A stretch of 64,000 nt of DNA from Paludisphaera rhizosphaerae (GTDB lineage: Bacteria > Planctomycetota > Planctomycetia > Isosphaerales > Isosphaeraceae): assembly GCF_011065895.1 (NCBI RefSeq), contig NZ_JAALCR010000016.1, positions 124,001-188,000 of the forward strand, in the 5' to 3' direction. Of this stretch, positions 1-64,000 are shown in pieces. Both the position numbers and the translations under genes were made by a program. The notes under the pieces were generated by a model. It was given only the letters and a program-made list of their open reading frames with translations, did not search any database and was not told the origin of the DNA. Each line of letters begins with the position of its first letter. Within the stretch, counting starts at the first letter, position 1.

Positions 1-1
1 G

Positions 2-1621
2 GTCAGCTCGCTCGGCAAGGGGCTCACCTGCGCGTCGATCGGGATGATCCTGGAGCAACGCGGGCTGCGGGTGCGGCTCCAAAAATTCGATCCCTATATC
101 AACGTCGATCCGGGCACGATGAGCCCGTATCAGCACGGCGAGGTCTACGTCCTCGACGACGGTTCCGAGACCGATCTCGACCTCGGCCACTACGAGCGGT
201 TCACCCACGCCAAGCTCACCAAAGACTGCAACTACACGACCGGCAAGATCTACCTCTCCGTCATCCAGAAGGAGCGGGAAGGTCGGTACTACGAGGGGAA
301 GACCGTGCAGGTCATCCCTCACGTCACCGATGAGATCAAGGCGGCCGTCCACCAGATGGCGACCGACGACGTCGACGTCGTCATCACCGAGATCGGCGGC
401 ACCGTCGGCGACATCGAAAGCCTGCCGTTCCTGGAGGCGATCCGTCAGTTCGCCCTCGACGTCGGCCGCGAGAACTGCGTCTACATCCACCTGACGCTGG
501 TTCCATATCTCAAGGCCGCCGCCGAACTGAAGACGAAGCCGACCCAGCACTCCGTCGGCGCGCTCCGACAGATCGGCATCCAGCCCGACATCCTGATCTG
601 CCGAACCGAGCACCCGATCCCCGGCGACGAGAAGGACAAGATCGCCCTCTTCTGCAACATCGAGAAGAAGGCCGTCATCGAGGAGCGCGATCGCCAGTAC
701 AGCATCTATGAGGTGCCGCTCAGCCTGGTGCAGAACGGCCTCGACAACCTGCTGGTCAAGCGGCTCGGTCTGAAGGCCAGCCCGATCGACCTGACCGTCT
801 GGTCCGACATGGTCGAGCGGCTGGTGCACCCGAAGCACGAGGTCCGGATCGGCGTCGTCGGCAAGTACATGAAGCATCGCGACGCGTACAAGTCCGTGTA
901 CGAGTCGCTCGACCACGCTGGCATCGCCCACCGGGCGCGGGTGTCGGTCGTCCGGATCGAGGCCGAGGAAGTCAGCGCCCGCGGAGCCGACGCCCTGCTG
1001 GGCGGCATCGACGGCTTGCTCGTCCCCGGCGGCTTCGGCATGCGGGGGATCGAGGGGAAGATCGAAGCCATCCGCTACGCTCGCACGCGGGGCATCCCGT
1101 TCTTCGGGATCTGCCTGGGGATGCAGTGCGCGGTGATCGAGTATTCCCGCAGCGTGCTCGGACTCGAGGACGCCAACAGCACTGAGTTCGAGAAGGACTG
1201 CGAGCACCCGGTCATCGCACTGATGGAAGAGCAACTCGCCGTCACCAAGCGCGGCGGGACGATGCGGCTGGGGGCCTGGCCGTGTGCGCTGGAGCCGAAC
1301 TCGCTGGCTCGCAAGGCGTACGGCCAGGAGCAGATCTCCGAGCGGCACCGGCACCGATACGAGTTCAACAACGCCTATCGCGAGCCGCTGGAAAAGGCCG
1401 GCCTGACCGCCTCGGGCAAGAGTCCGGACGGCCAGATCGTCGAGATCGTCGAGATGGCCGATCATCCCTGGTTCGTCGCCGTCCAGTTCCATCCCGAATT
1501 CCAGTCCAAGCCGACCGATCCCCATCCCCTTTTCCGCGACTTCATTGGCGCGGCGCTTCAGCGCCGTGAGGCGGGTCGGACGGCCGCGGACGGTGCCGCC
1601 GCAAAGGCGGCGACCCCATGA
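2..1621 (+). CDS. pyrG: CTP synthase (5' end outside window)
   Basis: Makes CTP from UTP, ATP and glutamine in the cytoplasm, the last step of pyrimidine nucleotide synthesis. The reading frame is open from base 2 and begins inside the P-loop (VSSLGKGL), so only the first few residues are missing; 539 residues are visible. The amidoligase half carries the [13 protein letters not shown] segment. The C-terminal class I glutaminase half has the nucleophile Cys in GICLGMQ and the His/Glu pair in VQFHPEF. The stop codon overlaps the start of the next gene (ATGA at 1618-1621), so the two are translationally coupled. The ATG at 44 is internal, not the start. The short Ala-rich tail after the glutaminase domain is probably unstructured. 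Confidence 0.97.
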
Positions 1622-2760
1622 TCGTCACCGCACGAGATTGGAACGATGGCCGTTGGATCGAGGTCGAGGTCGTCGACGGGGCGATCGCCCGGGTCGAAGC
1701 CCTCGATCCCGCGCGGCCGGCTTCCCCGGACGACCCCTTCATCGCGCCGGCGTTCTGGGACATTCAGACGAACGGTCGCTGGGGCCATTCGTTCTCCAGC
1801 TCCGACCTGACCGTCGAACAGGTCGTCGACATCGTCCGCGCCCAGCGGAACCTCGGCGCGGGGCGGATCTGCCCGACGCTCATCACGGCGCCGCCTGAGC
1901 ACACGCTGCACGGGCTGCGGACGATCGCCCAGGCGTGCGACGAGAATCCCGACGTCGACCGCATGGTGGTCGGGATTCACCTGGAAGGGCCGTTCCTCTC
2001 CGAGAAGACCGGCTATCGCGGGACTCACCCCGCCGAGTGCATGCGCGACCCGGACTGGAGCCTCTTTGAGAAGTTCCAGGAGGCGTCGGGCGGTCGGGTC
2101 GTCTTGATGACGCTCGCGCCGGAGCGTGAAGGTTCCGCCGAGTTCATCCGTCGAGCCGTCGCCGCCGGGATCGCCATTTCCCTCGGTCACACGGCGACCG
2201 ACGCCGATGCCCTCGCCGCCGCGGTCGACGCCGGCGCGACGCTGAGCACCCACCTGGGGAACGGCATCGTCGCCGAACTTCCGCGACACCCGAATCCGAT
2301 CTGGCTTCAGGCGGCCGAGGATCGGCTCTACGCATCGTTGATCGCCGACGGCCACCACTTGGGGCCGGCGGCGCTTCGCGTCTTCGCCCGTGCCAAAGGC
2401 TGGAATCGGCTGATCCTGGTCAGCGACGCCGGCTGGCTCGCCGGGCTTCCCGCAGGCAATTACGGAGCCTGGGACGTCGACCCCTCAGGCAAGATCGTGC
2501 TGGCTGGTACGCCGTATCTCGCCGGTTCGGCGCTGGGGCTGGAGGTGGGGCTTAGGGTTCTCGACGCCGTCGAGCCTGCCTTTCCTCGGCCCTTGCTCGA
2601 CACGGTCACGACCAACCCGGCCCGGCTGCTGAAGCGGCCTGAACCGCGCTTAGCCGTCGGCGAGCCGGCGGAATTCGTCCTGTTGCGTCGGCCGGCTCCC
2701 GGCGGACTGACCCTGGAGCGGACGTGCATCGGCGGCGAGTGGTTTGAACGGGCAGACTGA
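1618..2760 (+). CDS. nagA: N-acetylglucosamine-6-phosphate deacetylase-like amidohydrolase
   Basis: Predicted to remove the acetyl group from GlcNAc-6-phosphate, feeding amino-sugar recycling or catabolism. The 380-residue protein has the family's HLEGPF metal-site motif near residue 122, SLGHTATDA and STHLGNG histidine motifs in the barrel, DGHHL, and a late LVSDA aspartate. The substrate call rests on overall NagA resemblance; a related amidohydrolase specificity cannot be excluded. It overlaps pyrG by 4 bases and is followed 28 bases after its stop by a strong hairpin. No other nag gene (nagB, nagE) is nearby, so the link to CTP synthase looks organisational and not pathway-based. Confidence 0.85.
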
Positions 2761-2788
2761 GTTCAGCGGACGGGTCCTTCGAAACGAC

Positions 2789-2816
2789 AAGGCCCCGCGG
2801 AAATCCGCGGGGCCTT
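2789..2816. terminator. Bidirectional terminator hairpin
   Basis: A 12-bp perfect stem (AAGGCCCCGCGG paired with its complement) around an AAAT loop. It sits between the convergent nagA and oxidoreductase genes and has A/T residues at both ends, so it can serve both strands. Confidence 0.8.
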
Positions 2817-2835
2817 GCTGATTAACGGAGCTTGC

Positions 2836-4347
2836 TCAGGCGTGGTCGGCCGGGTCGCGGCCGTCGACCCACGCGCCTTCGAGCTTCTGGTATTCGGGCG
2901 GAACCAGGAGCGAGCCGGTTTCGCCGGCCTTCCAACCCATGACCTGGGTCGGCTTGCCGCGGAGCTTGCTGCGCTCTTCCCAGCGGGCGGCCCAGGCGCT
3001 GTCGGCGGAGACGACGGAGCCGTCTTCCTTGTTGATGTAGTAGGCTTTGCCTTCGCGGTGCGACTTGACGCCCAGGTTGACGGTGGCGATCGCGGCGTAG
3101 CCGAGTTCGACCGGGCAGAGCGTTTCGGGGTTGCGCGAACGGCAGCAGCCGAGGAAGTGCTCCCACAGGGCGCGGGTGTCTTCATGGGGCTGGGTCGGGT
3201 TGAACTTGTCGCCGCCTTCGCCCATGTTGGCGCCCGGAGGGGCCGGACGGCTGGACAGCTTCTGCTGCGAGATCGTGTAGCCGTTGCTCGGCGTACGATC
3301 GAAGGTCATCGTGGCGTTGTGGCCGCGGATGACTTCGGGGAGCTGGGTGTCGTTGCACATGGTGGCCGAGATGAGGACCTGGCAGCCCTCGTCGTAGTCG
3401 GCGACCACGGTGGCGACGTCCGGCACGTCGCGGCCGTCATATTCCATGTACAGGCCGCCGGCGCCAACGACCCGCCGGGGCAGGCGGACGCCCATCGCCA
3501 GGATCAGGTGGGTGAGCTGGTGGACGAAGAGGTCGGTGTACATGCCGCCGCCGAAATCCCAGTAGCAGCGCCACTGGGCGTAGCGGGCGCGGTCGAACGG
3601 CTGGTCCGGGGCTAGACCGAAGTCGGTTCCCAGGAACATCTTCCAGTCGACCGTCTTGGGGGTCATGTCCTTGGTCAGCTTGTAGTACCGCCACTGGCCG
3701 ACTTCGCTGTTTCGGTAGTACGAGGTCTGCCCCTGCATGACCTTGCCGATCTTGCCCTCGGTGATCTGCTTGTTGGCGTCGCGCCACCGGGGATCGGCCG
3801 TCGACTGCACGCCGACCGTGAAGACCTGCTTGGTCCGATTGACGGTCTCGACGAGCTTGCGGGCTTCGTCGATGGTGTGCGTCATCGGCTTCTCGCAATA
3901 AACGTCCTTGCCGGCGTTCATCGCGTCTTCGGACATCTTCGCGTGCCAGTGGTCGGGCGTGGCGATCAGGACGACGTCGATGTCCTTGTTTTCAAGGAGG
4001 CGACGGTAGTCCTTGGTGATCCTGTCCTTGTCCTTGCCCTCGGCGTCGAGCCCGACCTTCTTCGCCGAGTAGTAGAGGCCGCGCTTGGCCTCGTCGTTGC
4101 CGTCCCACACGTCGCAGAGGCCGACGATGTCGACGAGCTTGGTCTCTTCCTTCAGACGGCCCAGGATGCGGAGGTGCTCCTGAGCGCGACCGCCAGGGCC
4201 AAGGATGCCGACGTTGATCCGGTCGTTCGCGCCCTTGACGGCGCCGACGGCGGGGTGAGCGAAGGTTCCGACGGCCGCCGCCGCGCCGGCGGCTGCGCCG
4301 GTCGTCTCCAGGAAGGTGCGACGGCTCACCAGGGGTTTGTTCTGCAT
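2836..4347 (-). CDS. Gfo/Idh/MocA family oxidoreductase, Tat-exported
   Basis: NAD(P)-dependent sugar or polyol oxidoreductase of the GFO/IDH/MocA family; substrate unknown. The chosen ATG at 4347 gives 503 residues and places a twin-arginine leader (SRRTFLETTG then an Ala-rich core) right at the N-terminus, with GGAG about 9 bases upstream; a longer frame starting at 4464 would bury the leader. The Rossmann motif is VGILGPGGRAQEH near residue 45, and the family hallmark CEKPMTH follows near residue 155. Tat export suggests it folds with its cofactor before crossing the membrane, common for planctomycete members. It stands alone, divergent from the SRPBCC gene. Confidence 0.9.
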   Translation of the reverse strand: MQNKPLVSRRTFLETTGAAAGAAAAVGTFAHPAVGAVKGANDRINVGILGPGGRAQEHLRILGRLKEETKLVDIVGLCDVWDGNDEAKRGLYYSAKKVGLDAEGKDKDRITKDYRRLLENKDIDVVLIATPDHWHAKMSEDAMNAGKDVYCEKPMTHTIDEARKLVETVNRTKQVFTVGVQSTADPRWRDANKQITEGKIGKVMQGQTSYYRNSEVGQWRYYKLTKDMTPKTVDWKMFLGTDFGLAPDQPFDRARYAQWRCYWDFGGGMYTDLFVHQLTHLILAMGVRLPRRVVGAGGLYMEYDGRDVPDVATVVADYDEGCQVLISATMCNDTQLPEVIRGHNATMTFDRTPSNGYTISQQKLSSRPAPPGANMGEGGDKFNPTQPHEDTRALWEHFLGCCRSRNPETLCPVELGYAAIATVNLGVKSHREGKAYYINKEDGSVVSADSAWAARWEERSKLRGKPTQVMGWKAGETGSLLVPPEYQKLEGAWVDGRDPADHA

Positions 4348-4817
4348 TCTGAAGATCTCCGGGCAGGAATAGAATACGGAGGAGACGACCGTAAGCGATC
4401 GGAGCGGCGGGCGAGGGATCGGACGGCGCGGACTCACCAGGTCGGCAAACGAGCCCGACAGCATGGATCTCTCGGCCGACGGTTTCGACTTCAGGCTACC
4501 CCTCTCGGGACTGGCCAGTCAAGGACCCGCCGGCTTGTGCGAGGGCGTTGCAAGTATAGCCGGGTCTCCTCCACGGAAGGCCTCGACCTTGACCCATTCC
4601 CGCGCGAATCGCCCGAACGACCCTTATTCACCGGCGGAAGCATGTAGATTCAGTGATCCGTAGACTCGCCGTGAACGCCCCGGTTTCCCTGAGCCGCGCA
4701 GTCCACTGTCGAACGACTCGATGCGGCTCGGCGAACAAATAGGCTGGATCGTGGCACCCGCATTTGTTAAAAACGTGGATGAAGCATGATTGCGTTTATC
4801 GTCCTTTGGAGTCGGCC
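4348..4817. other. Intergenic region between divergent genes
   Basis: About 470 bases between the leftward oxidoreductase and the rightward SRPBCC gene. It must contain promoters for both, but I could not place convincing hexamers. The part nearest the SRPBCC gene (about 4735-4800) is the most A/T-rich. I see no RNA gene or repeat here. Confidence 0.5.
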
Positions 4818-5291
4818 GTGTCGCTCAAGCGGTTCGTCAAGGAATCCCGAATCGCGGCCCCTCCTGAGGAGGTCTTCGCCTTCTTCGAGCGTCCTGACGC
4901 TTTTGAGAAGTTGATCCCGCCGGATGAGGACGTCGAACTTCTGAAGGCGCCTCGCTCTCTAAACGTCGGGACGCGCGTCGTCATTCGGACCCGACTCGGC
5001 CCATTTCCGATCGAATGGGAGGTCGAGCACATCGAATACATTCCCGGCCGGCTGTTCGTCGACCGACAGGTTCGAGGCCCCTTCGCCGCCTGGACGCACC
5101 GCCACGAATTCAACGACGACGGCCAGGGGGGAACGATGCTCAGGGACGTGGTGGACTACGCGCCGCCGGGAGGAATGCTCGGGGCGGCGGTGGGGGGACG
5201 ATTCCTCGAATCCAAGCTCGCGAAACTCTTCGAGTATCGTCATCAGGTCGTTCGCAGCGCACTCGAAAACTCTGACGGCGAAACCGGTTGA
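4818..5291 (+). CDS. SRPBCC (START-like) fold protein
   Basis: A 157-residue single-domain protein of the SRPBCC/polyketide-cyclase superfamily, which binds hydrophobic ligands in a deep cavity; ligand unknown. The opening pattern FVKESRIAAPPEEVFAFF and the WTHRHEF segment followed by a turn and a long C-terminal helix fit the family. I chose the GTG at 4818 because GGAG lies six bases upstream and the domain begins immediately; an in-frame ATG at 4764 would add an atypical 18-residue N-terminus. No operon partner. Members of this type are often annotated as cell-division inhibitor-like, which the sequence alone does not justify. Confidence 0.8.
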   Translation: MSLKRFVKESRIAAPPEEVFAFFERPDAFEKLIPPDEDVELLKAPRSLNVGTRVVIRTRLGPFPIEWEVEHIEYIPGRLFVDRQVRGPFAAWTHRHEFNDDGQGGTMLRDVVDYAPPGGMLGAAVGGRFLESKLAKLFEYRHQVVRSALENSDGETG

Positions 5292-5520
5292 ACTCCGACG
5301 GGTTCCATATCGTAGACTCTAAAGGGGAGCGCCGAGGATCTTCATCGGACTTTCGTCGCGCCCCCCATCGAATAAGCTTCTCGGTCGAACGTCAGTAGGG
5401 TAGACTCCCGGATAGTGTGTGTGGATCGACGGGCAGGAGCCGACGCCCCCTCTCCCACTCTATGGCGACGGTTTCGGCGGGATGAGCACGAAGCGCACCG
5501 TATCGACAGGCCACGTGAAC

Positions 5521-6555
5521 ATGCCGCGCACCATTACCTGCGACCAATGCCAGGCCGTTCTCAACCTTCCCGACCAGGTTCCGGCCGGGAAGCGTTTGAA
5601 ATGTCCGAAGTGCCAGCACCGGTTCGTCGTCACGATCAAGGACGCCAATTCGGCCTCGACTCGCCCCGGCGAACTCGAAGCCGCCAATGCGACGTCCACC
5701 TTCAGCCCGGCCCACACGGAACTGCCGGTCTTCGACGACCTTCCCGTGCCCCGCGCTGAGGGGGACTTGCGCGAGGCGTTCGATCTACCCCTGCTGGCCG
5801 GCGAGGCTGAGAAGAGTCTCGGCGCTTCCCCGGCCGCCGCCGCTGTCAGCGACGCCGCGGCCCTCTTTCAAGACGAGCCTCGCCGTCGCCGCAAGGCTCA
5901 CGGCGCCGAGGCCCGGTCGTCGGCTCGCCGCTGCCCTCGATGCGGCGGCGTTGTGCCTCAGGGCATGTCGATCTGCCAGTCGTGCGGGACCGACGCCGAT
6001 ACCGGCATGTTCGTCGGTCTGGACGACGACCTGACGCCTCCGCCCCCGCCGCGACCGACCGGGATTCCGCTCCTGATCGCGGTCCCGGGACTCTTGTGCG
6101 GCCTGGCTGGCGGGCTCCTTACGATTCTGTCGCTGATCCAGTCGGTTCGCGTCGAACCCGGCGTCTACCAGTACGGCTGGCTAATGCTCGGCGTCGTGGC
6201 TGCCTACGGCGTCTACGGCGCGGTGCAGTTTCTCCGCGGCAAGTCGGTCAAGGTGCTGATCCTGGCCCTGACCCTCGGCGCGATCGTCAACGTGATCTCC
6301 ATGATCGCACTGCCGATCTTCGAAGCGAACTTCGCCGAGACCGCCGACATCGTCACGCAGTCTCAAGTCGCCGAAGACGACCCGAACGCGAACGATCTCG
6401 CGGCCACCGAATACAAGCCGATCATCGACCGCCTCGATCAGACCCGGATCAAATCGGGCGTGGCGATGCTCATCCTTTGCGCCGTCATGGTGGCCTACCT
6501 GAATTCGCAGCCGGTGAAGAAGTACTTCTTCCGGAAGTCGATTCCCACCTACTGA
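5521..6555 (+). CDS. Zinc-ribbon membrane protein of unknown function
   Basis: 344 residues from the ATG at 5521. The N-terminus is an MJ0042-type zinc ribbon (CDQCQ then CPKCQHRF). A low-complexity acidic linker follows, then a second zinc ribbon (CPRCGG and CQSCG, about residues 139-160). The C-terminal half has four hydrophobic segments, so the zinc ribbons are probably cytoplasmic and tethered to the membrane. This layout is common in planctomycetes and its function is not known. An upstream in-frame ATG at 5482 would add 13 residues; I prefer 5521 because the zinc-ribbon domain normally starts at the extreme N-terminus. A strong terminator hairpin follows the stop. Confidence 0.75.
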   Translation: MPRTITCDQCQAVLNLPDQVPAGKRLKCPKCQHRFVVTIKDANSASTRPGELEAANATSTFSPAHTELPVFDDLPVPRAEGDLREAFDLPLLAGEAEKSLGASPAAAAVSDAAALFQDEPRRRRKAHGAEARSSARRCPRCGGVVPQGMSICQSCGTDADTGMFVGLDDDLTPPPPPRPTGIPLLIAVPGLLCGLAGGLLTILSLIQSVRVEPGVYQYGWLMLGVVAAYGVYGAVQFLRGKSVKVLILALTLGAIVNVISMIALPIFEANFAETADIVTQSQVAEDDPNANDLAATEYKPIIDRLDQTRIKSGVAMLILCAVMVAYLNSQPVKKYFFRKSIPTY

Positions 6556-6562
6556 GCCGTGT

Positions 6563-6586
6563 CCGCGAGGCGGAGTCGCCTCGCGG
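6563..6586. terminator. Bidirectional terminator hairpin
   Basis: A perfect 10-bp stem (CCGCGAGGCG with its complement) and a GAGT loop, 8 bases after the zinc-ribbon gene and 20 bases beyond the end of the convergent acetyltransferase gene. There is no U-tract, so efficiency is uncertain. Confidence 0.6.
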
Positions 6587-6605
6587 CTCTGGACCAGCCG
6601 ATCGA

Positions 6606-7883
6606 TCAGGCCGTCGCGGAGTCGAGTGGGCTCCGCCAGACGGCCTGGACGGGGAACAGGACGCGCGCCGCGTCGAGGGCCGTCGCCGTAGAGGCGACGA
6701 AGCCGTCCTCATTGGCGGCCTCGTCGACGCCGACGTGACCCATCGCCAGCCGGACGAACGTCGCCGAGCTGAGCGTGAGGTGACGGCGGCTGAGCTTGTC
6801 AGGCTCGACCCGAGACCCCTTGCCGTCGGCGTGGATCAGCCAGCGGTGGTCGTCGACGGTCAGGCCAAGTTCCAGGGGGACCGAGCCGGCCTCCTGGGCT
6901 CGCTTGCTCAGTTCGGGCAGGATCGCCTTCAGGAAACGCCCCACGTCGGGCACGTTATACATCGAGACGGACCCGTCGACGGCGTCCTGATCGAACATCT
7001 TACCCGAGGCTGATCGGCCGGCGTCGAGCGCCGGGTGGCCAATCGGGGCGTTGATGGTGACCTCGGGGTAGGCCCGTTCCAGGGCCTCCGCGCGAACGCG
7101 TCCCAGGAGCGCCTTCAGCGCCTGGGGATGGGCTGGATCAGTGGCGATCTCCAGGATCCGATGGTCCTTGACGAAGGCGTAGCCGCGAACGGCCTCCCCC
7201 TGGCAGGCGACCCAGATCACGTGGGCGTAGCGCCGGCCGATCAACCACCGCCAGTATTCCTCGGAGCGGTCCACGGTTCCGGTGGTGGTGCGGAACTGGG
7301 CGTCGTAGAGCGACATCAAATCGCCCAGCTCGACCTGCCGCCAGGGACGGACGTGCCAGCCGCCGCCTTTCGCCTCGACGATGCCGTCGACGGCCTGCGG
7401 CAGGTTCCGGCTCAGGATCTGGCCAAAGGTGCCGCGACCACAGATCCCCCATCCCATGGGTTTGTAAAACCGGGGCATCCGCGTCGTGAGGGCCTGGACG
7501 ACGGCCCCCGTCGCGCGCGAACGCTCTCCCGCGAGCCGCATCAGGTTCTGGGCGAAACCAAGACCGCGATACTCGGGGAGAGTCCCGATCCACATCACCC
7601 CGTTCATGGGGATGGAGACGCCGCCGTAACGGATCTTTCGTTCGGTCAGGTGGACGTGACTCGCCACCCGGCCGTCAACCTTCACCAGCAAGCGCTGGTC
7701 GGGACGGTATGCCGGGTCGCTGAGGGTCCCCAGGAAGGTTTCGCGATCGGGTCCGTGGAAGACGTGGAGCAACGTCTGGTAGACCGCCTCATGGTCGGCC
7801 TCGGTTCCCAGACAGTACTCCACGGATCCTCGACGAAACGGGAGACGAGTCTCCTGGGTGGAGGCTTTCATCAGGTCGACCAT
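6606..7883 (-). CDS. GNAT family N-acetyltransferase, Eis-like layout
   Basis: A roughly 425-residue protein whose N-terminal third is a GNAT acetyltransferase domain; the acetyl-CoA loop is in GTLPEYRGLGFAQNLM. The middle holds a second GNAT-like half and the C-terminus resembles a sterol-carrier-like fold, an arrangement seen in Eis-type acetyltransferases. Substrate unknown. The frame extends to a GTG at 7946, but ATGs at 7883 and 7871 are nearer the start of the conserved domain; none has a clear ribosome-binding site, so the start is uncertain. It is transcribed alone and converges on the zinc-ribbon membrane gene. Confidence 0.75.
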   Translation of the reverse strand: MVDLMKASTQETRLPFRRGSVEYCLGTEADHEAVYQTLLHVFHGPDRETFLGTLSDPAYRPDQRLLVKVDGRVASHVHLTERKIRYGGVSIPMNGVMWIGTLPEYRGLGFAQNLMRLAGERSRATGAVVQALTTRMPRFYKPMGWGICGRGTFGQILSRNLPQAVDGIVEAKGGGWHVRPWRQVELGDLMSLYDAQFRTTTGTVDRSEEYWRWLIGRRYAHVIWVACQGEAVRGYAFVKDHRILEIATDPAHPQALKALLGRVRAEALERAYPEVTINAPIGHPALDAGRSASGKMFDQDAVDGSVSMYNVPDVGRFLKAILPELSKRAQEAGSVPLELGLTVDDHRWLIHADGKGSRVEPDKLSRRHLTLSSATFVRLAMGHVGVDEAANEDGFVASTATALDAARVLFPVQAVWRSPLDSATA

Positions 7884-8218
7884 CTTTCGGACGCGCCGCG
7901 AGGGCGGGGAGGCAACCGTGAAACCGGCGAGACCGTCGCTGATCACGACGCGACACCGTAGTACTCCATTCTACGGCGTCTAACTCGCCGCCGCCCGAAA
8001 AAGTCGCTCCGGCGGTCTTTTTTTCTGACCGGCCCGGAATCCAGGGCTGAAAACCCCGGTGGACGAGAGACCCTAAGTGTTCGGGATAGGCCGAAAGTGC
8101 GGATTACGCCAACGAAACGGCTCACTCCCGCCTTCGAAAGGCGCTATATATAACTGCATTTCATCAAGCCGGCTGGCATGCGTTGGTGGAGGCGGCCGGT
8201 CTGATGGTCGGACCTCGA

Positions 8219-9391
8219 TCAGGGGGCGGCTTGCGTGGGGGTGGAGTCCTTGATGCAGCGGAAGCCCAGGTGCGACATCCCGGAGTCGGTGGCCGTCCCC
8301 TGGCGGGCGCTGGGGCGGTAGTTTGTGCAGTAGTTCGAGCTGCACAGAAACGAGCCGCCGCGGGTGACTCGCTTGGGCTGATAGCGTTCGTCCGGGTCGT
8401 AGCTCTGGTCGGGCCCCTTGGGGTTGATCGTGAGCGTCGTGTCGCCGTTCATTCGATAGCTGTCGGGGCGGTACCAGTCGGAGCACCATTCCCAGACGTT
8501 GCCGATCGTGTCGTACAGTCCGAAAGCGTTGGGGGGGAACATCTTGACCGGCGCGATGCGGGGGTAGCCGTCGTGGTCCTCGACGACTTCCGGGAACCGA
8601 CCCTGCCAGGTGTTCGCCAGGCGCTTGCCCTCGGGCGAGAACGTGTCGCCCCAGCCATACTTCTGGCCTTCAACGCCGCCGCGCGAGGCTCGTTCCCATT
8701 CGGCCTCGGTGGGCAGGCGTTTGCCGGCCCATTTGGCGTAGGCCTCGGCGTCCTCGAAGGAGACGTGCACGACGGGGAGATCGTCCTTGCCGTCGATCGA
8801 GCTGTCCGGTCCTTCCGGATGCTTCCAGTCGGCGCCGGCGGTCCAGCGCCACCAGTTGGAGATGTCGTCGAGTCCGCCCGGCGGCAGGGCTCCGACCGGC
8901 GGGGTGAAGACCAGCGAGCCGGGTTTGAGCATCTCCTCGGGGGGCTTCTCCGTGCCCGGCGGCAATTGGGTCTTCATGACGTCCCAGTCGACGGGGCGTT
9001 CGGCGACCGTCTTGTAGCCGGTGGCGTCGACGAACTTGCGGAACTGGCCGTTGGTGACTTCCGTCGCGTCGATCCAGAAGCTGTCGACCTTCACCTTGTG
9101 GGCAGGACGCTCGGAGGGGTGGGCTTCCGGGTCGTCGGTCCCCATCGTGAAGACGCCGCCGGGAATCCAGACCATTCCCTCCGGGGGCGGAACGGCGGCC
9201 TTCTCCGGCGCGGCCGAGGAAGCGGACGGCTCTCCCGACGCGGGCGAGGTCGTCGCGGCGGGGGCCGGCTGCGTCAGTTCGCCTGCAGGGGTCTTCTCCT
9301 TCTGCTCGCACCCACCGAGAACGCCGGCCCAGGCCGCAAGGGCGATTGCGAGGAACGAGGTCGACCGCGACTTCTTGAGGGTGTTCGTCAT
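8219..9391 (-). CDS. Formylglycine-generating enzyme, lipoprotein
   Basis: Predicted to oxidise the active-site cysteine of sulfatases to formylglycine. The 390-residue protein starts with a lipoprotein signal (lipobox LGGC near residue 28) and a Ser/Ala/Pro-rich tether, then the FGE-sulfatase domain from about residue 75. Unlike many SUMF1-like proteins it keeps both catalytic cysteines, Cys350 and Cys355, in the C-terminal motif FLCSSNYC, followed by YRPSAR and LGFRC, matching true FGE. The ATG overlaps the stop of the M2 peptidase gene by 4 bases, so the pair is translationally coupled. Planctomycete genomes are rich in sulfatases, but none lies in this window. Confidence 0.88.
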   Translation of the reverse strand: MTNTLKKSRSTSFLAIALAAWAGVLGGCEQKEKTPAGELTQPAPAATTSPASGEPSASSAAPEKAAVPPPEGMVWIPGGVFTMGTDDPEAHPSERPAHKVKVDSFWIDATEVTNGQFRKFVDATGYKTVAERPVDWDVMKTQLPPGTEKPPEEMLKPGSLVFTPPVGALPPGGLDDISNWWRWTAGADWKHPEGPDSSIDGKDDLPVVHVSFEDAEAYAKWAGKRLPTEAEWERASRGGVEGQKYGWGDTFSPEGKRLANTWQGRFPEVVEDHDGYPRIAPVKMFPPNAFGLYDTIGNVWEWCSDWYRPDSYRMNGDTTLTINPKGPDQSYDPDERYQPKRVTRGGSFLCSSNYCTNYRPSARQGTATDSGMSHLGFRCIKDSTPTQAAP

Positions 9392-11268
9392 GCTTGTTCG
9401 GGCCAGCCGGCCGTTCGCCCCTTGTTTTCGGTCTCAAGCCACTTCATCAACGGTTCAAAGTACGCCACGAGCGGCCGCGCGGTCAAACCTTCGCCCGTGG
9501 CCTCGCGCAGGACGGCGTTCCAGTCGCGCGTGGCGCCGAGCTTGAGGATGTTCCGAAGGAACTCGCCGACCTTCGCGTTGCCGAAGTAGTTGCACTCGCG
9601 CGGGTCCTGTTTCAGGATCTCCCGCGCGATGTGGTCGTGGAGCTGGAACTTGAGGACCGTCCCGATGGCGTAGTCGTAATACTGGCCGGGGTCGTCGTTG
9701 ATGTGGGTCTTGGTGGCGGCGTCGCAGAGGGTCTCGGGCCGGTCCTCGGGAGGGACGATCCCCTGATACTTACCGACCCGCGCCCACCAGCCGGCGTTGA
9801 GGGCGTCGTCGGCGATCGCTCCCGAGTAGAAGTCGCGCTCGAAACGGGTCATGACGCCCGCCGCCCAGGGGAGGAAGACGATCGACGACCCCTCCAGGGC
9901 GGAGCTGAGCAGGAAGGTCTCCGTGGAAGCGGCCTGCGCCTCGGGAGTGAGCAACCCCACTTGCTTCAGATAGGGCCGTTGACCGGCGGCGAGGCCGATC
10001 AAATCGCCGACGCCCTCATGGAACGCCCGGTTGGCCCCCTGGCGGAGCAGGTAGGGGATCTCGGGCGTGGAATAGCTGAGGAAGTAGTAGATGTGTCCCA
10101 ACTCGTGGTGCGCCGTGTCGAACCACTGGTTGTCGGGCTCGATCGACATCAGGCTGCGGACGTCGTGGTCCAGGTCGATGTGCCAGGCGCTGGCGTGGCT
10201 GTTCTTCTTCCGGCCGGTCGCGGGATCGGCGGGGAAGAGGTCGGACCGAGTCCAGAAGGTCGAGGGGAGCTTGGGGAAGCCCAGGGAGACGTAAAATCGT
10301 TCCGCCTGCTCGGTGATGAACTCCTTGGGTTTCCCCTTGAACGGGGCGTCCATGTCGACGCCTTCGACGAATCCCGGCCAGTTCTGGCCCCAGCGATTCG
10401 AAAGCCAGTGCGCTGGGATGGGCCCGGCGGGGACGTCCACGCCGTACCGCTTGGCCAACTGGTGTTTGGCCCAGGTGTGAAGCTGGAGGTAGAGCGGACG
10501 GGTTTCGGCGATCATGCGGTCGCAGAGCGCGAGCATCGCGTCGACGGTCATTCCGTAATCGGCGACCTGAAGGGCGAAGAAGTCGGAGAAGCCCAGCCCC
10601 TGGGCGACCTTGTTACGGAGGTCGCGGAGTTTGAGCAGGCCCGGCCTGAGCGGAGCGCCGATCTCCTTGGACGCCTTCCAGTAGGTCTTACGCTCCTCCA
10701 GATCCTTCGAGGCCAGAAGCACCTGGTCGATCTTGTTGGCCGAGGGGTGTTCGACGGAGCCGTCCGGCTTCGTGACCGTGTAGGCGAACCCGTCCTGGGC
10801 CGCCGACTGCTTGGCCTCGGCCTCGACCCGAGCCTTGACGACGTCCGGCAACGTGCCGGGGGCTTCCGCGGCGCGGAGACGGATCTTTTCAAGCTCGCGG
10901 AGCTGGAGGTCGCTCAGCTCGGCCTTTCGCCCCAGCATTCGGGTGACCTTTTCGATCACGTCGGGATCGCCGACGACCGCATTCACGGCCTGGTTCGCCG
11001 TGACCTGGGCGGCGGTATGGGCCTCGGAAACGTCCGTCGAGGCGGCCCAGGCCGCCTGACTGGCGCTCGTTTCCAGCGGAACCCACTTCGCGACGTACTC
11101 CTTGAGGAAGGCGTCGACCTCGGTCGAGGCGCTGGCGGCGGCCTGGCTCGCGGCGGTCGTCCGGGAGGCCGGGAACGCAGCGGCCGTCGCGCCGAGGGCG
11201 GCGGCTTTCAGGAAATCGCGACGGTCCAACGGGGAGTCGGTCCGGCCTGGCGTTTCGTCGGCTTGCAC
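9388..11268 (-). CDS. M2 family peptidyl-dipeptidase (ACE-like), Tat-exported
   Basis: Zinc metallopeptidase of the angiotensin-converting-enzyme family (M2), predicted to release dipeptides from peptide C-termini outside the cytoplasm. The 626-residue protein begins at a GTG with GAGGAG upstream and carries a Tat leader (DRRDFLKAAALG). The zinc site is HHELGH near residue 386, and the third ligand Glu lies 24 residues further in FHEGVGD. Length matches single-domain ACE proteins. It is the first gene of a two-gene leftward operon with the formylglycine-generating enzyme and is divergent from the haem-binding dehydrogenase at 11506. Confidence 0.9.
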   Translation of the reverse strand: MQADETPGRTDSPLDRRDFLKAAALGATAAAFPASRTTAASQAAASASTEVDAFLKEYVAKWVPLETSASQAAWAASTDVSEAHTAAQVTANQAVNAVVGDPDVIEKVTRMLGRKAELSDLQLRELEKIRLRAAEAPGTLPDVVKARVEAEAKQSAAQDGFAYTVTKPDGSVEHPSANKIDQVLLASKDLEERKTYWKASKEIGAPLRPGLLKLRDLRNKVAQGLGFSDFFALQVADYGMTVDAMLALCDRMIAETRPLYLQLHTWAKHQLAKRYGVDVPAGPIPAHWLSNRWGQNWPGFVEGVDMDAPFKGKPKEFITEQAERFYVSLGFPKLPSTFWTRSDLFPADPATGRKKNSHASAWHIDLDHDVRSLMSIEPDNQWFDTAHHELGHIYYFLSYSTPEIPYLLRQGANRAFHEGVGDLIGLAAGQRPYLKQVGLLTPEAQAASTETFLLSSALEGSSIVFLPWAAGVMTRFERDFYSGAIADDALNAGWWARVGKYQGIVPPEDRPETLCDAATKTHINDDPGQYYDYAIGTVLKFQLHDHIAREILKQDPRECNYFGNAKVGEFLRNILKLGATRDWNAVLREATGEGLTARPLVAYFEPLMKWLETENKGRTAGWPEQA

Positions 11269-11505
11269 GATCGATCGCTCCTCTCGACGTCGGTCCCTCG
11301 ATCACTGGCGACGCCCGAAGATAACCCATCGCGACGAGAGACTCCAACAGCCCGCTCAGGCGGTGTGGGGAAAGCTTGGGAGAGGCCCTTGCGTCGCATG
11401 CGAGGGTCGACGATCTTTGTAAGCATCGACCTGTTCAAACAGACGAGGAGTCGCGGGAAGGGGCTCCCCCGCGCCGCTCGATGCGTCCGCCCGTGCGAGG
11501 CCGCC

Positions 11506-14500
11506 ATGTCGCCAGCCCGTTCTCTCCCGCGTCGCTTCGCCCTCGGCCTCCTCTTGACCTTCGCGGCCTGCGCGGCGCGAGGAGAAGAGGGCTTTCGACC
11601 AACCGACAAGACCGGACGCCCGCTCAACCTCGACTTCGAGACGGGCGACCTCCGTGACTGGACTCCCGAGGGGGACGCCTTCCAGGGCCAACCGGTCGAG
11701 GGCGACGCCGTCGCCGCTCGCCGGAAGGACATGAAGAGCGGACACACGGGCAAATTCTGGGTCGGGACCTACGAGCGCGGCGGCGACGTCCCCAAGGGGA
11801 GCCTCACTTCCACGCCGTTCGTCCTGGCGAGACCCTTCGCCCGCTTTCTGATCGGTGCGGCGGCTCACGAGACGACGCGTATGGAGATCGTCTCGGCCGA
11901 CGATCAACAGGTCCTCTTCAAGACGTCTGGCGGCGGCGTTGAAGACATGACGCCGGTCGTCGCCGATCTCTCGCCGCACGTGGGCAAGACCGTTTTCATC
12001 CGGCTGGTGGACGACGACTCGCGCGGCTGGGGCCACATCAACTTCGACGACTTCACGCTCTGGAACTCGCGCCCGCCGGGACAGGCGCGGATCGCGCCGA
12101 GCAGCCCCGACTCATTCCTCCACGCCGGCCTGAAGCCCGAGGAAGCGGCGCGGGCCATGACCCTGCCTCCCGGCTTCAAGGCGACGCTCTACGCCGGGGA
12201 GCCGGACGTCGTCCAGCCCATTGCCTTCACGATCGACGATCGCGGCCGCCTCTGGGTGGTCGAGTCGTACACGTATCCCCGCCGACAGCCCGAAGGGCAG
12301 GGGAAGGACCGCATCCTCATCTTCGAGGACACGAACGACGACGGGAAGTTCGACACCCGCAAGGTCTTCCAGGAGAAGCTGAATCTCGCCAGCGGCATTG
12401 AGGTTGGATTCGGCGGCGTATTCGTCGGCGCCGCGCCCGAGTTCCTCTTCATCCCCGACCGGGACGGCGACGACAAGCCCGACGGTCCTCCCGTCGTGCT
12501 CCTGGACGGCTGGGGATACCAGGACACGCACGAGACGCTCAACTCGTTCAACTGGGGCCCCGACGGCTGGCTTTACGGCTGCCACGGCGTCTTCACGCAC
12601 TCGCGAGTCGGCAAGCCGGGCACGCCCGACGCGGACCGCGTGCCGATCAACGCCGGCATCTGGCGCTTCCATCCGACGAAGCACGTCTTCGAGGTCTTCG
12701 CCAACGGCACCAGCAACCCCTGGGGCGTCGACTTTGACGCCAACGGTCGGGCGTTCCTCACGTCCTGCGTCATCCCGCACCTTTATCAGGTGATCCAGGG
12801 GGCTCGTTACGAACGCCAGGCGGGGAGCGACTTCAACCCGTACTCGTACGACCTCATCAAGACGATCGCCGATCACCGCCATTACCTGGGCGGCAACCCC
12901 CACGGCGGCAACGGCCGTTCGGACCTCGCCGGCGGCGGACACGCCCACGCCGGGGCCCTGATCTACCAGGGGGACGCCTGGCCCCGCGAGTACGTCGGCT
13001 CGATCCTGATGAACAACATCCACGGCGCTCGTTTGAACCGCGATCTGCTCATGCCCGCCGGCTCCGGCTTCGTCGGCCAGCACGGTCCCGACTTCCTGAT
13101 GGCCAACGATCGATGGTCGCAGATTATCAGCCTGAAGACCGGGCCCGACGGCCAGATGTACATGATCGACTGGTATGACGAGAACCAGTGCCACATGACC
13201 GACCCCAACGCCCACGACCGCACCAACGGCCGAATCTTCGTCGTCTCCTACGGCGACGTGAAGGGCAACGCGCGGGCGATCGATCCGAGGACCGTCTCGA
13301 CGGAAGCCCTCGTGGCGATGCTGGCCAGCCCGAACGACTGGCACGTCCGCCACGCCCGGAGAATCCTCCAGGAGCGCGCCGGCGTGCTCGACGGCGCTGC
13401 GCAGGCGAAGCTCGCCGAGGATCTCACCGCTTCCGCCTTTGACGCGCCTGATCCGAAAACGCGGCTCAACGCCCTCTGGGCCCTGCATACGACCGGTGCT
13501 CTGGACGAGACGACGATTTTGAAGGCGTTGGCGTCTCCCGACCCAGACTTCCGGGGCTGGGCGGTTCAACTCGCCACCGAGGCCGGCGCGCCGAATATGC
13601 GAGTGCTGGACGCCTTCTCCCGGCTGGCGCGCGACGACACGTCGCCCGTCGTTCGGCTCTACCTCGCCTCGGCGCTCCAGCGGCTGCCGATTCCCTCCCG
13701 GCGGCCGATTCTGGAAGGGCTCGTTCGCCACGCCGAGGACGCCAACGACCACAATCTGCCGCTGATGATCTGGTTCGGCCTGGAGCCTGCCGCCGCCGAG
13801 GGGCCGCAGTGGGCGCTCGACCTGGCCTCGGCCTCTCGGATCCCGGGCGTTTTGACGAACACCGTGCGTCGCGTCGCTGCGCTGGGGACGCCCGAGGCGT
13901 TCGACCTGATCGTCGCGGCTCTTGACCAGGCGACGTCCGACCCCGTCCGACTGACGATCCTCCAGGCTGTCAACCAGTCGCTCCAGGGTCGTCGAGCCGT
14001 CGATATGCCAACGAACTGGGCGTCGGCTTTCGAGAAGCTGTTGGGGAGTCCCGATCTCGACGTCCGGTCGCAGGCCACGGCGCTGGCCGTGACGTTCGGC
14101 GATCCGAAGGCGCTGACTGAGTTCCGCAACGTCGTCGGCGACGCGGCCCAACCGCTGACCGCCCGCCGCGACGCGATGGCCTCGCTGCTGAAGGCTCGCG
14201 ACCCCGGGATGGCGCCGGTCCTGAGGAAACTGCTCGCGGAGCCCCAGCTTCGTGGCGCCGCCATCCGCGGTCTCGCCGCATACGACGACCCCGAGAGCGC
14301 GCCGATCGTCCTGGACCTCTATTCGAGCCTGGCACCGCCTGAGCGCCGCGACGCCCTGAACATGCTGGCCGCGCGGCCTGGTTCGTCGAAAGCGCTGTTG
14401 GCGGCCGTCGAGGCCGGCAAGCTGGCCTCGAAGGATCTCTCGGCCGACGTCGTCCGTCAGCTTCGCAATCACAAGGACGCCCAGATCGACGGGCTCATCG

Positions 14501-15576
14501 CCAAGGTCTGGGGAGCGGCCCGCGAGACGACGGCCGACAAGTCGAAGCTGATCGACAAGTACCGCCAGATGCTGACGGCCGGATACGCCCGCAAGCCCGA
14601 CCTGGAACTGGGCCGGGCCGTCTTCGCCCGGACCTGCCAGCAGTGCCACACGCTCTTCGGTGCGGGGGCGGCGATCGGCCCCGACCTGACCGGATCCAAC
14701 CGGGCCGACCGAGAGTACGTCCTCGCGAACGTTCTGGACCCCTCCGCGCTGATCGGCAAGGACTACCTGGCCCACGTCATTGCGACCACCGACGGACGCG
14801 TGCTGACGGGTCTGATCAAGTCGGAGGACAAGGACGCAATCACCCTCCAGACGGCCAACGAACTGCTTGTGATCCCCAAGGGGGACGTAGAACAGCGCCG
14901 GCCGAGCGAGTCGTCGATGATGCCCGAGGACCTCTGGACGCCGCTCTCCGAGTTTGAGATTCGTTCGCTCACCGCCTACCTGGCCTCTCCCGGCCAGGTG
15001 CCGATGCTGGCGACCCCGGAGAACGCCTCGGGCTTCTTCAACGGCAAGGACCTCGCCGGATGGGTCGGCGACGCCGGCCTGTGGTCGGTGGAGCAGGGGG
15101 AGATCGTCGGCAAGACTCCGGGCCTGAAACGGAACACGTTCCTCAAGAGCGAGATGTCCGCCCAGGACTTCCGCTTGACCTTCCAGGTGAAGCTCGTCCG
15201 CAACGAGGGGAACAGCGGCGTGCAGTTCCGCAGCGAGGCCCTTCCCGACGGCGAGATGAAGGGCCCCCAGGCCGACGTCGGCGCCGGCTGGTGGGGCAAG
15301 CTCTACGAGGAGAACGGCCGAGGTCTTCTCTGGCCCAAGTCGGCCGAGGAGAACGTCAAGCTCGGCGAGTGGAACACTTACGAGATCGTCGCGGTCGGCG
15401 GATCGATCCGGACGCGTATCAACGGCAAGCCGGCCGTCGTCCTGGACGACCCCAGGGTTTCCAAACGCGGGATCTTCGGCCTGCAGCTCCACTCCGGAGG
15501 TGCGACCGAGGTCCGATTCAAGGACCTGAAATTGGAACTGAACCCGACTCTCGACCCACCGACGGCGGCCCGATGA
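11506..15576 (+). CDS. PVC-type haem-binding dehydrogenase with HEAT, cytochrome c and DUF1080 domains
   Basis: A 1356-residue exported multidomain protein typical of planctomycetes. In order: signal peptide (residues 1-24); a beta-sandwich, carbohydrate-binding-like region (about 30-190); a membrane-bound dehydrogenase-type beta-propeller from LPPGFKATLYAG (about 222-590) with calcium-loop-like DTNDDGKFD and PDRDGDDKPDG segments; HEAT-like helical repeats (about 600-1010); a cytochrome c domain with CQQCH near residue 1043; and a C-terminal DUF1080/3-keto-disaccharide hydrolase domain (about 1175-1350). It probably oxidises or cleaves a sugar in the periplasm, passing electrons to the haem. 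The frame is open far upstream, but that part is antisense to the M2 peptidase; the ATG at 11506 precedes a clear signal peptide. The stop overlaps the next start. Confidence 0.9.
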   Translation: MSPARSLPRRFALGLLLTFAACAARGEEGFRPTDKTGRPLNLDFETGDLRDWTPEGDAFQGQPVEGDAVAARRKDMKSGHTGKFWVGTYERGGDVPKGSLTSTPFVLARPFARFLIGAAAHETTRMEIVSADDQQVLFKTSGGGVEDMTPVVADLSPHVGKTVFIRLVDDDSRGWGHINFDDFTLWNSRPPGQARIAPSSPDSFLHAGLKPEEAARAMTLPPGFKATLYAGEPDVVQPIAFTIDDRGRLWVVESYTYPRRQPEGQGKDRILIFEDTNDDGKFDTRKVFQEKLNLASGIEVGFGGVFVGAAPEFLFIPDRDGDDKPDGPPVVLLDGWGYQDTHETLNSFNWGPDGWLYGCHGVFTHSRVGKPGTPDADRVPINAGIWRFHPTKHVFEVFANGTSNPWGVDFDANGRAFLTSCVIPHLYQVIQGARYERQAGSDFNPYSYDLIKTIADHRHYLGGNPHGGNGRSDLAGGGHAHAGALIYQGDAWPREYVGSILMNNIHGARLNRDLLMPAGSGFVGQHGPDFLMANDRWSQIISLKTGPDGQMYMIDWYDENQCHMTDPNAHDRTNGRIFVVSYGDVKGNARAIDPRTVSTEALVAMLASPNDWHVRHARRILQERAGVLDGAAQAKLAEDLTASAFDAPDPKTRLNALWALHTTGALDETTILKALASPDPDFRGWAVQLATEAGAPNMRVLDAFSRLARDDTSPVVRLYLASALQRLPIPSRRPILEGLVRHAEDANDHNLPLMIWFGLEPAAAEGPQWALDLASASRIPGVLTNTVRRVAALGTPEAFDLIVAALDQATSDPVRLTILQAVNQSLQGRRAVDMPTNWASAFEKLLGSPDLDVRSQATALAVTFGDPKALTEFRNVVGDAAQPLTARRDAMASLLKARDPGMAPVLRKLLAEPQLRGAAIRGLAAYDDPESAPIVLDLYSSLAPPERRDALNMLAARPGSSKALLAAVEAGKLASKDLSADVVRQLRNHKDAQIDGLIAKVWGAARETTADKSKLIDKYRQMLTAGYARKPDLELGRAVFARTCQQCHTLFGAGAAIGPDLTGSNRADREYVLANVLDPSALIGKDYLAHVIATTDGRVLTGLIKSEDKDAITLQTANELLVIPKGDVEQRRPSESSMMPEDLWTPLSEFEIRSLTAYLASPGQVPMLATPENASGFFNGKDLAGWVGDAGLWSVEQGEIVGKTPGLKRNTFLKSEMSAQDFRLTFQVKLVRNEGNSGVQFRSEALPDGEMKGPQADVGAGWWGKLYEENGRGLLWPKSAEENVKLGEWNTYEIVAVGGSIRTRINGKPAVVLDDPRVSKRGIFGLQLHSGGATEVRFKDLKLELNPTLDPPTAAR

Positions 15577-15959
15577 GCGACCCCGAATACATACCCGGCG
15601 TCTGCAACATCGGCGGGGCGGAAGTGCGTCTTCGGATCCTGGTAGGCTGGGCGGGACTGATCGGAGCCGTCGCCCTCTGGGGATGTCTGGCCTGGGCCCA
15701 CTCGCCTCCCGCCGTCCGACTCTGGGTCGGCGGGCCCGCCCTGATGTCGGCGCTCGGGTTCCTCCAGGCGCAGAGGGGATTCTGCGTGAACTACGGCCTC
15801 GGCGGCGTCTCCAGCTTTGGTCGCAAGGCCGGCGAGACGACGGCCGTCGAGGACGAGGACGCCCGCGAGATGGATCGCCGCGCCTCCTGGAGGATCATCG
15901 GCCAATCGCTGCTGATCGCGGCCGTCGTCGCGATCCTCGCCTACCTTCTGCCTGGCTGA
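15573..15959 (+). CDS. Small inner-membrane protein of unknown function
   Basis: A 128-residue protein with two adjacent hydrophobic segments near residues 25-65, a short loop with CVNYGLGGV, a charged stretch, and a third C-terminal hydrophobic segment ending AYLLPG. The N-terminus CNIGGAEVRLRILVGW resembles small DUF2892-like membrane proteins. It overlaps the preceding dehydrogenase by 4 bases (ATGA) and ends two bases before the next gene, so the three are surely one transcript. Function unknown. Confidence 0.85.
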   Translation: MSDPEYIPGVCNIGGAEVRLRILVGWAGLIGAVALWGCLAWAHSPPAVRLWVGGPALMSALGFLQAQRGFCVNYGLGGVSSFGRKAGETTAVEDEDAREMDRRASWRIIGQSLLIAAVVAILAYLLPG

Positions 15960-15961
15960 GA

Positions 15962-16831
15962 ATGAACCGACTCCATGCCCTGATCGGTGAGCCGCCGTTC
16001 ATCCTCGACGGCGCACAGGGGACCGAACTCCAGAAACGTGGCCTGCCGATTGGCGAATCGTCCGACGTCTGGAACCTCTCACGGCCCGACGTCGTGCTGG
16101 CCGTCGCCCAGTCGTATGTCGAGTCCGGCTCGCAAGGCGTCCTCACCAACACCTTCCAGGCGAATCCGATCGCATTGCGGCGTTCCGGCCTGGAATCGGA
16201 GACCCGCCGAATCAACGAAGCCGGCGCGGGGATCGCCTGCGACGCGGCTGCCGGACGCGCGCGAGTTTTCGGCTCGATCGGACCGGTCGGCGCCGCGACT
16301 TCGGAAGCCGCCGATGGATTCGCCGTCCAGGCCCAAGCACTGGCCCTCGGCGGAGTTGATGCCATCGTGCTGGAGACGTGCCTGTCACTCGCCGAGGCCC
16401 GGCTCGCCGCGTCCGCCGCGCTCGAGACCGGGCTGCCGGTCGTGGCTTCGTTCCACTTCCACCGAGTCGACGGCGAGTTGAGGGCGTTCGACGGGACGAG
16501 CCCCGAAGACGTCGCCCAGGCCATGGTCGAGGCGGGCGTCGACGGCGTCGGCGCCAACTGCGGCGAGGGGCCCGGCGACTTCACCGAAATCTGCCAACGC
16601 CTGGCCTCGGCTTGCCACCTGCCGATCTGGCTCAAGCCGAACGCCGGCCTGCCGACGATCGACGCCGGTCGGGCGGTCTACTCGACGAGTCCCGAGGCTC
16701 TCGCCGATCGACTCTCCGAGTGGCTGGAAGCCGGGGCCTGGTGCGTCGGCGGCTGCTGCGGGACGACCCCCAAGCACATCGCCGCGCTGCGTCGCCGGGC
16801 CGATTCTCTCGGTCACTTCCTCAGCCAGTAA
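15962..16831 (+). CDS. Homocysteine S-methyltransferase family protein
   Basis: A 289-residue stand-alone homocysteine-binding TIM barrel, similar to the N-terminal module of MetH and to BHMT/MmuM. The opening FILDGAQGTELQKRG is diagnostic. The zinc ligands are the Cys in VGANCGEG and the double Cys in GGCCGTTPKHI near the C-terminus. No cobalamin or folate module is attached, so the methyl donor is probably a simple one such as S-methylmethionine or betaine, but this cannot be settled here. It is the third gene of the operon starting at 11506, and its last 19 bases overlap the end of the convergent DinB-fold gene. Confidence 0.87.
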   Translation: MNRLHALIGEPPFILDGAQGTELQKRGLPIGESSDVWNLSRPDVVLAVAQSYVESGSQGVLTNTFQANPIALRRSGLESETRRINEAGAGIACDAAAGRARVFGSIGPVGAATSEAADGFAVQAQALALGGVDAIVLETCLSLAEARLAASAALETGLPVVASFHFHRVDGELRAFDGTSPEDVAQAMVEAGVDGVGANCGEGPGDFTEICQRLASACHLPIWLKPNAGLPTIDAGRAVYSTSPEALADRLSEWLEAGAWCVGGCCGTTPKHIAALRRRADSLGHFLSQ

Positions 16832-17301
16832 ACGTAGTCCGTCATCGCCGGCGTTCCCCCGGCGGCCTTGACGAGCATGGCGATCTGGCCGCGGTGGTAG
16901 AACGAGTGTCCGAAAAGCTGCGTCAGCAATTCCTCGACGGTGTTGCGGAACGGCGAGCCGTCGAGCGTGCGGTAGTCGACGACGCGGGCCAGGCCCTCGT
17001 CGTCCAGGGCTTCCAGGAAGGCCGACCAGTCCGAGGCGGTTTCCGCCCAGGCCGTCTTAACTTCCTCGAGCGTCCGGCCAGGGGGGAAGGTGTTCTCATT
17101 CGGGCGGCTGGTTCCTTCGATGCGTCGTTTCCAGATGCCTCGGGCCTCGTTGAGGTGGGCCATCAGGTCGACGGCCCGGCGGTATTCGGGGGAATCTCGA
17201 CGATCAGCGGGGACGCTCTCGATCGCCGCGAGAGTCCATTCGTGGACTTCATTCTCGTAAGTGAACCATCGGCGGAATCGGTCGGCGAGGATTTGTGACA
17301 T
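16813..17301 (-). CDS. DinB-fold (DfsB-type) protein
   Basis: A four-helix-bundle protein of the DinB superfamily, often metal-dependent thiol transferases; the activity is unknown. The metal-site histidines are in LMAHLNEA near residue 47 and in FGHSFYHRGQIAML near the C-terminus, the family signature. The ATG at 17301 gives 162 residues; an upstream TTG at 17316 adds only five. It is unrelated to DNA polymerase DinB despite the name. Confidence 0.85.
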   Translation of the reverse strand: MSQILADRFRRWFTYENEVHEWTLAAIESVPADRRDSPEYRRAVDLMAHLNEARGIWKRRIEGTSRPNENTFPPGRTLEEVKTAWAETASDWSAFLEALDDEGLARVVDYRTLDGSPFRNTVEELLTQLFGHSFYHRGQIAMLVKAAGGTPAMTDYVYWLRK

Positions 17302-17448
17302 GAGGGTCGGTTCCAAGGATCAGGGGTGATGTTCGTCGATGCAGACGGTTGCGAGATGCAACGGGTTCGGTCGCCCTCGGCTGACGAAAACGGACGTCCG
17401 CGCTGGTATCATGGTCGACCTGCGAGCCCCGACGACCGAGGATCGATC

Positions 17449-19863
17449 ATGCCTGAGAGTCGCCCCCGGACCTCGCTGAAAAGCGAGACGCCCACGGAAA
17501 CCCCCGCCGAAACGCGCCGTTGGCCGCTGGCCGCGACGGTCGCCGTGTTCATCGGGGCGCTTGCGGTTTTGGTCCCGACGACGGGCGATTTCGGCGTCAC
17601 CTGGGACGAGCCGGCGTATCGCTACAGCCAGTCGATTTCCGCGCAGTGGTGGCGGCAATGGGCCTCGGTCCGATCGTGGGGCGACGTCGAAGCACAACTG
17701 GACGCCGACGCCCTTCTCTATTACTGGCCCTACGCCCGGTTCGGAATCAACTTCCATCCGCCGCTGGCCGGCCAGCTCAGCCTGGCGGCGAGCGCAGCGA
17801 CCGGCACGGTGATGAAGGATTACCCGTCCCGACGGATGGCGTCGGTCATCGAATTCGCACTCACGATCGCGATCGGGTGCCACTTCCTGGCCAGGCGGTA
17901 CGGCTCGCTCGTCGGCCTGACGATGGCCGGGGCGCTTCTGTTCATGCCTCGGGTCCACGGTCAGGCGCATCTGCTCGATACCGACATCCCCGGGCTGTTC
18001 ATCTGGGCCTGCACGGCGCTGGCGTTCTGGAAGGGGCTGAATGAGCCCGACTCCCGCCGCTGGCGAGTTCTGGTCGGCGTGCTGATGGGGTTGGCGTTTC
18101 TGGAGAAGATGGCGGCGGTGGCGGTGCTCCTGCCGCTGCTCGTCTGGCTCTTCGCATCTCGGCTGCCGATCGCCTTCACGAAGCGAGCCGGCAAGGGCGC
18201 CTGGATCGACGCGGCGGTCACACTCTTCCCGATGCTCATCCCTCTGGGCGTGGCCTTCGTGGAGATCCAACTCCTCCAGCGCAGGCTGCCTCCTCCCTCG
18301 CAGACGGACCTCTTCTTCCAGGCGACGCCGAAACCGGCCGTATTCATACCTGGCGCAATTCTCGCGATCCCGCTGATCGTTTGGGGGTTGAGGAGGCTTC
18401 TGGGACGGCTTCGATCGAAGAGTCCGATCTGGGGCGTCGAGCGGCCGGGGCTGGAGACGTTCGCGTCGATTCTGGCCTTCGCTCCGGTCGTCGGCTGGCT
18501 CGGGAATCCGGCCTGGTGGCGCGAGACCATCGTCCGGATGACGCACTACTACACCCTGAGCAATGACCGTCAGGGCGCCCTGCCGGACATCCTGATCCTC
18601 TACGCGGGGCAGATCTACAAATTCAGCCTCCCCTGGCACAACGGCTGGGTGCTCGCGGCGATCACGGTTCCGCTGACGATTCTGCTGGCCGGAATCGTCG
18701 GAGTCGTCTGGGGCTTGCGGGGATGGAGAACCGATCGGCTGCCCCTCTATTTCCTGCTCCACATGCTCACCCTGCCGGCGCTTCGGATGCTCCACACGCC
18801 GGCCCACGACGGCGTCCGGCTCCTGCTCCCGACCTTCTTCTTTCTGGCGGGCTTCGCGGGATGGGGCGTCGCCTGGATGGGGGCGGCCGTCGCGCGTCGG
18901 GTCCGATGGGGAGGCGTTCTCACCGCCGCGGCCGTGCTGCTGCCGGCCCTGGTGTCGCTCGTCAGCATCCATCCCTATGAGCTGTCGTACTACAACATCC
19001 TGGTCGGCGGCACGCCCGGAGCCTGGCGGCGCGGGTTTGAGATGACTTACTGGTACGACGCCTTCACACCGGCCGTGATCCGGGATCTCAACGAAAAGCT
19101 GCCGACGGGCGCGGAACTGGACTACCTCAGCGACAAGACCGATACGTCGATGCAGGTCTTCAGCGACCTTCAGGCCCTGGGGCATCTTCGGCCCGACATC
19201 GTGCTGGGCCGGCGGGCCCGAGAACGGTTCCCCTACGTGATCCTGCTGAGCCAGGATTCCAAGGCCACGGCGTTCACCCGTCTCCTCTTCGTGACGAAGC
19301 CCTGGTACGCCTCGGAGCCCGCGCAGATCGGCGGGCTTCGGATCTTGACGATCGCCGATCCGGTCGCCGTTTCTCGAGCCTGGGCGCTCAACCTGCTCCT
19401 CGACGCTCCCGCCGAGCATCGCCCGCCGCCGCCGACCGCCCCGGGTTGGGTTCACGACCTCGCTCCGTTCCTCAAACGGTTCTGGGGGGAGGGCCTCCAG
19501 CTCGACGACCCCCTGGGCGTGAACACGAAGGTCCTCGAATGGGCGCGCAACGACCCCGAGGGTTTGAAGGCCGCCGCGCGAAAGCTCATCGACGGAAAGG
19601 ACGGCGAGAAGGACCAAGGAGTCGCGCGGCTGTCGCGGCTCCTCGTCCCGGTGACGAACGGCGTCCCCAGCCCTCTCCGCACGGAATTGCTCGAGCAACT
19701 CCGCGCAGCGCGCCCCGAGGGGCTGATCGAGGCCGTCGAGATCGTGACCGCACACCCCGACGCCGTCGCCGAGGTCATCACCCGATACCCCTACACCGAC
19801 CCGGCCAGCCTCGGCGGTTATCTGGATCGCGACCTGACGACCGAGCGAATCGCCCACCCCTGA
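17449..19863 (+). CDS. GT-C type membrane glycosyltransferase
   Basis: An 804-residue polytopic membrane protein with about a dozen hydrophobic segments and a 200-residue soluble C-terminal part. The first transmembrane segment is followed by GVTWDEPAY; an acidic pair in the first extracytoplasmic loop is the catalytic hallmark of GT-C enzymes (PMT/ArnT/GT39/GT83 type) that use polyprenyl-phosphate sugars. It should act on the outer face of the cytoplasmic membrane; donor and acceptor unknown. The ATG at 17449 has GAGG eight bases upstream. An earlier in-frame ATG at 17326 would prepend 41 charged residues and is less likely. It is followed by a hairpin at 19931 and a long non-coding stretch. 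Confidence 0.8.
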   Translation: MPESRPRTSLKSETPTETPAETRRWPLAATVAVFIGALAVLVPTTGDFGVTWDEPAYRYSQSISAQWWRQWASVRSWGDVEAQLDADALLYYWPYARFGINFHPPLAGQLSLAASAATGTVMKDYPSRRMASVIEFALTIAIGCHFLARRYGSLVGLTMAGALLFMPRVHGQAHLLDTDIPGLFIWACTALAFWKGLNEPDSRRWRVLVGVLMGLAFLEKMAAVAVLLPLLVWLFASRLPIAFTKRAGKGAWIDAAVTLFPMLIPLGVAFVEIQLLQRRLPPPSQTDLFFQATPKPAVFIPGAILAIPLIVWGLRRLLGRLRSKSPIWGVERPGLETFASILAFAPVVGWLGNPAWWRETIVRMTHYYTLSNDRQGALPDILILYAGQIYKFSLPWHNGWVLAAITVPLTILLAGIVGVVWGLRGWRTDRLPLYFLLHMLTLPALRMLHTPAHDGVRLLLPTFFFLAGFAGWGVAWMGAAVARRVRWGGVLTAAAVLLPALVSLVSIHPYELSYYNILVGGTPGAWRRGFEMTYWYDAFTPAVIRDLNEKLPTGAELDYLSDKTDTSMQVFSDLQALGHLRPDIVLGRRARERFPYVILLSQDSKATAFTRLLFVTKPWYASEPAQIGGLRILTIADPVAVSRAWALNLLLDAPAEHRPPPPTAPGWVHDLAPFLKRFWGEGLQLDDPLGVNTKVLEWARNDPEGLKAAARKLIDGKDGEKDQGVARLSRLLVPVTNGVPSPLRTELLEQLRAARPEGLIEAVEIVTAHPDAVAEVITRYPYTDPASLGGYLDRDLTTERIAHP

Positions 19864-20497
19864 GCCGATTCGCTCACCAATCGTCGATCCGTGGTATGGT
19901 TCAGATAGATAGCCGGTGTGGGAGAGGTGCGCGCCAAACCCCTCCACGGAGGGTGGCGCGGCCCACCGTCCGGAGCCGTCGCGAAGTCACACGTTCGAGC
20001 GGTGGACGGCGCCATCCCACGGGAGCCCACCAAAAACGCGTCAGAACAAGCAGCCACAGTTCCGCGAAAGTCGACAAACGAACCCATCGGGATTGCGATG
20101 TAAAGATCGATGGTCAAAAGAGTTGCAGGTCGATCACGGCACCCGCTGAACCCAAATCGAAGCCAATCACCCGCCCAGACTTGCCGGTCCAAACCGCCAT
20201 TGACCGGCGTGGCTTGCCGGCGGGGAAGGGGAGCCAGATCGATCTGCGAAACGGAACAACGAGGGCTCAGGGCGTGCGAAGTTGAGCGAGCGAAGCCAAC
20301 TCGGTTTGCTTGCAAGGGTTTTTCATAGAAGGCCTTGCGACGATTGTCTTTCGTCGAACGGACCCAAAATCGAAGCCGATTGCGTCGAGGACGCCAGGTC
20401 CGACGACATCGACACGCGGAATGACCCTTTCTGTACGCAAGATCAGTGTATAAAATGAAGGGTTTGGAGGACGGTCGAGCGTCCGGGGAGGGGTGAG
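19864..20497. other. Long intergenic region before mutL
   Basis: About 630 bases without a convincing gene. A terminator-like hairpin sits near its left end. A degenerate direct repeat occurs at about 20152-20171 and 20366-20385 (CCCAAATCGAAGCCAAT and CCCAAAATCGAAGCCGAT). A TATAAA box lies at 20449-20454 but lacks a good -35. The short frames here have no recognisable domain. It may contain decayed sequence or an RNA I cannot identify. Confidence 0.5.
19931..19959 (+). terminator. Terminator-like hairpin after the glycosyltransferase
   Basis: Eleven paired bases in two blocks (GCGCCA with TGGCGC, then CCCTC with GAGGG), a 3-base bulge and a CACG loop, 67 bases after the stop codon. No U-tract follows, so it may be a weak or Rho-assisted terminator, or a processing structure. 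Confidence 0.4.
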
Positions 20498-22483
20498 ATG
20501 GGTGTCATCCAAAAACTGCCGCCGTCGGTGGTGAATCAGATCGCCGCGGGCGAGGTCGTGGAGCGCCCGGCTTCGGTCGTCAAGGAGATGATGGAGAACG
20601 CGATCGACGCCAAGGCCCGTCGGCTGGAGGTGAGCGTCGAGCGCGGGGGGAAGGACCTGATCCGGATCGCCGACGACGGCGAGGGGATGTCGCCCGAGGA
20701 TCTCCCGCTGGCCTTCACCCCCCATGCGACGAGCAAGCTCCAGACGGCCGAGGATCTCCACCGGGTGCGCACCCTTGGGTTCCGAGGCGAAGCTCTGGCG
20801 GCCATCGCCGAGATCTCCAAGGTGCGCTGCCAGACTCGGCGGGCCGACGCTTCGGAGGGGTCGGAGGTCCAGATCGAGGCCGGCGTCGCGGGGCCGATCA
20901 AGAGCTGCGGCTGCCCGGTCGGCACCGTCATGGAGGTCCGCAACCTCTTTTTCAACACGCCGGTACGGCGCGCCTTCCTGAAGTCGGATTCGACCGAGGC
21001 CGGGCACGTCGCCGAGACCTTCGCTCGGGTCGCCCTGGCGCATCCCGAGGTCCACATGACCTTTCGGTCGTCGGGGAAGATCGTCCACGACCTGCCGGCC
21101 GTCGCCGGGATCCGGGAGCGGATCGCCGCCTTTTTCGGCCGTGAGTTGGCTGAGTCGCTCCTCTGGGTCGAGGGGAAGCTCGATCAGACGAGCCTCTGGG
21201 GATACGTCGGCCACCCCTCGCAGAGCCGGTCCAGCACGAAGGGCCAGTATCTGTTCCTGGGCGGCCGGTACGTCCGCGACCGCAGCCTGAGCCACGCCCT
21301 CAACGAGGCTTATCGCGGGTTGTTGATGGTGGGCCGGAATCCCGTGGCCTTCCTCAACCTGGAAATCCCCCCCGAGGAGGTGGACGTGAACGTCCACCCG
21401 ACCAAGATTGAGGTCCGATTCCGCGACCCCCAGCGCGTCTACAGCCACCTCCTCTCCACGCTCCGTCAGACGTTCCTCGGCAGCGACTTGCACAGCCGGC
21501 TTCAGCCAGTCCCCGGCGGCAAGCCGACCGGCCCGCCGACGCCCGTCGTCGAGGAGCCTGCCCCGTCCTGGTCGCCTCCGGCAAACCGGCCGACGCCGAC
21601 TCCTCCGGCGAGTCCGGCCTTCAACCTGGACTCCGAACCGGCCGACCGTCAGGAGATCGCCGCGTGGTTCCAACCCTCGCGGAAGCCGGCCTCGCCGCCG
21701 ATGATCCCGGACTCCGTCGGTCAGATCCAGCCGCCGGAATGGTCGCACTCGCTGCCGGGCCGGTTCGAGTTCGCCAAGGGGGAAGCGTTCAACGAGTTCT
21801 CATCGTTGGAGGAACGGCGCGACGAGGCCCCGATCCAGGCAGCGCCTTCCCCTGCGCCGGTCCGGCTCGAGCCCGCCCGCCCGGAGCCTCGCCGCGAGGT
21901 CGATCCCGTCGGCCACGCGAAGGCCATCCAGGTCCACGACAGCTACCTGATCGCCGAGACGAGCGAGGGGATGATGGTCATCGACCAGCACGCCCTCCAC
22001 GAGCGGATCATCTACGAGGAGCTGCGCAAGCGCGTGGCGGAAGGGCGCGTCGAGTCGCAGGGGCTGCTGGTCCCGGAGCCCGTCCACATGGCGGCCGATG
22101 AGGCGGCCGTCGTGCTGGAGCATGCCGACCTGCTGGCGACGCTGGGCCTGGAGATCGAGGGATTCGGCGGCGACACGGTTCTCGTTCGGAGTGTCCCCGC
22201 GATGCTCTCCGGCCTCCAGCCCGACCGGCTGCTGCACGATCTGGGCGAGCATCTGGCGACGCAGCCGATTCCTCCCACGCGCGACGGGTTGGTGGCCGAG
22301 CTGCTCCACATGGTCTCGTGCAAGGCGGCCATCAAGGCAGGGCAGAAACTGACGGCCGAGGAGATCGACGCGCTGCTTGAACGCCGCGAACTGGCCGCTG
22401 ATGCTCATCATTGTCCACATGGCCGCCCTACGGCTCTGATTTTCACCAAGAGTGAATTGGAGAAGCAGTTTGGGCGTATCTGA
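20498..22483 (+). CDS. mutL: DNA mismatch repair protein MutL, endonuclease type
   Basis: Matchmaker ATPase of mismatch repair. The 661 residues hold an N-terminal GHKL ATPase (NQIAAGEVVERPASVVKE, DDGEGM, GFRGEAL), a Pro-rich linker (about 340-455), and a C-terminal dimerisation domain. That domain contains DQHALHERIIYE near residue 495, which fits the DQHA(X)2E(X)4E metal-binding endonuclease motif, and a late HHCPHGRP motif. MutL proteins with these motifs nick DNA themselves, so this organism probably uses MutH-independent repair. Start supported by GGGGAGGGG just upstream. mutS is not in the window; aroDE follows after 132 bases. Confidence 0.97.
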   Translation: MGVIQKLPPSVVNQIAAGEVVERPASVVKEMMENAIDAKARRLEVSVERGGKDLIRIADDGEGMSPEDLPLAFTPHATSKLQTAEDLHRVRTLGFRGEALAAIAEISKVRCQTRRADASEGSEVQIEAGVAGPIKSCGCPVGTVMEVRNLFFNTPVRRAFLKSDSTEAGHVAETFARVALAHPEVHMTFRSSGKIVHDLPAVAGIRERIAAFFGRELAESLLWVEGKLDQTSLWGYVGHPSQSRSSTKGQYLFLGGRYVRDRSLSHALNEAYRGLLMVGRNPVAFLNLEIPPEEVDVNVHPTKIEVRFRDPQRVYSHLLSTLRQTFLGSDLHSRLQPVPGGKPTGPPTPVVEEPAPSWSPPANRPTPTPPASPAFNLDSEPADRQEIAAWFQPSRKPASPPMIPDSVGQIQPPEWSHSLPGRFEFAKGEAFNEFSSLEERRDEAPIQAAPSPAPVRLEPARPEPRREVDPVGHAKAIQVHDSYLIAETSEGMMVIDQHALHERIIYEELRKRVAEGRVESQGLLVPEPVHMAADEAAVVLEHADLLATLGLEIEGFGGDTVLVRSVPAMLSGLQPDRLLHDLGEHLATQPIPPTRDGLVAELLHMVSCKAAIKAGQKLTAEEIDALLERRELAADAHHCPHGRPTALIFTKSELEKQFGRI

Positions 22484-22615
22484 AACGCTTGCGGGCTTGC
22501 TCTATCCACCCCCCGGCCGGCTGTCGTAAAATCGGCGGCGGGTCGGGCCGATGCGAGCCGTAAAGGTCGAACGGATAAGCAAAAGCGGTCCCCCCGAGGC
22601 GGAGAGTTTCCGACG

Positions 22616-24124
22616 ATGGCTGTGATCTGTACGACGATCGGGCGGGGCCGGCATTCCTCGCTTCTGGAGGAGTGGAAGGCCGCGGCTGAGGCTGGGGCCG
22701 ACATGGTGGAGCTTCGCGTCGACTGCCTCCGACGCGACCCCGACCTGAAACGAATCCTCAAGGTGCGGCACACCCCCTGCGTCTTCACGCTCCGTCGCGG
22801 CGCCGACGGCGGCATGTGGCGGGGCGATGAGGAGAAGCGCAGGCAACTCCTGCGTGAAGCCATCGTGATGGGCGTCGACTACGTCGATCTGGAGAGCGAC
22901 GTCGCCGGCGACATCCGTCGGTACGGCAGCACCAAGCGGCTGGTCAGCTATCACAACCTCAAGAAGGTCCCCGACGACCTCGACGAGGTGGTCGGCAAGT
23001 GCAACGAGTGCGACCCCGACGTCGTCAAGATCGCCGTCGCCGCCGGCTCGCTCGCCGAGGCCTCGCGAGTCCTCCATCTCGGCGTCGGCGCCAAGCACCC
23101 GATGATCACGATCGCGATGGGTGAACGGAATCTGTTCACCCGTATTCTCAACGCCAAGTACGGCGCTCCGTTCACCTACGCCGGCTTCAACCCCGAGCGC
23201 GTCTTCGCCCCGGGCATGCCGTATCTGAATGAACTGAAGCGGGACTTCTTCTACGACCAGATCAACGCCGAGACCGAGGTCTACGGCGTGCTCGGCGATC
23301 CCATCGGCCACAGCCTGAGCCCGGCCGTCCACAACACGGCGTTCCGACATCTCGGGCTGAACAAGGTCATGGTCCCCTTCCAGGTCGCCAAGGGGGGACT
23401 GGAAGAGTTCTTCCGCGAACTGGCCTGGGTCGGAATCAAGGGGTGCAGCGTCACCATCCCCCACAAGGAAGACCTCATCCCCTTGCTCCAACACAAGGAG
23501 AACGCCGTCGAACGCGTCGGCGCGTGCAATACGGTGGTGATCGCCGCGGACGGGTCGAAGACGGGCTATAACACCGACTATCGGGCGTCGATGGATTCGC
23601 TCGAAGAGCTTATGGGGAAGAGCGAGGCGCCCGACGCCCCCAGCCCGCTGCTCGACAAGCAGGCCCTGATCCTGGGCGCCGGCGGCGTGGCCCGCTCGAT
23701 CGCCTTCGGCCTCCAGCGCCGTGGGGCCGCGGTCACCATCATGAACCGCCACGACGAACGCGGGAAGCAACTCGCAGAAGACGTCGGCTGCAAATCGGCG
23801 AACTGGTCCCAGCGAGCGACCCAGATCGTCGATATCGTCGTCAACTGCACCCCGGTCGGGATGCACCCGAACGTCGATGACACGCCGATGCCCCCTTCGG
23901 CGTTCCCGAGGTCGGAGATCATCGTCTTCGACACGATCTACCACCCCGAGAACACGATGATGCTCAAGCTGGCTCGCCAGCGAGGGTGCAAGACGCTGAC
24001 GGGCGTGGACATGTTCGTCCGCCAGGCGGCACTGCAGTTCAAGCTGTACACGGGCCAGGACGCCCCCGTCGATGTGATGCGGAGCGTCATGAAGCGCAAA
24101 CTGGGCCACCTGAAGGACGCATGA
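22616..24124 (+). CDS. aroDE: Bifunctional 3-dehydroquinate dehydratase / shikimate dehydrogenase
   Basis: A fusion catalysing the third and fourth steps of the shikimate pathway. Residues 1 to about 215 are a type I (Schiff-base) dehydroquinase: ELRVDC, the catalytic His in SYHNLKK, and the Schiff-base Lys in VVKIAVAAG. Residues from about 222 are shikimate dehydrogenase: GVLGDPIGHSLSPAVHN at the substrate site and the dinucleotide motif GAGGVARS. The AroD-AroE order matches the plant-type arrangement. A GGAG lies upstream of the ATG. The stop overlaps the start of aroK (ATGA), so consecutive pathway steps are coupled in translation. Confidence 0.95.
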   Translation: MAVICTTIGRGRHSSLLEEWKAAAEAGADMVELRVDCLRRDPDLKRILKVRHTPCVFTLRRGADGGMWRGDEEKRRQLLREAIVMGVDYVDLESDVAGDIRRYGSTKRLVSYHNLKKVPDDLDEVVGKCNECDPDVVKIAVAAGSLAEASRVLHLGVGAKHPMITIAMGERNLFTRILNAKYGAPFTYAGFNPERVFAPGMPYLNELKRDFFYDQINAETEVYGVLGDPIGHSLSPAVHNTAFRHLGLNKVMVPFQVAKGGLEEFFRELAWVGIKGCSVTIPHKEDLIPLLQHKENAVERVGACNTVVIAADGSKTGYNTDYRASMDSLEELMGKSEAPDAPSPLLDKQALILGAGGVARSIAFGLQRRGAAVTIMNRHDERGKQLAEDVGCKSANWSQRATQIVDIVVNCTPVGMHPNVDDTPMPPSAFPRSEIIVFDTIYHPENTMMLKLARQRGCKTLTGVDMFVRQAALQFKLYTGQDAPVDVMRSVMKRKLGHLKDA

Positions 24125-24717
24125 GTCTGCCATCGATGAGCGAAGCGACGAAGGGGTCGGGCCTGGTGCTGGTGGGCTATCGCGGCACGGGGAAATCGAC
24201 GGTCGGCCGGCTCCTCGCCGAGCGGACCGGGCGGACGTTCTTCGACGTCGACGACGAGATCGTCGCCCGCGCAGGACGGACCATCCGGGCGATCTTCGAG
24301 GAGTCCGGCGAGCCCGTCTTCCGCGAGTTGGAAGAGGCCGTGGTCCGCGACCTGACCAAGACCCACCCCGGGGCCGTTCTGGGAACCGGCGGCGGGACGA
24401 TCCTGCGCGAGTCGAACCGCCAGGCGCTCCGGTCGTTCGGCCTCGTCGCCTGGCTCCGCGCCGAGGCCGACGAACTGGCCCGCAGGCTGGAAGCCGACGC
24501 GATCACCCGTGAGCATCGACCGGCCCTGACCTCCAAGGGGACGCTCGAAGAGATCGTCGAGGTGCTCGCGTATCGGACCCCGTTCTACGAGGAGGTCGCC
24601 CACGTCGCCGTCGACGCCCAAACGCATGGGCCGGCGGAGGTCGCCGACCTGATCCTGGATCACTGGAAGCCGTCGAAGGGTCAGACGCTGGCGGAGGGAG
24701 CCCCCTCGTGTTCGTAA
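24121..24717 (+). CDS. aroK: Shikimate kinase
   Basis: Phosphorylates shikimate, the step after AroE. 198 residues with the Walker A loop GYRGTGKST near residue 19, the shikimate-site DVDDEI, GTGGG, and a lid region with REHRPAL. It starts inside the aroDE stop codon and its own last 10 bases overlap the prepilin peptidase start at 24708. The N-terminus is about 10 residues longer than in many family members but is fixed by the overlap. Confidence 0.93.
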   Translation: MSLPSMSEATKGSGLVLVGYRGTGKSTVGRLLAERTGRTFFDVDDEIVARAGRTIRAIFEESGEPVFRELEEAVVRDLTKTHPGAVLGTGGGTILRESNRQALRSFGLVAWLRAEADELARRLEADAITREHRPALTSKGTLEEIVEVLAYRTPFYEEVAHVAVDAQTHGPAEVADLILDHWKPSKGQTLAEGAPSCS

Positions 24718-25658
24718 GCTGGCCGATCCTGGTCTTCCTGGGTTTCGGCGTCTTCTGCGTGGGGACGGTCGTCGGCAGCTTTCTGAACGTCTGCATCTAC
24801 CGTCTTCCCTGGCAGAAAAGCGTCATCTGGCCGGCCTCCCACTGCCCGCGATGCCACGGGGCGCTCTCGCCTAGCGACAACATCCCGATCATCGGCTGGA
24901 TCGCTCTCCGCGGCGAATGCCGGATGTGCGGCCTGCCGATCTCGGCCCGCTACCCGCTGATCGAGGCCCTGGTAGGCCTGCTGTTCCTGGGGCTTTACGT
25001 CGTCGACGTGCTTCTGGCGCCCACGGAAGCCTGGGGGCAGATCCCCGTCTCGGCCCTGGCGACCCTCGGTTACCACTGCCTTTTCATGGCCCTCCTCGTC
25101 GCGGCCACGTTCATCGACTACGACCTGATGATCATCCCCGACGAGGTCACAGTCACCGGGATGGTGCTGGGGATCGGTCTGGGGACGCTCTTCCCCTGGA
25201 TTCGCCCGGAGCCCTCGACGGCCGTCAGCCACTGGGCGGGGCTGGGCGTGGGGATCCTCGGCCTCCTGGCGGGGGCTGGGCTGACGGCTTTCATCCGGTC
25301 GTCGTTCTCGTTCCTGCTGCGTCGCGAGGCCATGGGATTTGGCGACGTGACCCTGATGGGAATGATCGGCGCGTTCCTGGGATGGCAGGCGGCCGTTTTG
25401 AGCTTCTTCCTCTTCCCATTCTTCGGCCTGGCCCATGCGGGCTGGAAGTTGATGAAGTACATCGGGAAACGGATGGCCGGCATCCAATCCTCGAGCGCCG
25501 ATCGCGAAATACCCGCAGGGCCTTACATTAGCATGGCCGCCGCGTTCTTGATGTACAGTTGGCCGTGGCTCTGGCCCCTCTGGGCCAGGAACCTCTTCGA
25601 GATGCTCCACGCCATCTTCTGGTTCATGCTGGGGGTGAACGTGGGGCCATTGCGATAA
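24708..25658 (+). CDS. Prepilin peptidase / N-methyltransferase (type IV leader peptidase)
   Basis: Membrane aspartic protease that cuts and usually methylates prepilin-like signal peptides for type IV pili or type II secretion. 316 residues; the N-terminal domain has GSFLNVCIYRLP and the zinc-binding pairs CPRC and CRMC, which indicate the methyltransferase part. The protease aspartates are in TFIDYDLMIIPD and GFGDVTLMGM. Seven or eight hydrophobic segments. It starts at a GTG with GGAG seven bases upstream, inside the end of aroK. Prepilins and secretion genes are not in the window, so the target set is unknown. Confidence 0.92.
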   Translation: MFVSWPILVFLGFGVFCVGTVVGSFLNVCIYRLPWQKSVIWPASHCPRCHGALSPSDNIPIIGWIALRGECRMCGLPISARYPLIEALVGLLFLGLYVVDVLLAPTEAWGQIPVSALATLGYHCLFMALLVAATFIDYDLMIIPDEVTVTGMVLGIGLGTLFPWIRPEPSTAVSHWAGLGVGILGLLAGAGLTAFIRSSFSFLLRREAMGFGDVTLMGMIGAFLGWQAAVLSFFLFPFFGLAHAGWKLMKYIGKRMAGIQSSSADREIPAGPYISMAAAFLMYSWPWLWPLWARNLFEMLHAIFWFMLGVNVGPLR

Positions 25659-25754
25659 CCTCGCGGCGAATCGGCGGGAACCGGGGGGGACGGCGAAGGC
25701 GTTTGCGGCTAGAATCCCGCGCGGGTCGTTCTGGAAGGGGAGGGAGGCGAGGCG

Positions 25755-26126
25755 ATGGCGTATCAATACAAGCGGCGCCGGCCGTCCATCATCCGGAACT
25801 TCTGGGTCTACCGTCGGCTGATCGGCACGGCCATGCTCATGGGCCTGATGCTCTGGTTCATCTGGGCCAACAACGAGCAGGTGAAGGTCTCATTTCCTTT
25901 TCGCATCGGGACTTACGATAGTTCCGTGGGCGTCGTCATTCTCCTCAGCGCCTTGTGCGGGTCACTCCTGACGGTGCTGGCGATGACGGTTTACTTCGCC
26001 CTTCGGAAGATCCGGTCGGGGCAGGCGCCCTCTGATACGGTGGAGACGTGCGATCTTGACGATGATCGGCCTCCGTCCGACTACGCGGCGAAAACTGAGG
26101 ACGGAATTCGCAATTCTCAATGGTGA
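25755..26126 (+). CDS. LapA-like (DUF1049) small membrane protein
   Basis: 123 residues: a basic N-terminus, two hydrophobic segments (about 23-42 and 57-80), and a short acidic cytoplasmic tail. The first segment, a loop containing VKVSFPFRIG, and the second segment fit the LapA-domain pattern, a family linked in some bacteria to lipopolysaccharide assembly. The ribosome-binding site GGGAGG is close upstream. It follows the prepilin peptidase by 96 bases, and a possible ATG of the next gene overlaps its stop. Confidence 0.75.
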   Translation: MAYQYKRRRPSIIRNFWVYRRLIGTAMLMGLMLWFIWANNEQVKVSFPFRIGTYDSSVGVVILLSALCGSLLTVLAMTVYFALRKIRSGQAPSDTVETCDLDDDRPPSDYAAKTEDGIRNSQW

Positions 26127-26239
26127 TTCGGTCGAAGATAAGACTAACGCCAATCACGTCCCCAGGTCACCGGATGCTCGCCGTGGCTCGCGAAACCCCT
26201 GGTAGAGACCCCTGGATCGATTCGCCGAACCTCCTCGGC

Positions 26240-26797
26240 ATGTGCGGAGGACGTTTGCTCGGTTTGCTGGCTGTTGCGCTGTTGGCTGGGTGCTCGGGCC
26301 GAGGGACTTACATCACGGGCGGCCCCTCTCAGGGCCAGCTCAAGTCGAGCCTCAGCCATCTGGAATACGAGAACGACCAGCTCAAGACGCAGGTCGCCCG
26401 GCTGAAGGAAGAGAATCGGACCTTCGAGGAGCGCCTGGTCCAGGAGCAACTCCACAACGGCGAGATCACCGCCAAGCTCGACAACGCCCGGAACCTCCTG
26501 CGCGACGGCGGCAATCCCGATTCCGACCTCGACGCCCCCCTGGCCGGCGCCCGCACTCTCCCCGCCGGACGCTCTTCCTCCACCAGAAGGAAAGCTCCCG
26601 CCGCTCAGATCTCGCAGGTCAAAGAGTCCGACGAGATCCCCCCCATCCGGATCGACGATGCGCCTCGCGGAAGCCGCTCCTCCTCGACCCGGTCGAAAAC
26701 CGCGAGGCCCCAGGACGACTCACTGGGCTTCAACGAAGACGACCTGCGCTGGACGCCGATCGCTCGCGACGACAAGTCGGCCGCGCCCAAGCGCTGA
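26240..26797 (+). CDS. Coiled-coil lipoprotein of unknown function
   Basis: 185 residues from the ATG at 26240, chosen because it gives a compact lipoprotein signal ending in LLAGC at residue 18. A heptad-rich coiled coil follows (about residues 32-90, with LEYENDQLKTQVARLKEEN), then a Ser/Arg/Pro-rich disordered tail with a repeated RSSSTR motif. A longer frame starts at 26120, overlapping the LapA-like stop, and cannot be ruled out; it would put 40 residues before the signal. Probably an envelope-anchored structural protein. Confidence 0.7.
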   Translation: MCGGRLLGLLAVALLAGCSGRGTYITGGPSQGQLKSSLSHLEYENDQLKTQVARLKEENRTFEERLVQEQLHNGEITAKLDNARNLLRDGGNPDSDLDAPLAGARTLPAGRSSSTRRKAPAAQISQVKESDEIPPIRIDDAPRGSRSSSTRSKTARPQDDSLGFNEDDLRWTPIARDDKSAAPKR

Positions 26798-26829
26798 GCT
26801 GGTCCGAACCCGTTCAGGTCGGTTGGCGT

Positions 26830-26844
26830 CGGACGACTCGTCCG
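26830..26844. promoter_or_regulatory. Palindrome upstream of hisH
   Basis: A perfect 15-base inverted repeat (CGGACGA, one base, TCGTCCG), 50 bases before hisH. It falls in the spacer of a weak promoter candidate (TTGGCG at 26823 and TACCAT at 26847, 18 apart), so it could be an operator. No family of regulator can be named. Confidence 0.3.
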
Positions 26845-26893
26845 GATACCATCGAATCCGGTACGAGTTTCGGTCTGAACACTGAGGCGGGGC

Positions 26894-27499
26894 ATGATCG
26901 TCATCATCGACTACGGGATGGGCAACCTGCGGAGCGTACAAAAGGCGTTCGAGGCCGTCGGGCATGAAGCCTCGATCGTCGCGGAGCCCGAACGGATCCG
27001 CGACGCCTCGCATGTGGTGCTCCCTGGGGTCGGAGCCTTCGCCGACGCCATGACCGAGCTGCGCCGGACGGGAATGGACCAGGCCTTCACCGAGGCTGTC
27101 CGGGCCGGTAAGCCCTGCCTGGGCGTCTGCCTGGGCCTTCAACTCCTGTTCACTACGAGCTTTGAAGACGGCGAGTTCACCGGCCTGGACCTGATCCCGG
27201 GCCGCGTCGTCCGATTCGAGGCTCGTCCCGGGCTGAAGGTCCCTCACATGGGCTGGAACACCCTGAGCGTCCGCCGGCCGATCCCGCTGCTCGAGGGGAT
27301 CGGCGCTGATCCCTCCGTCTACTTCGTCCACTCCTACCACGCCGTCCCCGATGATCCGGCCGACGTCGCGGCCGTCTCGGATTACCCCGATCCATTCCCC
27401 GCGATCGTCAACCGCGAGAACCTCACCGCCTGCCAGTTCCATCCTGAGAAGAGTCAGCAGGTCGGCCTGGCGATGTACGCCAACTTCGCCCGGCAGTAA
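26894..27499 (+). CDS. hisH: Imidazole glycerol phosphate synthase, glutaminase subunit
   Basis: Supplies ammonia to HisF in histidine and AICAR synthesis. 201 residues, normal for the family: IDYGMGNLRSV at the start, the PGVGAF oxyanion-region motif, the nucleophile Cys in LGVCLGLQLLF, and the His/Glu pair in CQFHPEKSQQ. GAGG is six bases before the ATG. In many genomes hisA follows directly; here a 430-residue protease gene lies between them. hisF is not in the window. Confidence 0.95.
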   Translation: MIVIIDYGMGNLRSVQKAFEAVGHEASIVAEPERIRDASHVVLPGVGAFADAMTELRRTGMDQAFTEAVRAGKPCLGVCLGLQLLFTTSFEDGEFTGLDLIPGRVVRFEARPGLKVPHMGWNTLSVRRPIPLLEGIGADPSVYFVHSYHAVPDDPADVAAVSDYPDPFPAIVNRENLTACQFHPEKSQQVGLAMYANFARQ

Positions 27500-27679
27500 C
27501 CCCGCTGGGCGGACAACCCCCTCCACCCAGACTTCCGTCACGACCCACTTGCAAATTTCCCCGCTTTTCCGCCCTCGCTTATTTCCCCAGGTTACGATTC
27601 TTTCCAAGGACCGCGCGCCGCGCGGACGAGGTCGAGGATCGACCCGGCCAGGAAGGCGGGCTCGTCGGAGGACGGACGA

Positions 27680-28972
27680 ATGGGGAATACCGCGCGCCGG
27701 CGTCGACTGCGGCCAGAGTTTGACTCGCTCGACTCGCGTCGGCTGCTGTCGGGATTCACCCCGTCGCAGATCCAAACCGCCTATGGACTTTCCGACGTCG
27801 CGCTCCCGACGAGTTCGGGAGGCACGGTGGTCGGCGACGGTTCGGGGCAGACGATCGCCATCATTGGTGCGTTCCACAACCCGACTATCCAGTCCGACTT
27901 GGACGTCTTCGACTCGGAGTATGGTCTTCCCCACACCACGGTCACGGTTGTCAACCTGGGGACGTCGGAGACCCACTCGACGTGGGCCTCGGAATCGGCG
28001 ATGGACGTCCAGTGGGCTCATGCGCTCGCTCCCGGCGCGTCGATCGTCCTGATTGAGGCCGCGTCCGACGGCGCGGATGACGTCCTGAAGGCGGTCGACG
28101 TCGCTCGCAACCTGCCGGGGGTGAGCGTCGTCTCCATGAGCTTCGGATTCACGGAGACGGCCGGGCAGCACGCCTTCGACGGCTATTTCACGACCCCAGC
28201 CGGCCACACCGGCGTGACGTTCATTGCGGCCAGCGGCGACCACGGCCCGCAAGGCGGGGCGATGTACCCGGCCAGCTCGCCGAACGTCCTGGGAGTCGGC
28301 GGCACGACGCTCACCCTGGACGCCGCCGGGGATGTGCTGTCGGAGGGCCTCTGGTCGCTGAGCGCCAGCGGGCCGGGCCGGTACGCCTCGCGGCCGAGCT
28401 ACCAGACCTCGTTCCAGCAGGGAGCGAGACGGACCACGCCGGACGTCGTCTTCCTGGGCGACCCGAACACGGGGGTCGCCAGCTTCTACACCGACCCCGA
28501 AACGGGACAAGCGACCTGGCGGATCGTCGCTGGTACGAGCCTCGGTGCTCCGGCGTGGGCCGCCATCGTGGCGATGGTCAACCAGGGCCGCGCTCTGCTC
28601 GGGGCCGGAACTCTCGACGGGGCGTCGCAGACGCTGCCGGCGCTCTACGGCCTGAACGGGACCGGTCTCCGGGTGGTGGCGAACTCAGTCTCGGCGACGG
28701 CCGCTGGTCTGGGGGCGCCCGACGGCCGCACTCTCATCCCTGCGCTCGTTCAAGGCACGATGCCGAAGGTCGAGACGGCCGCCGCCGGGACGACGACCAT
28801 TGCGGCCTCCGAGTCCACGACATCGACGGCCACGGTCGGCCCGATGCGTCGCCAGCTCGCATTCCGACGTCGTCAGATCACCGTGAAACGGACGGTGGCT
28901 CCGACGCCTTCCCGACCGACTCGGCTCGTTCGCCAGCCCCTTCGGACGCGCCGGACGGCCGCCGTCGCCTGA
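27680..28972 (+). CDS. Sedolisin-like (S53) serine-carboxyl protease, prodomain-less
   Basis: 430 residues with a planctomycete export leader type (RPEFDSLDSRRLLSG) in place of a classical signal peptide. The sedolisin triad can be traced: Glu and Asp in ESAMDVQWAHALAPGA, the oxyanion Asp in AASGDHG, and the Ser in GTSLGAPAW near residue 292. No N-terminal prodomain is present, and the calcium-binding loop usually found after the catalytic Ser appears shortened, leaving only AGLGAPDGRTLIPAL. A Thr/Ser/Arg-rich tail follows. It may be an active secreted protease or a derived, non-catalytic relative. The ATG has GGAGG eight bases upstream. It separates hisH and hisA. Confidence 0.8.
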   Translation: MGNTARRRRLRPEFDSLDSRRLLSGFTPSQIQTAYGLSDVALPTSSGGTVVGDGSGQTIAIIGAFHNPTIQSDLDVFDSEYGLPHTTVTVVNLGTSETHSTWASESAMDVQWAHALAPGASIVLIEAASDGADDVLKAVDVARNLPGVSVVSMSFGFTETAGQHAFDGYFTTPAGHTGVTFIAASGDHGPQGGAMYPASSPNVLGVGGTTLTLDAAGDVLSEGLWSLSASGPGRYASRPSYQTSFQQGARRTTPDVVFLGDPNTGVASFYTDPETGQATWRIVAGTSLGAPAWAAIVAMVNQGRALLGAGTLDGASQTLPALYGLNGTGLRVVANSVSATAAGLGAPDGRTLIPALVQGTMPKVETAAAGTTTIAASESTTSTATVGPMRRQLAFRRRQITVKRTVAPTPSRPTRLVRQPLRTRRTAAVA

Positions 28973-29105
28973 CCGGAAAGGGCAGGGGCCGTCCGCGAGA
29001 TCGTTGCGTCCGCTCCCCACGCCGGCCGCTCGGTCCTTGCGATGACCCTCGCGGTCGGCTACAGTCGAGATTGTTAAGACAGTCTTTATGTTTCGGTGAA
29101 GTTCC

Positions 29106-29837
29106 ATGCAAGTGATCCCGGCTATCGACCTGCGAGGCGGTCTCTGCGTTCGCCTGCGGCAGGGGGACTACGACCGCGAAACCGTCTTCGGGGACGATCC
29201 CGCGGCGATGGCCGGGCGTTGGGTTTCGGAAGGCGCGACGCGGATCCACCTCGTCGACCTGGACGGTGCGAAGGCCGGCAAGCCGGTCAACGTTGAAGCC
29301 GTGCGGTCGATCGTGGCGGCCGTGGGTGTCCCCTGCCAGCTCGGCGGGGGCGTACGCGACGAGAAGACGATCGACGCCTGGCTCGACGCCGGGCTCGATC
29401 GCGTGATCGTCGGCACGCAGGCGCTCCGCGACCCCTCCTGGTTCCGGTCGATGGCCGAGAAGCACCCGGGCCGGCTGGTCCTGGGGCTCGACGCGCGTGA
29501 CGGAATGGTGGCCACCGACGGCTGGCTTGAAACGTCGGACGTCTCCGCGGCTGAACTGGCCGCGACGTTCGACGCCCTGCCGCTGGCGGCGATCATCTAT
29601 ACCGACATCGCGCGGGACGGCACCCTGGAAGGCCCCAACCTGGACGCGACGGCTGCGCTCTGCCGCCGCGTCAAGACCCCGGTGATCGCCTCCGGAGGCG
29701 TCGGTGAAATCACCGACGTCGATCGGTTGGCGACCCTCCCGGTGGCCGGCTGCATCGTCGGTCGGGCCCTGTACGAGGGCAAGTTCTCGTTGAAAGACGC
29801 CGTGGAACGCGCGGAGCGGGCTTCTTCCCGTTCCTGA
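29106..29837 (+). CDS. hisA: ProFAR isomerase (phosphoribosylformimino-AICAR ribotide isomerase)
   Basis: Fourth step of histidine synthesis, an Amadori rearrangement on a TIM barrel. 243 residues. The catalytic Asp pair is in IPAIDLRGG at residue 7 and YTDIARDGT near residue 163; both phosphate-binding halves are seen (QLGGGVRD and IASGGVGE). The ribosome-binding site is weak (GGTGAAG). It lies 133 bases after the sedolisin-like gene, probably with its own promoter, though I found no clean hexamers. Confidence 0.95.
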   Translation: MQVIPAIDLRGGLCVRLRQGDYDRETVFGDDPAAMAGRWVSEGATRIHLVDLDGAKAGKPVNVEAVRSIVAAVGVPCQLGGGVRDEKTIDAWLDAGLDRVIVGTQALRDPSWFRSMAEKHPGRLVLGLDARDGMVATDGWLETSDVSAAELAATFDALPLAAIIYTDIARDGTLEGPNLDATAALCRRVKTPVIASGGVGEITDVDRLATLPVAGCIVGRALYEGKFSLKDAVERAERASSRS

Positions 29838-30003
29838 GCGTAGCGAGCCTGTCAGCGCGCCCCTCTGGCGTCCAGACAGATCCGATCGGTAGGTACGCGA
29901 CGGCCCCCGTCGCCTCGTCGTGAGGCATCGGGACCACGGCCGCACGTCCTCGCTCGCGCGGACCTTCGCCGCATCCCACGACCTCTCTCATGAGGACACT
30001 TCG

Positions 30004-32085
30004 ATGACTACGACCTATCATATCGCTGATATCAGGAACGTCGCCCTCGCTGGACATGGGGCGTCGGGGAAGACCAGCCTCGCCGACGCCCTCCTGTTCG
30101 CCGCGGGCGCGGTCGCCCGCAAGGGTTCCGTGGACGACGGGACCAGCACGCTGGATTCCGACGACGAGGAGAAGAAGCGCCACTTCACCATCGACTGCCA
30201 CCTCGGCCATCTCGCCTGGGACGGCCGGCAGATCCATCTGATCGACTCGCCCGGCTACCCGGACTTCATCGGCAACGCCCTCAGCGCCCTGGCCGCCGTC
30301 GAGAACGTGGTGCTCGCGGTCTCCGGCCCCGCCGGCATCGAGGTCAACACCCGCCGGCTGTTCAACGAAGCCCGCAAGATGGGCCTGGGCCGGTTCATCG
30401 CCGTCACCAAGATGGACGCCGAGAACGTCGACTATCGCGCCGACCTTGAGGCGATCCGCGAGACCTTCGGCCCGTCGTGCGTTCCGTTCAACGTCCCCAT
30501 CGGCCAGGGAGCCACGTTCTCCAGCGTCGTCGACGTCCTCCAGTCTCACAACGAAGACCCCGCCGAGTGTCCGCTGCCGCCGACTGAAGCCTACCAGATG
30601 CTCGTCGAGCAGATCGTCGAGAGCGACGAAGCCCTCATGAACCGCTATCTGGAAGGGGATTCGATCGGCGTCGAGGAGCTGCGCAAGGCGGCTCACGATG
30701 CGATCGCGGCCGGCAAGCTCGTTCCGGTCCTCTGCGTTTGCACCAAGAAGGACCTCGGCGTCAAGGAACTGCTGGATCTGATCGCCGTCTGCGGCCTGAG
30801 CCCTGAGGACGTTCACCGCTACGGCGTCCGAGGCGAGGACGGCGAGGCTGGCGAGGAGGAAGAGATCCACCCGGTTGAGGACGGCACGCTCGTCGCCCAG
30901 GTCTTCAAGACGGCCAACGATCAGTTCATGGGCAAGCTGAGCTTCCTCCGGCTCCTTTCCGGTCGGATCACACCCGACACGACGCTGGTCAACCTTCGCA
31001 GCGGCAAGAGCACCAAGGCGGGCCACGTCTACGTCCTTCAGGGGAAGACGCAGGAGGAAGTTTCCGAGGCCATCGCCGGCGACATCGTGGCGATCGCCAA
31101 GTTCGACGACCTGCATGTGTCGGACACTGTCAGCAACGTCGGCGGCAATACGACCGTCGCCCGGTTGCAGGCCGCGCCGATCCACTTCCCGTCGCCCATG
31201 GTCCCGCGCGCCGTCGTGCCGAAGGCTCGCGAGGACGAGGCCAAGATCTCTGCCGGCCTGGCCAAGATCGCCGATGAGGATCCGACCTTCACCATCCGCC
31301 GCGACGCCCAGACGCACGAGCTGGTTATCTCCGGGATGAGCGACCTGCATCTGGACGTGATCCAGCAGCGGCTCAAGAACCGCTACAAGCTGGAGATGTC
31401 GACTCACGTGCCGCACGTCCCCTATCTGGAGACGATCTCGGCACCGGCCGAGGCCGACCACCGACACAAGAAGCAGACCGGCGGTCGCGGCCAGTTCGCC
31501 GAGGTTCACCTCCGCGTCAAGCCCGTCGAACGGGGCCAGGGATTCACCTTCACGGATGCGGTGAAGGGGGGCGTGATTCCCAACCAGTACATCCCGGCCG
31601 TTGAGAAGGGCGTGCGGGAGCGGCTGGAGAAGGGGATCCTCTCGGGCAACCACGTCGTCGACGTGGAGGTCGAGGTCTACTTCGGTAAGGACCACCCAGT
31701 CGACAGCTCGGAGCAGGCGTTCAAGACGGCCGCCGACCACGCCTTCCGCAAGGCGTTCGAGAAGGCCCATCCGGTGTTGCTCGAGCCGATCGTCTCGGTG
31801 GAAGTCACCGCGCCGGCGAGCTACTTCGGCGACCTCTCGGCCGATATGTCCACCCGCCGCGGCCACATCACCGGCATGGATTCCCTGCCGGGGAACATCC
31901 AATCGGTCCAGGCCGTCGTCCCGCTGGCCGAGATGCTCTCGTACGCATCAACGCTCAAAAGCATGACCTCCGGCCAGGGCTCGTTCACCATGGAGATGCA
32001 GGGCTACGAACCCGTCCCGCCCAACGTCCAGCAGCAGATCGTCGACCGCTACCAGAAGTCGCGAACGGGCGTCGAGGAGGAGTGA
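30004..32085 (+). CDS. EF-G-2-like translational GTPase
   Basis: 693 residues with the five-domain EF-G layout. The P-loop is GHGASGKTSLADAL, switch II is DSPGYPDF, and the specificity motif is TKMD in place of NKMD. The usual switch-I RGITI sequence is missing, replaced by a DSDDEEKKRHFTID stretch. These features match the EF-G-2/FusA2 paralogue group (as in Thermus EF-G-2), not the housekeeping translocase. Exact role unclear; related proteins bind ribosomes and hydrolyse GTP. The ATG at 30004 has GAGG eight bases upstream; an in-frame ATG-like start at 29920 is less likely. A 15-bp terminator follows. Confidence 0.88.
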   Translation: MTTTYHIADIRNVALAGHGASGKTSLADALLFAAGAVARKGSVDDGTSTLDSDDEEKKRHFTIDCHLGHLAWDGRQIHLIDSPGYPDFIGNALSALAAVENVVLAVSGPAGIEVNTRRLFNEARKMGLGRFIAVTKMDAENVDYRADLEAIRETFGPSCVPFNVPIGQGATFSSVVDVLQSHNEDPAECPLPPTEAYQMLVEQIVESDEALMNRYLEGDSIGVEELRKAAHDAIAAGKLVPVLCVCTKKDLGVKELLDLIAVCGLSPEDVHRYGVRGEDGEAGEEEEIHPVEDGTLVAQVFKTANDQFMGKLSFLRLLSGRITPDTTLVNLRSGKSTKAGHVYVLQGKTQEEVSEAIAGDIVAIAKFDDLHVSDTVSNVGGNTTVARLQAAPIHFPSPMVPRAVVPKAREDEAKISAGLAKIADEDPTFTIRRDAQTHELVISGMSDLHLDVIQQRLKNRYKLEMSTHVPHVPYLETISAPAEADHRHKKQTGGRGQFAEVHLRVKPVERGQGFTFTDAVKGGVIPNQYIPAVEKGVRERLEKGILSGNHVVDVEVEVYFGKDHPVDSSEQAFKTAADHAFRKAFEKAHPVLLEPIVSVEVTAPASYFGDLSADMSTRRGHITGMDSLPGNIQSVQAVVPLAEMLSYASTLKSMTSGQGSFTMEMQGYEPVPPNVQQQIVDRYQKSRTGVEEE

Positions 32086-32111
32086 CGCCCACCCCTGGCT
32101 GATCCTCGTGA

Positions 32112-32142
32112 TGAGCGGCCTGGATCTGCTCCAGGCCGCTCA
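32112..32142. terminator. Terminator hairpin between convergent genes
   Basis: A perfect 13-bp stem (TGAGCGGCCTGGA with its complement) around a 5-base TCTGC loop, 26 bases after the EF-G-2-like stop. Its right arm overlaps the stop codon of the leftward 233-residue protein gene, so for that gene the hairpin lies right at the end of the reading frame. Confidence 0.7.
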
Positions 32143-32841
32143 CTCCGCGTCATACCCCTTCGGTGCAATGCGGATGTCGAGGCCGATGCGGGTGGTCCAG
32201 ATTTCCCATTTGTCGCGGTCCCAGCCGACGATGATCCCCGAGCCTTCGAGACGGTCGAACATCTGCTCGACGTAGGCGGGGACGCGGTCCTCGTATTCGG
32301 AGGTGAGGTCGAGTTTGCGGCTGATCAGGTTGAAGAGCCCTCGGATCGACGCGGGGCCTTTCTCGCGGATTCGCTCGCGGCCCTCGGGCGAGACCGGGTC
32401 GGGGCCTTCGAGTGTCAGGCTCATGGAGCGGAGTAAGCGGCCGAACTGGCTGAACCAGGAGTCGCCGAAGCCGAAGTAGTCGCGGTGGACGATGTGGACC
32501 TCGCCGCGACGGACGATGGCCGCCTGGTAGACGGCCTCCAGATAGTTCTCGCCGTAGTCGGTCTGGAAGGCGATGTTCACCGCCTTGGCCAGGTGCTGAA
32601 GCGCCTCCGGCACGCCGACCTTGCGCGGGTCGACGTCGAGGCTCAGGTCGCGCAGTTCGCCCGCCTTGCGGGCCGTGACGGTCCCCCCCGCGCCGGGCGT
32701 CGTCGAGATCGCCACGCCTACCGGTGGGTTCGACGCCGGACGCGCTTTCGATTCGCCCTGGTCCATCTCCGACTTCGCCATGACCCGGCCCCCCGAGTTG
32801 TCCGCACGTCCCGCCGCGGGAGGGCGGGCCGTCGTCATCAT
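32140..32841 (-). CDS. Unknown protein, third gene of polymerase cassette
   Basis: A 233-residue protein I do not recognise. The first 60 residues are Pro/Ala/Gly-rich and probably disordered. The rest is a compact alpha/beta region with an aromatic centre (HRDYFGFGDSWFSQFGRLL) and a tail with GWDRDKWEIWTTRIGLDIRI. No signal peptide, membrane segment or catalytic motif is evident, so it is presumably cytoplasmic. Its start codon is one base after the stop of the SRAP-like gene, which implies coupled expression; an internal ATG at 32781 is an alternative start. Position suggests a role with the Y-family polymerase, but that is inference. Confidence 0.75.
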   Translation of the reverse strand: MMTTARPPAAGRADNSGGRVMAKSEMDQGESKARPASNPPVGVAISTTPGAGGTVTARKAGELRDLSLDVDPRKVGVPEALQHLAKAVNIAFQTDYGENYLEAVYQAAIVRRGEVHIVHRDYFGFGDSWFSQFGRLLRSMSLTLEGPDPVSPEGRERIREKGPASIRGLFNLISRKLDLTSEYEDRVPAYVEQMFDRLEGSGIIVGWDRDKWEIWTTRIGLDIRIAPKGYDAE

Positions 32842-32842
32842 A

Positions 32843-33310
32843 CTAGATGTCTTCGTCGATCAGCAGCGGCATGCGTGGGGAGCGGGTCATGACCTGGTAG
32901 TAGTGGGTCGACGGCACGCAGATCATGTAGGCGACGGCGACGCCCCGCTCGTCGGGGACGAGGATGCCGCGGATCCCCTGGCGGACCCGGAACCAGACGC
33001 CGCGGTCGTAGCCGAGCATGGCGGGGATGTCGACCGGGACGGCGCCGATCTCGCGCCAGTAGCCCAGCTCAAGGCTCTCCTTCCAGGTCCAGCCGGTGGC
33101 AGGGAGGAACCGGCTTTGCAGGCATCCGTTGCCCCAACGCACGATCTGCAGTCGGCCGTCGCGCCAGATCGGCAGCCGAGGGCGACGGTCGCGATAGAGA
33201 AAGCGGATCTCGCGCTCGCCCCCACGTTCGTGGGCGCGGCGTTCCAGCCCATAACGCCCGATCAGCTCCGTGGGCAGCTCGCTCCATGCCAGAGAGATTC
33301 CGACGCACAC
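32843..33310 (-). CDS. SRAP-like (HMCES/YedK-related) protein, derived
   Basis: A 155-residue protein starting Met-Cys, as in SRAP proteins, whose Cys2 crosslinks abasic sites in single-stranded DNA. Further resemblance: an RWGN segment where SRAP has RWG, LPATGWTWKE where SRAP has a DGWFEW-type motif, and THYYQVMTRSPRMPLLI where SRAP has an IHDRMP motif near the C-terminus. It is shorter than the usual 200-230 residues, and the canonical active-site Glu and final His do not line up clearly. It follows the polymerase gene by 46 bases and precedes the unknown protein by one base. SRAP proteins are known to associate with SOS and translesion genes. The family call is by eye. Confidence 0.6.
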   Translation of the reverse strand: MCVGISLAWSELPTELIGRYGLERRAHERGGEREIRFLYRDRRPRLPIWRDGRLQIVRWGNGCLQSRFLPATGWTWKESLELGYWREIGAVPVDIPAMLGYDRGVWFRVRQGIRGILVPDERGVAVAYMICVPSTHYYQVMTRSPRMPLLIDEDI

Positions 33311-33356
33311 GATTGGAAGGCCGCAGTGAATCCCGGGTAAGGTGAGAGGGGGCGGG

Positions 33357-34598
33357 TCAGAAACAGATCTTCCCGCGGACGTCGCAGATGTCGTACTCGT
33401 TGGCCGTGTCGCGATAGATCGCCGGCAGGTAGAGCGTGGCGGCGCTTCGGAGCGCGAACCGGCCGATCTTCCCGTTGATCCGCTCCTTGAGGCGGTCGAC
33501 GTCCTCGCCGCGAATCCGGTTCGGGAGCGGGTCGAAGAACGCCAAAGCCGTCTGACCGCGGGGCGCCAGGTCCTCGGCGATCAGGTGCATGTGCGTCGCC
33601 GACTGGCCCTTGCTCCAGGCCTGCCGCAAGCACGGGCGGGCGACGTCGATGAGAACGTCGAAACGGTCGCCGGGGACCGCCAGCGTGCGCTGGCCGAGGC
33701 CCGTGTGGCCGCTCTTGTAGGCGAGGATGACTTTGAGGCGGCCGGCCGCCACGCCGTGATATCGCAGCTCCTCGATCAACCGTTCCAGGTTGCGCACGAG
33801 CCAGGCGTAGAGGGCCATCGGGTCGTCCGTGGCCCCTCCCAGGCTGCCGCCGCGCGAGAGCGTCTTGTGCGCCGGGCGGCGGGTGTGGATGGGCTGCACA
33901 GGGTCGCCGTTGATCTCCCACCAGAGGACTTCGCCCGAGGCCGTCAGCAGCCGTCGCACCAGCGTCCGGTCGGCGCGGGCCAGGTGGAGGCACGTCGTGA
34001 TCCCCCAGGACGACAGCGTCGCCGCCCGCCGGCCGGCGATCCCGGTGATCTCCGTCACCGGCAGCCCTGCCAGCAATTCCTCCTCCCGGTTCGGCTCCAG
34101 CACGGCACGGGCGCCGTGCGGCTTGGAGGCGTCCGAGATCAACTTCGCCAGCGTCCGCGTCCGGGCGATCCCCACCGTCACGGGGACGCCCACGCATTCC
34201 TCGATCCGATCGCGGATCGTTCGCGCCAGCCCATCGAACGTCTCCCCCCGGCGCAGTTCGGCCCTGAAGAAGAACTCGTCGATCGAGTAATACTCGACCT
34301 GCCGCGAGGCGTTCTGCACCACCTCGAGCATCATTCGGCTGAGGACCTCGTACCAGCGGAAGTCGCGCTTGATGTAGATCCCGTCCGGGCACTTCACCAG
34401 GGCGTCCCAGATCGGCTCCCCCGTCTTCACCCCATGAGCCTTCATCTCATAGCTCTTGGCGATGACGCACGCCCCCTGATTCCCCAGGACGCCCACCGGC
34501 TTGCCCCGCAAAAACTCGTCCCGCACCCGCTCCGCGGACACGTAAAAACAGTCCGCGTCGAGATGACCGATCGCCGTCGCTGGCCCGTTCGCATTCAT
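33357..34598 (-). CDS. Y-family DNA polymerase, UmuC-like
   Basis: Predicted error-prone translesion polymerase. 413 residues from the ATG at 34598. Catalytic carboxylates are in HLDADCFYVSAE at residue 9 and YYSIDEFFF near residue 110; the palm segment GACVIAKSYEMKAHGVKTG is of UmuC type. The helix-hairpin-helix motif ITGIAGRRAATL follows near residue 180. QTALAFF near residue 347 fits a sliding-clamp binding motif. Frames open to a GTG at 34619 and an ATG at 34610, but a good promoter overlaps both, so 34598 is preferred (see the promoter entry). No UmuD-like peptidase is adjacent; the two downstream genes are its likely partners. Confidence 0.88.
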   Translation of the reverse strand: MNANGPATAIGHLDADCFYVSAERVRDEFLRGKPVGVLGNQGACVIAKSYEMKAHGVKTGEPIWDALVKCPDGIYIKRDFRWYEVLSRMMLEVVQNASRQVEYYSIDEFFFRAELRRGETFDGLARTIRDRIEECVGVPVTVGIARTRTLAKLISDASKPHGARAVLEPNREEELLAGLPVTEITGIAGRRAATLSSWGITTCLHLARADRTLVRRLLTASGEVLWWEINGDPVQPIHTRRPAHKTLSRGGSLGGATDDPMALYAWLVRNLERLIEELRYHGVAAGRLKVILAYKSGHTGLGQRTLAVPGDRFDVLIDVARPCLRQAWSKGQSATHMHLIAEDLAPRGQTALAFFDPLPNRIRGEDVDRLKERINGKIGRFALRSAATLYLPAIYRDTANEYDICDVRGKICF

Positions 34599-34605
34599 GT
34601 ACGAA

Positions 34606-34634
34606 AACATAGATTGCACGTCTGATCAGGTCAA
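34606..34634 (-). promoter_or_regulatory. Promoter of the polymerase cassette, predicted leaderless
   Basis: On the minus strand, TTGACC (34634-34629), a 17-base spacer and TATGTT (34611-34606). The A of the ATG at 34598 lies 8 bases after the -10, where transcription should start, so the mRNA would have little or no 5' leader. An inverted repeat, ATGT-N6-ACAT (34610-34597), spans the -10 and the start codon and could be a repressor site. Hexamer match and spacing are good; experimental support is absent. Confidence 0.6.
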
Positions 34635-35049
34635 GCCGGAAAGGGCGGCTGTCGTCGAAAACCTGGGCGACGCAACGGGGAATCCAGAAATGAACGCGCT
34701 CCGACGGTCGGACGCAGGCCCGACACTTTCGAGGCGGCGGGGAATTGCGGCGATCCGTCGTCGAGAACGGACTTCCCCCCTTGCGGGGGAAGACAGACCG
34801 CGCAGCGGTCAGATGAGGGGGATGACCGGCATGGGACGCGCGGTCGATGTTCGATCCATCGCAACACCGATCCCCCCTCATCCGGCCTTCGGCCACCTTC
34901 CCCCGCGAGGGGGGAAGGCCGTCATGATCGCTTCCAAGGGTCGGCGGGGGCGGGATCCGCCCCCCGGACGTGGGTATCATGGCGCACGTCGGGCCTTCGC
35001 CGCCGCGACCATTCCGCGCGGGGCGGGTCCGCCGTTCGGAGGAATCGTA
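34620..35049. other. Intergenic region between polymerase cassette and fucosidase
   Basis: About 430 bases between divergent genes. It holds the polymerase promoter at its left edge and a paired inverted repeat element in the middle (34772-34918). The right part (34919-35035) shows nothing beyond the GGAGG ribosome-binding site for the fucosidase. Confidence 0.6.
34772..34918. repeat. REPIN-like paired inverted repeat
   Basis: Two related GC-rich repeats about 50 bases long face each other. The left arm (34772-34823) has CTTCCCCCCTTGCGGGGGAAG then a GATGAGGGGG end; the right arm (34868-34918), read on the other strand, has the matching CTTCCCCCCTCGCGGGGGAAG, GGCCGAAGGCC and GATGAGGGGG. Each arm can fold into its own hairpin. 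This matches REP doublets (REPINs) mobilised by RAYT-type enzymes; no such enzyme is in the window. Confidence 0.75.
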
Positions 35050-36423
35050 ATGTCGGATCGACTTCGATCGTGGGGGGGCTTGCTCGGGGCGTTGGCGATC
35101 GTGGCGGGGGTCTTCGGATCGGCGCCGGCGCGAGGCCAGGAGGCTCAGGAGAGCCCGAACGCCGCCGCGAAGCGGTGGTTCGAGGACGCCAAGTTCGGGA
35201 TGTTCGTCCACTGGGGCGTCTACTCGCTGCTGGGCAAGGGCGAGTGGGTCATGAACAACGACAAGATCCCGATCGCCGAGTACCGCAAGCTCCCTCCCCA
35301 GTTCAACCCGGTCAAGTTCGACGCCGACGAGTGGGTGAAACTCGCGAAAGCCGCCGGCATGCGCTACATCACCGTCACGACGAAGCACCATGACGGCTTC
35401 TGCATGTACGACAGCAAGCTGACCGACTACGACGTCATCGACGCCACCCCCTACGCCAAGGACCCCATGAAGGCCCTGGCCGAGGCCTGCCGCAAGAACC
35501 GCGTCAAGCTGTTCTTCTATTACTCGCTCCTCGACTGGCATCATCCCGACTACTTCCCGCTGGGCAAAACCGGTCATCACACGGGCCGCGAGAAGAAGGG
35601 GGACTGGGCGAAGTACGTCGCCTATTACCAGGGGCAGGTCCGCGAGCTTTGCACCAACTACGGTGAGATCGGCGGCCTCTGGTTCGACGGCTGGTGGGAC
35701 GCCCCCGACGCCGCCTGGGACCTGGAAGGGACCTACAAGATCATCCACGACCTCCAACCCGGCGCTTTGGTGGGCAACAACCACCATGTAACTCCGTTCC
35801 CGGGCGAGGACTTCCAGATGTTCGAGCAGGACCTTCCCGGCGAGAACTCGGCCGGCTTCAACAAGGCCGAGGCGACCACCGCGCTGCCGCTGGAGACCTG
35901 TCTCACGATGAACAAGTCGTGGGGCTACAACGCCAAGGACGACCACTACAAGTCGCCCGAGCAGGTCGTGCACGCCCTCGCCGGCGCTGCGGGGAGGGGC
36001 GCGAACCTGCTGCTGAACGTCGGGCCGAAGCCAGACGGCACGATCGGCGTGGAGTTCGCCGAGCGGCTGCTGACCGTAGGGCGTTGGCTGGAATCCAACG
36101 GCAAGGCGATCTACGAGACCCGCCGGGGACCAATCCCGCCCCAGGCGTGGGGCGTCACCACGGAGCGCCGTCCGACCTTAAACCAGGCGCCAACCATCTA
36201 TCTGCACGTCCTCAAGCCCGACGTGAAGGAGATTCTGCTCCCCGAATCCCTGATCACGGCCGTCGCCCAGCCGCTCGGGAAGCCGACTCCCCTGGAGAAC
36301 GCGCCTGCGCCGGGCGGGGTGAAGATTACGATCCCCGACGACGTCCGCGACCCGTATGATACGATCATCATGGTGACGCTCCCCGTCCCCACGCCCGTCC
36401 CAAGGTCCGCCAAACTCAGATGA
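35050..36423 (+). CDS. Alpha-L-fucosidase (GH29), secreted
   Basis: Predicted to remove alpha-linked fucose from glycans outside the cytoplasm. 457 residues with an N-terminal signal peptide ending near ARGQ (about residue 33). Family motifs: KFGMFVHWGVYS, TTKHHDGFCMYDS and the nucleophile Asp in GGLWFDGWWD near residue 210. The C-terminal 90 residues look like the usual beta-sandwich, ending in a short Pro-rich tail. ATG at 35050 has GGAGG seven bases upstream; the open frame further upstream runs through the inverted repeat element and is not coding. Fucose-rich sulfated glycans are a known food of planctomycetes. Confidence 0.9.
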   Translation: MSDRLRSWGGLLGALAIVAGVFGSAPARGQEAQESPNAAAKRWFEDAKFGMFVHWGVYSLLGKGEWVMNNDKIPIAEYRKLPPQFNPVKFDADEWVKLAKAAGMRYITVTTKHHDGFCMYDSKLTDYDVIDATPYAKDPMKALAEACRKNRVKLFFYYSLLDWHHPDYFPLGKTGHHTGREKKGDWAKYVAYYQGQVRELCTNYGEIGGLWFDGWWDAPDAAWDLEGTYKIIHDLQPGALVGNNHHVTPFPGEDFQMFEQDLPGENSAGFNKAEATTALPLETCLTMNKSWGYNAKDDHYKSPEQVVHALAGAAGRGANLLLNVGPKPDGTIGVEFAERLLTVGRWLESNGKAIYETRRGPIPPQAWGVTTERRPTLNQAPTIYLHVLKPDVKEILLPESLITAVAQPLGKPTPLENAPAPGGVKITIPDDVRDPYDTIIMVTLPVPTPVPRSAKLR

Positions 36424-36463
36424 TGAGTCTCGGCCGTCCTCGACCCCAGGCAGGAGTCTGACC

Positions 36464-37174
36464 ATGACGGCTGAACTCGACTGGCCGGACGAGGACGAAG
36501 TTGGGGACGAAAGCAGCGACGTCGTCGCCCCATCGCGCGACCGCGTCAGCCTGGTTCTGACGGCGTTGACCATCGCCCTGGTCGCGGGGGCGGCCTGGCT
36601 CCGGTTCGGCCCAGGGTTCTTTCCCAGGCCGATCCGGGTGGGCGAGCCGATGCCGCCCACCCGGCTGAACCGCCTGAACGACGCGGACTCTCGGCTGTTG
36701 CTGGGGGTGGAGGGCCGGGTCCTCTGGCTGGTCTTCGTCTCGACCGAAGGCGATGGGCCAGTCCCCGTGCTGCCGGAGTTGGAGACGGCCTGGAAACGGC
36801 TTCGATCCAATCGCCGATTCGGCATGGCGGTCGCGGCCGTTGACTCGTCCGGGCCGGACCGGGCGCGACAGGCGCTGGCGACGTACAAGGGGGAACTGCC
36901 GCTGTACGTGGCCGGCCGGGACGCGCCGCGATCCTTCGGGGTCGATCCGGGAGGCGGTCCCTGGCACTTCCTGATCGACCCTCACGGCCGGGTGGCCGCC
37001 GTCGCGCGGGGCTCAGGGGCGGAAACGATCAACCGGCTGTCGAAAATGGCCTCGAGTTGGCTCGATGCGATGGCGCCTGCGGCGGACCTCCGATTTCAAT
37101 TGGTTCGGATGGGGGCGGACGTCGGCGCGGCGGCGAAGGGATGGAATATTGTCGCCAGAGCCCCTCGCGGGTAA
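36464..37174 (+). CDS. Membrane-anchored thioredoxin-fold protein lacking CxxC
   Basis: 236 residues: an acidic cytoplasmic N-terminus, one transmembrane segment (about 28-46), then an extracytoplasmic domain with TlpA-like order. After VLWLVFVSTEG, where a redox thioredoxin would have CxxC, this protein has DGPVPVLPELE; the later PWHFLIDPHGRVAAVARG strand-turn-strand is retained, including the cis-Pro region. It contains no cysteines, so it is probably a binding or scaffold version. It starts 40 bases after the fucosidase with its own GGAG and may share its transcript. Confidence 0.65.
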   Translation: MTAELDWPDEDEVGDESSDVVAPSRDRVSLVLTALTIALVAGAAWLRFGPGFFPRPIRVGEPMPPTRLNRLNDADSRLLLGVEGRVLWLVFVSTEGDGPVPVLPELETAWKRLRSNRRFGMAVAAVDSSGPDRARQALATYKGELPLYVAGRDAPRSFGVDPGGGPWHFLIDPHGRVAAVARGSGAETINRLSKMASSWLDAMAPAADLRFQLVRMGADVGAAAKGWNIVARAPRG

Positions 37175-37337
37175 CGTAAAGAGTCGCAAAGACCTCACCG
37201 CCGGCCCCGGCGAACGCGCCGGGGGCCCAGCCGCCCTGCGCGGGCGGCCCGTGCGACGGGGATGAGGCCGGCCCCCCAGGCCAGCCCCTCCGAACGCCCA
37301 CCTTTTTGAAGAACCAGAGAATCTGGACGGAGTCCTT

Positions 37338-38663
<1,326 letters not shown>

Positions 38664-38690
38664 GCCTCGACGCGACGAGTTCGAACAAAC

Positions 38691-38727
38691 AACCGGCCGC
38701 CGAGCATCGCGCTCGAGCGGCCGGTTT
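38691..38727 (+). terminator. Terminator after phosphofructokinase
   Basis: A 10-bp stem AACCGGCCGC with its complement closing a 16-base loop that itself pairs (CGAGC with GCTCG), ending in TTT. It lies 28 bases after the stop. Confidence 0.75.
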
Positions 38728-38763
38728 CGCTTTCGAACGACGACCGTCTGCATTACCCTGATT

Positions 38764-38842
38764 CGTAGGGGCACCCCTTGTGGGTGCCCGATCGCTGCGG
38801 ACATCCGATGGCGGTTGGGCGCCCACAAGGGACGCCCCTACG
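38764..38842. repeat. Short paired inverted repeat element
   Basis: Two 27-base arms (38764-38790 and 38816-38842) are near-perfect inverted copies, each beginning CGTAGGGGC at the outside and containing a TTGTGGG turn. The left arm folds alone as GGGCACCC-CTTGT-GGGTGCCC. It looks like a REP doublet or a very small MITE, unrelated in sequence to the one at 34772. It lies between convergent genes. Confidence 0.7.
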
Positions 38843-38900
38843 AGTTTCCTATTCGCTTTCGCTGAATGCGATCCGAACGAGAACCGCGCTGAAACTCGCC

Positions 38901-40205
38901 TCAGCCCTTCATGGCCCACTTGGCCAACTCGGCGATCGTCGGGGTCTTTCCCTGCATGAGGAGGCCGGTGCGGAAGATTCGCCCGCCGACCCAGACGCAG
39001 AAGACGGCCGTGGCCGTTGTGAGGACGACGGAGAGGATCACCTGCCAGGCCGGCGGTGCGGGCTGCATGGCCATCCGCATGAGCATCAGGAAAGGGCTCG
39101 CGGTCGGGAACAGCGACATCCCCACGGAGAGCGGGCTGGCCGGGTTCCGGAGCACGGCCGTCCAGACGAACATCGGCAGCATCGACAGGATCATCACCGG
39201 CCACATCAACGACTGGGCGTCCTTCAGGTCGTTGCACGCTGCGCCGATGGCCATATAGAGCGAGCCGAAGACCAGGACCGCCAGGAACAGGAAGAAGACC
39301 AGGGCGAGCAGCAGGCCGGGCGAAATCACGTCGGCGTACCCATGGTAGGCCGCGACGGCGTAGCCCGCGCCCAGGTAGAGGATCGCCAGCAGCATCGCCA
39401 CGCCGACGTTGCCGATCAGCTTCCCCATCATCAGGTTGAACGGCGAGACCGATCCGAGCAGCACCTCGCTGATCTTGCTCATCTTCTCTTCGATGACGCT
39501 GTTGAGAAGCTGCGGGCCGTTGGTCATCACGATCATGAAAACGAGGAACAGCAGCACCGCCGGCACCACGGACGTCCGGATCGGATCGACGCGCTTCGCA
39601 CCCCCGGGGTCGCTGCGTTCGGCGAGCTGGAGGTTCTCCGTCTGCACGGGCCTGCCGAGCTTCTCGGCGACGGCCTGGTCGATGTTCGCCGCCTTGAAGC
39701 GGCGGGCGCGAAGCTCGCCGTTGACGACGCTGGTGATCCAGCCGCGGAGCATGTCGTCGTTCGGGTTGTTGGAGTGGTACTGGATCGTCGGCGAGGCGTC
39801 CGGACCGTCGCCGACGGGACCGATCACGACGTAGGCGTCCAACTCGCCGCATCGGATGAGGTCGGAGAGATCCAGCTCACGCTCGGCCGGAGTCCGGTCC
39901 TTCCCGTAGGGCTCCTTTTCCATCACGAACGCCGGCCTCGTGGGCTTGCCGCCTGGCGACGCAACCGTCGCGTTATAGGCCTCAGCCGCCGTGGCGATGA
40001 CCGACTTGAACGAGCCTGAGTCATCGACGACCACGAACCGCCTCGGCTTCACGTCCACCTGCTTGCCGGCCAGCACCTGAAGCCCAATCGACGCGCCCAT
40101 GATGATCGGCAGCGCCAGCAGGCTGATGATGAACGACTTGGTTCGGACCGAGGAGGAGAACTCGTTGGAGGCGACGACCCCGATCTTGCGAAGGTCAAGC
40201 GACAT
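38901..40205 (-). CDS. ABC-2 type transporter permease (NatB-like)
   Basis: 434 residues. One N-terminal transmembrane segment (about 24-44), a large extracytoplasmic domain (about 50-225), then five or six segments with the conserved QLLNSVIEEKMSKISEVLLGS motif after the second, as in NatB and ABC-2 exporters. Works with the ATPase encoded just upstream. The ATG at 40205 lies inside the last codons of the ATPase gene (11-base overlap). Substrate unknown; sodium or drug export is the usual assignment for NatAB, but cannot be shown here. Confidence 0.87.
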   Translation of the reverse strand: MSLDLRKIGVVASNEFSSSVRTKSFIISLLALPIIMGASIGLQVLAGKQVDVKPRRFVVVDDSGSFKSVIATAAEAYNATVASPGGKPTRPAFVMEKEPYGKDRTPAERELDLSDLIRCGELDAYVVIGPVGDGPDASPTIQYHSNNPNDDMLRGWITSVVNGELRARRFKAANIDQAVAEKLGRPVQTENLQLAERSDPGGAKRVDPIRTSVVPAVLLFLVFMIVMTNGPQLLNSVIEEKMSKISEVLLGSVSPFNLMMGKLIGNVGVAMLLAILYLGAGYAVAAYHGYADVISPGLLLALVFFLFLAVLVFGSLYMAIGAACNDLKDAQSLMWPVMILSMLPMFVWTAVLRNPASPLSVGMSLFPTASPFLMLMRMAMQPAPPAWQVILSVVLTTATAVFCVWVGGRIFRTGLLMQGKTPTIAELAKWAMKG

Positions 40206-41124
40206 GGGCCGGCTCCTCCTGTGCAGGAATCTCTGACGGCGATGCAATTCGGACGAAGATGTCGTTGAGCGACGGCCGGGTGATCTCGAACCGAGTGATC
40301 CGCGTTCGGTCGATCAGGGCTCGAAGGAGATCCTGCGGGTCGCCCGCGTATCGGACCTCCTGGAAATTCCCCCGATCGGCGACGTCGCGGACGCCGGGGA
40401 TGCCGGCGAAGGCGTCGGAGCCGGCGTCGGTCGCGACGCGGATCGTGTCGGCGCCGTAGATCGACTGGATCTCGTCGAGCGTCCCGTCGAGCACCTTGCG
40501 GCCCTTGTAGATCATGAAGATCCGGTCGCAGAGCCGTTCGGCGACGGACATGTCATGGGTGGAGAAGACGACGGTCGTCCCCTCCTTGCGAAGCTTGAGG
40601 ACGGCCTCCGTGAGCACGTGGGCGTTCACCGGGTCGAGTCCCGAGAAGGGCTCGTCGAGGATGAGCAACTCGGGACGGTTGAGCACCGCCGAGATAAACT
40701 GGACCTTCTGCGCCATCCCCTTGGAAAGAGCGTCGATCCGCTTGTCGATCCACTCGGAAAGCCGCATCGCCTCCATCCAGCGGTCGATGTCGCGGTCGAG
40801 GTCGGGCTGCCGAGCCCCCTTGAGCGCCCCGAAGTAACGCAGCAGCCGGCGGACGGTCATCCGCTTGTAAAGCCCGCGTTCCTCCGGGAGGTAGCTGACC
40901 CGGTCATGCGCCGCGCGGGTGTCGCGGTCGCCGAGGACCTCGATCTCCCCTTCGTCGGGAAGGATGATCCGCATGATCATGCGCAGGGTCGTCGTCTTGC
41001 CTGAGCCGTTGGGTCCGATGAAGCCGTACAGAGAGCCCTCCGGCACGGTCAAGTCCAGGCGCTGAACCGCCTCGACTTCCCCGAACCGTTTGATGGCTCC
41101 TCGTATCGCGATCGCGTCACTCAT
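40195..41124 (-). CDS. ABC transporter ATP-binding protein (NatA-like)
   Basis: 309 residues. Walker A GPNGSGKTT near residue 38, signature LSKGMAQKV near residue 133, Walker B LLILDEPFSGLDPVN, and the switch His in VFSTHD. The C-terminal 80 residues form the extra domain common in ABC-2 exporter ATPases. First gene of a two-gene leftward operon with the permease; 205 bases separate it from the divergent PEP-CTERM gene. Confidence 0.93.
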   Translation of the reverse strand: MSDAIAIRGAIKRFGEVEAVQRLDLTVPEGSLYGFIGPNGSGKTTTLRMIMRIILPDEGEIEVLGDRDTRAAHDRVSYLPEERGLYKRMTVRRLLRYFGALKGARQPDLDRDIDRWMEAMRLSEWIDKRIDALSKGMAQKVQFISAVLNRPELLILDEPFSGLDPVNAHVLTEAVLKLRKEGTTVVFSTHDMSVAERLCDRIFMIYKGRKVLDGTLDEIQSIYGADTIRVATDAGSDAFAGIPGVRDVADRGNFQEVRYAGDPQDLLRALIDRTRITRFEITRPSLNDIFVRIASPSEIPAQEEPAHVA

Positions 41125-41244
41125 GTGGAATCCGATCGTCGTTCGTCAACGCGGCCGAGGATTCGTCCCGGACTGTCGTCGTTGACGTTGTCGAGGGGAT
41201 TCGTCCGGCGGGAACAGATATTGATCCTGCCCATCCGGACGATC

Positions 41245-41271
41245 TTGACGACCCTGTTCGTCTCTTATAGA
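41245..41271 (+). promoter_or_regulatory. Sigma70-like promoter for the PEP-CTERM gene
   Basis: TTGACG (41245-41250) and TATAGA (41266-41271), both close to consensus, but only 15 bases apart. Reading TAGAAG as the -10 gives 17. It lies 59 bases before the start codon. Confidence 0.45.
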
Positions 41272-41329
41272 AGTAGGTTTTGAGGCTTGGACCAAGGATG
41301 AATCCATCAAGCAACCAGGGAAGGTTTGC

Positions 41330-42250
41330 ATGCCTGGCCAAATCGGCGGAACCTGTCGGGCCGTTCTCGCGATCACGGCGACAGTCGTCATGCTCTCGTT
41401 GACGGGTGGAGAGTCGGCGGCGACTCCCATCACGCCGTACTATCAGGTCTCGGCAGCGACCGAGTACGCGTTCTGGACCTTCAACGGTCAACAGTGGGCG
41501 ACGGGCTTTTTTCTCAACATGCCGCAGGGTTTTCCCTCGCAGGCCGGAGACTACGAGTTCCACTGGAAGTGGGATGGCGACATCAACCACACGCAGGTCG
41601 ACACCTACCATCTTGAAGTGTCGAAGGCGGGGGGAGGCCCGAATTCCACCTATCGAATCGACCCATTGCCGGGTGATCTCCATAATCCCGCCATGACGCT
41701 CAACACCCTCGGGCACGTCGTCGGGGGGTCGACATCCGCGAACAGACTGAACTGGGAGGATCCTCAAGGGTTCAACGGCGAGCACGCTTACTACTTCTCA
41801 CCCGAGACCGGCACGATCGCTCTGAACACACTGAACGGAACGCTCGGCCTGCCGACCTGGGTCAATAACCATGACCAGATCGTCGGCGTTTCCTATACAC
41901 CGGACGGCTCGCTCCACGCTTTTATCACCCGCCCCGGCGCGCCGGGGCTGGATCTGAACAACCTGATCACTCCTGGGAGCGGATACACGATCATCGCCGC
42001 GGACACAATCGAGGACTCAGGACGAATCCTGGCGATGGGACAGGACTCCCTGGGCCGCGACCACATGCTCTGGCTGACGCCGATCTCGGGACTCGACCCA
42101 ACCTTTCCGGGCGGAGGGGAGACCTATCCCGATCCGTCTCCCACCCTGCCGCCCGACTCGACCCCCGTCCCCGAGCCGACCACGCTGATGACGCTCGTAC
42201 TCGGAGGTCTCGGCCTGATCGCGCGTGCTCGACGTCGTGGCCGCGGTTGA
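41330..42250 (+). CDS. PEP-CTERM sorted extracellular protein, HAF-repeat-like
   Basis: 306 residues: signal peptide (about 1-31), a beta-rich body, and a C-terminal sorting tag VPEPTTLM followed by a hydrophobic helix and RARRRGRG. That tag is recognised by exosortase, which anchors or releases proteins at the cell surface, usually with an exopolysaccharide. The body has segments such as HAFITRPGAPGLDLN and LNTLGHVVGGS that resemble HAF repeats of extracellular proteins. Start ATG has AAGG upstream and a promoter candidate at 41245. No exosortase gene is in the window. Confidence 0.8.
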   Translation: MPGQIGGTCRAVLAITATVVMLSLTGGESAATPITPYYQVSAATEYAFWTFNGQQWATGFFLNMPQGFPSQAGDYEFHWKWDGDINHTQVDTYHLEVSKAGGGPNSTYRIDPLPGDLHNPAMTLNTLGHVVGGSTSANRLNWEDPQGFNGEHAYYFSPETGTIALNTLNGTLGLPTWVNNHDQIVGVSYTPDGSLHAFITRPGAPGLDLNNLITPGSGYTIIAADTIEDSGRILAMGQDSLGRDHMLWLTPISGLDPTFPGGGETYPDPSPTLPPDSTPVPEPTTLMTLVLGGLGLIARARRRGRG

Positions 42251-42409
42251 CGTCGCCGTGAAGATCAGGCGACGGGAGGGGGCTGCAGGCCGAAGCTGCA
42301 TTGTGTCCGCCGCGACGGAGCCTTACGCTAGGGTGCTACGTAGCATCCGAACCGTGAAAAGCTCCGCCGCATTGCAGACGCGGAGCAGCCTGGAGGAGTT
42401 CCCCGAGGC

Positions 42410-44506
42410 ATGGCTTCCCCGCTCAACCTGAAGCAACCCGTCAGCTCGGTCGAAGATCCAATGGACAAGACGTGCATCGACACGATCCGCACGCTCGCCA
42501 TGGACGCCGTCCAGAAAGCCAACTCGGGGCATCCCGGCACGCCCATGGCGCTCGCGCCGGTGGCCTATCAGCTCTGGCAGAAGCACCTGCGCTACGACCC
42601 GTCCGACCCCGTCTGGCCGAACCGCGACCGCTTCGTCCTGTCGTGCGGCCACGCCTCGATGCTCCTCTATTCGCTGCTGCATCTGACCAAGGTGCAGGCC
42701 GTCGATGAGCGGTATGAGACGCTCGGCAAGCCGTCGGTGAGCCTGGAGGACATCAAGAACTTCCGCCAGCTTCACAGCCACACGCCCGGCCATCCCGAGT
42801 ATCACCTGACCTCGGGAGTCGAGACGACCACCGGGCCGCTGGGGCAGGGGGTGGCCAACAGCGTCGGCATGGCGATCGCCGAAAGGTGGCTGGCAGCCCG
42901 CTACAACAAGCCGGGCTTCGAGGACGTCATCGACTTCAACGTCTACGCCATGTGCTCCGACGGCGACATGATGGAGGGGATCTCGCACGAGGCCGCCTCG
43001 ATCGCCGGGCACCTCAAGCTCTCCAACCTCTGCTGGATCTACGACGACAACCGAATCACCATCGAAGGCAGCACCGAACTGACCTACGGCGACGACGTCG
43101 CCGAGCGGTTCATGGCCTACGGCTGGAACGTCACCCGAGTCGGCGACGCGAACGACCTTGAACTGCTCGAACGCGCCTATCAGGCCTTCCTCCACTGCGA
43201 CGACCGGCCGACGCTCATCATCGTCGACAGCCACATCGCGTGGGGCGCTCCCAACAAGCAGGACACCAGCGGCGCCCACGGGGAACCGCTCGGCGAAGAG
43301 GAAATCCGTCTCACCAAGAAGTTCTACGGCTGGCCCGAGGACGCCAAATTCCTGGTGCCGGACGGCGTCTACGAGCACTTCCAGAAGGGCGTCGGAGCCC
43401 GCGGCCAGCAGCTTCGCGAAGCCTGGTTCGACAAGCTGGAATCCTACCGCTCCGCACACCCCGACCTGGCCGACGAACTCTACCGGATCCAGCATCGCGA
43501 ACTCCCCGACGGCTGGGACGCCGACATTCCGACGTTCCCCGCCGACCCCAAGGGCGTGGCTTCGCGCGAGTCGTCGGGCAAGGTGCTCAACGCGGTCGCC
43601 AAGAACCTCCCCTGGCTGATCGGCGGCTCGGCCGACCTTGCACCGTCGACCAAGACGCTCATCAAGGACGCCCCCTCGTTCGACGCCGAGGATTACGCGG
43701 GCCGCAACTTCCACTTCGGCATCCGCGAGCACGCCATGGGGGCGATCCTCAACGGCATGTCCACGGTGAAGGTCCGCCCCTACGGCGCTGGCTTCCTGAT
43801 CTTCAGCGACTACGGGCGGGCCCCGATCCGACTCGCCTCGATCATGGAGCTGCCCGTTATTTATGTGTTCACGCACGATTCGATCGGCGTGGGCGAGGAC
43901 GGGCCGACGCACCAACCGATCGAGCAACTGCCGTCGCTGCGGGCGATTCCAGGGCTGATCGTGCTGCGGCCCTGCGACGCCAACGAGGTCGCCGAGACCT
44001 GGCGGACGATCATCCCGTTCCGCCACAGGCCCACCGCGCTGGTGATGACGCGACAGGCCATCCCGACGCTCGACCGCACGAAGTTCGCCCCCGCCTCGGG
44101 CCTGGCGAAAGGCGCCTACGTCCTGGCCGACGCTGAGGGGGGCAAGCCCGACGTGATCCTCATCGGCACCGGCAGCGAGGTCTCGCTCTGTATTGGGGCC
44201 TACGAAAAGCTCAAGGCCGAGGGGATCAAGGCCCGCGTCGTCAGCATGCCCTGCTGGGAGCTGTTCGACGAACAGGATCAGGCTTACCAGGATTCGGTCC
44301 TGCCGCCTGACGTCCTCGCCCGCGTCTCGGTCGAGCAGGCCTCCACCTTCGGCTGGGAGCGATACGTCGGCCGTCGCGGTGCGATGATCGGCATGAAGTC
44401 CTTCGGCGCCTCCGCGCCGCTGAAGGACCTGCTGACCGAGTTCGGCTTCACGGTCGACCGCGTGTACGACGCAGCCAAGCAGCAGCTGGCAGCCCACAAG
44501 GGCTGA
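42410..44506 (+). CDS. tkt: Transketolase
   Basis: Thiamine-diphosphate enzyme of the pentose phosphate pathway. 698 residues, full length. N-terminal domain: KANSGHPGTPM, the thiamine site with CSDGDMMEGISHEAAS, and GAHGEPLG; middle domain: FHFGIREHAMGAILNGM with the catalytic Glu; C-terminal domain from about residue 570. The first 17 residues precede the usual start and a second ATG at 42461 exists; GGAGGAG lies before the first. An HDAC-family gene follows after 30 bases, probably on the same transcript. Confidence 0.95.
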   Translation: MASPLNLKQPVSSVEDPMDKTCIDTIRTLAMDAVQKANSGHPGTPMALAPVAYQLWQKHLRYDPSDPVWPNRDRFVLSCGHASMLLYSLLHLTKVQAVDERYETLGKPSVSLEDIKNFRQLHSHTPGHPEYHLTSGVETTTGPLGQGVANSVGMAIAERWLAARYNKPGFEDVIDFNVYAMCSDGDMMEGISHEAASIAGHLKLSNLCWIYDDNRITIEGSTELTYGDDVAERFMAYGWNVTRVGDANDLELLERAYQAFLHCDDRPTLIIVDSHIAWGAPNKQDTSGAHGEPLGEEEIRLTKKFYGWPEDAKFLVPDGVYEHFQKGVGARGQQLREAWFDKLESYRSAHPDLADELYRIQHRELPDGWDADIPTFPADPKGVASRESSGKVLNAVAKNLPWLIGGSADLAPSTKTLIKDAPSFDAEDYAGRNFHFGIREHAMGAILNGMSTVKVRPYGAGFLIFSDYGRAPIRLASIMELPVIYVFTHDSIGVGEDGPTHQPIEQLPSLRAIPGLIVLRPCDANEVAETWRTIIPFRHRPTALVMTRQAIPTLDRTKFAPASGLAKGAYVLADAEGGKPDVILIGTGSEVSLCIGAYEKLKAEGIKARVVSMPCWELFDEQDQAYQDSVLPPDVLARVSVEQASTFGWERYVGRRGAMIGMKSFGASAPLKDLLTEFGFTVDRVYDAAKQQLAAHKG

Positions 44507-44536
44507 TTCGTCGAGCCTGGCGCGGCGGGAACGACG

Positions 44537-45490
44537 ATGGACGTCTTCTATACGGACCAGTTCGTCCTCCCGCTGCCGCCGACTCACTCGTTCCCGTCCG
44601 CGAAATACGCGCTTCTCCGGGAGCGGTTGCTGGCCGAGGCGATCATCCGGCCGGACGAGCTGCACGTCCCCGAACGAGCCTCGTTCGAGGAGATCATCCG
44701 CGTCCATGACCCGGACTACTATGCGAGGGTCGTGGAAGGGCGGATGTCGGAACGAGAGGTCCGCGAGCTGGGCCTCCCCTGGTCGCCCGAGTTGGTCGAA
44801 CGATCGCTGCGTTCGGTCGGTGCGACGCTCGCGGCAGCGCGTTCGGTGCTCTCGGTCTCGAATCCGAACCACGATGGACTCTGCGTCGCCTTCAACCTGG
44901 CGGGGGGGACGCACCACGCCTTCCGCGACCATGGAGCGGGCTACTGCGTGTTCAACGACGCCGCGGTCGCTATCAGGGCCATGCAGGCCGAGGGGCGATG
45001 TCGTAAGGCAGTCGTCATCGACTGCGACGTCCACCAAGGGGACGGCACGGCGGCGATCTTCGAAGGCGACCCTGACGTCTACACCTTCTCGATCCACGGC
45101 GCGAAGAACTATCCCCTGCGCAAGCAGCGCAGTCGGCTCGACGTGGAATTGCCCGACGGCGCCGGCGACGACGCGTACCTCGCCGCGCTGGAACCTGCGC
45201 TGGCGACGGCCATCGAGGACTCAGAGGCCGAACTCGCCGTTTATCTGGCCGGCTCCGATCCCTACGAGGGAGACCGACTCGGCCGGATGAAGCTGACCAA
45301 AAGCGGGCTCGCCGCTCGCGATCAGATGGTCTTCGAAGCCTGTCGCGACGCCGGCCTCCCCGTCGCCGTGGCGATGGCCGGCGGCTACGCTCGCGACGTT
45401 AGAGACACCGCGGTGATTCAGGCGGAGACGGTCCGAATCGCCGCGTCCCTTTCGCGACGGAAGCTCAGGGCCGGCTCAGGCGGCCCATGA
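44537..45490 (+). CDS. Histone deacetylase family protein
   Basis: Zinc-dependent deacetylase of the arginase/HDAC superfamily, 317 residues. The tandem His is in GGTHHAF, zinc ligands in VVIDCDVHQGDGTA and AGSDPYEGDRLG, and a late GGYARDV replaces the catalytic GGY. Bacterial members act on acetylated proteins, acetylpolyamines or small acetyl compounds; the target cannot be read from sequence. It lies 30 bases after tkt, and its last 26 bases overlap the end of the convergent serpin gene. Confidence 0.9.
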   Translation: MDVFYTDQFVLPLPPTHSFPSAKYALLRERLLAEAIIRPDELHVPERASFEEIIRVHDPDYYARVVEGRMSEREVRELGLPWSPELVERSLRSVGATLAAARSVLSVSNPNHDGLCVAFNLAGGTHHAFRDHGAGYCVFNDAAVAIRAMQAEGRCRKAVVIDCDVHQGDGTAAIFEGDPDVYTFSIHGAKNYPLRKQRSRLDVELPDGAGDDAYLAALEPALATAIEDSEAELAVYLAGSDPYEGDRLGRMKLTKSGLAARDQMVFEACRDAGLPVAVAMAGGYARDVRDTAVIQAETVRIAASLSRRKLRAGSGGP

Positions 45491-46703
45491 AGAGGATCGC
45501 GCCCGATTGGGTGTCGCGGATGAGGTAGAGGAAGGGGTGGTCTGCGCGGAAGATCACATCCTTCTGAGGAAGCATCGCTGAGGATCGGACGCCCACCACG
45601 GCCGTCGCGGCGGCGGCCTCGGTCCCCTTCTCCTCGACCTCGATGAAGGCCTTATGAACGACGGCCGCGATCGCAGTGTCGCGCTTGCCGGTGATCCCCG
45701 AGAAGTCGGCCTTCGCCGGATCGAAGGCGTCGGGCATGCCGAGCGAAGACAGCGTGTTCTTGAGGTCGAACTCCGCCGTCGACTGGAACTTCGGCAGGCT
45801 GAGCTTGACCCTGGTCGGCCGCATGTTCGTCGACCACGCCTGGAGATCGCTCGCGTTCAGCGACGCCTCGACGTCGGCCAGTCCGTCCTCCTTCCTCGGG
45901 AGCACGACGACCATCACCAGCGAGCCGTCCTTGTAGGGAAGCGTCACAGCCTTCAGGGCGTCGTTCTCGAAGTAGGGCAGACGGCTCGCGGTCTGATTCA
46001 TCAGCTTGATCGGAACGAGACCGCCGTCAGTCCTGAACTGGTCGTCGGTGGTGGCCTTCGCGTCGAAGGGGAACGTCCAGAAGCCTTTGAAGTAGATCGC
46101 GCTGGTGAGGACGAACGTCGTGCCGGGGCGGACGTTGTCCGGCTTGAGCAGGTCGCGAATCCGGTCGCGGGTCTGGTCGGCAACCCAACGATTGATGGTT
46201 TCCCGGGCGGCGTCGGCCGAGTGGGCGAAGTCGACACGGTGAGGCGCTGCGTGGTAGGAGCGTTCCAGACGGGCGATGAATTCCGGCAGAATCTCGGTCG
46301 ACTCGTCGAACCATCCAGCATTGGCGGACCAGAGCCCGGGCGACTTCTCAACATCTGCGTTCGCCGCCGGCCTGATCGCTCCTTTGACCTCCGCAAGGAG
46401 GTTGCCAAGCCCGTCGTGCGCGGCGTCGCCCAGGCGCTCAAGGTGAAGCGTCCTCGCGATCTGATCGGCGGTCTCGCCCTTGGCGCCCGCGGCGGTCATC
46501 GACACGGCGGTCGCCACGTTGAGCGGCGAACAGAAGACGTTTCCGGGCTTCGCCGCGAGCGCCTTGTAGAGATCGACAGTGAACTGCCCAACGCCGGAAA
46601 CGACCCTCGGATCGGCAGCCTTAGGTGTCTCGTCGGCCGCCATGACGGCGGCGCCCATGGCAAGAACGCCGCCGGCGGCGAGCTTCGCGATCGACTGGAT
46701 CAT
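45465..46703 (-). CDS. Serpin family protease inhibitor, secreted
   Basis: 412 residues with a signal peptide (about 1-22) and a complete serpin core: NVFCSPLNVATAVSM, TSAIYFKGFWTFPF, LPKFQ, and the C-terminal DHPFLYLIRD with GAILFMGRLSRP. The reactive-centre loop (about residues 357-378) has the hinge EKGTEAAAATA, the small-residue pattern needed for loop insertion, so it should be inhibitory. Counting from the hinge puts the scissile bond near Arg-Ser-Ser, suggesting a trypsin-like or elastase-like target. Downstream of the NYN gene by 116 bases. Confidence 0.92.
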   Translation of the reverse strand: MIQSIAKLAAGGVLAMGAAVMAADETPKAADPRVVSGVGQFTVDLYKALAAKPGNVFCSPLNVATAVSMTAAGAKGETADQIARTLHLERLGDAAHDGLGNLLAEVKGAIRPAANADVEKSPGLWSANAGWFDESTEILPEFIARLERSYHAAPHRVDFAHSADAARETINRWVADQTRDRIRDLLKPDNVRPGTTFVLTSAIYFKGFWTFPFDAKATTDDQFRTDGGLVPIKLMNQTASRLPYFENDALKAVTLPYKDGSLVMVVVLPRKEDGLADVEASLNASDLQAWSTNMRPTRVKLSLPKFQSTAEFDLKNTLSSLGMPDAFDPAKADFSGITGKRDTAIAAVVHKAFIEVEEKGTEAAAATAVVGVRSSAMLPQKDVIFRADHPFLYLIRDTQSGAILFMGRLSRP

Positions 46704-46819
46704 GTCATGTCCCCCGGCAAAGATCCTACGCCTTGAATCGTCGCAGCGTCCCCTCGGGAAGACTACGATCGAGGCCCAAGGTTTTCCAAGGGAGCCGATG
46801 AAATTCAGGGCCTGGCCTG

Positions 46820-47713
46820 TCAGCGATGCGATCCCTGGCGGCGGGGGCCGCGATGGCCGCCGCCCTGGTTCTGGCCTGACTTTTCCGGCGGTCCAGCCGG
46901 ACGGGCTGCGTCCTTGGCTCCCTCGCCGCTGACGCGAGTCACCATGTAGGTGCCGCTCTTGGGATTGCGTTCGATGTCGACCAACTCGACGTTGTCCGCG
47001 TCCTCGAGGAGGTGGGTGAAGCTGCGGTAGCCGAAGTAGCTCTCGTCGAACGAGGGCATCTTTCGTTTCATCGTGTCCTTGATCATCGAGGCGTAGAGCA
47101 CCTCGTGATTCTCGCGCCGGAGGGCGGCGCAGGCCTCGACGAGCAGGCTGAAGACCTCGCGCTGCTTCTCGGTCAGGTTGGCCGGCAGGTACGAGTTGAG
47201 GTCGATGGCGAGCTGCTGCTCGTTCTGCTCCTGGCGTTCCAGGTCCTCGTAATAGATGAACTCGTCGCAGTTGTCGCGGAGCAGTTCCGAGGTCGAGCCC
47301 TTCATCCCCAGTCCGATGACGTGCTTGCCGTTCTCCTTCAGTTTGGAGACCAGCGGGGAGAAGTCGGAATCGCCGGAGACAATGACGAAGGTGTCGACGT
47401 GGGGCTTGCTCCAGGCCAGATCCATCGCGTCGACGACCAGCCGGATGTCGGCCGAGTTCTTGCCCGTCTGAGAGCGTTTGGGGATCTCGATCAGCTCGAT
47501 CGCCGACTCGTGGAACGGAGCCGTGTAGTTCGGGTATCGGCTCCAGTCGGCGTAAGCCTTCTTGACGATCAGCTTGCCCTTCTCCACCAACCGTTCGAGC
47601 ACCTTCTGAACGTCGAATTTGATCTTGCGCTGACTCTGAAAGCCCATCGCCAGGTTTTCAAGGTCGATGAAGACGGCCAGGTTGCGCTCTCGCTCGTGTT
47701 CTATCTTGGGCAT
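46820..47713 (-). CDS. NYN domain RNase-like protein with OST-HTH/LOTUS domain
   Basis: 297 residues. The N-terminal NYN (PIN-like) domain shows the acidic metal-site pattern: FIDLENLAMG, KNSADIRLVVDAMD and IVSGDSDFSPLV. From about residue 180 an OST-HTH/LOTUS-type winged helix follows, containing EVLYASMIKDTMKRKMPSF and FGYRSFTHLLED. The tail is Gly/Arg/Pro-rich and basic. NYN-LOTUS pairs are thought to bind and cut RNA; the substrate is unknown. No clear ribosome-binding site precedes the ATG. Confidence 0.88.
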   Translation of the reverse strand: MPKIEHERERNLAVFIDLENLAMGFQSQRKIKFDVQKVLERLVEKGKLIVKKAYADWSRYPNYTAPFHESAIELIEIPKRSQTGKNSADIRLVVDAMDLAWSKPHVDTFVIVSGDSDFSPLVSKLKENGKHVIGLGMKGSTSELLRDNCDEFIYYEDLERQEQNEQQLAIDLNSYLPANLTEKQREVFSLLVEACAALRRENHEVLYASMIKDTMKRKMPSFDESYFGYRSFTHLLEDADNVELVDIERNPKSGTYMVTRVSGEGAKDAARPAGPPEKSGQNQGGGHRGPRRQGSHR

Positions 47714-48293
47714 CGTGATGACTGCGCTCGCGAGCTGCCGCGGTTGGATGGGGGCCGTAGTTCAGGGCGGTTTTTCTGGGCGAGACGGCCCTGATCCCGC
47801 ACCCTCCGGCCGGATCGGCTCATGTTACGCCAATCCTGGACAGGCCTCAACCCGCCCCCGGAATTCCCTTCTCGAGTCGCACCGAGGCTGAGAACACCTC
47901 GGATCTCGGTTTAAGGGAGACCTAGGCTTTTTTATATGGCGGTTTCAGGCGCCGAGAACCTGATTTCAAGGCTTGAACCGGAATGGGTTCTGCATGATGG
48001 GACGAAGAAGGGAAGTGGGTCGCAAGGGCCGTCTGGCGGAGCTGGTGAGGAATAGTGTGATTATAACGGTGAAGACTGGGCAGTTTGGGAAATCTGTATA
48101 CTGCGGTTGTCCGAGTGATGGAAACGGTCGAGAGGCATGGCTAGATTGATTGGGATTGGAAGGTTCGGATGCTTTGAACGGTTGGGGTGATGAGTCGATC
48201 TTCGCCTTCTTCCCGTCTGCCGCGAGGTCTTCGAGGGGATCGGCGTCGATGCTCGTGGATGACGGCACTTTGTTTGGCAACAGGGGGACGACC
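47714..48293. other. Long intergenic region before the repeat wall protein
   Basis: About 580 bases between divergent genes, noticeably richer in A/T from 47900 on. It includes a T-run at 47928-47935, a small hairpin (GAACC and GGTTC, about 47975-47990) and a TATACT box at 48097-48102 without a good -35. If that box is used, the wall-protein mRNA would have a leader of nearly 190 bases. I could not identify an RNA gene. Confidence 0.5.
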
Positions 48294-50243
48294 ATGAGAA
48301 GAGATGGCGTGCTGCGTCGCGGGATCGCGGCGGGGTTGATCTCGGGGCTGTCGCTGGTCACCACGGTGTCGGCGGATGACAAGCCCGCAGCGTCGGCTCA
48401 GGCGGTGGCGGGTGGTGCGGCCGCACCGGCGACCACGACCGTCATGGTGCCGCAACGGCAGTTGACGTATGAGACGGTCTACGACATCCGCTGCGTCTGC
48501 GTGCCCGTGACGGTCGACAAGACCTGCTATCGGACGGAGTGTCGCACGGAAACCGTTCCGGTCACTCGGACTGTCTTCGAGACCGTCCCGACGACGGTGA
48601 ACGAAACTCGGTATCGAACCGAGACCAAGTCCCAGACGGTGCCCGTCACGAAGACGATTTACGAGTCGGTCCCCGTCACGGTGAATCAGACCCAGTACCG
48701 CACCGAGTACAAGACCCAGACGGTGCCCGTCACCCGGACGATCGTCGAGAGCGTCCCGGTGACGGTGAATCAGACTCAGTACCGCACCGAGTACAAGACT
48801 CAGACGGTGCCGATCAGCCGGACGATCGTCGAATCCGTGCCGGTCACGGTCGACGAAACCCGCTACCGGACCGAGATGCGGACGCAGATGGTCCCCGTCA
48901 AGAAGGTCGTCCCTGAGACCGTCAATGTGGAGCAGACCTACACGGTCAGCATCCCCAAGCAGGAAACGGTCAATCAGACGGTCACGAAGACCATCATGAA
49001 GCCCGTGACCACGATTCAGAAGCAGTACAACACCATCACCGTCATGAAGCCGGTGACCAAGACGACGTATCAGCCCCAGACCAAGACCGTGATGACCTCC
49101 CAGGTCCAGACGAGCTACGTCGACCAGACCTACACCGAGAGCACTCCGGTGACCACCTGCAAGCAGGTCGTCGAGCAGCAGGGGTGCTATGAGACGCGGA
49201 TCGTGCCGACTGTCACGCCGGCCCCCGCGCCGATGGTCGACCCGTGCGCTCCCGCGATCGGGACGCCGGCCGGCGGCTGCGGCCACAAGTGCGGGCATCG
49301 AATGAGCCTCGGCGGCTGCGGCCACTGCGGCGGCGTCAGCAGCGCCAGCCTCTTCAGCGGCGTGGTCGGCTCGCCTTGCGGAGCGCCCTGCTCCCAGGTG
49401 ACCTATTCGACCGAGCAGGTCTACGTCACGCGGCCTGTCGTCCGGCTCGTCCCTGAGACGACCATCGTCACTCAGACGAAGACCCGCAAGGTCCCCGTCC
49501 AGAACGTCATTCAGGTCCCGACGACCACCACGGAGTACGTGCCGCAGACCGTGACTGAAAACGTCGCGACGCAGGAGATCCAGACCGTCGACGTCCCCGT
49601 GACGACGATGCAGCCCACGTACGAGAGCGAGACTGTTCCCGTAACCCGCACCGTCTACGTCGCCGAGCAGCGCAAGCAGACGGTCCCGACCACGCAGTGG
49701 AAGCAGGTGACCGAGGACGTTCCCCAGCAGTACGCGGTCAAGGTCCCCTTTACCGTCCAGGTGACCCAGTATCAGCAGCAGACGAGGGTCGTCACTGAGA
49801 ACGTCACCCAGCAGGTGGCCGAGCGAATTCCCTTCACGGTCCCCGTCACGACGTATCAGCAGCAGACCAAGCAGGTGACCGAGAACGTCACTCAGCAGGT
49901 TGCGACCCAGGTTCCGTTCACCGTCCCGGTGACGACCTACCAGCAGCAGCCGAAGACCGTCACCGAGAACGTCACCCAGACCTACACGGTCCAGGTTCCG
50001 TACACGGTTCCGGTCACGAAGTATGAGATCAAGTCCAAGCAGGTGACCGAGAACGTCACCCACCAGTATTCGGTGCAGGTGCCCTACACCGTTAAGGTCA
50101 CGACCTACGAGACGAAGCAGGAGCGGGTGCCTCGTCAGGTTCCCGTCTGCCGCGAGGTTCTCGTGCCGGTGACCGTTCCTTGCCCGGCCCCGGCCACGAC
50201 GGTCCCCGCCGTCGCCCCGGCCGCCGCGTCGCCGCAGGGCTGA
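48294..50243 (+). CDS. YTV-type repeat cell-wall protein
   Basis: 649 residues made almost wholly of Val/Thr/Gln/Tyr-rich repeats after a signal peptide (about 1-27). The first block (about 45-320) repeats a unit of 32 residues with the core TVPVT-x(3)-ESVPVTV, e.g. NQTQYRTEYKTQTVPVTRT. A Cys/Gly/His-rich centre (about 315-365: GGCGHKCGHR, GGCGHCGG) separates it from a second block (about 375-620) with VTENVTQQV and PFTVPVTTYQQQ units. The pattern matches the YTV-domain proteins known from planctomycete protein cell walls, thought to be cross-linked surface components. Real start ATG 48294; a strong terminator follows. Confidence 0.8.
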   Translation: MRRDGVLRRGIAAGLISGLSLVTTVSADDKPAASAQAVAGGAAAPATTTVMVPQRQLTYETVYDIRCVCVPVTVDKTCYRTECRTETVPVTRTVFETVPTTVNETRYRTETKSQTVPVTKTIYESVPVTVNQTQYRTEYKTQTVPVTRTIVESVPVTVNQTQYRTEYKTQTVPISRTIVESVPVTVDETRYRTEMRTQMVPVKKVVPETVNVEQTYTVSIPKQETVNQTVTKTIMKPVTTIQKQYNTITVMKPVTKTTYQPQTKTVMTSQVQTSYVDQTYTESTPVTTCKQVVEQQGCYETRIVPTVTPAPAPMVDPCAPAIGTPAGGCGHKCGHRMSLGGCGHCGGVSSASLFSGVVGSPCGAPCSQVTYSTEQVYVTRPVVRLVPETTIVTQTKTRKVPVQNVIQVPTTTTEYVPQTVTENVATQEIQTVDVPVTTMQPTYESETVPVTRTVYVAEQRKQTVPTTQWKQVTEDVPQQYAVKVPFTVQVTQYQQQTRVVTENVTQQVAERIPFTVPVTTYQQQTKQVTENVTQQVATQVPFTVPVTTYQQQPKTVTENVTQTYTVQVPYTVPVTKYEIKSKQVTENVTHQYSVQVPYTVKVTTYETKQERVPRQVPVCREVLVPVTVPCPAPATTVPAVAPAAASPQG

Positions 50244-50266
50244 ACGCCGAGGCGTTAGGTCATTCC

Positions 50267-50308
50267 GAACGGGCGTGGAGGGGCTTCCTCTCCACGCCCG
50301 TTCTTTTT
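50267..50308 (+). terminator. Strong intrinsic terminator after the wall protein
   Basis: A 14-bp perfect stem (GAACGGGCGTGGAG with its complement), a 9-base loop and a TTCTTTTT tract, 24 bases after the stop. It also faces the convergent 286-residue protein gene. Confidence 0.92.
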
Positions 50309-50316
50309 CGAAGTGC

Positions 50317-51177
50317 TCAGTCGACCGACCACCGGCGCGGCGGGGTGACTTCAAAACGACCCTTGGGCGGGGCGAAGCGAACGCCCGTCTGCCAGAGCAG
50401 GTCAGGCTGGTGCTTGGCGAGGAGGTACTTCATGACCACCTCGTCCGAGGGGGGCATCCCCGGATCCTGGAACACGACGCAGAGCCTGCAGAGGGCGCGC
50501 TTGGTGGCGACGTCCCAGACCTCGATCAGGCCGTGGGTCCGTCGCGGGATGCGATAGTACTTATCGCCGTTGCGGACGGTCAGGCAGTCGAACTGGCAGA
50601 ACTCATGGAATTCCTTCGGCTCCACGACATCCCGAACGAGTTCGGCGGCGACAAGCTCCGGAACTCCCACCTGATAGTCGGCGGCGTCGATCCGAACGGG
50701 CTCGTCGGAGGTAGGTTGAGGCTGGCTCTTCCCCTCGATGACCCGGAAGATTTCGCTTTCGACGAGCTTCGCATATCCCGCCCGCAGGCCCTGACTCGCG
50801 ATCACGAGTTGCGTGAACGAGGCCGCGCGGGCGACGACTTCATGCGCGAAAGCCGTGACCTCGCGCTGGAGCTTCTCCATCCAGTAGCGGAGCATCGTCC
50901 GGCGATCGGATTCGGAATAGCGGAAGTGTCGAGGTCCGACGTCCGGGATCGTCAGGTCGATCTCGCCGCGCTTGGGGTCCAGCGTCTTGAGCACGCTGTC
51001 ATACGAGGCTTCGCCGCGAACGAATCGAGCGGCGGCGTCGGCATGGTTGGTCGTCCGGACGCGGACGACCCGGTGGGTGGGCCTGGCGAGGAAGACGACC
51101 TCGCGTGAATAGGGGTCGCTCGCGCAATGCGCGTCCGCGACGTCGATCTCCCAGCGCAGATATCCGGTTCGGATCAT
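50317..51177 (-). CDS. Conserved-looking protein of unknown function, coupled to Gly-Gly small protein
   Basis: 286 residues without signal peptide or membrane segment. The first 100 residues are beta-rich, followed by a helical stretch (about 95-140) and a second mixed domain. The C-terminal third has KYYRIPRRTHGLIEVWD, a Cys pair (CRLC), and PPSDEVVMKYLLAKHQPDLL, a pattern I recall from other planctomycete proteins of unknown function. It begins 12 bases after the Gly-Gly protein and its ribosome-binding GAGGA overlaps that gene's stop, so the two are made together. No known E1, E2 or peptidase motif is evident. Probably cytoplasmic. Confidence 0.75.
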   Translation of the reverse strand: MIRTGYLRWEIDVADAHCASDPYSREVVFLARPTHRVVRVRTTNHADAAARFVRGEASYDSVLKTLDPKRGEIDLTIPDVGPRHFRYSESDRRTMLRYWMEKLQREVTAFAHEVVARAASFTQLVIASQGLRAGYAKLVESEIFRVIEGKSQPQPTSDEPVRIDAADYQVGVPELVAAELVRDVVEPKEFHEFCQFDCLTVRNGDKYYRIPRRTHGLIEVWDVATKRALCRLCVVFQDPGMPPSDEVVMKYLLAKHQPDLLWQTGVRFAPPKGRFEVTPPRRWSVD

Positions 51178-51189
51178 CGCGACGCGTCC

Positions 51190-51417
51190 TCAGCCGCCCT
51201 GGACGGCGGGGACGATGAGGATCTCGGGCGCCGCCGCGTCGAACTGCTTGATGACTCGCGTCTGGCCGGGGCCGTCGAGGCGGAAAGCCATGCGGCCGGG
51301 GGTGACGTGTTCGGCGAACTGGGCGGCGGCCGTCTGAATGGTCTCAGGCCGTCGCTCGTCCCATTCGGCGAGAGTGAGGTCGCCGTGTCCGGTCTTGAGC
51401 AAACGCAATTTGGCCAT
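51190..51417 (-). CDS. Small protein with C-terminal Gly-Gly, candidate ubiquitin-like fold
   Basis: 75 residues from the ATG at 51417 (GAGGATC upstream). The predicted order is strand (KLRLLKT), turn GHGD, strand (LTLAEW), helix (residues about 22-36), strand (MAFRLDG), strand (TRVIKQFD), strand (EILIVPAV), ending exactly in Gly-Gly at the stop codon. That is the order of beta-grasp proteins such as ubiquitin, MoaD and ThiS, whose C-terminal Gly is activated for conjugation or sulfur transfer; the ending also resembles the MoaD tail. Cysteine is absent. The fold is my inference. First gene of a pair with the 286-residue protein. Confidence 0.6.
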   Translation of the reverse strand: MAKLRLLKTGHGDLTLAEWDERRPETIQTAAAQFAEHVTPGRMAFRLDGPGQTRVIKQFDAAAPEILIVPAVQGG

Positions 51418-51516
51418 GGCAGTGATCCTCGATCGATCGTCCGTCCGGGGCTCCTGCAGTCTTCCCAGACTCCAACACAATCCTAGTCCGCATTCAAGCC
51501 GAACCTGACCGGACGG

Positions 51517-51547
51517 CGAGGGGGGCGAGGATCACCGCCCCCCCTCG
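51517..51547 (-). terminator. Terminator-like hairpin after the THX gene
   Basis: An 11-bp GC stem (CGAGGGGGGCG with its complement, one bulged C) and an 8-base loop, 13 bases after the THX stop. No U-tract on the minus strand, so its strength is uncertain. Confidence 0.5.
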
Positions 51548-51560
51548 ATGCGGCGGGTGT

Positions 51561-51704
51561 TCAGCCCTGCGCCGGAGCCGGAGCCGCCTCGGCCTTGGCG
51601 GCCGCCGCCTTGTCTTTCGTGAGCGTCTCCAGCTTGGGACGCTTCTTGCCGAACGTGCCCCGAGCCACCTTGCCGCGCCGGGTTCGCCTGTCGCCCTTAC
51701 CCAT
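51561..51704 (-). CDS. Small ribosomal subunit protein bTHX
   Basis: A 47-residue basic protein. Its first 24 residues (MGKGDRRTRRGKVARGTFGK and onward) match protein THX, a short peptide found at the top of the 30S head in some bacteria. The second half is an Ala/Lys-rich tail (KAAAAKAEAAPAPAQG) not seen in the shortest THX proteins. ATG at 51704 follows GGAGGA; a longer frame to 51782 has no support. Divergent from the DUF1549 gene at 51844. Confidence 0.85.
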   Translation of the reverse strand: MGKGDRRTRRGKVARGTFGKKRPKLETLTKDKAAAAKAEAAPAPAQG

Positions 51705-51843
51705 GATTCGATCTTCCTCCGCCGCCCCGTGGGGACGACCGTCTTGTTTTTTCGTTTGCCGTGATTCGTCTGTACGATACAATCCATCCGACGTTTGTCG
51801 TTACGTCGTCGGACAGGTCGCGACGGGAAAGGAGACGTCCCCC

Positions 51844-54375
51844 ATGCCCCGCCGCCGGGTCGGATCCATGATAGCGATCTGCGTGCTCGCCGCCCACGTC
51901 GGTTGCGGACGATCGACGACGCCGGTTTCGCCGCCGTCGTCACCGAAGGTCGTGCAGTCGCAACCCATCGCCGTCGAGCCGCCCGTCGCCCCGAGGCCGA
52001 TTCTCGCGATCGACCCGATCGAGATTACGATAGCGGCCGACGACCCAGGCGTGCAACTGCTGGCGATTGAGAAGTCGCCCAATGGTCAGCCGACCGACGT
52101 TCCGCCGGGCCTTTCCTGGCGGATTGAGCCGCCGGGGGTGGCGGCCGTCGACGCTTCGGGATACGTCCGTCCTGTCGCCGCCGGCAAGGCCGAGGTCGTC
52201 GCAACCATCGACGGCCGGGAGGCCCGCGCCAGGCTCGTCGTGTCGCCCCGAGAAAACAGGCCCTGGGATTTCGCCCAGGACGTCGCGCCGATTTTGACGA
52301 AAGCCGGCTGTAATACGGGCGGATGCCACGGCCGGGCCGACGGCCAGAACGGGTTCCATCTCTCGCTCTTCGGCTACGACCCGGAAGGGGACCACATCGC
52401 CCTGACCCGGGATGCCGGCCGGCGACGGGTTTCGCTGATCCAGCCCGACGCGAGCCTCATGCTCCTCAAGGCGACGGGCGAGGCCGACCACGGCGGCGGG
52501 CCTCGGCTTTCGGTTGGGTCGCAGGATTACCAGACTCTCCTCGAATGGATCCGCGCCGGGGCCCCGCAGTCCTCGGGGACGCCGCGGTCGCCGGTCGTCA
52601 AGCTTGCCGTCGAACCGCCCTCCGCCATGATGGACAGGCCAGCCGTGCGGCAGCTTCGGGTCGTCGCGGAGCACGCCGACGGCCGCCGCCGCGACGTCAC
52701 GCGCCAGGCGATTTACAAGACGCTGGACGACTCCACGGCCGTCGTCGACGCTCGCGGCCGTGCGGAACTCCTCCACCGAGGCGAGGCGGATCTCGTCGTC
52801 CGCTATGGATCGCTGGTCCAGACGACGCGGCTCGCCTCGCCCGTGAATCCGGACCTGGCGTTTGATTTCGGCAAGCTCCCACGCGAGAACCCGATCGACG
52901 CCGAATTGTTCAAGCGGCTCGAAGCACTGAAGGTCCCTCCCAGTCCTCCCGCGTCGGATGCGGCCTTTCTCCGGCGGATCACGCTCGACCTCACCGGCGG
53001 GCCACCCTCGCCGGAAGAAGTGAGAAGGTTCATCGCCGACTCCGACGCCGCCAAGCGATCGAAGCTCGTCGATCAACTGCTGGAGAGGCCCGAGTTCGTC
53101 CAGTTCTGGCGGATCAAGTTCGGCGACCTGCTCCAGATCAGCGCGGCGAGGCAGGGGAACGGCGCCTACCGATACCAGGAGTGGCTCGACGCCAAGCTCA
53201 TTGAGAACGCCCCCTGGGACGACGTCGTCCGCACGCTCCTGACGGCGCTCGGCGACCCGACCGATCGCGAGAAGGGCGGCCCCGTGAATTATGCCGCCGA
53301 CGCCCTGGAACCGACCGTGGCCGCCGAGCAGACGGCCCAGCGCTTCCTGGGCCTCCGGATGCGCTGCGCCCAGTGCCACGACCATCCCTTCGATGTCTGG
53401 ACGCAGGACGATTACTTCGGCATGGCTGCGTTCTTCGCCCGGGTCCAGCGGACCGGGCAGGGGATGATGGGCGGCATGATGATGGCGAGTCGGCCGAACA
53501 TCGGGCTGAATCCTCAAGGAGTCGTCAATCACCTTCGGACAGGCAAGCCGGCCCAACCGCGTCTCATTGACGGCAAGCCGGTCACGATCGCCGAAGGCGC
53601 GGATCCTCGCGCCACGCTCGCCGCCTGGATCACCGCCCCCGATAATCCTTACTTCGCCAGGGCCACGGCTAACTGGGTCTGGGCGCAGTTCTTCGGCAAG
53701 GGGATCGTCGACCCGCCCGACGACATGAGCCGGGCTAACCCGCCGGTTCATCCCGAGTTGCTCGACGCCCTCGCCGCTCGATTCATCGCCAGAAAGTATG
53801 ACCTGCGCGACCTGATCCGGACCATCGCGACCTCGCAAGCCTACGGGCTTTCTTCAGCCACCGTCGCGGGGAACGAGAGCGATTCGCGATGGTTCTCACA
53901 CCAGACGCCCCGACCGCTCTCGGCCCACCAGATGGCTGATGCACTGGCCCAGGCGACGGACGTTCCCAACCGATTCCCCGGCGCATCGCCGACCCGGCGG
54001 GCCATCCGCGTGACCGACCCCGGCGTCGCCAGCCCGATCCTCGACACCTTCGGCCGATGCCCGCGAACGACGGTCTGCGCCTCGGTCCAGACGCCTCCGC
54101 TCAGCCTCAAACAATCGCTCCTGCTGATCGGCGGGGACGTGGTCGAGAGCAAGGTCGGCAACCTCAACGGCTACCTGTCGTCGGCCCTCAAGCTGGAGCT
54201 GGAGCCTGAGGAACTGGTCGAGAACCTGTACTTCCGGACGCTCTGTCGGCCGCCGACGGCGGAGGAATCCTCGCGCTGGTCGGTCGAGTTGAAGCAGGCG
54301 TCATCGCTTCGCGAGGCGGCGGAGGATCTCCTCTGGGCGCTCCTCAACTCGCGTGAGTTCGCGTTCAACCATTGA
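51844..54375 (+). CDS. DUF1549/DUF1553 cytochrome-like lipoprotein
   Basis: 843 residues. A lipoprotein-type leader ends at HVGC near residue 21. Then a BIG2-like beta domain (about 50-140), a cytochrome-c-like motif CNTGGCH near residue 155 (one residue longer than CxxCH), a second beta region, the DUF1549 domain with CAQCHDHPFD near residue 509, and DUF1553 to the end (LSAHQMADAL, YLSSALK, RTLCRPPTAEE). These families occur mainly in planctomycetes and relatives, always beside a DUF1501 protein as here, 31 bases downstream. Function is unproven; haem binding and extracytoplasmic redox are likely. ATG at 51844 has GGAG upstream. Confidence 0.9.
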   Translation: MPRRRVGSMIAICVLAAHVGCGRSTTPVSPPSSPKVVQSQPIAVEPPVAPRPILAIDPIEITIAADDPGVQLLAIEKSPNGQPTDVPPGLSWRIEPPGVAAVDASGYVRPVAAGKAEVVATIDGREARARLVVSPRENRPWDFAQDVAPILTKAGCNTGGCHGRADGQNGFHLSLFGYDPEGDHIALTRDAGRRRVSLIQPDASLMLLKATGEADHGGGPRLSVGSQDYQTLLEWIRAGAPQSSGTPRSPVVKLAVEPPSAMMDRPAVRQLRVVAEHADGRRRDVTRQAIYKTLDDSTAVVDARGRAELLHRGEADLVVRYGSLVQTTRLASPVNPDLAFDFGKLPRENPIDAELFKRLEALKVPPSPPASDAAFLRRITLDLTGGPPSPEEVRRFIADSDAAKRSKLVDQLLERPEFVQFWRIKFGDLLQISAARQGNGAYRYQEWLDAKLIENAPWDDVVRTLLTALGDPTDREKGGPVNYAADALEPTVAAEQTAQRFLGLRMRCAQCHDHPFDVWTQDDYFGMAAFFARVQRTGQGMMGGMMMASRPNIGLNPQGVVNHLRTGKPAQPRLIDGKPVTIAEGADPRATLAAWITAPDNPYFARATANWVWAQFFGKGIVDPPDDMSRANPPVHPELLDALAARFIARKYDLRDLIRTIATSQAYGLSSATVAGNESDSRWFSHQTPRPLSAHQMADALAQATDVPNRFPGASPTRRAIRVTDPGVASPILDTFGRCPRTTVCASVQTPPLSLKQSLLLIGGDVVESKVGNLNGYLSSALKLELEPEELVENLYFRTLCRPPTAEESSRWSVELKQASSLREAAEDLLWALLNSREFAFNH

Positions 54376-54406
54376 TCGGATTGGTCGATTGCGGGGGAGA
54401 CTCGCC

Positions 54407-55735
54407 ATGGCTTCCAAATCGCGACCCATCGACTGCTCAGGACCCTCGCGACGAGCGATCCTGAAGGCCGGCTCGCTGGGATTTCTCGGCCTCGGCCTGG
54501 GTGACGGGCTCTGGTTGCGGGCTCTCGCCGCACCGGGGACGGCAGGGGCGGCGAAGGCGAAGAACTGCATTCTCGTCTGGCTGGCAGGCGGGGCCTCGCA
54601 CATCGACACCTTCGATCCCAAGCCCGATGCACAGGCCGACGTTCGCGGCGAGTTCAAGCCCATCGATACGGCCGTTCCGGGCGTCCAGGTCAGCGAAGTT
54701 CTCCCAAACCTGGCCAAGATCCTCGATCGTGTGACGCTGATCCGCAGCATGACCTCGCCCGAGGCCGACCACGACCGGGCCTCGCACCATATGTTGACGG
54801 GCTATCGACCTTCGCCCGCCCAGGTCTACCCGAGCTACGGCAGCGTCGTTTCCAAGTGGCGTGAGGCGAGTCGGGGGTTGCTGCCCCCCTACGTGGCGGT
54901 TCCCGATCCGCCATCCTCGTCGATGAGCGGTTATTTGACGCCCGCCTACGATCCGTTCGCCGTCTCGGGCGACCCGAATCAGGAGGGGTTCCGAGTCAGC
55001 AACCTTGCACCCCCCGATCAACTGACGTTGGAGCGTCTCCTCCGCCGCCGGGCGATGGTCAAGAGTCTGGACGAGTTCGCCCACGACGTTCCTCCGACGC
55101 CGCTGACGCGCAGCCGCGACCAGTTCGCGGATCAGGCTTACGCCTTGATGACCTCGAACGCCGCTCAGGCCGCGTTCCGCCTGACGGACGAATCGCCGGA
55201 GGTCCGTGAGAAGTACGGTCGCAACACGTTCGGCCAGTCGTGTCTGCTGGCCCGGCGGCTCGTTGAGGCCGGCGTGTCGTTCGTCACCGTCAACGACCGC
55301 GGCGCGGGGCCCTTGGGCTGGGATACGCACGCCCAGAATTTTCCGACGATCAAGAACAACCTGGCCCCGGCTCTCGACCAGGGAATTGCCGCGCTGATCG
55401 TCGATCTGGGAGAGCGTGGGCTGCTGGATGATACGCTCGTCGTCATGATGGGCGAGTTCGGCCGCACGCCAAAGATCAACGCCAACGCCGGTCGAGACCA
55501 CCACGGTCGGGCGAACAGCGTTCTCGTCGCGGGCGCAGGGATTCCTAAAGGACTGGTCCTCGGCAAGACCGATGCGAAGGGTGATTCCCCCGTCGAGAAG
55601 CCGGTGACTCCGGCCGACCTGGCTCACGTCCTTTACACGAAGCTCGGGATCAACCCTGATCACAAATACCAGGCCCCCGACGGCCGGCCGATCCGACTCG
55701 TCGAGGGCGCGACGCCTCCTCGTGAACTCATTTGA
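54407..55735 (+). CDS. DUF1501 protein, Tat-exported, sulfatase-fold
   Basis: 442 residues with a twin-arginine leader (SRRAILKAGSLGFLGLGLG). DUF1501 proteins belong to the alkaline-phosphatase/sulfatase superfamily: the metal-site-like regions here are LAGGASHIDTFDPKP, DHDRASHHMLTG, GWDTHAQNF, and GEFGRTPKIN with DHHGRAN near the C-terminus. The usual sulfatase Cys/Ser nucleophile motif is absent, so the substrate is unknown. It is the standard partner of the DUF1549/DUF1553 protein just upstream and has GGGGGAG eight bases before the ATG. Confidence 0.92.
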   Translation: MASKSRPIDCSGPSRRAILKAGSLGFLGLGLGDGLWLRALAAPGTAGAAKAKNCILVWLAGGASHIDTFDPKPDAQADVRGEFKPIDTAVPGVQVSEVLPNLAKILDRVTLIRSMTSPEADHDRASHHMLTGYRPSPAQVYPSYGSVVSKWREASRGLLPPYVAVPDPPSSSMSGYLTPAYDPFAVSGDPNQEGFRVSNLAPPDQLTLERLLRRRAMVKSLDEFAHDVPPTPLTRSRDQFADQAYALMTSNAAQAAFRLTDESPEVREKYGRNTFGQSCLLARRLVEAGVSFVTVNDRGAGPLGWDTHAQNFPTIKNNLAPALDQGIAALIVDLGERGLLDDTLVVMMGEFGRTPKINANAGRDHHGRANSVLVAGAGIPKGLVLGKTDAKGDSPVEKPVTPADLAHVLYTKLGINPDHKYQAPDGRPIRLVEGATPPRELI

Positions 55736-55738
55736 GGA

Positions 55739-56176
55739 TCAGGCGGAGCAGCAAGCGCGGCAGGCTCGCTCGCATTCACGACAGACCTCAGCGCACTTCT
55801 TGATGTGCTCGTTGTTCGAACTGTCGCAGACCTCGGCGCAGTCGCGGCAGGCGTCGGCGCAGGCCTTGTGGGCGTAGTTCGCCATGGGGCTCTTGCGGGC
55901 CATGAGCGCTGCCGTTTGCGTGCAGAAAGACTGACAGTCGTTGGTGTATGCGGCGACTTTCGCGAGCGTGGCGCCGTTCTCGGAACCGCCTTTCTGGATC
56001 TCGGCGAGGCAATGCGCCGAGACCATGTTGCAGATCGTCGCGCACCGGGCCATGGTCATCAAGTGTTCGTGTTCGGCCTTCTTCTTGTCGTCGTCGTCCC
56101 CTCTTGCGGATGAGCCGGTGGCCAGAAACCCAGCCGCACCAGCGCCGAGCAGGGTCAAAAGTTCGCGACGCTCCAT
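55739..56176 (-). CDS. Copper storage protein (Csp, four-helix bundle), Tat-exported
   Basis: 145 residues: a twin-arginine-like leader (ERRELLTLLGAGAAG) and a four-helix bundle lined with 15 cysteines, mostly in Cx(3)C and Cx(2)C spacing (RCATICNMVSAHC, KACADACRDCAEVC, KKCAEVCRECERACRACC). Csp1-type proteins store many Cu(I) ions inside the bundle; the Tat leader places this one outside the cytoplasm, as in Csp1 and not Csp3. GAGGAGG precedes the ATG. Its stop is three bases from the convergent DUF1501 stop. Confidence 0.9.
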   Translation of the reverse strand: MERRELLTLLGAGAAGFLATGSSARGDDDDKKKAEHEHLMTMARCATICNMVSAHCLAEIQKGGSENGATLAKVAAYTNDCQSFCTQTAALMARKSPMANYAHKACADACRDCAEVCDSSNNEHIKKCAEVCRECERACRACCSA

Positions 56177-56373
56177 GATTCGTCCTCCTCGAAGTCATGC
56201 TGAGGTCATCGGATGCCGGGCCGCGGCGGATGCAGCGGCCGCCGATGTTACGAGGGGAGGCAAAACCAGCGCCGAGAGGTGTGATTCGGGGGGTTGTTTC
56301 GACTCCTTTCCCCACGCCATGATGGAGGCGGGCGGTTCCCAGACGCCCAGTCACCAGGGCCGGGGAATGGGGC

Positions 56374-58410
56374 ATGTCGATCGACGCCGCTGAAGAAATC
56401 CGGGATTGGAAAGATCAGGTCGATTCACCGGATATCGACTGGAACGCCGTTGCGACGAAGGCCGAGGGGCCTGCCGGTTCGCTTCCGCTCACCGATGAGA
56501 TGCTGCGGATCTGGCCGTCGGGCGACCTCTTCGGGCTCTCGCAAAACGCCGGGATGGGCTGGCCTGCGGCCGAGACGGCCCGCGACCCGTTCCTCATCCT
56601 GAGTACTCAGGGGGGCCTTCGCGCGGAGGACGGTTCGCCGATCGCCCTGGGATACCACACTGGGCACTGGGAGATCGGCCTTCTCGTCCGGGAAGCCGCC
56701 CAGGAGTTGAAGCGGCTCGGCACGGTCCCATTCGCCGCGATGGTCTCCGACCCCTGCGACGGTCGTTCGCAGGGAACGACGGGCATGATGGACAGCCTGC
56801 CGTACCGCAACGACGCGGCGGTGGTCTTCCGTCGGCTCATCCGCTCGCTGCCGCTTCGAAAAGGAGTGCTGGGCGTCGCCACCTGCGATAAGGGGTTGCC
56901 GGCGATGATGCTCGCGCTGGCTGGGACGCCCAACCTGCCCTCGGTCCTGGTTCCCGGAGGCGTGACTCTTCCTCCTCGATCCGGTGAGGACGCCGGCAAG
57001 ATCCAGACCATCGGGGCGAGGTACGCCCACGGCGAGATCGATCTCGAGACCGCCGCCGACTACGGCTGCCGAGCCTGCGCCAGCCCGGGAGGCGGCTGTC
57101 AGTTCCTCGGCACGGCGGCGACGGCCCAGGTGGTCGGCGAGGCTCTCGGGCTGTCGCTGCCGCATTCGGCGCTCTCGCCGTCGGGTCAGCCGGTCTGGCT
57201 GGATCTTGCGAGACGGTCGGCGCGGGCCCTCGTCGGCCTGGCCCGCCACGGCTGGAGTTCGCGCCATATCCTGACCGATTCGGCCGTCCGAAACGCCATG
57301 ATCGTCCACGCGGCGGTCGGTGGTTCGACCAATCTCCTGTTGCATATCCCGGCCATCGCCCATGCGGCCGGGCTGCATCGCCCGGATGTCGTCGACTGGC
57401 ACGAGATCAACCTCAAGGTTCCCCGCCTCGTCAGCGTCCTGCCCAACGGTCCAGTGCCCCACCCAACCGTCCGGCTCTTCCTCGCGGGTGGAGTGCCGGA
57501 GGTCATGCTCCACCTCCGCGAGCTGGGCCTCCTGAACGAATCGGCTCGAACGGCGTCGGGGACGACTCTGGGCAGGCTCCTCGATTGGTGGGAATCCAGC
57601 GAGCGGCGCCATCGCTCGCGCGAGCGGCTTTATAAGGAAGACGGCGTCGACCCCGACGAGGTCGTCATGAGCCCTTCTCGGGCCCGAGAGCGGGGACTGA
57701 CGAGCACCGTGACGTTCCCTCGGGGGAATCTCGCCCCCCATGGGTCGGTCATTAAAAGCACGGCCATCGACGCCTCCGTGGTCGACTCTGACGGTGTTTA
57801 TCGCAAGCTCGGTCCGGCGCGGGTCTTCACACGGGAGCACGACGCGATCGCCGCCATTAAGGGGCAGGCGACGATCCCCATCCGCGCGGGCGACGTCATC
57901 GTTCTGATGGGTCGTGGCCCGTTGGGGGCGGGGATGGAGGAAATCTACCAGGTGACCTCTGCCCTGAAGCACCTCCCGTTCGGCAAAGAGGTGGCCGTCA
58001 TCACCGACGCCCGGTTCTCGGGGGTCTCCACGGGGGCCTGCATCGGCCACGTCAGCCCGGAGGCGCTGGCTGGCGGCCCCCTGGGGAAGGTCCGAGACGG
58101 CGATCTGATCCGGATCGTCGTCGACCGCAGGAACCTCGAAGGGGCGGTCGACATGGTTGGGACCGATGGGGAGGAGGTTGGGCCGGAGCAGGGGGCGCGG
58201 ATGCTCTCGTTAAGAGATCCTCATCCGATGCTCTCTCCCGATCCCGACCTGCCGGACGACGTTCGACTTTGGGCGGCGCTCCAGGAGGCGTCCGGAGGCG
58301 TTTGGGGCGGCTGTGTTTACGACGTGGAGTCGGTGATCCGACGGCTCGCAGCCGGGAAGGACCGAAGTTCGAGGGCCGAACCTGCCGATGATGCGGGTCG
58401 AGAGGTGTGA
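56374..58410 (+). CDS. IlvD/Edd family dehydratase, YjhG/YagF (xylonate dehydratase) type
   Basis: 678 residues, longer than housekeeping IlvD (about 560-620) and matching the YjhG/YagF sugar-acid dehydratase subfamily. Iron-sulfur cluster cysteines: [25 protein letters not shown] and [19 protein letters not shown]. Later motifs SNGGSTN-like ([11 protein letters not shown]) and [19 protein letters not shown] are conserved. Probably dehydrates an aldonic acid such as D-xylonate in an oxidative pentose pathway. No xylose genes are adjacent. Ribosome-binding site is only G-rich. Confidence 0.85.
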
Positions 58411-58648
58411 GACGAGTTGTTGCGAGAGCCTAGGACGCCAGGGGAATTGCGGGTCAATCCGGAAATTCCTCACAGACGATGCGGCCCTCGAACGATAACT
58501 AGACCACATGGACCGGTCGCGATGAGGAAGTCGCCGGAACGATCGGTCGTCTCCACTCAAACAGGATAGCGATCCCGGCGCTGGTAGGTCGGCGAGGCAG
58601 GAAAGCCCGTCGGCGTGTTCGCGCAGTTCCCAAGGAGGGGATAAGACC

Positions 58649-59305
58649 ATGTTCCGATCCGCGCGGCACCTAAGCCACAAAACCCCGCGCTGGGTTCGCG
58701 GCCTCGCGATGGGTGCTCTTACGGCCGCACTCTGCACGACTCACGTCGGCTGCGGCCTGTCGTACGTCTTCCGCAATATCTCGCCGCTGCATCCGACCGG
58801 CTGGTCGTTCGCATGGCCGATCTTCGCGTCCCAGTCTCAGCGGCTGGAACGCGACATGGAGCGTGAGGAGCACGACGGCCGCGTGCCCATTCTCGATCCC
58901 ATCCCCGGCGACTTCGCCCCGGCCGCCTGCCTCGATCCGCCGAGCGAAGCCGAGGTGTGGGACAAGGTCCCGAAGTTCAAGAACGGCTCGCCCGTCTTCT
59001 ATGAAACCCAGCGGAACAACGTCCGGTTCCTGATCGAGAAGATCGGCGAGAAGACCGATCCCTGCCGGATCTACCCGCTGGCCGGGCCCTGCCAGCTCGT
59101 GCACTGCCATTACAAGTGCACCGTCTATTACGACGAGCTGTACTGGGCGGACTACCCGATCCCGTTCAACCACGTGGATCACAAGGTCGAGGTCGTCTAT
59201 ATCGACAAGGACCACCTCCGCCGGTGCGCCGGACCGCCGGCCATCGACGCCCCGCCGGCACCGCTGCCGGTCAATCCGACGACCGGCGCCACGATGACCC
59301 ACTGA
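58649..59305 (+). CDS. Planctomycete-type lipoprotein of unknown function
   Basis: 218 residues. A long basic N-region and a hydrophobic core end in HVGC near residue 35, a probable lipobox. The body has an acidic/aromatic composition with an internal Cys cluster (PCRIYPLAGPCQLVHCHYKC) and a Pro-rich end. AAGGAGG lies ten bases before the ATG. I cannot assign a domain. A strong terminator follows. Confidence 0.75.
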   Translation: MFRSARHLSHKTPRWVRGLAMGALTAALCTTHVGCGLSYVFRNISPLHPTGWSFAWPIFASQSQRLERDMEREEHDGRVPILDPIPGDFAPAACLDPPSEAEVWDKVPKFKNGSPVFYETQRNNVRFLIEKIGEKTDPCRIYPLAGPCQLVHCHYKCTVYYDELYWADYPIPFNHVDHKVEVVYIDKDHLRRCAGPPAIDAPPAPLPVNPTTGATMTH

Positions 59306-59783
59306 TCGCCTGTCGAGATTTTCCGAAAGAATTCGAGCCGTCGCCCTGGGCGTAAATCCCGGGGCGACGGCTTGTTGCGTTGCCTATTAGATCCGACTTT
59401 GTGGTTTTGTTAGAGAATGAGCGTCACGTGATGCCTGGGTGCTACGAATCTAGATCGCGTGGCGAAGATGCGACGATGAAGTCTCAAAAGTGCATCGTCC
59501 ATCCCGTCCGTCGAAGTTCCGCAACACCTGTCTGCCGTCAGCCGCGTTCGCGGCCGGCGGCTTGAGATTGCATCGCGAACTCTCAAGCGGCTTGTGGAGC
59601 GACACCGTGAGGACCGACAAAGCCCCGTGTTCCCTCCCCGCCAGTTCGATTTTGATGACGGATCGCTTAGGGTCCATGAGGGAGGATCAGCAGGCGTCTG
59701 GGCCGTGGTCCTGTAGGAAGGACCGACCCAGCCCAAGGCGGCGTACGGGCGGCCGCTCGACGAAGCCCAAGGAGCCTCGAACG
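59306..59783. other. Intergenic region before the Ser/Thr kinase
   Basis: About 480 bases. The first 70 contain the terminator of the lipoprotein gene. The rest shows no convincing gene: small frames exist on both strands but have no domain or ribosome-binding site. The A/T-rich stretch at about 59380-59420 is the most likely promoter region. Confidence 0.5.
59336..59376 (+). terminator. Intrinsic terminator after the lipoprotein
   Basis: A 15-bp stem (59336-59350 with 59358-59372, one T-G wobble) around a 7-base loop, followed by TTGTTG. It starts 30 bases after the stop. Confidence 0.8.
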
Positions 59784-61310
59784 ATGAGTCCTCCCGTCCG
59801 GGTCGTCTGTCGTGGATGCCTGCGGAGCGTCGAGCTCGCGTCGGACGTCACGGCGCCGCAGTCGGGATCATGTCCGTTCTGCAGCCAGCCGCTCGACAGC
59901 CGGCTGGCGATGGACGGGCCGACGCATGAGCCCGATGACCTGATGGCGGCGTCGGACGACGGTGGTCCGGTCACCCGCCGATCTTCTTCGACGTGGGTCG
60001 CGACGTGGTCTCGCGGGTCGCTCGGGATGCTGGGACGGTTCCAGCTTCGGGAGCGGCTGGGGGACGGCGGCTTCGGCGAGGTCTATCTCGCCTACGATCC
60101 TCGGCTTGACCGCGACGTCGCCCTCAAAGTGCTTCGTCAGTCCAACCCCAGCGATCGGGTGATGGAGCGGTTCTTCCGCGAAGCCCGTGCCGCGGCCCGG
60201 CTGGACCATCCCAACATCGTGTCGGTCTACGATTCGGGGTTCGATCGGGGACGTTGCTGGGTCGCGTATCAGAAGGTCAGCGGCAAGCCCCTCTGGTGGT
60301 TCTTCGATCACCAACCGATCACCCCCGTCGAGGCCGCTCGCCTGCTCCGTGATCTCGCCGAGGCGGTGGACTACGCTCACAAGCATGGGGTCGTCCACCG
60401 GGACATCAAGCCGGCGAACATCCTCATCGACGACCGCGGCCGTCCTCGACTGATCGACTTCGGACTGGCCCGCCGCGCCGACCTGGATTCCAGCCTGACC
60501 AGCGACGGCGCCGTCGTCGGGACTCCCGCTTATATGAGCCCCGAACAGGCCCAGGGGTACAGCCGGCAGGTCGACGAGCGGAGCGACGTCTTCAGTCTGG
60601 GCGTGGTGCTCTTCGAGACGCTCGCCGGGCATCGGCCGGAGTCTTTGTCGACGGTCCGCACTCTGGCCAACGGTCAGGAGGGGCCCGAAACTTCCCCATC
60701 CGCCGAGGACTGGGCCGAGGTCAGTCCGGCCGTCCCCGCCGGCCTGGTCGCGATCTGCAAGAAGGCCACGGCCGAGCGTCCTGACCATCGATACCCCAGC
60801 GCCCGCGCCCTGGCCGACGACCTTGACGCCTGGCTTCGCGAGCAGGCCCGAGAAGTCGCGCCCCCGCCGGCGCCACGGCGAATGCTGTCGACCATCGCGA
60901 CCACGCTCGTTCTGGTCGCCGCCAGTCTGCTGGTTGGCTATTTCGCAGCCGTCCAGATGCAGAAGCAGCCGAAGGAGGCTCCGAAGGATGCCCCGCTCGC
61001 CCTCGCTCAACTCTCCGGAGAGCCGGGAGACGCCGGGTTGGTCGGCGATCCCTCAACAGACGCCGAGTCCGGGGAGTCGGCCTCGAAACTCGAGCGTTCC
61101 TCGCAGGCGGACGAGGGTTCGCAAGATCTGTTCGTCGCAAACCGTGGCAGCAAACTCTTTCACAGCGCGACCTGCCCCCGCTCGCATCGTGTGTCTCCCG
61201 CCAACCGGGTCGGTTTCGAGAGTTCCGAAGACGCGACCGCCGCGGGCTTCGAGCCCTGCGAATACCTTCAGCGGTCGGGGGTTGGAAGCAAGTCGACGCC
61301 CAGGCTCTGA
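59784..61310 (+). CDS. Membrane Ser/Thr protein kinase with Ada-like metal-binding tail
   Basis: 508 residues. Residues 1-40 hold a zinc-ribbon-like pair (CRGC and CPFC). A complete Hanks-type kinase follows (about 83-350): glycine loop LGDGGFGEVYLA, VALKVL, HRDIKPANIL, DFGLA, and GTPAYMSPEQ. One transmembrane segment lies at about 366-392. The extracytoplasmic tail ends in a small domain (about 449-496: FVANRGSKLFHSATCPRSHR, then GFEPCEYL) that resembles the Ada zinc-binding fold but lacks one of the usual cysteines. It may sense metal or damage signals outside the membrane. ATG at 59784 has AAGGAG nine bases upstream; hemQ follows after 90 bases. Confidence 0.85.
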   Translation: MSPPVRVVCRGCLRSVELASDVTAPQSGSCPFCSQPLDSRLAMDGPTHEPDDLMAASDDGGPVTRRSSSTWVATWSRGSLGMLGRFQLRERLGDGGFGEVYLAYDPRLDRDVALKVLRQSNPSDRVMERFFREARAAARLDHPNIVSVYDSGFDRGRCWVAYQKVSGKPLWWFFDHQPITPVEAARLLRDLAEAVDYAHKHGVVHRDIKPANILIDDRGRPRLIDFGLARRADLDSSLTSDGAVVGTPAYMSPEQAQGYSRQVDERSDVFSLGVVLFETLAGHRPESLSTVRTLANGQEGPETSPSAEDWAEVSPAVPAGLVAICKKATAERPDHRYPSARALADDLDAWLREQAREVAPPPAPRRMLSTIATTLVLVAASLLVGYFAAVQMQKQPKEAPKDAPLALAQLSGEPGDAGLVGDPSTDAESGESASKLERSSQADEGSQDLFVANRGSKLFHSATCPRSHRVSPANRVGFESSEDATAAGFEPCEYLQRSGVGSKSTPRL

Positions 61311-61400
61311 CCCGCCCTCTCCTTGCCGGTAAGCTCGCCAACGTCCTACAATCTTCGTCGGAGCGTGACGCAAAACGACGACGATTGCCGAGGACCGACG

Positions 61401-62303
61401 ATGAGCCAGGAGAGCGCCGCGAGCACCCATCCCGAGTCGACCGGGGGCAACCCCACAGGAGGCCGACCGGCGCGACGGCCAGCGTCGCACGACATCCCAG
61501 CGTCGCTCGTCCCCACGAGCGGCTGGCACTTCCTTCACCTCTTCTACAAGGTCGACCGCGAGGCCCTTCACAGGCTTCCGGACACCGCTCGATACAGTGG
61601 TCGCGACGCATTGGTCGAGATCCTCGGCGCGAAGCCGACGGGGGTCGAGCAGTTCCAGTGCTTCGCCGTCCCCGGCCACAAGGCCGACTTCGGCGTGATG
61701 CTGGCCGGGACCGACATCAAGGCGATCCACGGCGTGCAGAACGCGCTCGCGGCCTCACCGCTGGGGCCCGCCCTCATCCCGAGCTACTCCTTCTACTCGA
61801 TCACTGAGGTCTCGGAGTACGTCCCTGACGCCGAGCAGTACGCCGCGATTCTCCGCGACCGAGAGAAGCTCGACCCCGAGAGCAGCATGTTCAAGGCCAA
61901 GGTCTCCTCGTACGCCGAGCGCCTGGGGCTGATGAACAAGCACCGGATGTATCCCGAGTTCCCCGACTGGCCCTGCTTCTGCTTCTACCCCATGAGCAAG
62001 ATGCGCCAGGGGGAGCAGAACTGGTATCTGCTCCCCTTCGCCGAGCGTTCCGAGTTGATGTCCCAGCACGGCCGTTCCGGGATGGCTTATGCCGGGAAGG
62101 TCAGCCAGGTCATCACGGCTTCGACCGGCCTGGACGACTGGGAATGGGGCGTCACTCTTTGGGCGAAGAATCCCCTCTTCCTCAAGGACATCGTCTACAC
62201 GATGCGCTTCGACGAAAGCTCGGCCAAGTACGCCCTCTTCGGCGACTTCTACTTCGGCTACATCGTCCCGCCCGCCGAGCTAGCCGACGTCCTCAAGATC
62301 TGA
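61401..62303 (+). CDS. hemQ: Coproheme decarboxylase (chlorite dismutase family)
   Basis: Predicted to convert coproheme to haem b, the last step of the coproporphyrin-dependent pathway. 300 residues with a disordered first 35. Family features: the catalytic Tyr in CFYPMSKMR and the haem-side segment HGRSGMAYAGKVSQVI followed by GLDDWEWGVTLWA. ATG at 61401 has GAGG eight bases upstream. Haem supply fits the cytochrome-type proteins in this window. Also called ChdC. Chlorite dismutase activity is unlikely given the KMR-type sequence. Confidence 0.88.
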   Translation: MSQESAASTHPESTGGNPTGGRPARRPASHDIPASLVPTSGWHFLHLFYKVDREALHRLPDTARYSGRDALVEILGAKPTGVEQFQCFAVPGHKADFGVMLAGTDIKAIHGVQNALAASPLGPALIPSYSFYSITEVSEYVPDAEQYAAILRDREKLDPESSMFKAKVSSYAERLGLMNKHRMYPEFPDWPCFCFYPMSKMRQGEQNWYLLPFAERSELMSQHGRSGMAYAGKVSQVITASTGLDDWEWGVTLWAKNPLFLKDIVYTMRFDESSAKYALFGDFYFGYIVPPAELADVLKI

Positions 62304-62316
62304 GTCGGGGAAGCCA

Positions 62317-62348
62317 AGGGGGCCCGAGCCACCAGCCCGTGGCCCCCT
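62317..62348. terminator. Bidirectional terminator between hemQ and the DUF1080 gene
   Basis: An 8-bp stem AGGGGGCC with its complement closing a 16-base loop, between convergent genes. No U-tract. Confidence 0.5.
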
Positions 62349-62354
62349 CATGAT

Positions 62355-63107
62355 TCACTTCAGTTCTTTGATCGAGATATTCTTGAACTGGACGAGGCTG
62401 GGCGGGCCCGACCACTCGCCGGCCTTGTTCTTGCCGCCGTGGTGCTGGAAGGCGATCCGGCCCTTGTCGGGGAGTTCGGGGATCGTCGCCCCTTCGATGA
62501 CGACCACGCCGTTGAGGACCGTTCGGACGGTCTTCCCCTTCACGGTGATCTCGAAGTGGTTCCACTCGCCGACGGGCTTGTCGGCCTGATGCTTCGGCGT
62601 AACCGCGGCGCGAACCTCGGGCGAGGTCGCCTTATCCGTCCGGACGCCGTACATCTCGCCCGAGCCGATGGGCCAGCACCAGATGTTGACCTGGTATTTG
62701 CCTTCGCCGCGGAGGTACACGCCGGAGTCCGCGTCGGGCAGCGGCAGCTTGTACTCCTTGCCGTCGATGTCCTTGGCGTGGGTGCCGTCGGGGAGGATGT
62801 AGGGGACGTTCTTGTTGATGAACGGGGCCTCTTTCAGCCGCCAGTCCAGCTTCAGGACGAAGTCGGTGTACTCGCCGTCGGACCAGAGGTTCTTGTCGGT
62901 CTTGGCCTCGCTGAGGGCGTCGTAATCAATCGCGCCGTCGACGATCTTCCAGTGGCCGCCGTCCCCCTCGGGGAGCTTCCAACCAGTGAAATCCTTGCCG
63001 TTGAACAGTGAGACGAAGCCGTCGGCATCGGCCGTCCCCTGCGCCCAAGCGACTGGAAAGGCGGCGAGGGCCAGGCCGGCGACGAGTGAGAATCGCGTCT
63101 TCGACAT
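62355..63107 (-). CDS. DUF1080 (3-keto-disaccharide hydrolase) secreted protein
   Basis: 250 residues: signal peptide ending AWAQG near residue 24, then one beta-jelly-roll DUF1080 domain (FVSLFNGKDFTGWKLPEG, FVLKLDWRLKEAPF, SGVYLRGEG, PVGEWNHFEIT, GRIAFQHHG). Members hydrolyse 3-keto-glycosides or bind glycans. The same domain is fused at the end of the 1356-residue protein at 11506, though the copies are not close in sequence. Alone in its unit. Confidence 0.9.
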   Translation of the reverse strand: MSKTRFSLVAGLALAAFPVAWAQGTADADGFVSLFNGKDFTGWKLPEGDGGHWKIVDGAIDYDALSEAKTDKNLWSDGEYTDFVLKLDWRLKEAPFINKNVPYILPDGTHAKDIDGKEYKLPLPDADSGVYLRGEGKYQVNIWCWPIGSGEMYGVRTDKATSPEVRAAVTPKHQADKPVGEWNHFEITVKGKTVRTVLNGVVVIEGATIPELPDKGRIAFQHHGGKNKAGEWSGPPSLVQFKNISIKELK

Positions 63108-63416
63108 TCACGGGCTCCTTGATGCGTCCGCAAAGGAATCAAGGCCCCCATCGTGTCGCGTCGGTCGACCAGTCGCAAGCCTCCGGCATTACGGCCATCG
63201 CACTAAATGTGGGGGGCTGGATAGTCTGGGAGCCCTTGAAGCTTCGCAAATTTACCCTGTTCGCCTACCTTTAGTGCGTGGCCACTGGCGTGCCGCTCGT
63301 GGCCACTGGCGTGCCGCTTAGTGCGTGGCCACTGGCGTGCCGCGCCTGCCTTGAGTGCGTGTCGGCTGACTGACTCCCGGGCGTCGCTCGTGCGATGTCT
63401 CAAGAATCCCCTCGCG
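63108..63416. other. Intergenic region with tandem repeats
   Basis: About 310 bases upstream of the DUF1080 gene and downstream of the partial secreted-protein gene. It contains the repeat cluster at 63271-63343; nothing else is evident. Confidence 0.55.
63271..63343. repeat. Three direct copies of a 20-base repeat
   Basis: CGTGGCCACTGGCGTGCCGC occurs perfectly at 63277-63296, 63298-63317 and 63324-63343. TTAGTG precedes the first and third copies, and a partial TTGAGTGCGTG follows at 63351. Each copy contains the palindrome TGGCCA. Confidence 0.8.
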
Positions 63417-64000
63417 TCAGGGGATGATGCCGGACGCCTTCGGGGCGATCGTGAAGGAAGAGTCGCCGCCGAGCGCGACGCCGTCCTGGCTGGTCAGGCC
63501 CCCGGCGGCCGAGTTCAAAAGGACGAGGCCGCCCTGGGCGTACCGTGCCCGGGTCGACCGGGTCGTGATCGTCACGCTCGATCCGTCCGGATCGGCGGCG
63601 ACGGAAAGGATCGGCACGGGCCTGTACGCCGTGACCGTTCGGCCCCTCACGGACCTCTGGACGGCGTAGGAAATCCGGTAATTCCTGGGCGCCGCCAGCG
63701 ACGAGGGGTCCATGGCGGTATTGAACGTGAACGTGAAGCCGACGAGCGGGGCCCCGGCCGGCCTCCCCAGCCGGTCTTGCCTCCTCGCAATGGCCGTGAT
63801 CGCCTCGGTCGTTACGGCGGGCGTCATCGCCCCGCCGGGCTTAGGCGTGAGCACGCTGGAGGCGATCTCCAGCAGGTGCTTCACCGTGTTCATCGCCGGG
63901 TTCGCGGCCGCGTCCGTGGCGTAGCGCGACAAGATCGGCCCGACGTACGTATCCTCCAGGTGAGCGGCCGTCGAGGCGTCGTAGCCCCACCACTGTATGT
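63417..64000 (-). CDS. C-terminal part of a secreted protein with Ig-like domain (5' end outside window)
   Basis: The frame is open from the right edge to the stop at 63417, so only the last 194 or so residues are seen; the TTG at 63932 is internal, since the frame continues upstream with WWGYDAS and LEDTYVGPILSRY. The last 120 residues look like an SbsA/Big_5-type Ig-like domain (FTFTFNTAMDPSSL, YRISYAV, VTITT, GLTSQDGVALGG). Such domains end large exported planctomycete proteins. The full function cannot be told. Confidence 0.75.
   Translation of the reverse strand, partial: IQWWGYDASTAAHLEDTYVGPILSRYATDAAANPAMNTVKHLLEIASSVLTPKPGGAMTPAVTTEAITAIARRQDRLGRPAGAPLVGFTFTFNTAMDPSSLAAPRNYRISYAVQRSVRGRTVTAYRPVPILSVAADPDGSSVTITTRSTRARYAQGGLVLLNSAAGGLTSQDGVALGGDSSFTIAPKASGIIP

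Follow-up and report, generated by a model that had tools for sequence, protein, structure and literature searches.

A predicted ubiquitin-like protein ending in Gly-Gly and a partner protein with an invariant cysteine form a conserved two-gene unit in Isosphaeraceae, phages and plasmids

A small gene in Paludisphaera rhizosphaerae (genome of 8.05 Mb, contig C16) encodes a product that ends in Gly-Gly at its stop codon and lies next to a gene without a known family, which raises the question of whether the two form a tag- or sulfur-carrier-type unit and, if so, how its C-terminus would be activated. We addressed this question computationally, starting from a window of 64,000 nt, the whole stretch of DNA that was analyzed. 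The 75-residue product reported by the first-pass annotation was confirmed as an open reading frame (ORF) whose translation ends in ...EILIVPAVQGG followed by the stop, and is referred to here as Ubl (Table 1). The ORF list also offers an upstream TTG start that would give 96 aa; among homologues, conservation starts at the ATG, which is preceded by GAGG. Ubl matched no family in Pfam, NCBIfam or PHROGs, and the same collections returned none for its neighbor, here called P2, at E up to 10, in agreement with the annotation, which had seen no known domain in it.

Table 1. Features of the Ubl-P2 locus, in window coordinates
Feature	Position	Strand	Remarks
P2 gene	50317..51177	(-)	286 aa, without known family
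P2 core domain (H-EEEE-H)	50377..50661	(-)	common to phage, plasmid and distant planctomycete partners
P2 Cys233 codon	50479..50481	(-)	invariant in 20/20 core sequences
Ubl gene	51190..51417	(-)	75 aa, beta-grasp-like, Gly-Gly at stop codon
Ubl C-terminal tail (APEILIVPAVQGG + stop)	51190..51231	(-)	CysO/MoaD-tail-like
Ubl ribosome-binding region (GAGG)	51418..51435	(-)	
47-aa bTHX-like ORF upstream of Ubl	51561..51704	(-)	same strand

The annotation had further read a strand-strand-helix-strand-strand-strand order in Ubl and proposed it as a candidate ubiquitin-like protein. The order was reproduced by an AlphaFold model built from 31 rows (E2-8, E12-20, H24-37, E42-49, E52-56 and E65-70; mean pLDDT 89, pTM 0.76), in which residues 71-75 form a loose tail (mean pLDDT 54). 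Most of the 50 PDB matches listed for this model were beta-grasp proteins, all of them weak (Foldseek E >=0.024, TM <=0.46, Z <=4.8); the kinds represented were Ras-binding domains (RBD), PB1, ubiquitin/UBL, SUMO, UFM1 and protein L/G, and a molybdopterin synthase entry stood at rank 29. Against viral models, Foldseek gave no match below E 0.2. As modeled, the fold is likely a beta-grasp, and it stays unproven because the best E and Z among these matches are no better than 0.024 and 4.8.

Homologues were collected in two alignments, one of 31 Ubl (A1) and one of 29 P2 proteins (A2); from A2, copies that are truncated or interrupted, such as those of G034 and G020, were excluded. Profile searches detected Ubl in 38/45 order genomes, every one of which belongs to Isosphaeraceae, and in 24/26 of the good-quality ones, with one strong match per genome and, in G001, three additional partial matches (E 0.002-0.007). 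P2 was found in 39/198 genomes of the class, again all Isosphaeraceae. In every genome with Ubl (38/38), P2, or the start of P2 at a contig end, lies downstream on the same strand and contig. Both genes are absent from 6 of the 45 order genomes, and the remaining one (G033) carries a P2 fragment without Ubl. The P2 reading frame is broken by an in-frame stop in G034 (L048) and G022, reflecting either error or decay. The dN/dS values of both genes (~0.07-0.20, NG86; 7 comparisons for Ubl and 5 for P2) indicate that purifying selection acts on the pair in the host chromosome. Conservation of the pair together with these values places both ORFs beyond chance, and for Ubl an orphan gene or ORF artefact was thereby ruled out.

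The two genes are separated by 12 nt in P. rhizosphaerae. The annotation called them translationally coupled, which the spacing does not demonstrate: the gap ranges from 6 to >600 nt in homologues, and an overlap or a gap of 1-3 nt, measured from the earliest start codon available to P2, was seen in 8/15 distant copies examined. No other gene around the pair recurs in more than 7 of 24 loci once shadow frames are set aside. The short ORF upstream of Ubl, whose product resembles ribosomal protein bTHX, was considered as a third member of the unit and rejected; outside the genus it is kept upstream of the pair by just some of the relatives, and it probably stands outside the Ubl-P2 module.

We then asked how far the pair extends beyond Isosphaeraceae. 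Among 392 genomes of the phylum, the Isosphaeraceae-only Ubl profile returned two true members, which again belong to Isosphaeraceae, plus two partial matches (E 0.008 and 0.009), and did not report the pair of a distant planctomycete, G074. This genome, from another planctomycete family, was the single match outside Isosphaeraceae of the P2 core profile (A3) in the same set (E 4.8e-10), and it encodes a 75-aa protein ending in LLVPPVVGG, 9 nt upstream of P2. Weak matches of the G074 P2 (E 0.1 and 0.4) pointed to Virus Rctr197k (KX853510, 197 kb) and LR756511 (595 kb), both of them named phage records. Each has a Ubl-like gene upstream of P2, in LR756511 with a further small ORF in between, and their P2 proteins are similar to one another (E 3e-9). 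These are the two records found with the pair among 50,697 named phage records; with ten IMG/VR contigs (L197-L199, L208-L213 and L217), viral records with the pair number 12. The Ubl of L199 in turn matched 12 Bradyrhizobium plasmids (E 5e-7 to 0.06). P2 adjoins Ubl in all six plasmid records fetched, although unannotated in L201; on these plasmids P2 is ~140 aa long, barely longer than the core, and Ubl is intact in 5/6 and frameshifted in L206. Bradyrhizobium-type proteins had no match in the phage collection. For the window protein itself, no convincing close phage or plasmid homologue was obtained, the distant ones being reached only via the G074 pair.

Profiles were built separately for the Isosphaeraceae, phage and Bradyrhizobium-type groups and compared with one another and with the single G074 sequence. 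The groups matched in 10/10 comparisons, five per protein, with P of 5e-9 to 1e-16 for Ubl and 2e-5 to 6e-18 for the P2 core, and 0/40 column shuffles reached any of these values. The comparison is independent in part of how the pairs were collected, since position next to P2 identified the Ubls of G074 and of the first phages, and position next to Ubl identified the P2 of the Bradyrhizobium plasmids. As all ten comparisons match, we consider Ubl-P2 an old two-gene unit.

Other matches were weak or were discarded. A Kitasatospora plasmid match (H36) was left uncounted, as the stretch read contained no Gly-Gly-ending frame and, by eye, no P2. PDB matches of the diverse Ubl alignment (A8) to pentatricopeptide repeats (E 3e-15) were set aside as non-relatives, since their score adds up some ten repeats, none of which contributes more than 5 bits. 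A WGR domain matched 1/20 diverse Ubl rows (E 0.22), and the G074 Ubl matched DUF7067 at E 0.0019 (18.4 bits, cut-off 27). With regard to surroundings, the Bradyrhizobium-type viral contigs (L209-L213 and L217) often carry the pair beside small lipoprotein- or holin-like genes, as in a lysis region, and in L213 it adjoins a terminase-like gene (all names by eye). Annotated CRISPR arrays lie near the pair in KX853510 (L195, 5698-5952 and 12916-14430), along with transposase-like genes.

The annotation had named homologues whose C-termini vary or run beyond Gly-Gly as grounds for refutation, and on this point the outcome is mixed: within Isosphaeraceae the dipeptide itself is invariant and its position is not. 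Gly-Gly is unchanged in 38/38 Isosphaeraceae Ubls, with the stop directly after it in 31, but 3-15 variable residues follow in the other seven (G018, G021, G022, G027, G032, G034 and G463). We do not take this overrun as refuting, because Gly-Gly never changes and because carriers matching PF02597 in the same family overrun it too, ending in GGGR in a MoaD-like protein (G001) and in GGSV in CysO-like proteins (3/30 loci). Processing of such ends has a precedent in Deinococcus, where, according to passages of PMC8832034, a fused MoaD-MoaE is processed by a JAMM protease to a free terminal glycine. Among sulfur carriers of the genomes studied here, ThiS-like domains in L167, L168, L170, L172 and L175 continue beyond Gly-Gly-Gly, giving open frames of 354-404 aa, which are possibly fusions with another thiamine enzyme. 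Similarly, the MoaD-like domains of L173 and L174 (genus g6) lie inside open frames of 275 and 250 aa, possibly MoaD-MoaE fusions.

Outside Isosphaeraceae, Gly-Gly stands at the stop in G074 (1/1), in 11/12 viral copies and in 5/6 fetched plasmid copies, the sixth being the frameshifted one. The viral exception is Virus Rctr197k, whose Ubl ends in Pro-Gly; LR756511 and all ten IMG/VR Ubls end in Gly-Gly. These counts bear on another view of the locus, an ordinary small pair of phage origin, such as a late accessory unit that Isosphaeraceae domesticated, whose Gly-Gly end would be incidental. Several viral copies do lie beside holin- or spanin-like genes and one next to a terminase-like gene (names by eye), and the mean column identity of the P2 core alignment is only 33%. 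Nonetheless, the tail keeps Gly-Gly in 19 of 20 diverse Ubl rows (Pro-Gly in one), even with identity to the first row as low as 22-34% in rows of the other groups, and purifying selection on the pair in the host chromosome also speaks against this view, which we regard as highly unlikely.

What, then, does the tail resemble? In profile-profile comparison with the CysO-like family of these genomes, only the last 14 residues of the Isosphaeraceae Ubl match, in register (APEILIVPAVQGG with KDEVSIIPAVAGG), at P 0.001, where 60 column shuffles reached 0.017 at best; without the tail, residues 1-61 gave no match to CysO (P 0.55). The Isosphaeraceae-only profile showed no convincing match to the MoaD tail or to ThiS. 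With the diverse alignment A8, the tail matched CysO (P 0.0003), MoaD (0.005) and ThiS (0.011), 0/60 shuffles reaching each value, and profile comparison gave no match to the YukD-type Ubl or the E2 family. We also designed a pattern from Ubl and carrier tails (hydrophobic-hydrophobic-P-[A/P]-hydrophobic-x-G-G-stop), which therefore partly matches these proteins by design. It occurs at 15 sites in six whole genomes, one of which ends in TGG instead of a stop, compared with 3 for the backward control pattern; each of the 14 sites with a true stop falls on a PF02597 carrier (MoaD- or CysO-like) or on Ubl, and nothing else is hit. Phage and plasmid tails such as FFPRLVGG and LPIAMVAGG depart from the pattern, so that its exact form describes the planctomycete copies only. 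PF02597 itself did not match Ubl at E up to 1, in either the 31 Isosphaeraceae or the 20 diverse rows. In each of 9 genomes scanned it finds three other genes, ThiS-, MoaD- and CysO-like by eye and none at the Ubl site. The idea that Ubl substitutes for a missing ThiS, MoaD or CysO was rejected on these grounds. The likeness of the tail to sulfur carriers could be convergent.

We next examined P2. Its core of ~95 residues is predicted to form a helix, four strands and a helix, and contains a Tyr, a Cys and an Asp that are invariant in 20/20 diverse sequences; the part N-terminal to the core varies between groups (by eye). The AlphaFold model (pLDDT 79.8) had no fold match in a structure search. 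The predicted helix, four strands, Cys and helix around the invariant Cys recall E2 ubiquitin-conjugating enzymes. Unlike in E2s, however, the Cys ends the fourth predicted strand and the HPN motif, characteristic of E2s, is lacking. UQ_con matched none of 29 P2 proteins and none of 5 distant ones, and hhalign against the E2 family of these genomes gave P 0.27 with 4/8 shuffles lower, hence a sequence relation not above shuffles. P2 as an E2 was rejected accordingly. No Pfam match to MoaE, ThiG or CysM was seen in 29 members, scattered weak matches including TilS substrate binding (E 0.041) and SAMP2 (E 0.2), each in 1/29. The annotation had suggested that the pair might be a new type of modifier and its target. 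The partner gene is a dedicated one, and since the core contains the invariant Tyr, Cys and Asp while the N-terminal part varies, a modifier or carrier with its dedicated acceptor is likelier than a modifier with its target. The Cys can also be a structural or metal-binding residue instead.

As to an activating enzyme, the annotation had noted that no E1-like gene is adjacent, and the neighborhoods of the homologues gave the same picture. Relatives of the E1, E2, operon JAB, MoeB (ThiF/MoeB-type) and Mec-like JAB of P. rhizosphaerae, whose proteins served as queries, gave no hit (tblastn, E 0.01) in 88 loci carrying the pair or part of it, a search that is blind to a divergent E1 or to one beyond the stretch read. 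The loci come from Isosphaeraceae, G074, phages and plasmids, span 963 to 18001 bases and include some duplicates. This result bears on the chief rival to an activated C-terminus, a non-covalent complex in which the Gly-Gly tail would insert into an active site or groove of P2 as a structural or regulatory element and would never be activated by an E1. Such a complex would fit the negative search of the 88 loci, the strict co-occurrence of Ubl and P2, the compact and sometimes overlapping two-gene units of phages, and the copies that overrun Gly-Gly without a gene for a known type of protease alongside. Yet a tail that merely forms a complex need not end at the stop, as it does exactly in 31/38 Isosphaeraceae and 11/12 viral copies, and this precise end, with the particular resemblance of the Ubl tail to those of sulfur carriers, points to a reactive C-terminus. 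On balance we find a non-covalent complex somewhat unlikely.

Candidate E1s are encoded elsewhere in the genome. Contig C21 of P. rhizosphaerae carries a separate operon of a YukD-like Ubl, an E2 (UQ_con E 3e-12), an E1 (ThiF) and a JAB. In this operon (L060, 5878-9644) the Ubl ends in VVAG and the JAB has a probable membrane segment and a long helical part (by eye). With all components of a classical bacterial ubiquitin-like pathway together in one genome, our Ubl might be a second modifier of that operon. However, the C21-type E1, present in 38/45 order genomes, is missing (E 1e-30) from 7, all of which have the pair and which include all four genomes of genus g6, and it is present in 7/7 genomes without an intact pair, several of the genomes compared being incomplete. 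An obligate link to the C21 operon was rejected on this basis, and a role as its second modifier appears most improbable. The four g6 genomes (L100-L103) carry a further ThiF-family gene, which is their best ThiF match.

A second E1 lies on contig C2, where the gene for this ThiF/MoeB-type protein accompanies a CysO-like gene (PF02597) and an aminotransferase-V-like one; on contig C6 a JAB gene adjoins a cysteine-synthase-like gene (names partly by eye). The CysO-like gene is present in 43/45 order genomes and has a MoeB-type E1 beside it in 29/30 loci read, the remaining locus being cut by a contig end; these genomes thus have available an E1 that can recognize a tail of this type. By analogy with passages of PMC3227635, in which one mycobacterial E1, MoeZR, sulfurates several carriers (MoaD1, MoaD2 and CysO), this MoeB would be the natural candidate if one E1 serves Ubl across Isosphaeraceae.

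These genes also bear on a further alternative, that Ubl is itself a sulfur carrier with a thiocarboxylate C-terminus and P2 an enzyme transferring the sulfur to a small molecule or RNA, beside the MoaD-MoaE and CysO-CysM arrangements. Its tail matches CysO, MoaD and ThiS, the genome holds the sulfur-carrier genes of contigs C2 and C6, and a carrier gene next to that of its user is a known arrangement, as in moaD and moaE. Conversely, no known pathway appears carrier-less, given the three other PF02597 carriers in each of the nine genomes; P2 lacks a Pfam match to MoaE, ThiG or CysM beyond its scattered weak matches, and a phage late region is an odd location for a biosynthetic enzyme. We judge this alternative unlikely.

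The reading we tentatively prefer is a two-gene cassette in which a beta-grasp Ubl would be activated at its Gly-Gly by a MoeB/ThiF-type E1 encoded elsewhere, with Cys233 of P2, together with the invariant Tyr and Asp, serving as dedicated acceptor. The host E1 would adenylate the exposed Gly-Gly end, and the activated end (acyl-adenylate, thioester or thiocarboxylate) would pass to P2, where the cysteine may receive or use it, resulting in either a protein conjugate or sulfur transfer. The E1 step rests on the likeness of a tail of 12-14 residues, because no E1 was seen traveling with the pair. Phage and plasmid pairs would use the E1 of their host, and from its compact form in phages the cassette seems to operate with components that a bacterial host provides. 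In Isosphaeraceae it would have become fixed as a chromosomal gene pair. A bolder version, which we hold to be rather unlikely, sees a phage-borne conjugation cassette devoid of its own E1, which borrows that of host sulfur carriers, whose P2 is a new cysteine transferase unrelated to E2, and which Isosphaeraceae have domesticated.

Ubl conjugation systems have been described in bacteria; they include the later Bil/CBASS-type ones, are defined by JAB and E1-like genes, and in some cases occur on mobile elements. The general kind is already known: a beta-grasp protein with a terminal glycine in a short operon, as for ThiS, MoaD and CysO and for the operon types and TAPI treated in passages of PMC1779556 (Iyer et al. 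2006). Of the operon types 6a-6e in these passages, some on mobile elements, type 6d resembles Ubl-P2 in gene make-up, combining in a compact operon a Ubl with conserved terminal glycine and a further uncharacterized conserved protein; in contrast to Ubl-P2, beside which none was found, the types are defined there by JAB and E1-like genes. TAPI, as presented in the same passages, is a phage-borne Ub-like domain with a conserved terminal glycine and is described without an E1, like our Ubl, but it is flanked by the JAB/NlpC protein TAPK and by TAPJ and has a further C-terminal domain, whereas Ubl is mostly stand-alone and accompanied by P2.

With CysO, MoaD and ThiS, Ubl shares its small size, beta-grasp-like order, free C-terminal Gly-Gly and hydrophobic-x-P-x-x-x-GG-like tail, and the user enzyme may likewise adjoin the carrier gene. 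It differs in that PF02597 does not match it and its body is unrelated in profile comparison, and the pair differs in having no recognizable E1 alongside and a P2 without match to the known users. As the tests for a ThiS profile, an E1-and-JAB operon and an E2 all fail, we assign Ubl-P2 to none of these families; it would work most like a carrier with a dedicated user. We found no description of the pair in open-licence papers. Bacterial Ubl systems are usually recognized by their E1, E2 and JAB genes, and a cassette lacking them is easily missed. The present one links a chromosomal pair of an environmental bacterial family (soil planctomycetes) to rhizobial plasmids and large phages, retains its Gly-Gly across such divergent groups and offers one named cysteine to mutate, which makes a tag- or sulfur-carrier-type cassette now open to testing. 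Should Ubl be charged by the host MoeB-type E1, it would be a direct example of a phage gene that plugs into the machinery of cofactor biosynthesis, and would show one way for sulfur carriers to become modifiers.

Elsewhere in the window, positions 48150-50243 (+) encode a 697-aa protein of repeated Thr/Val/Gln-rich segments, and a 737-aa frame antisense to it is probably its shadow.
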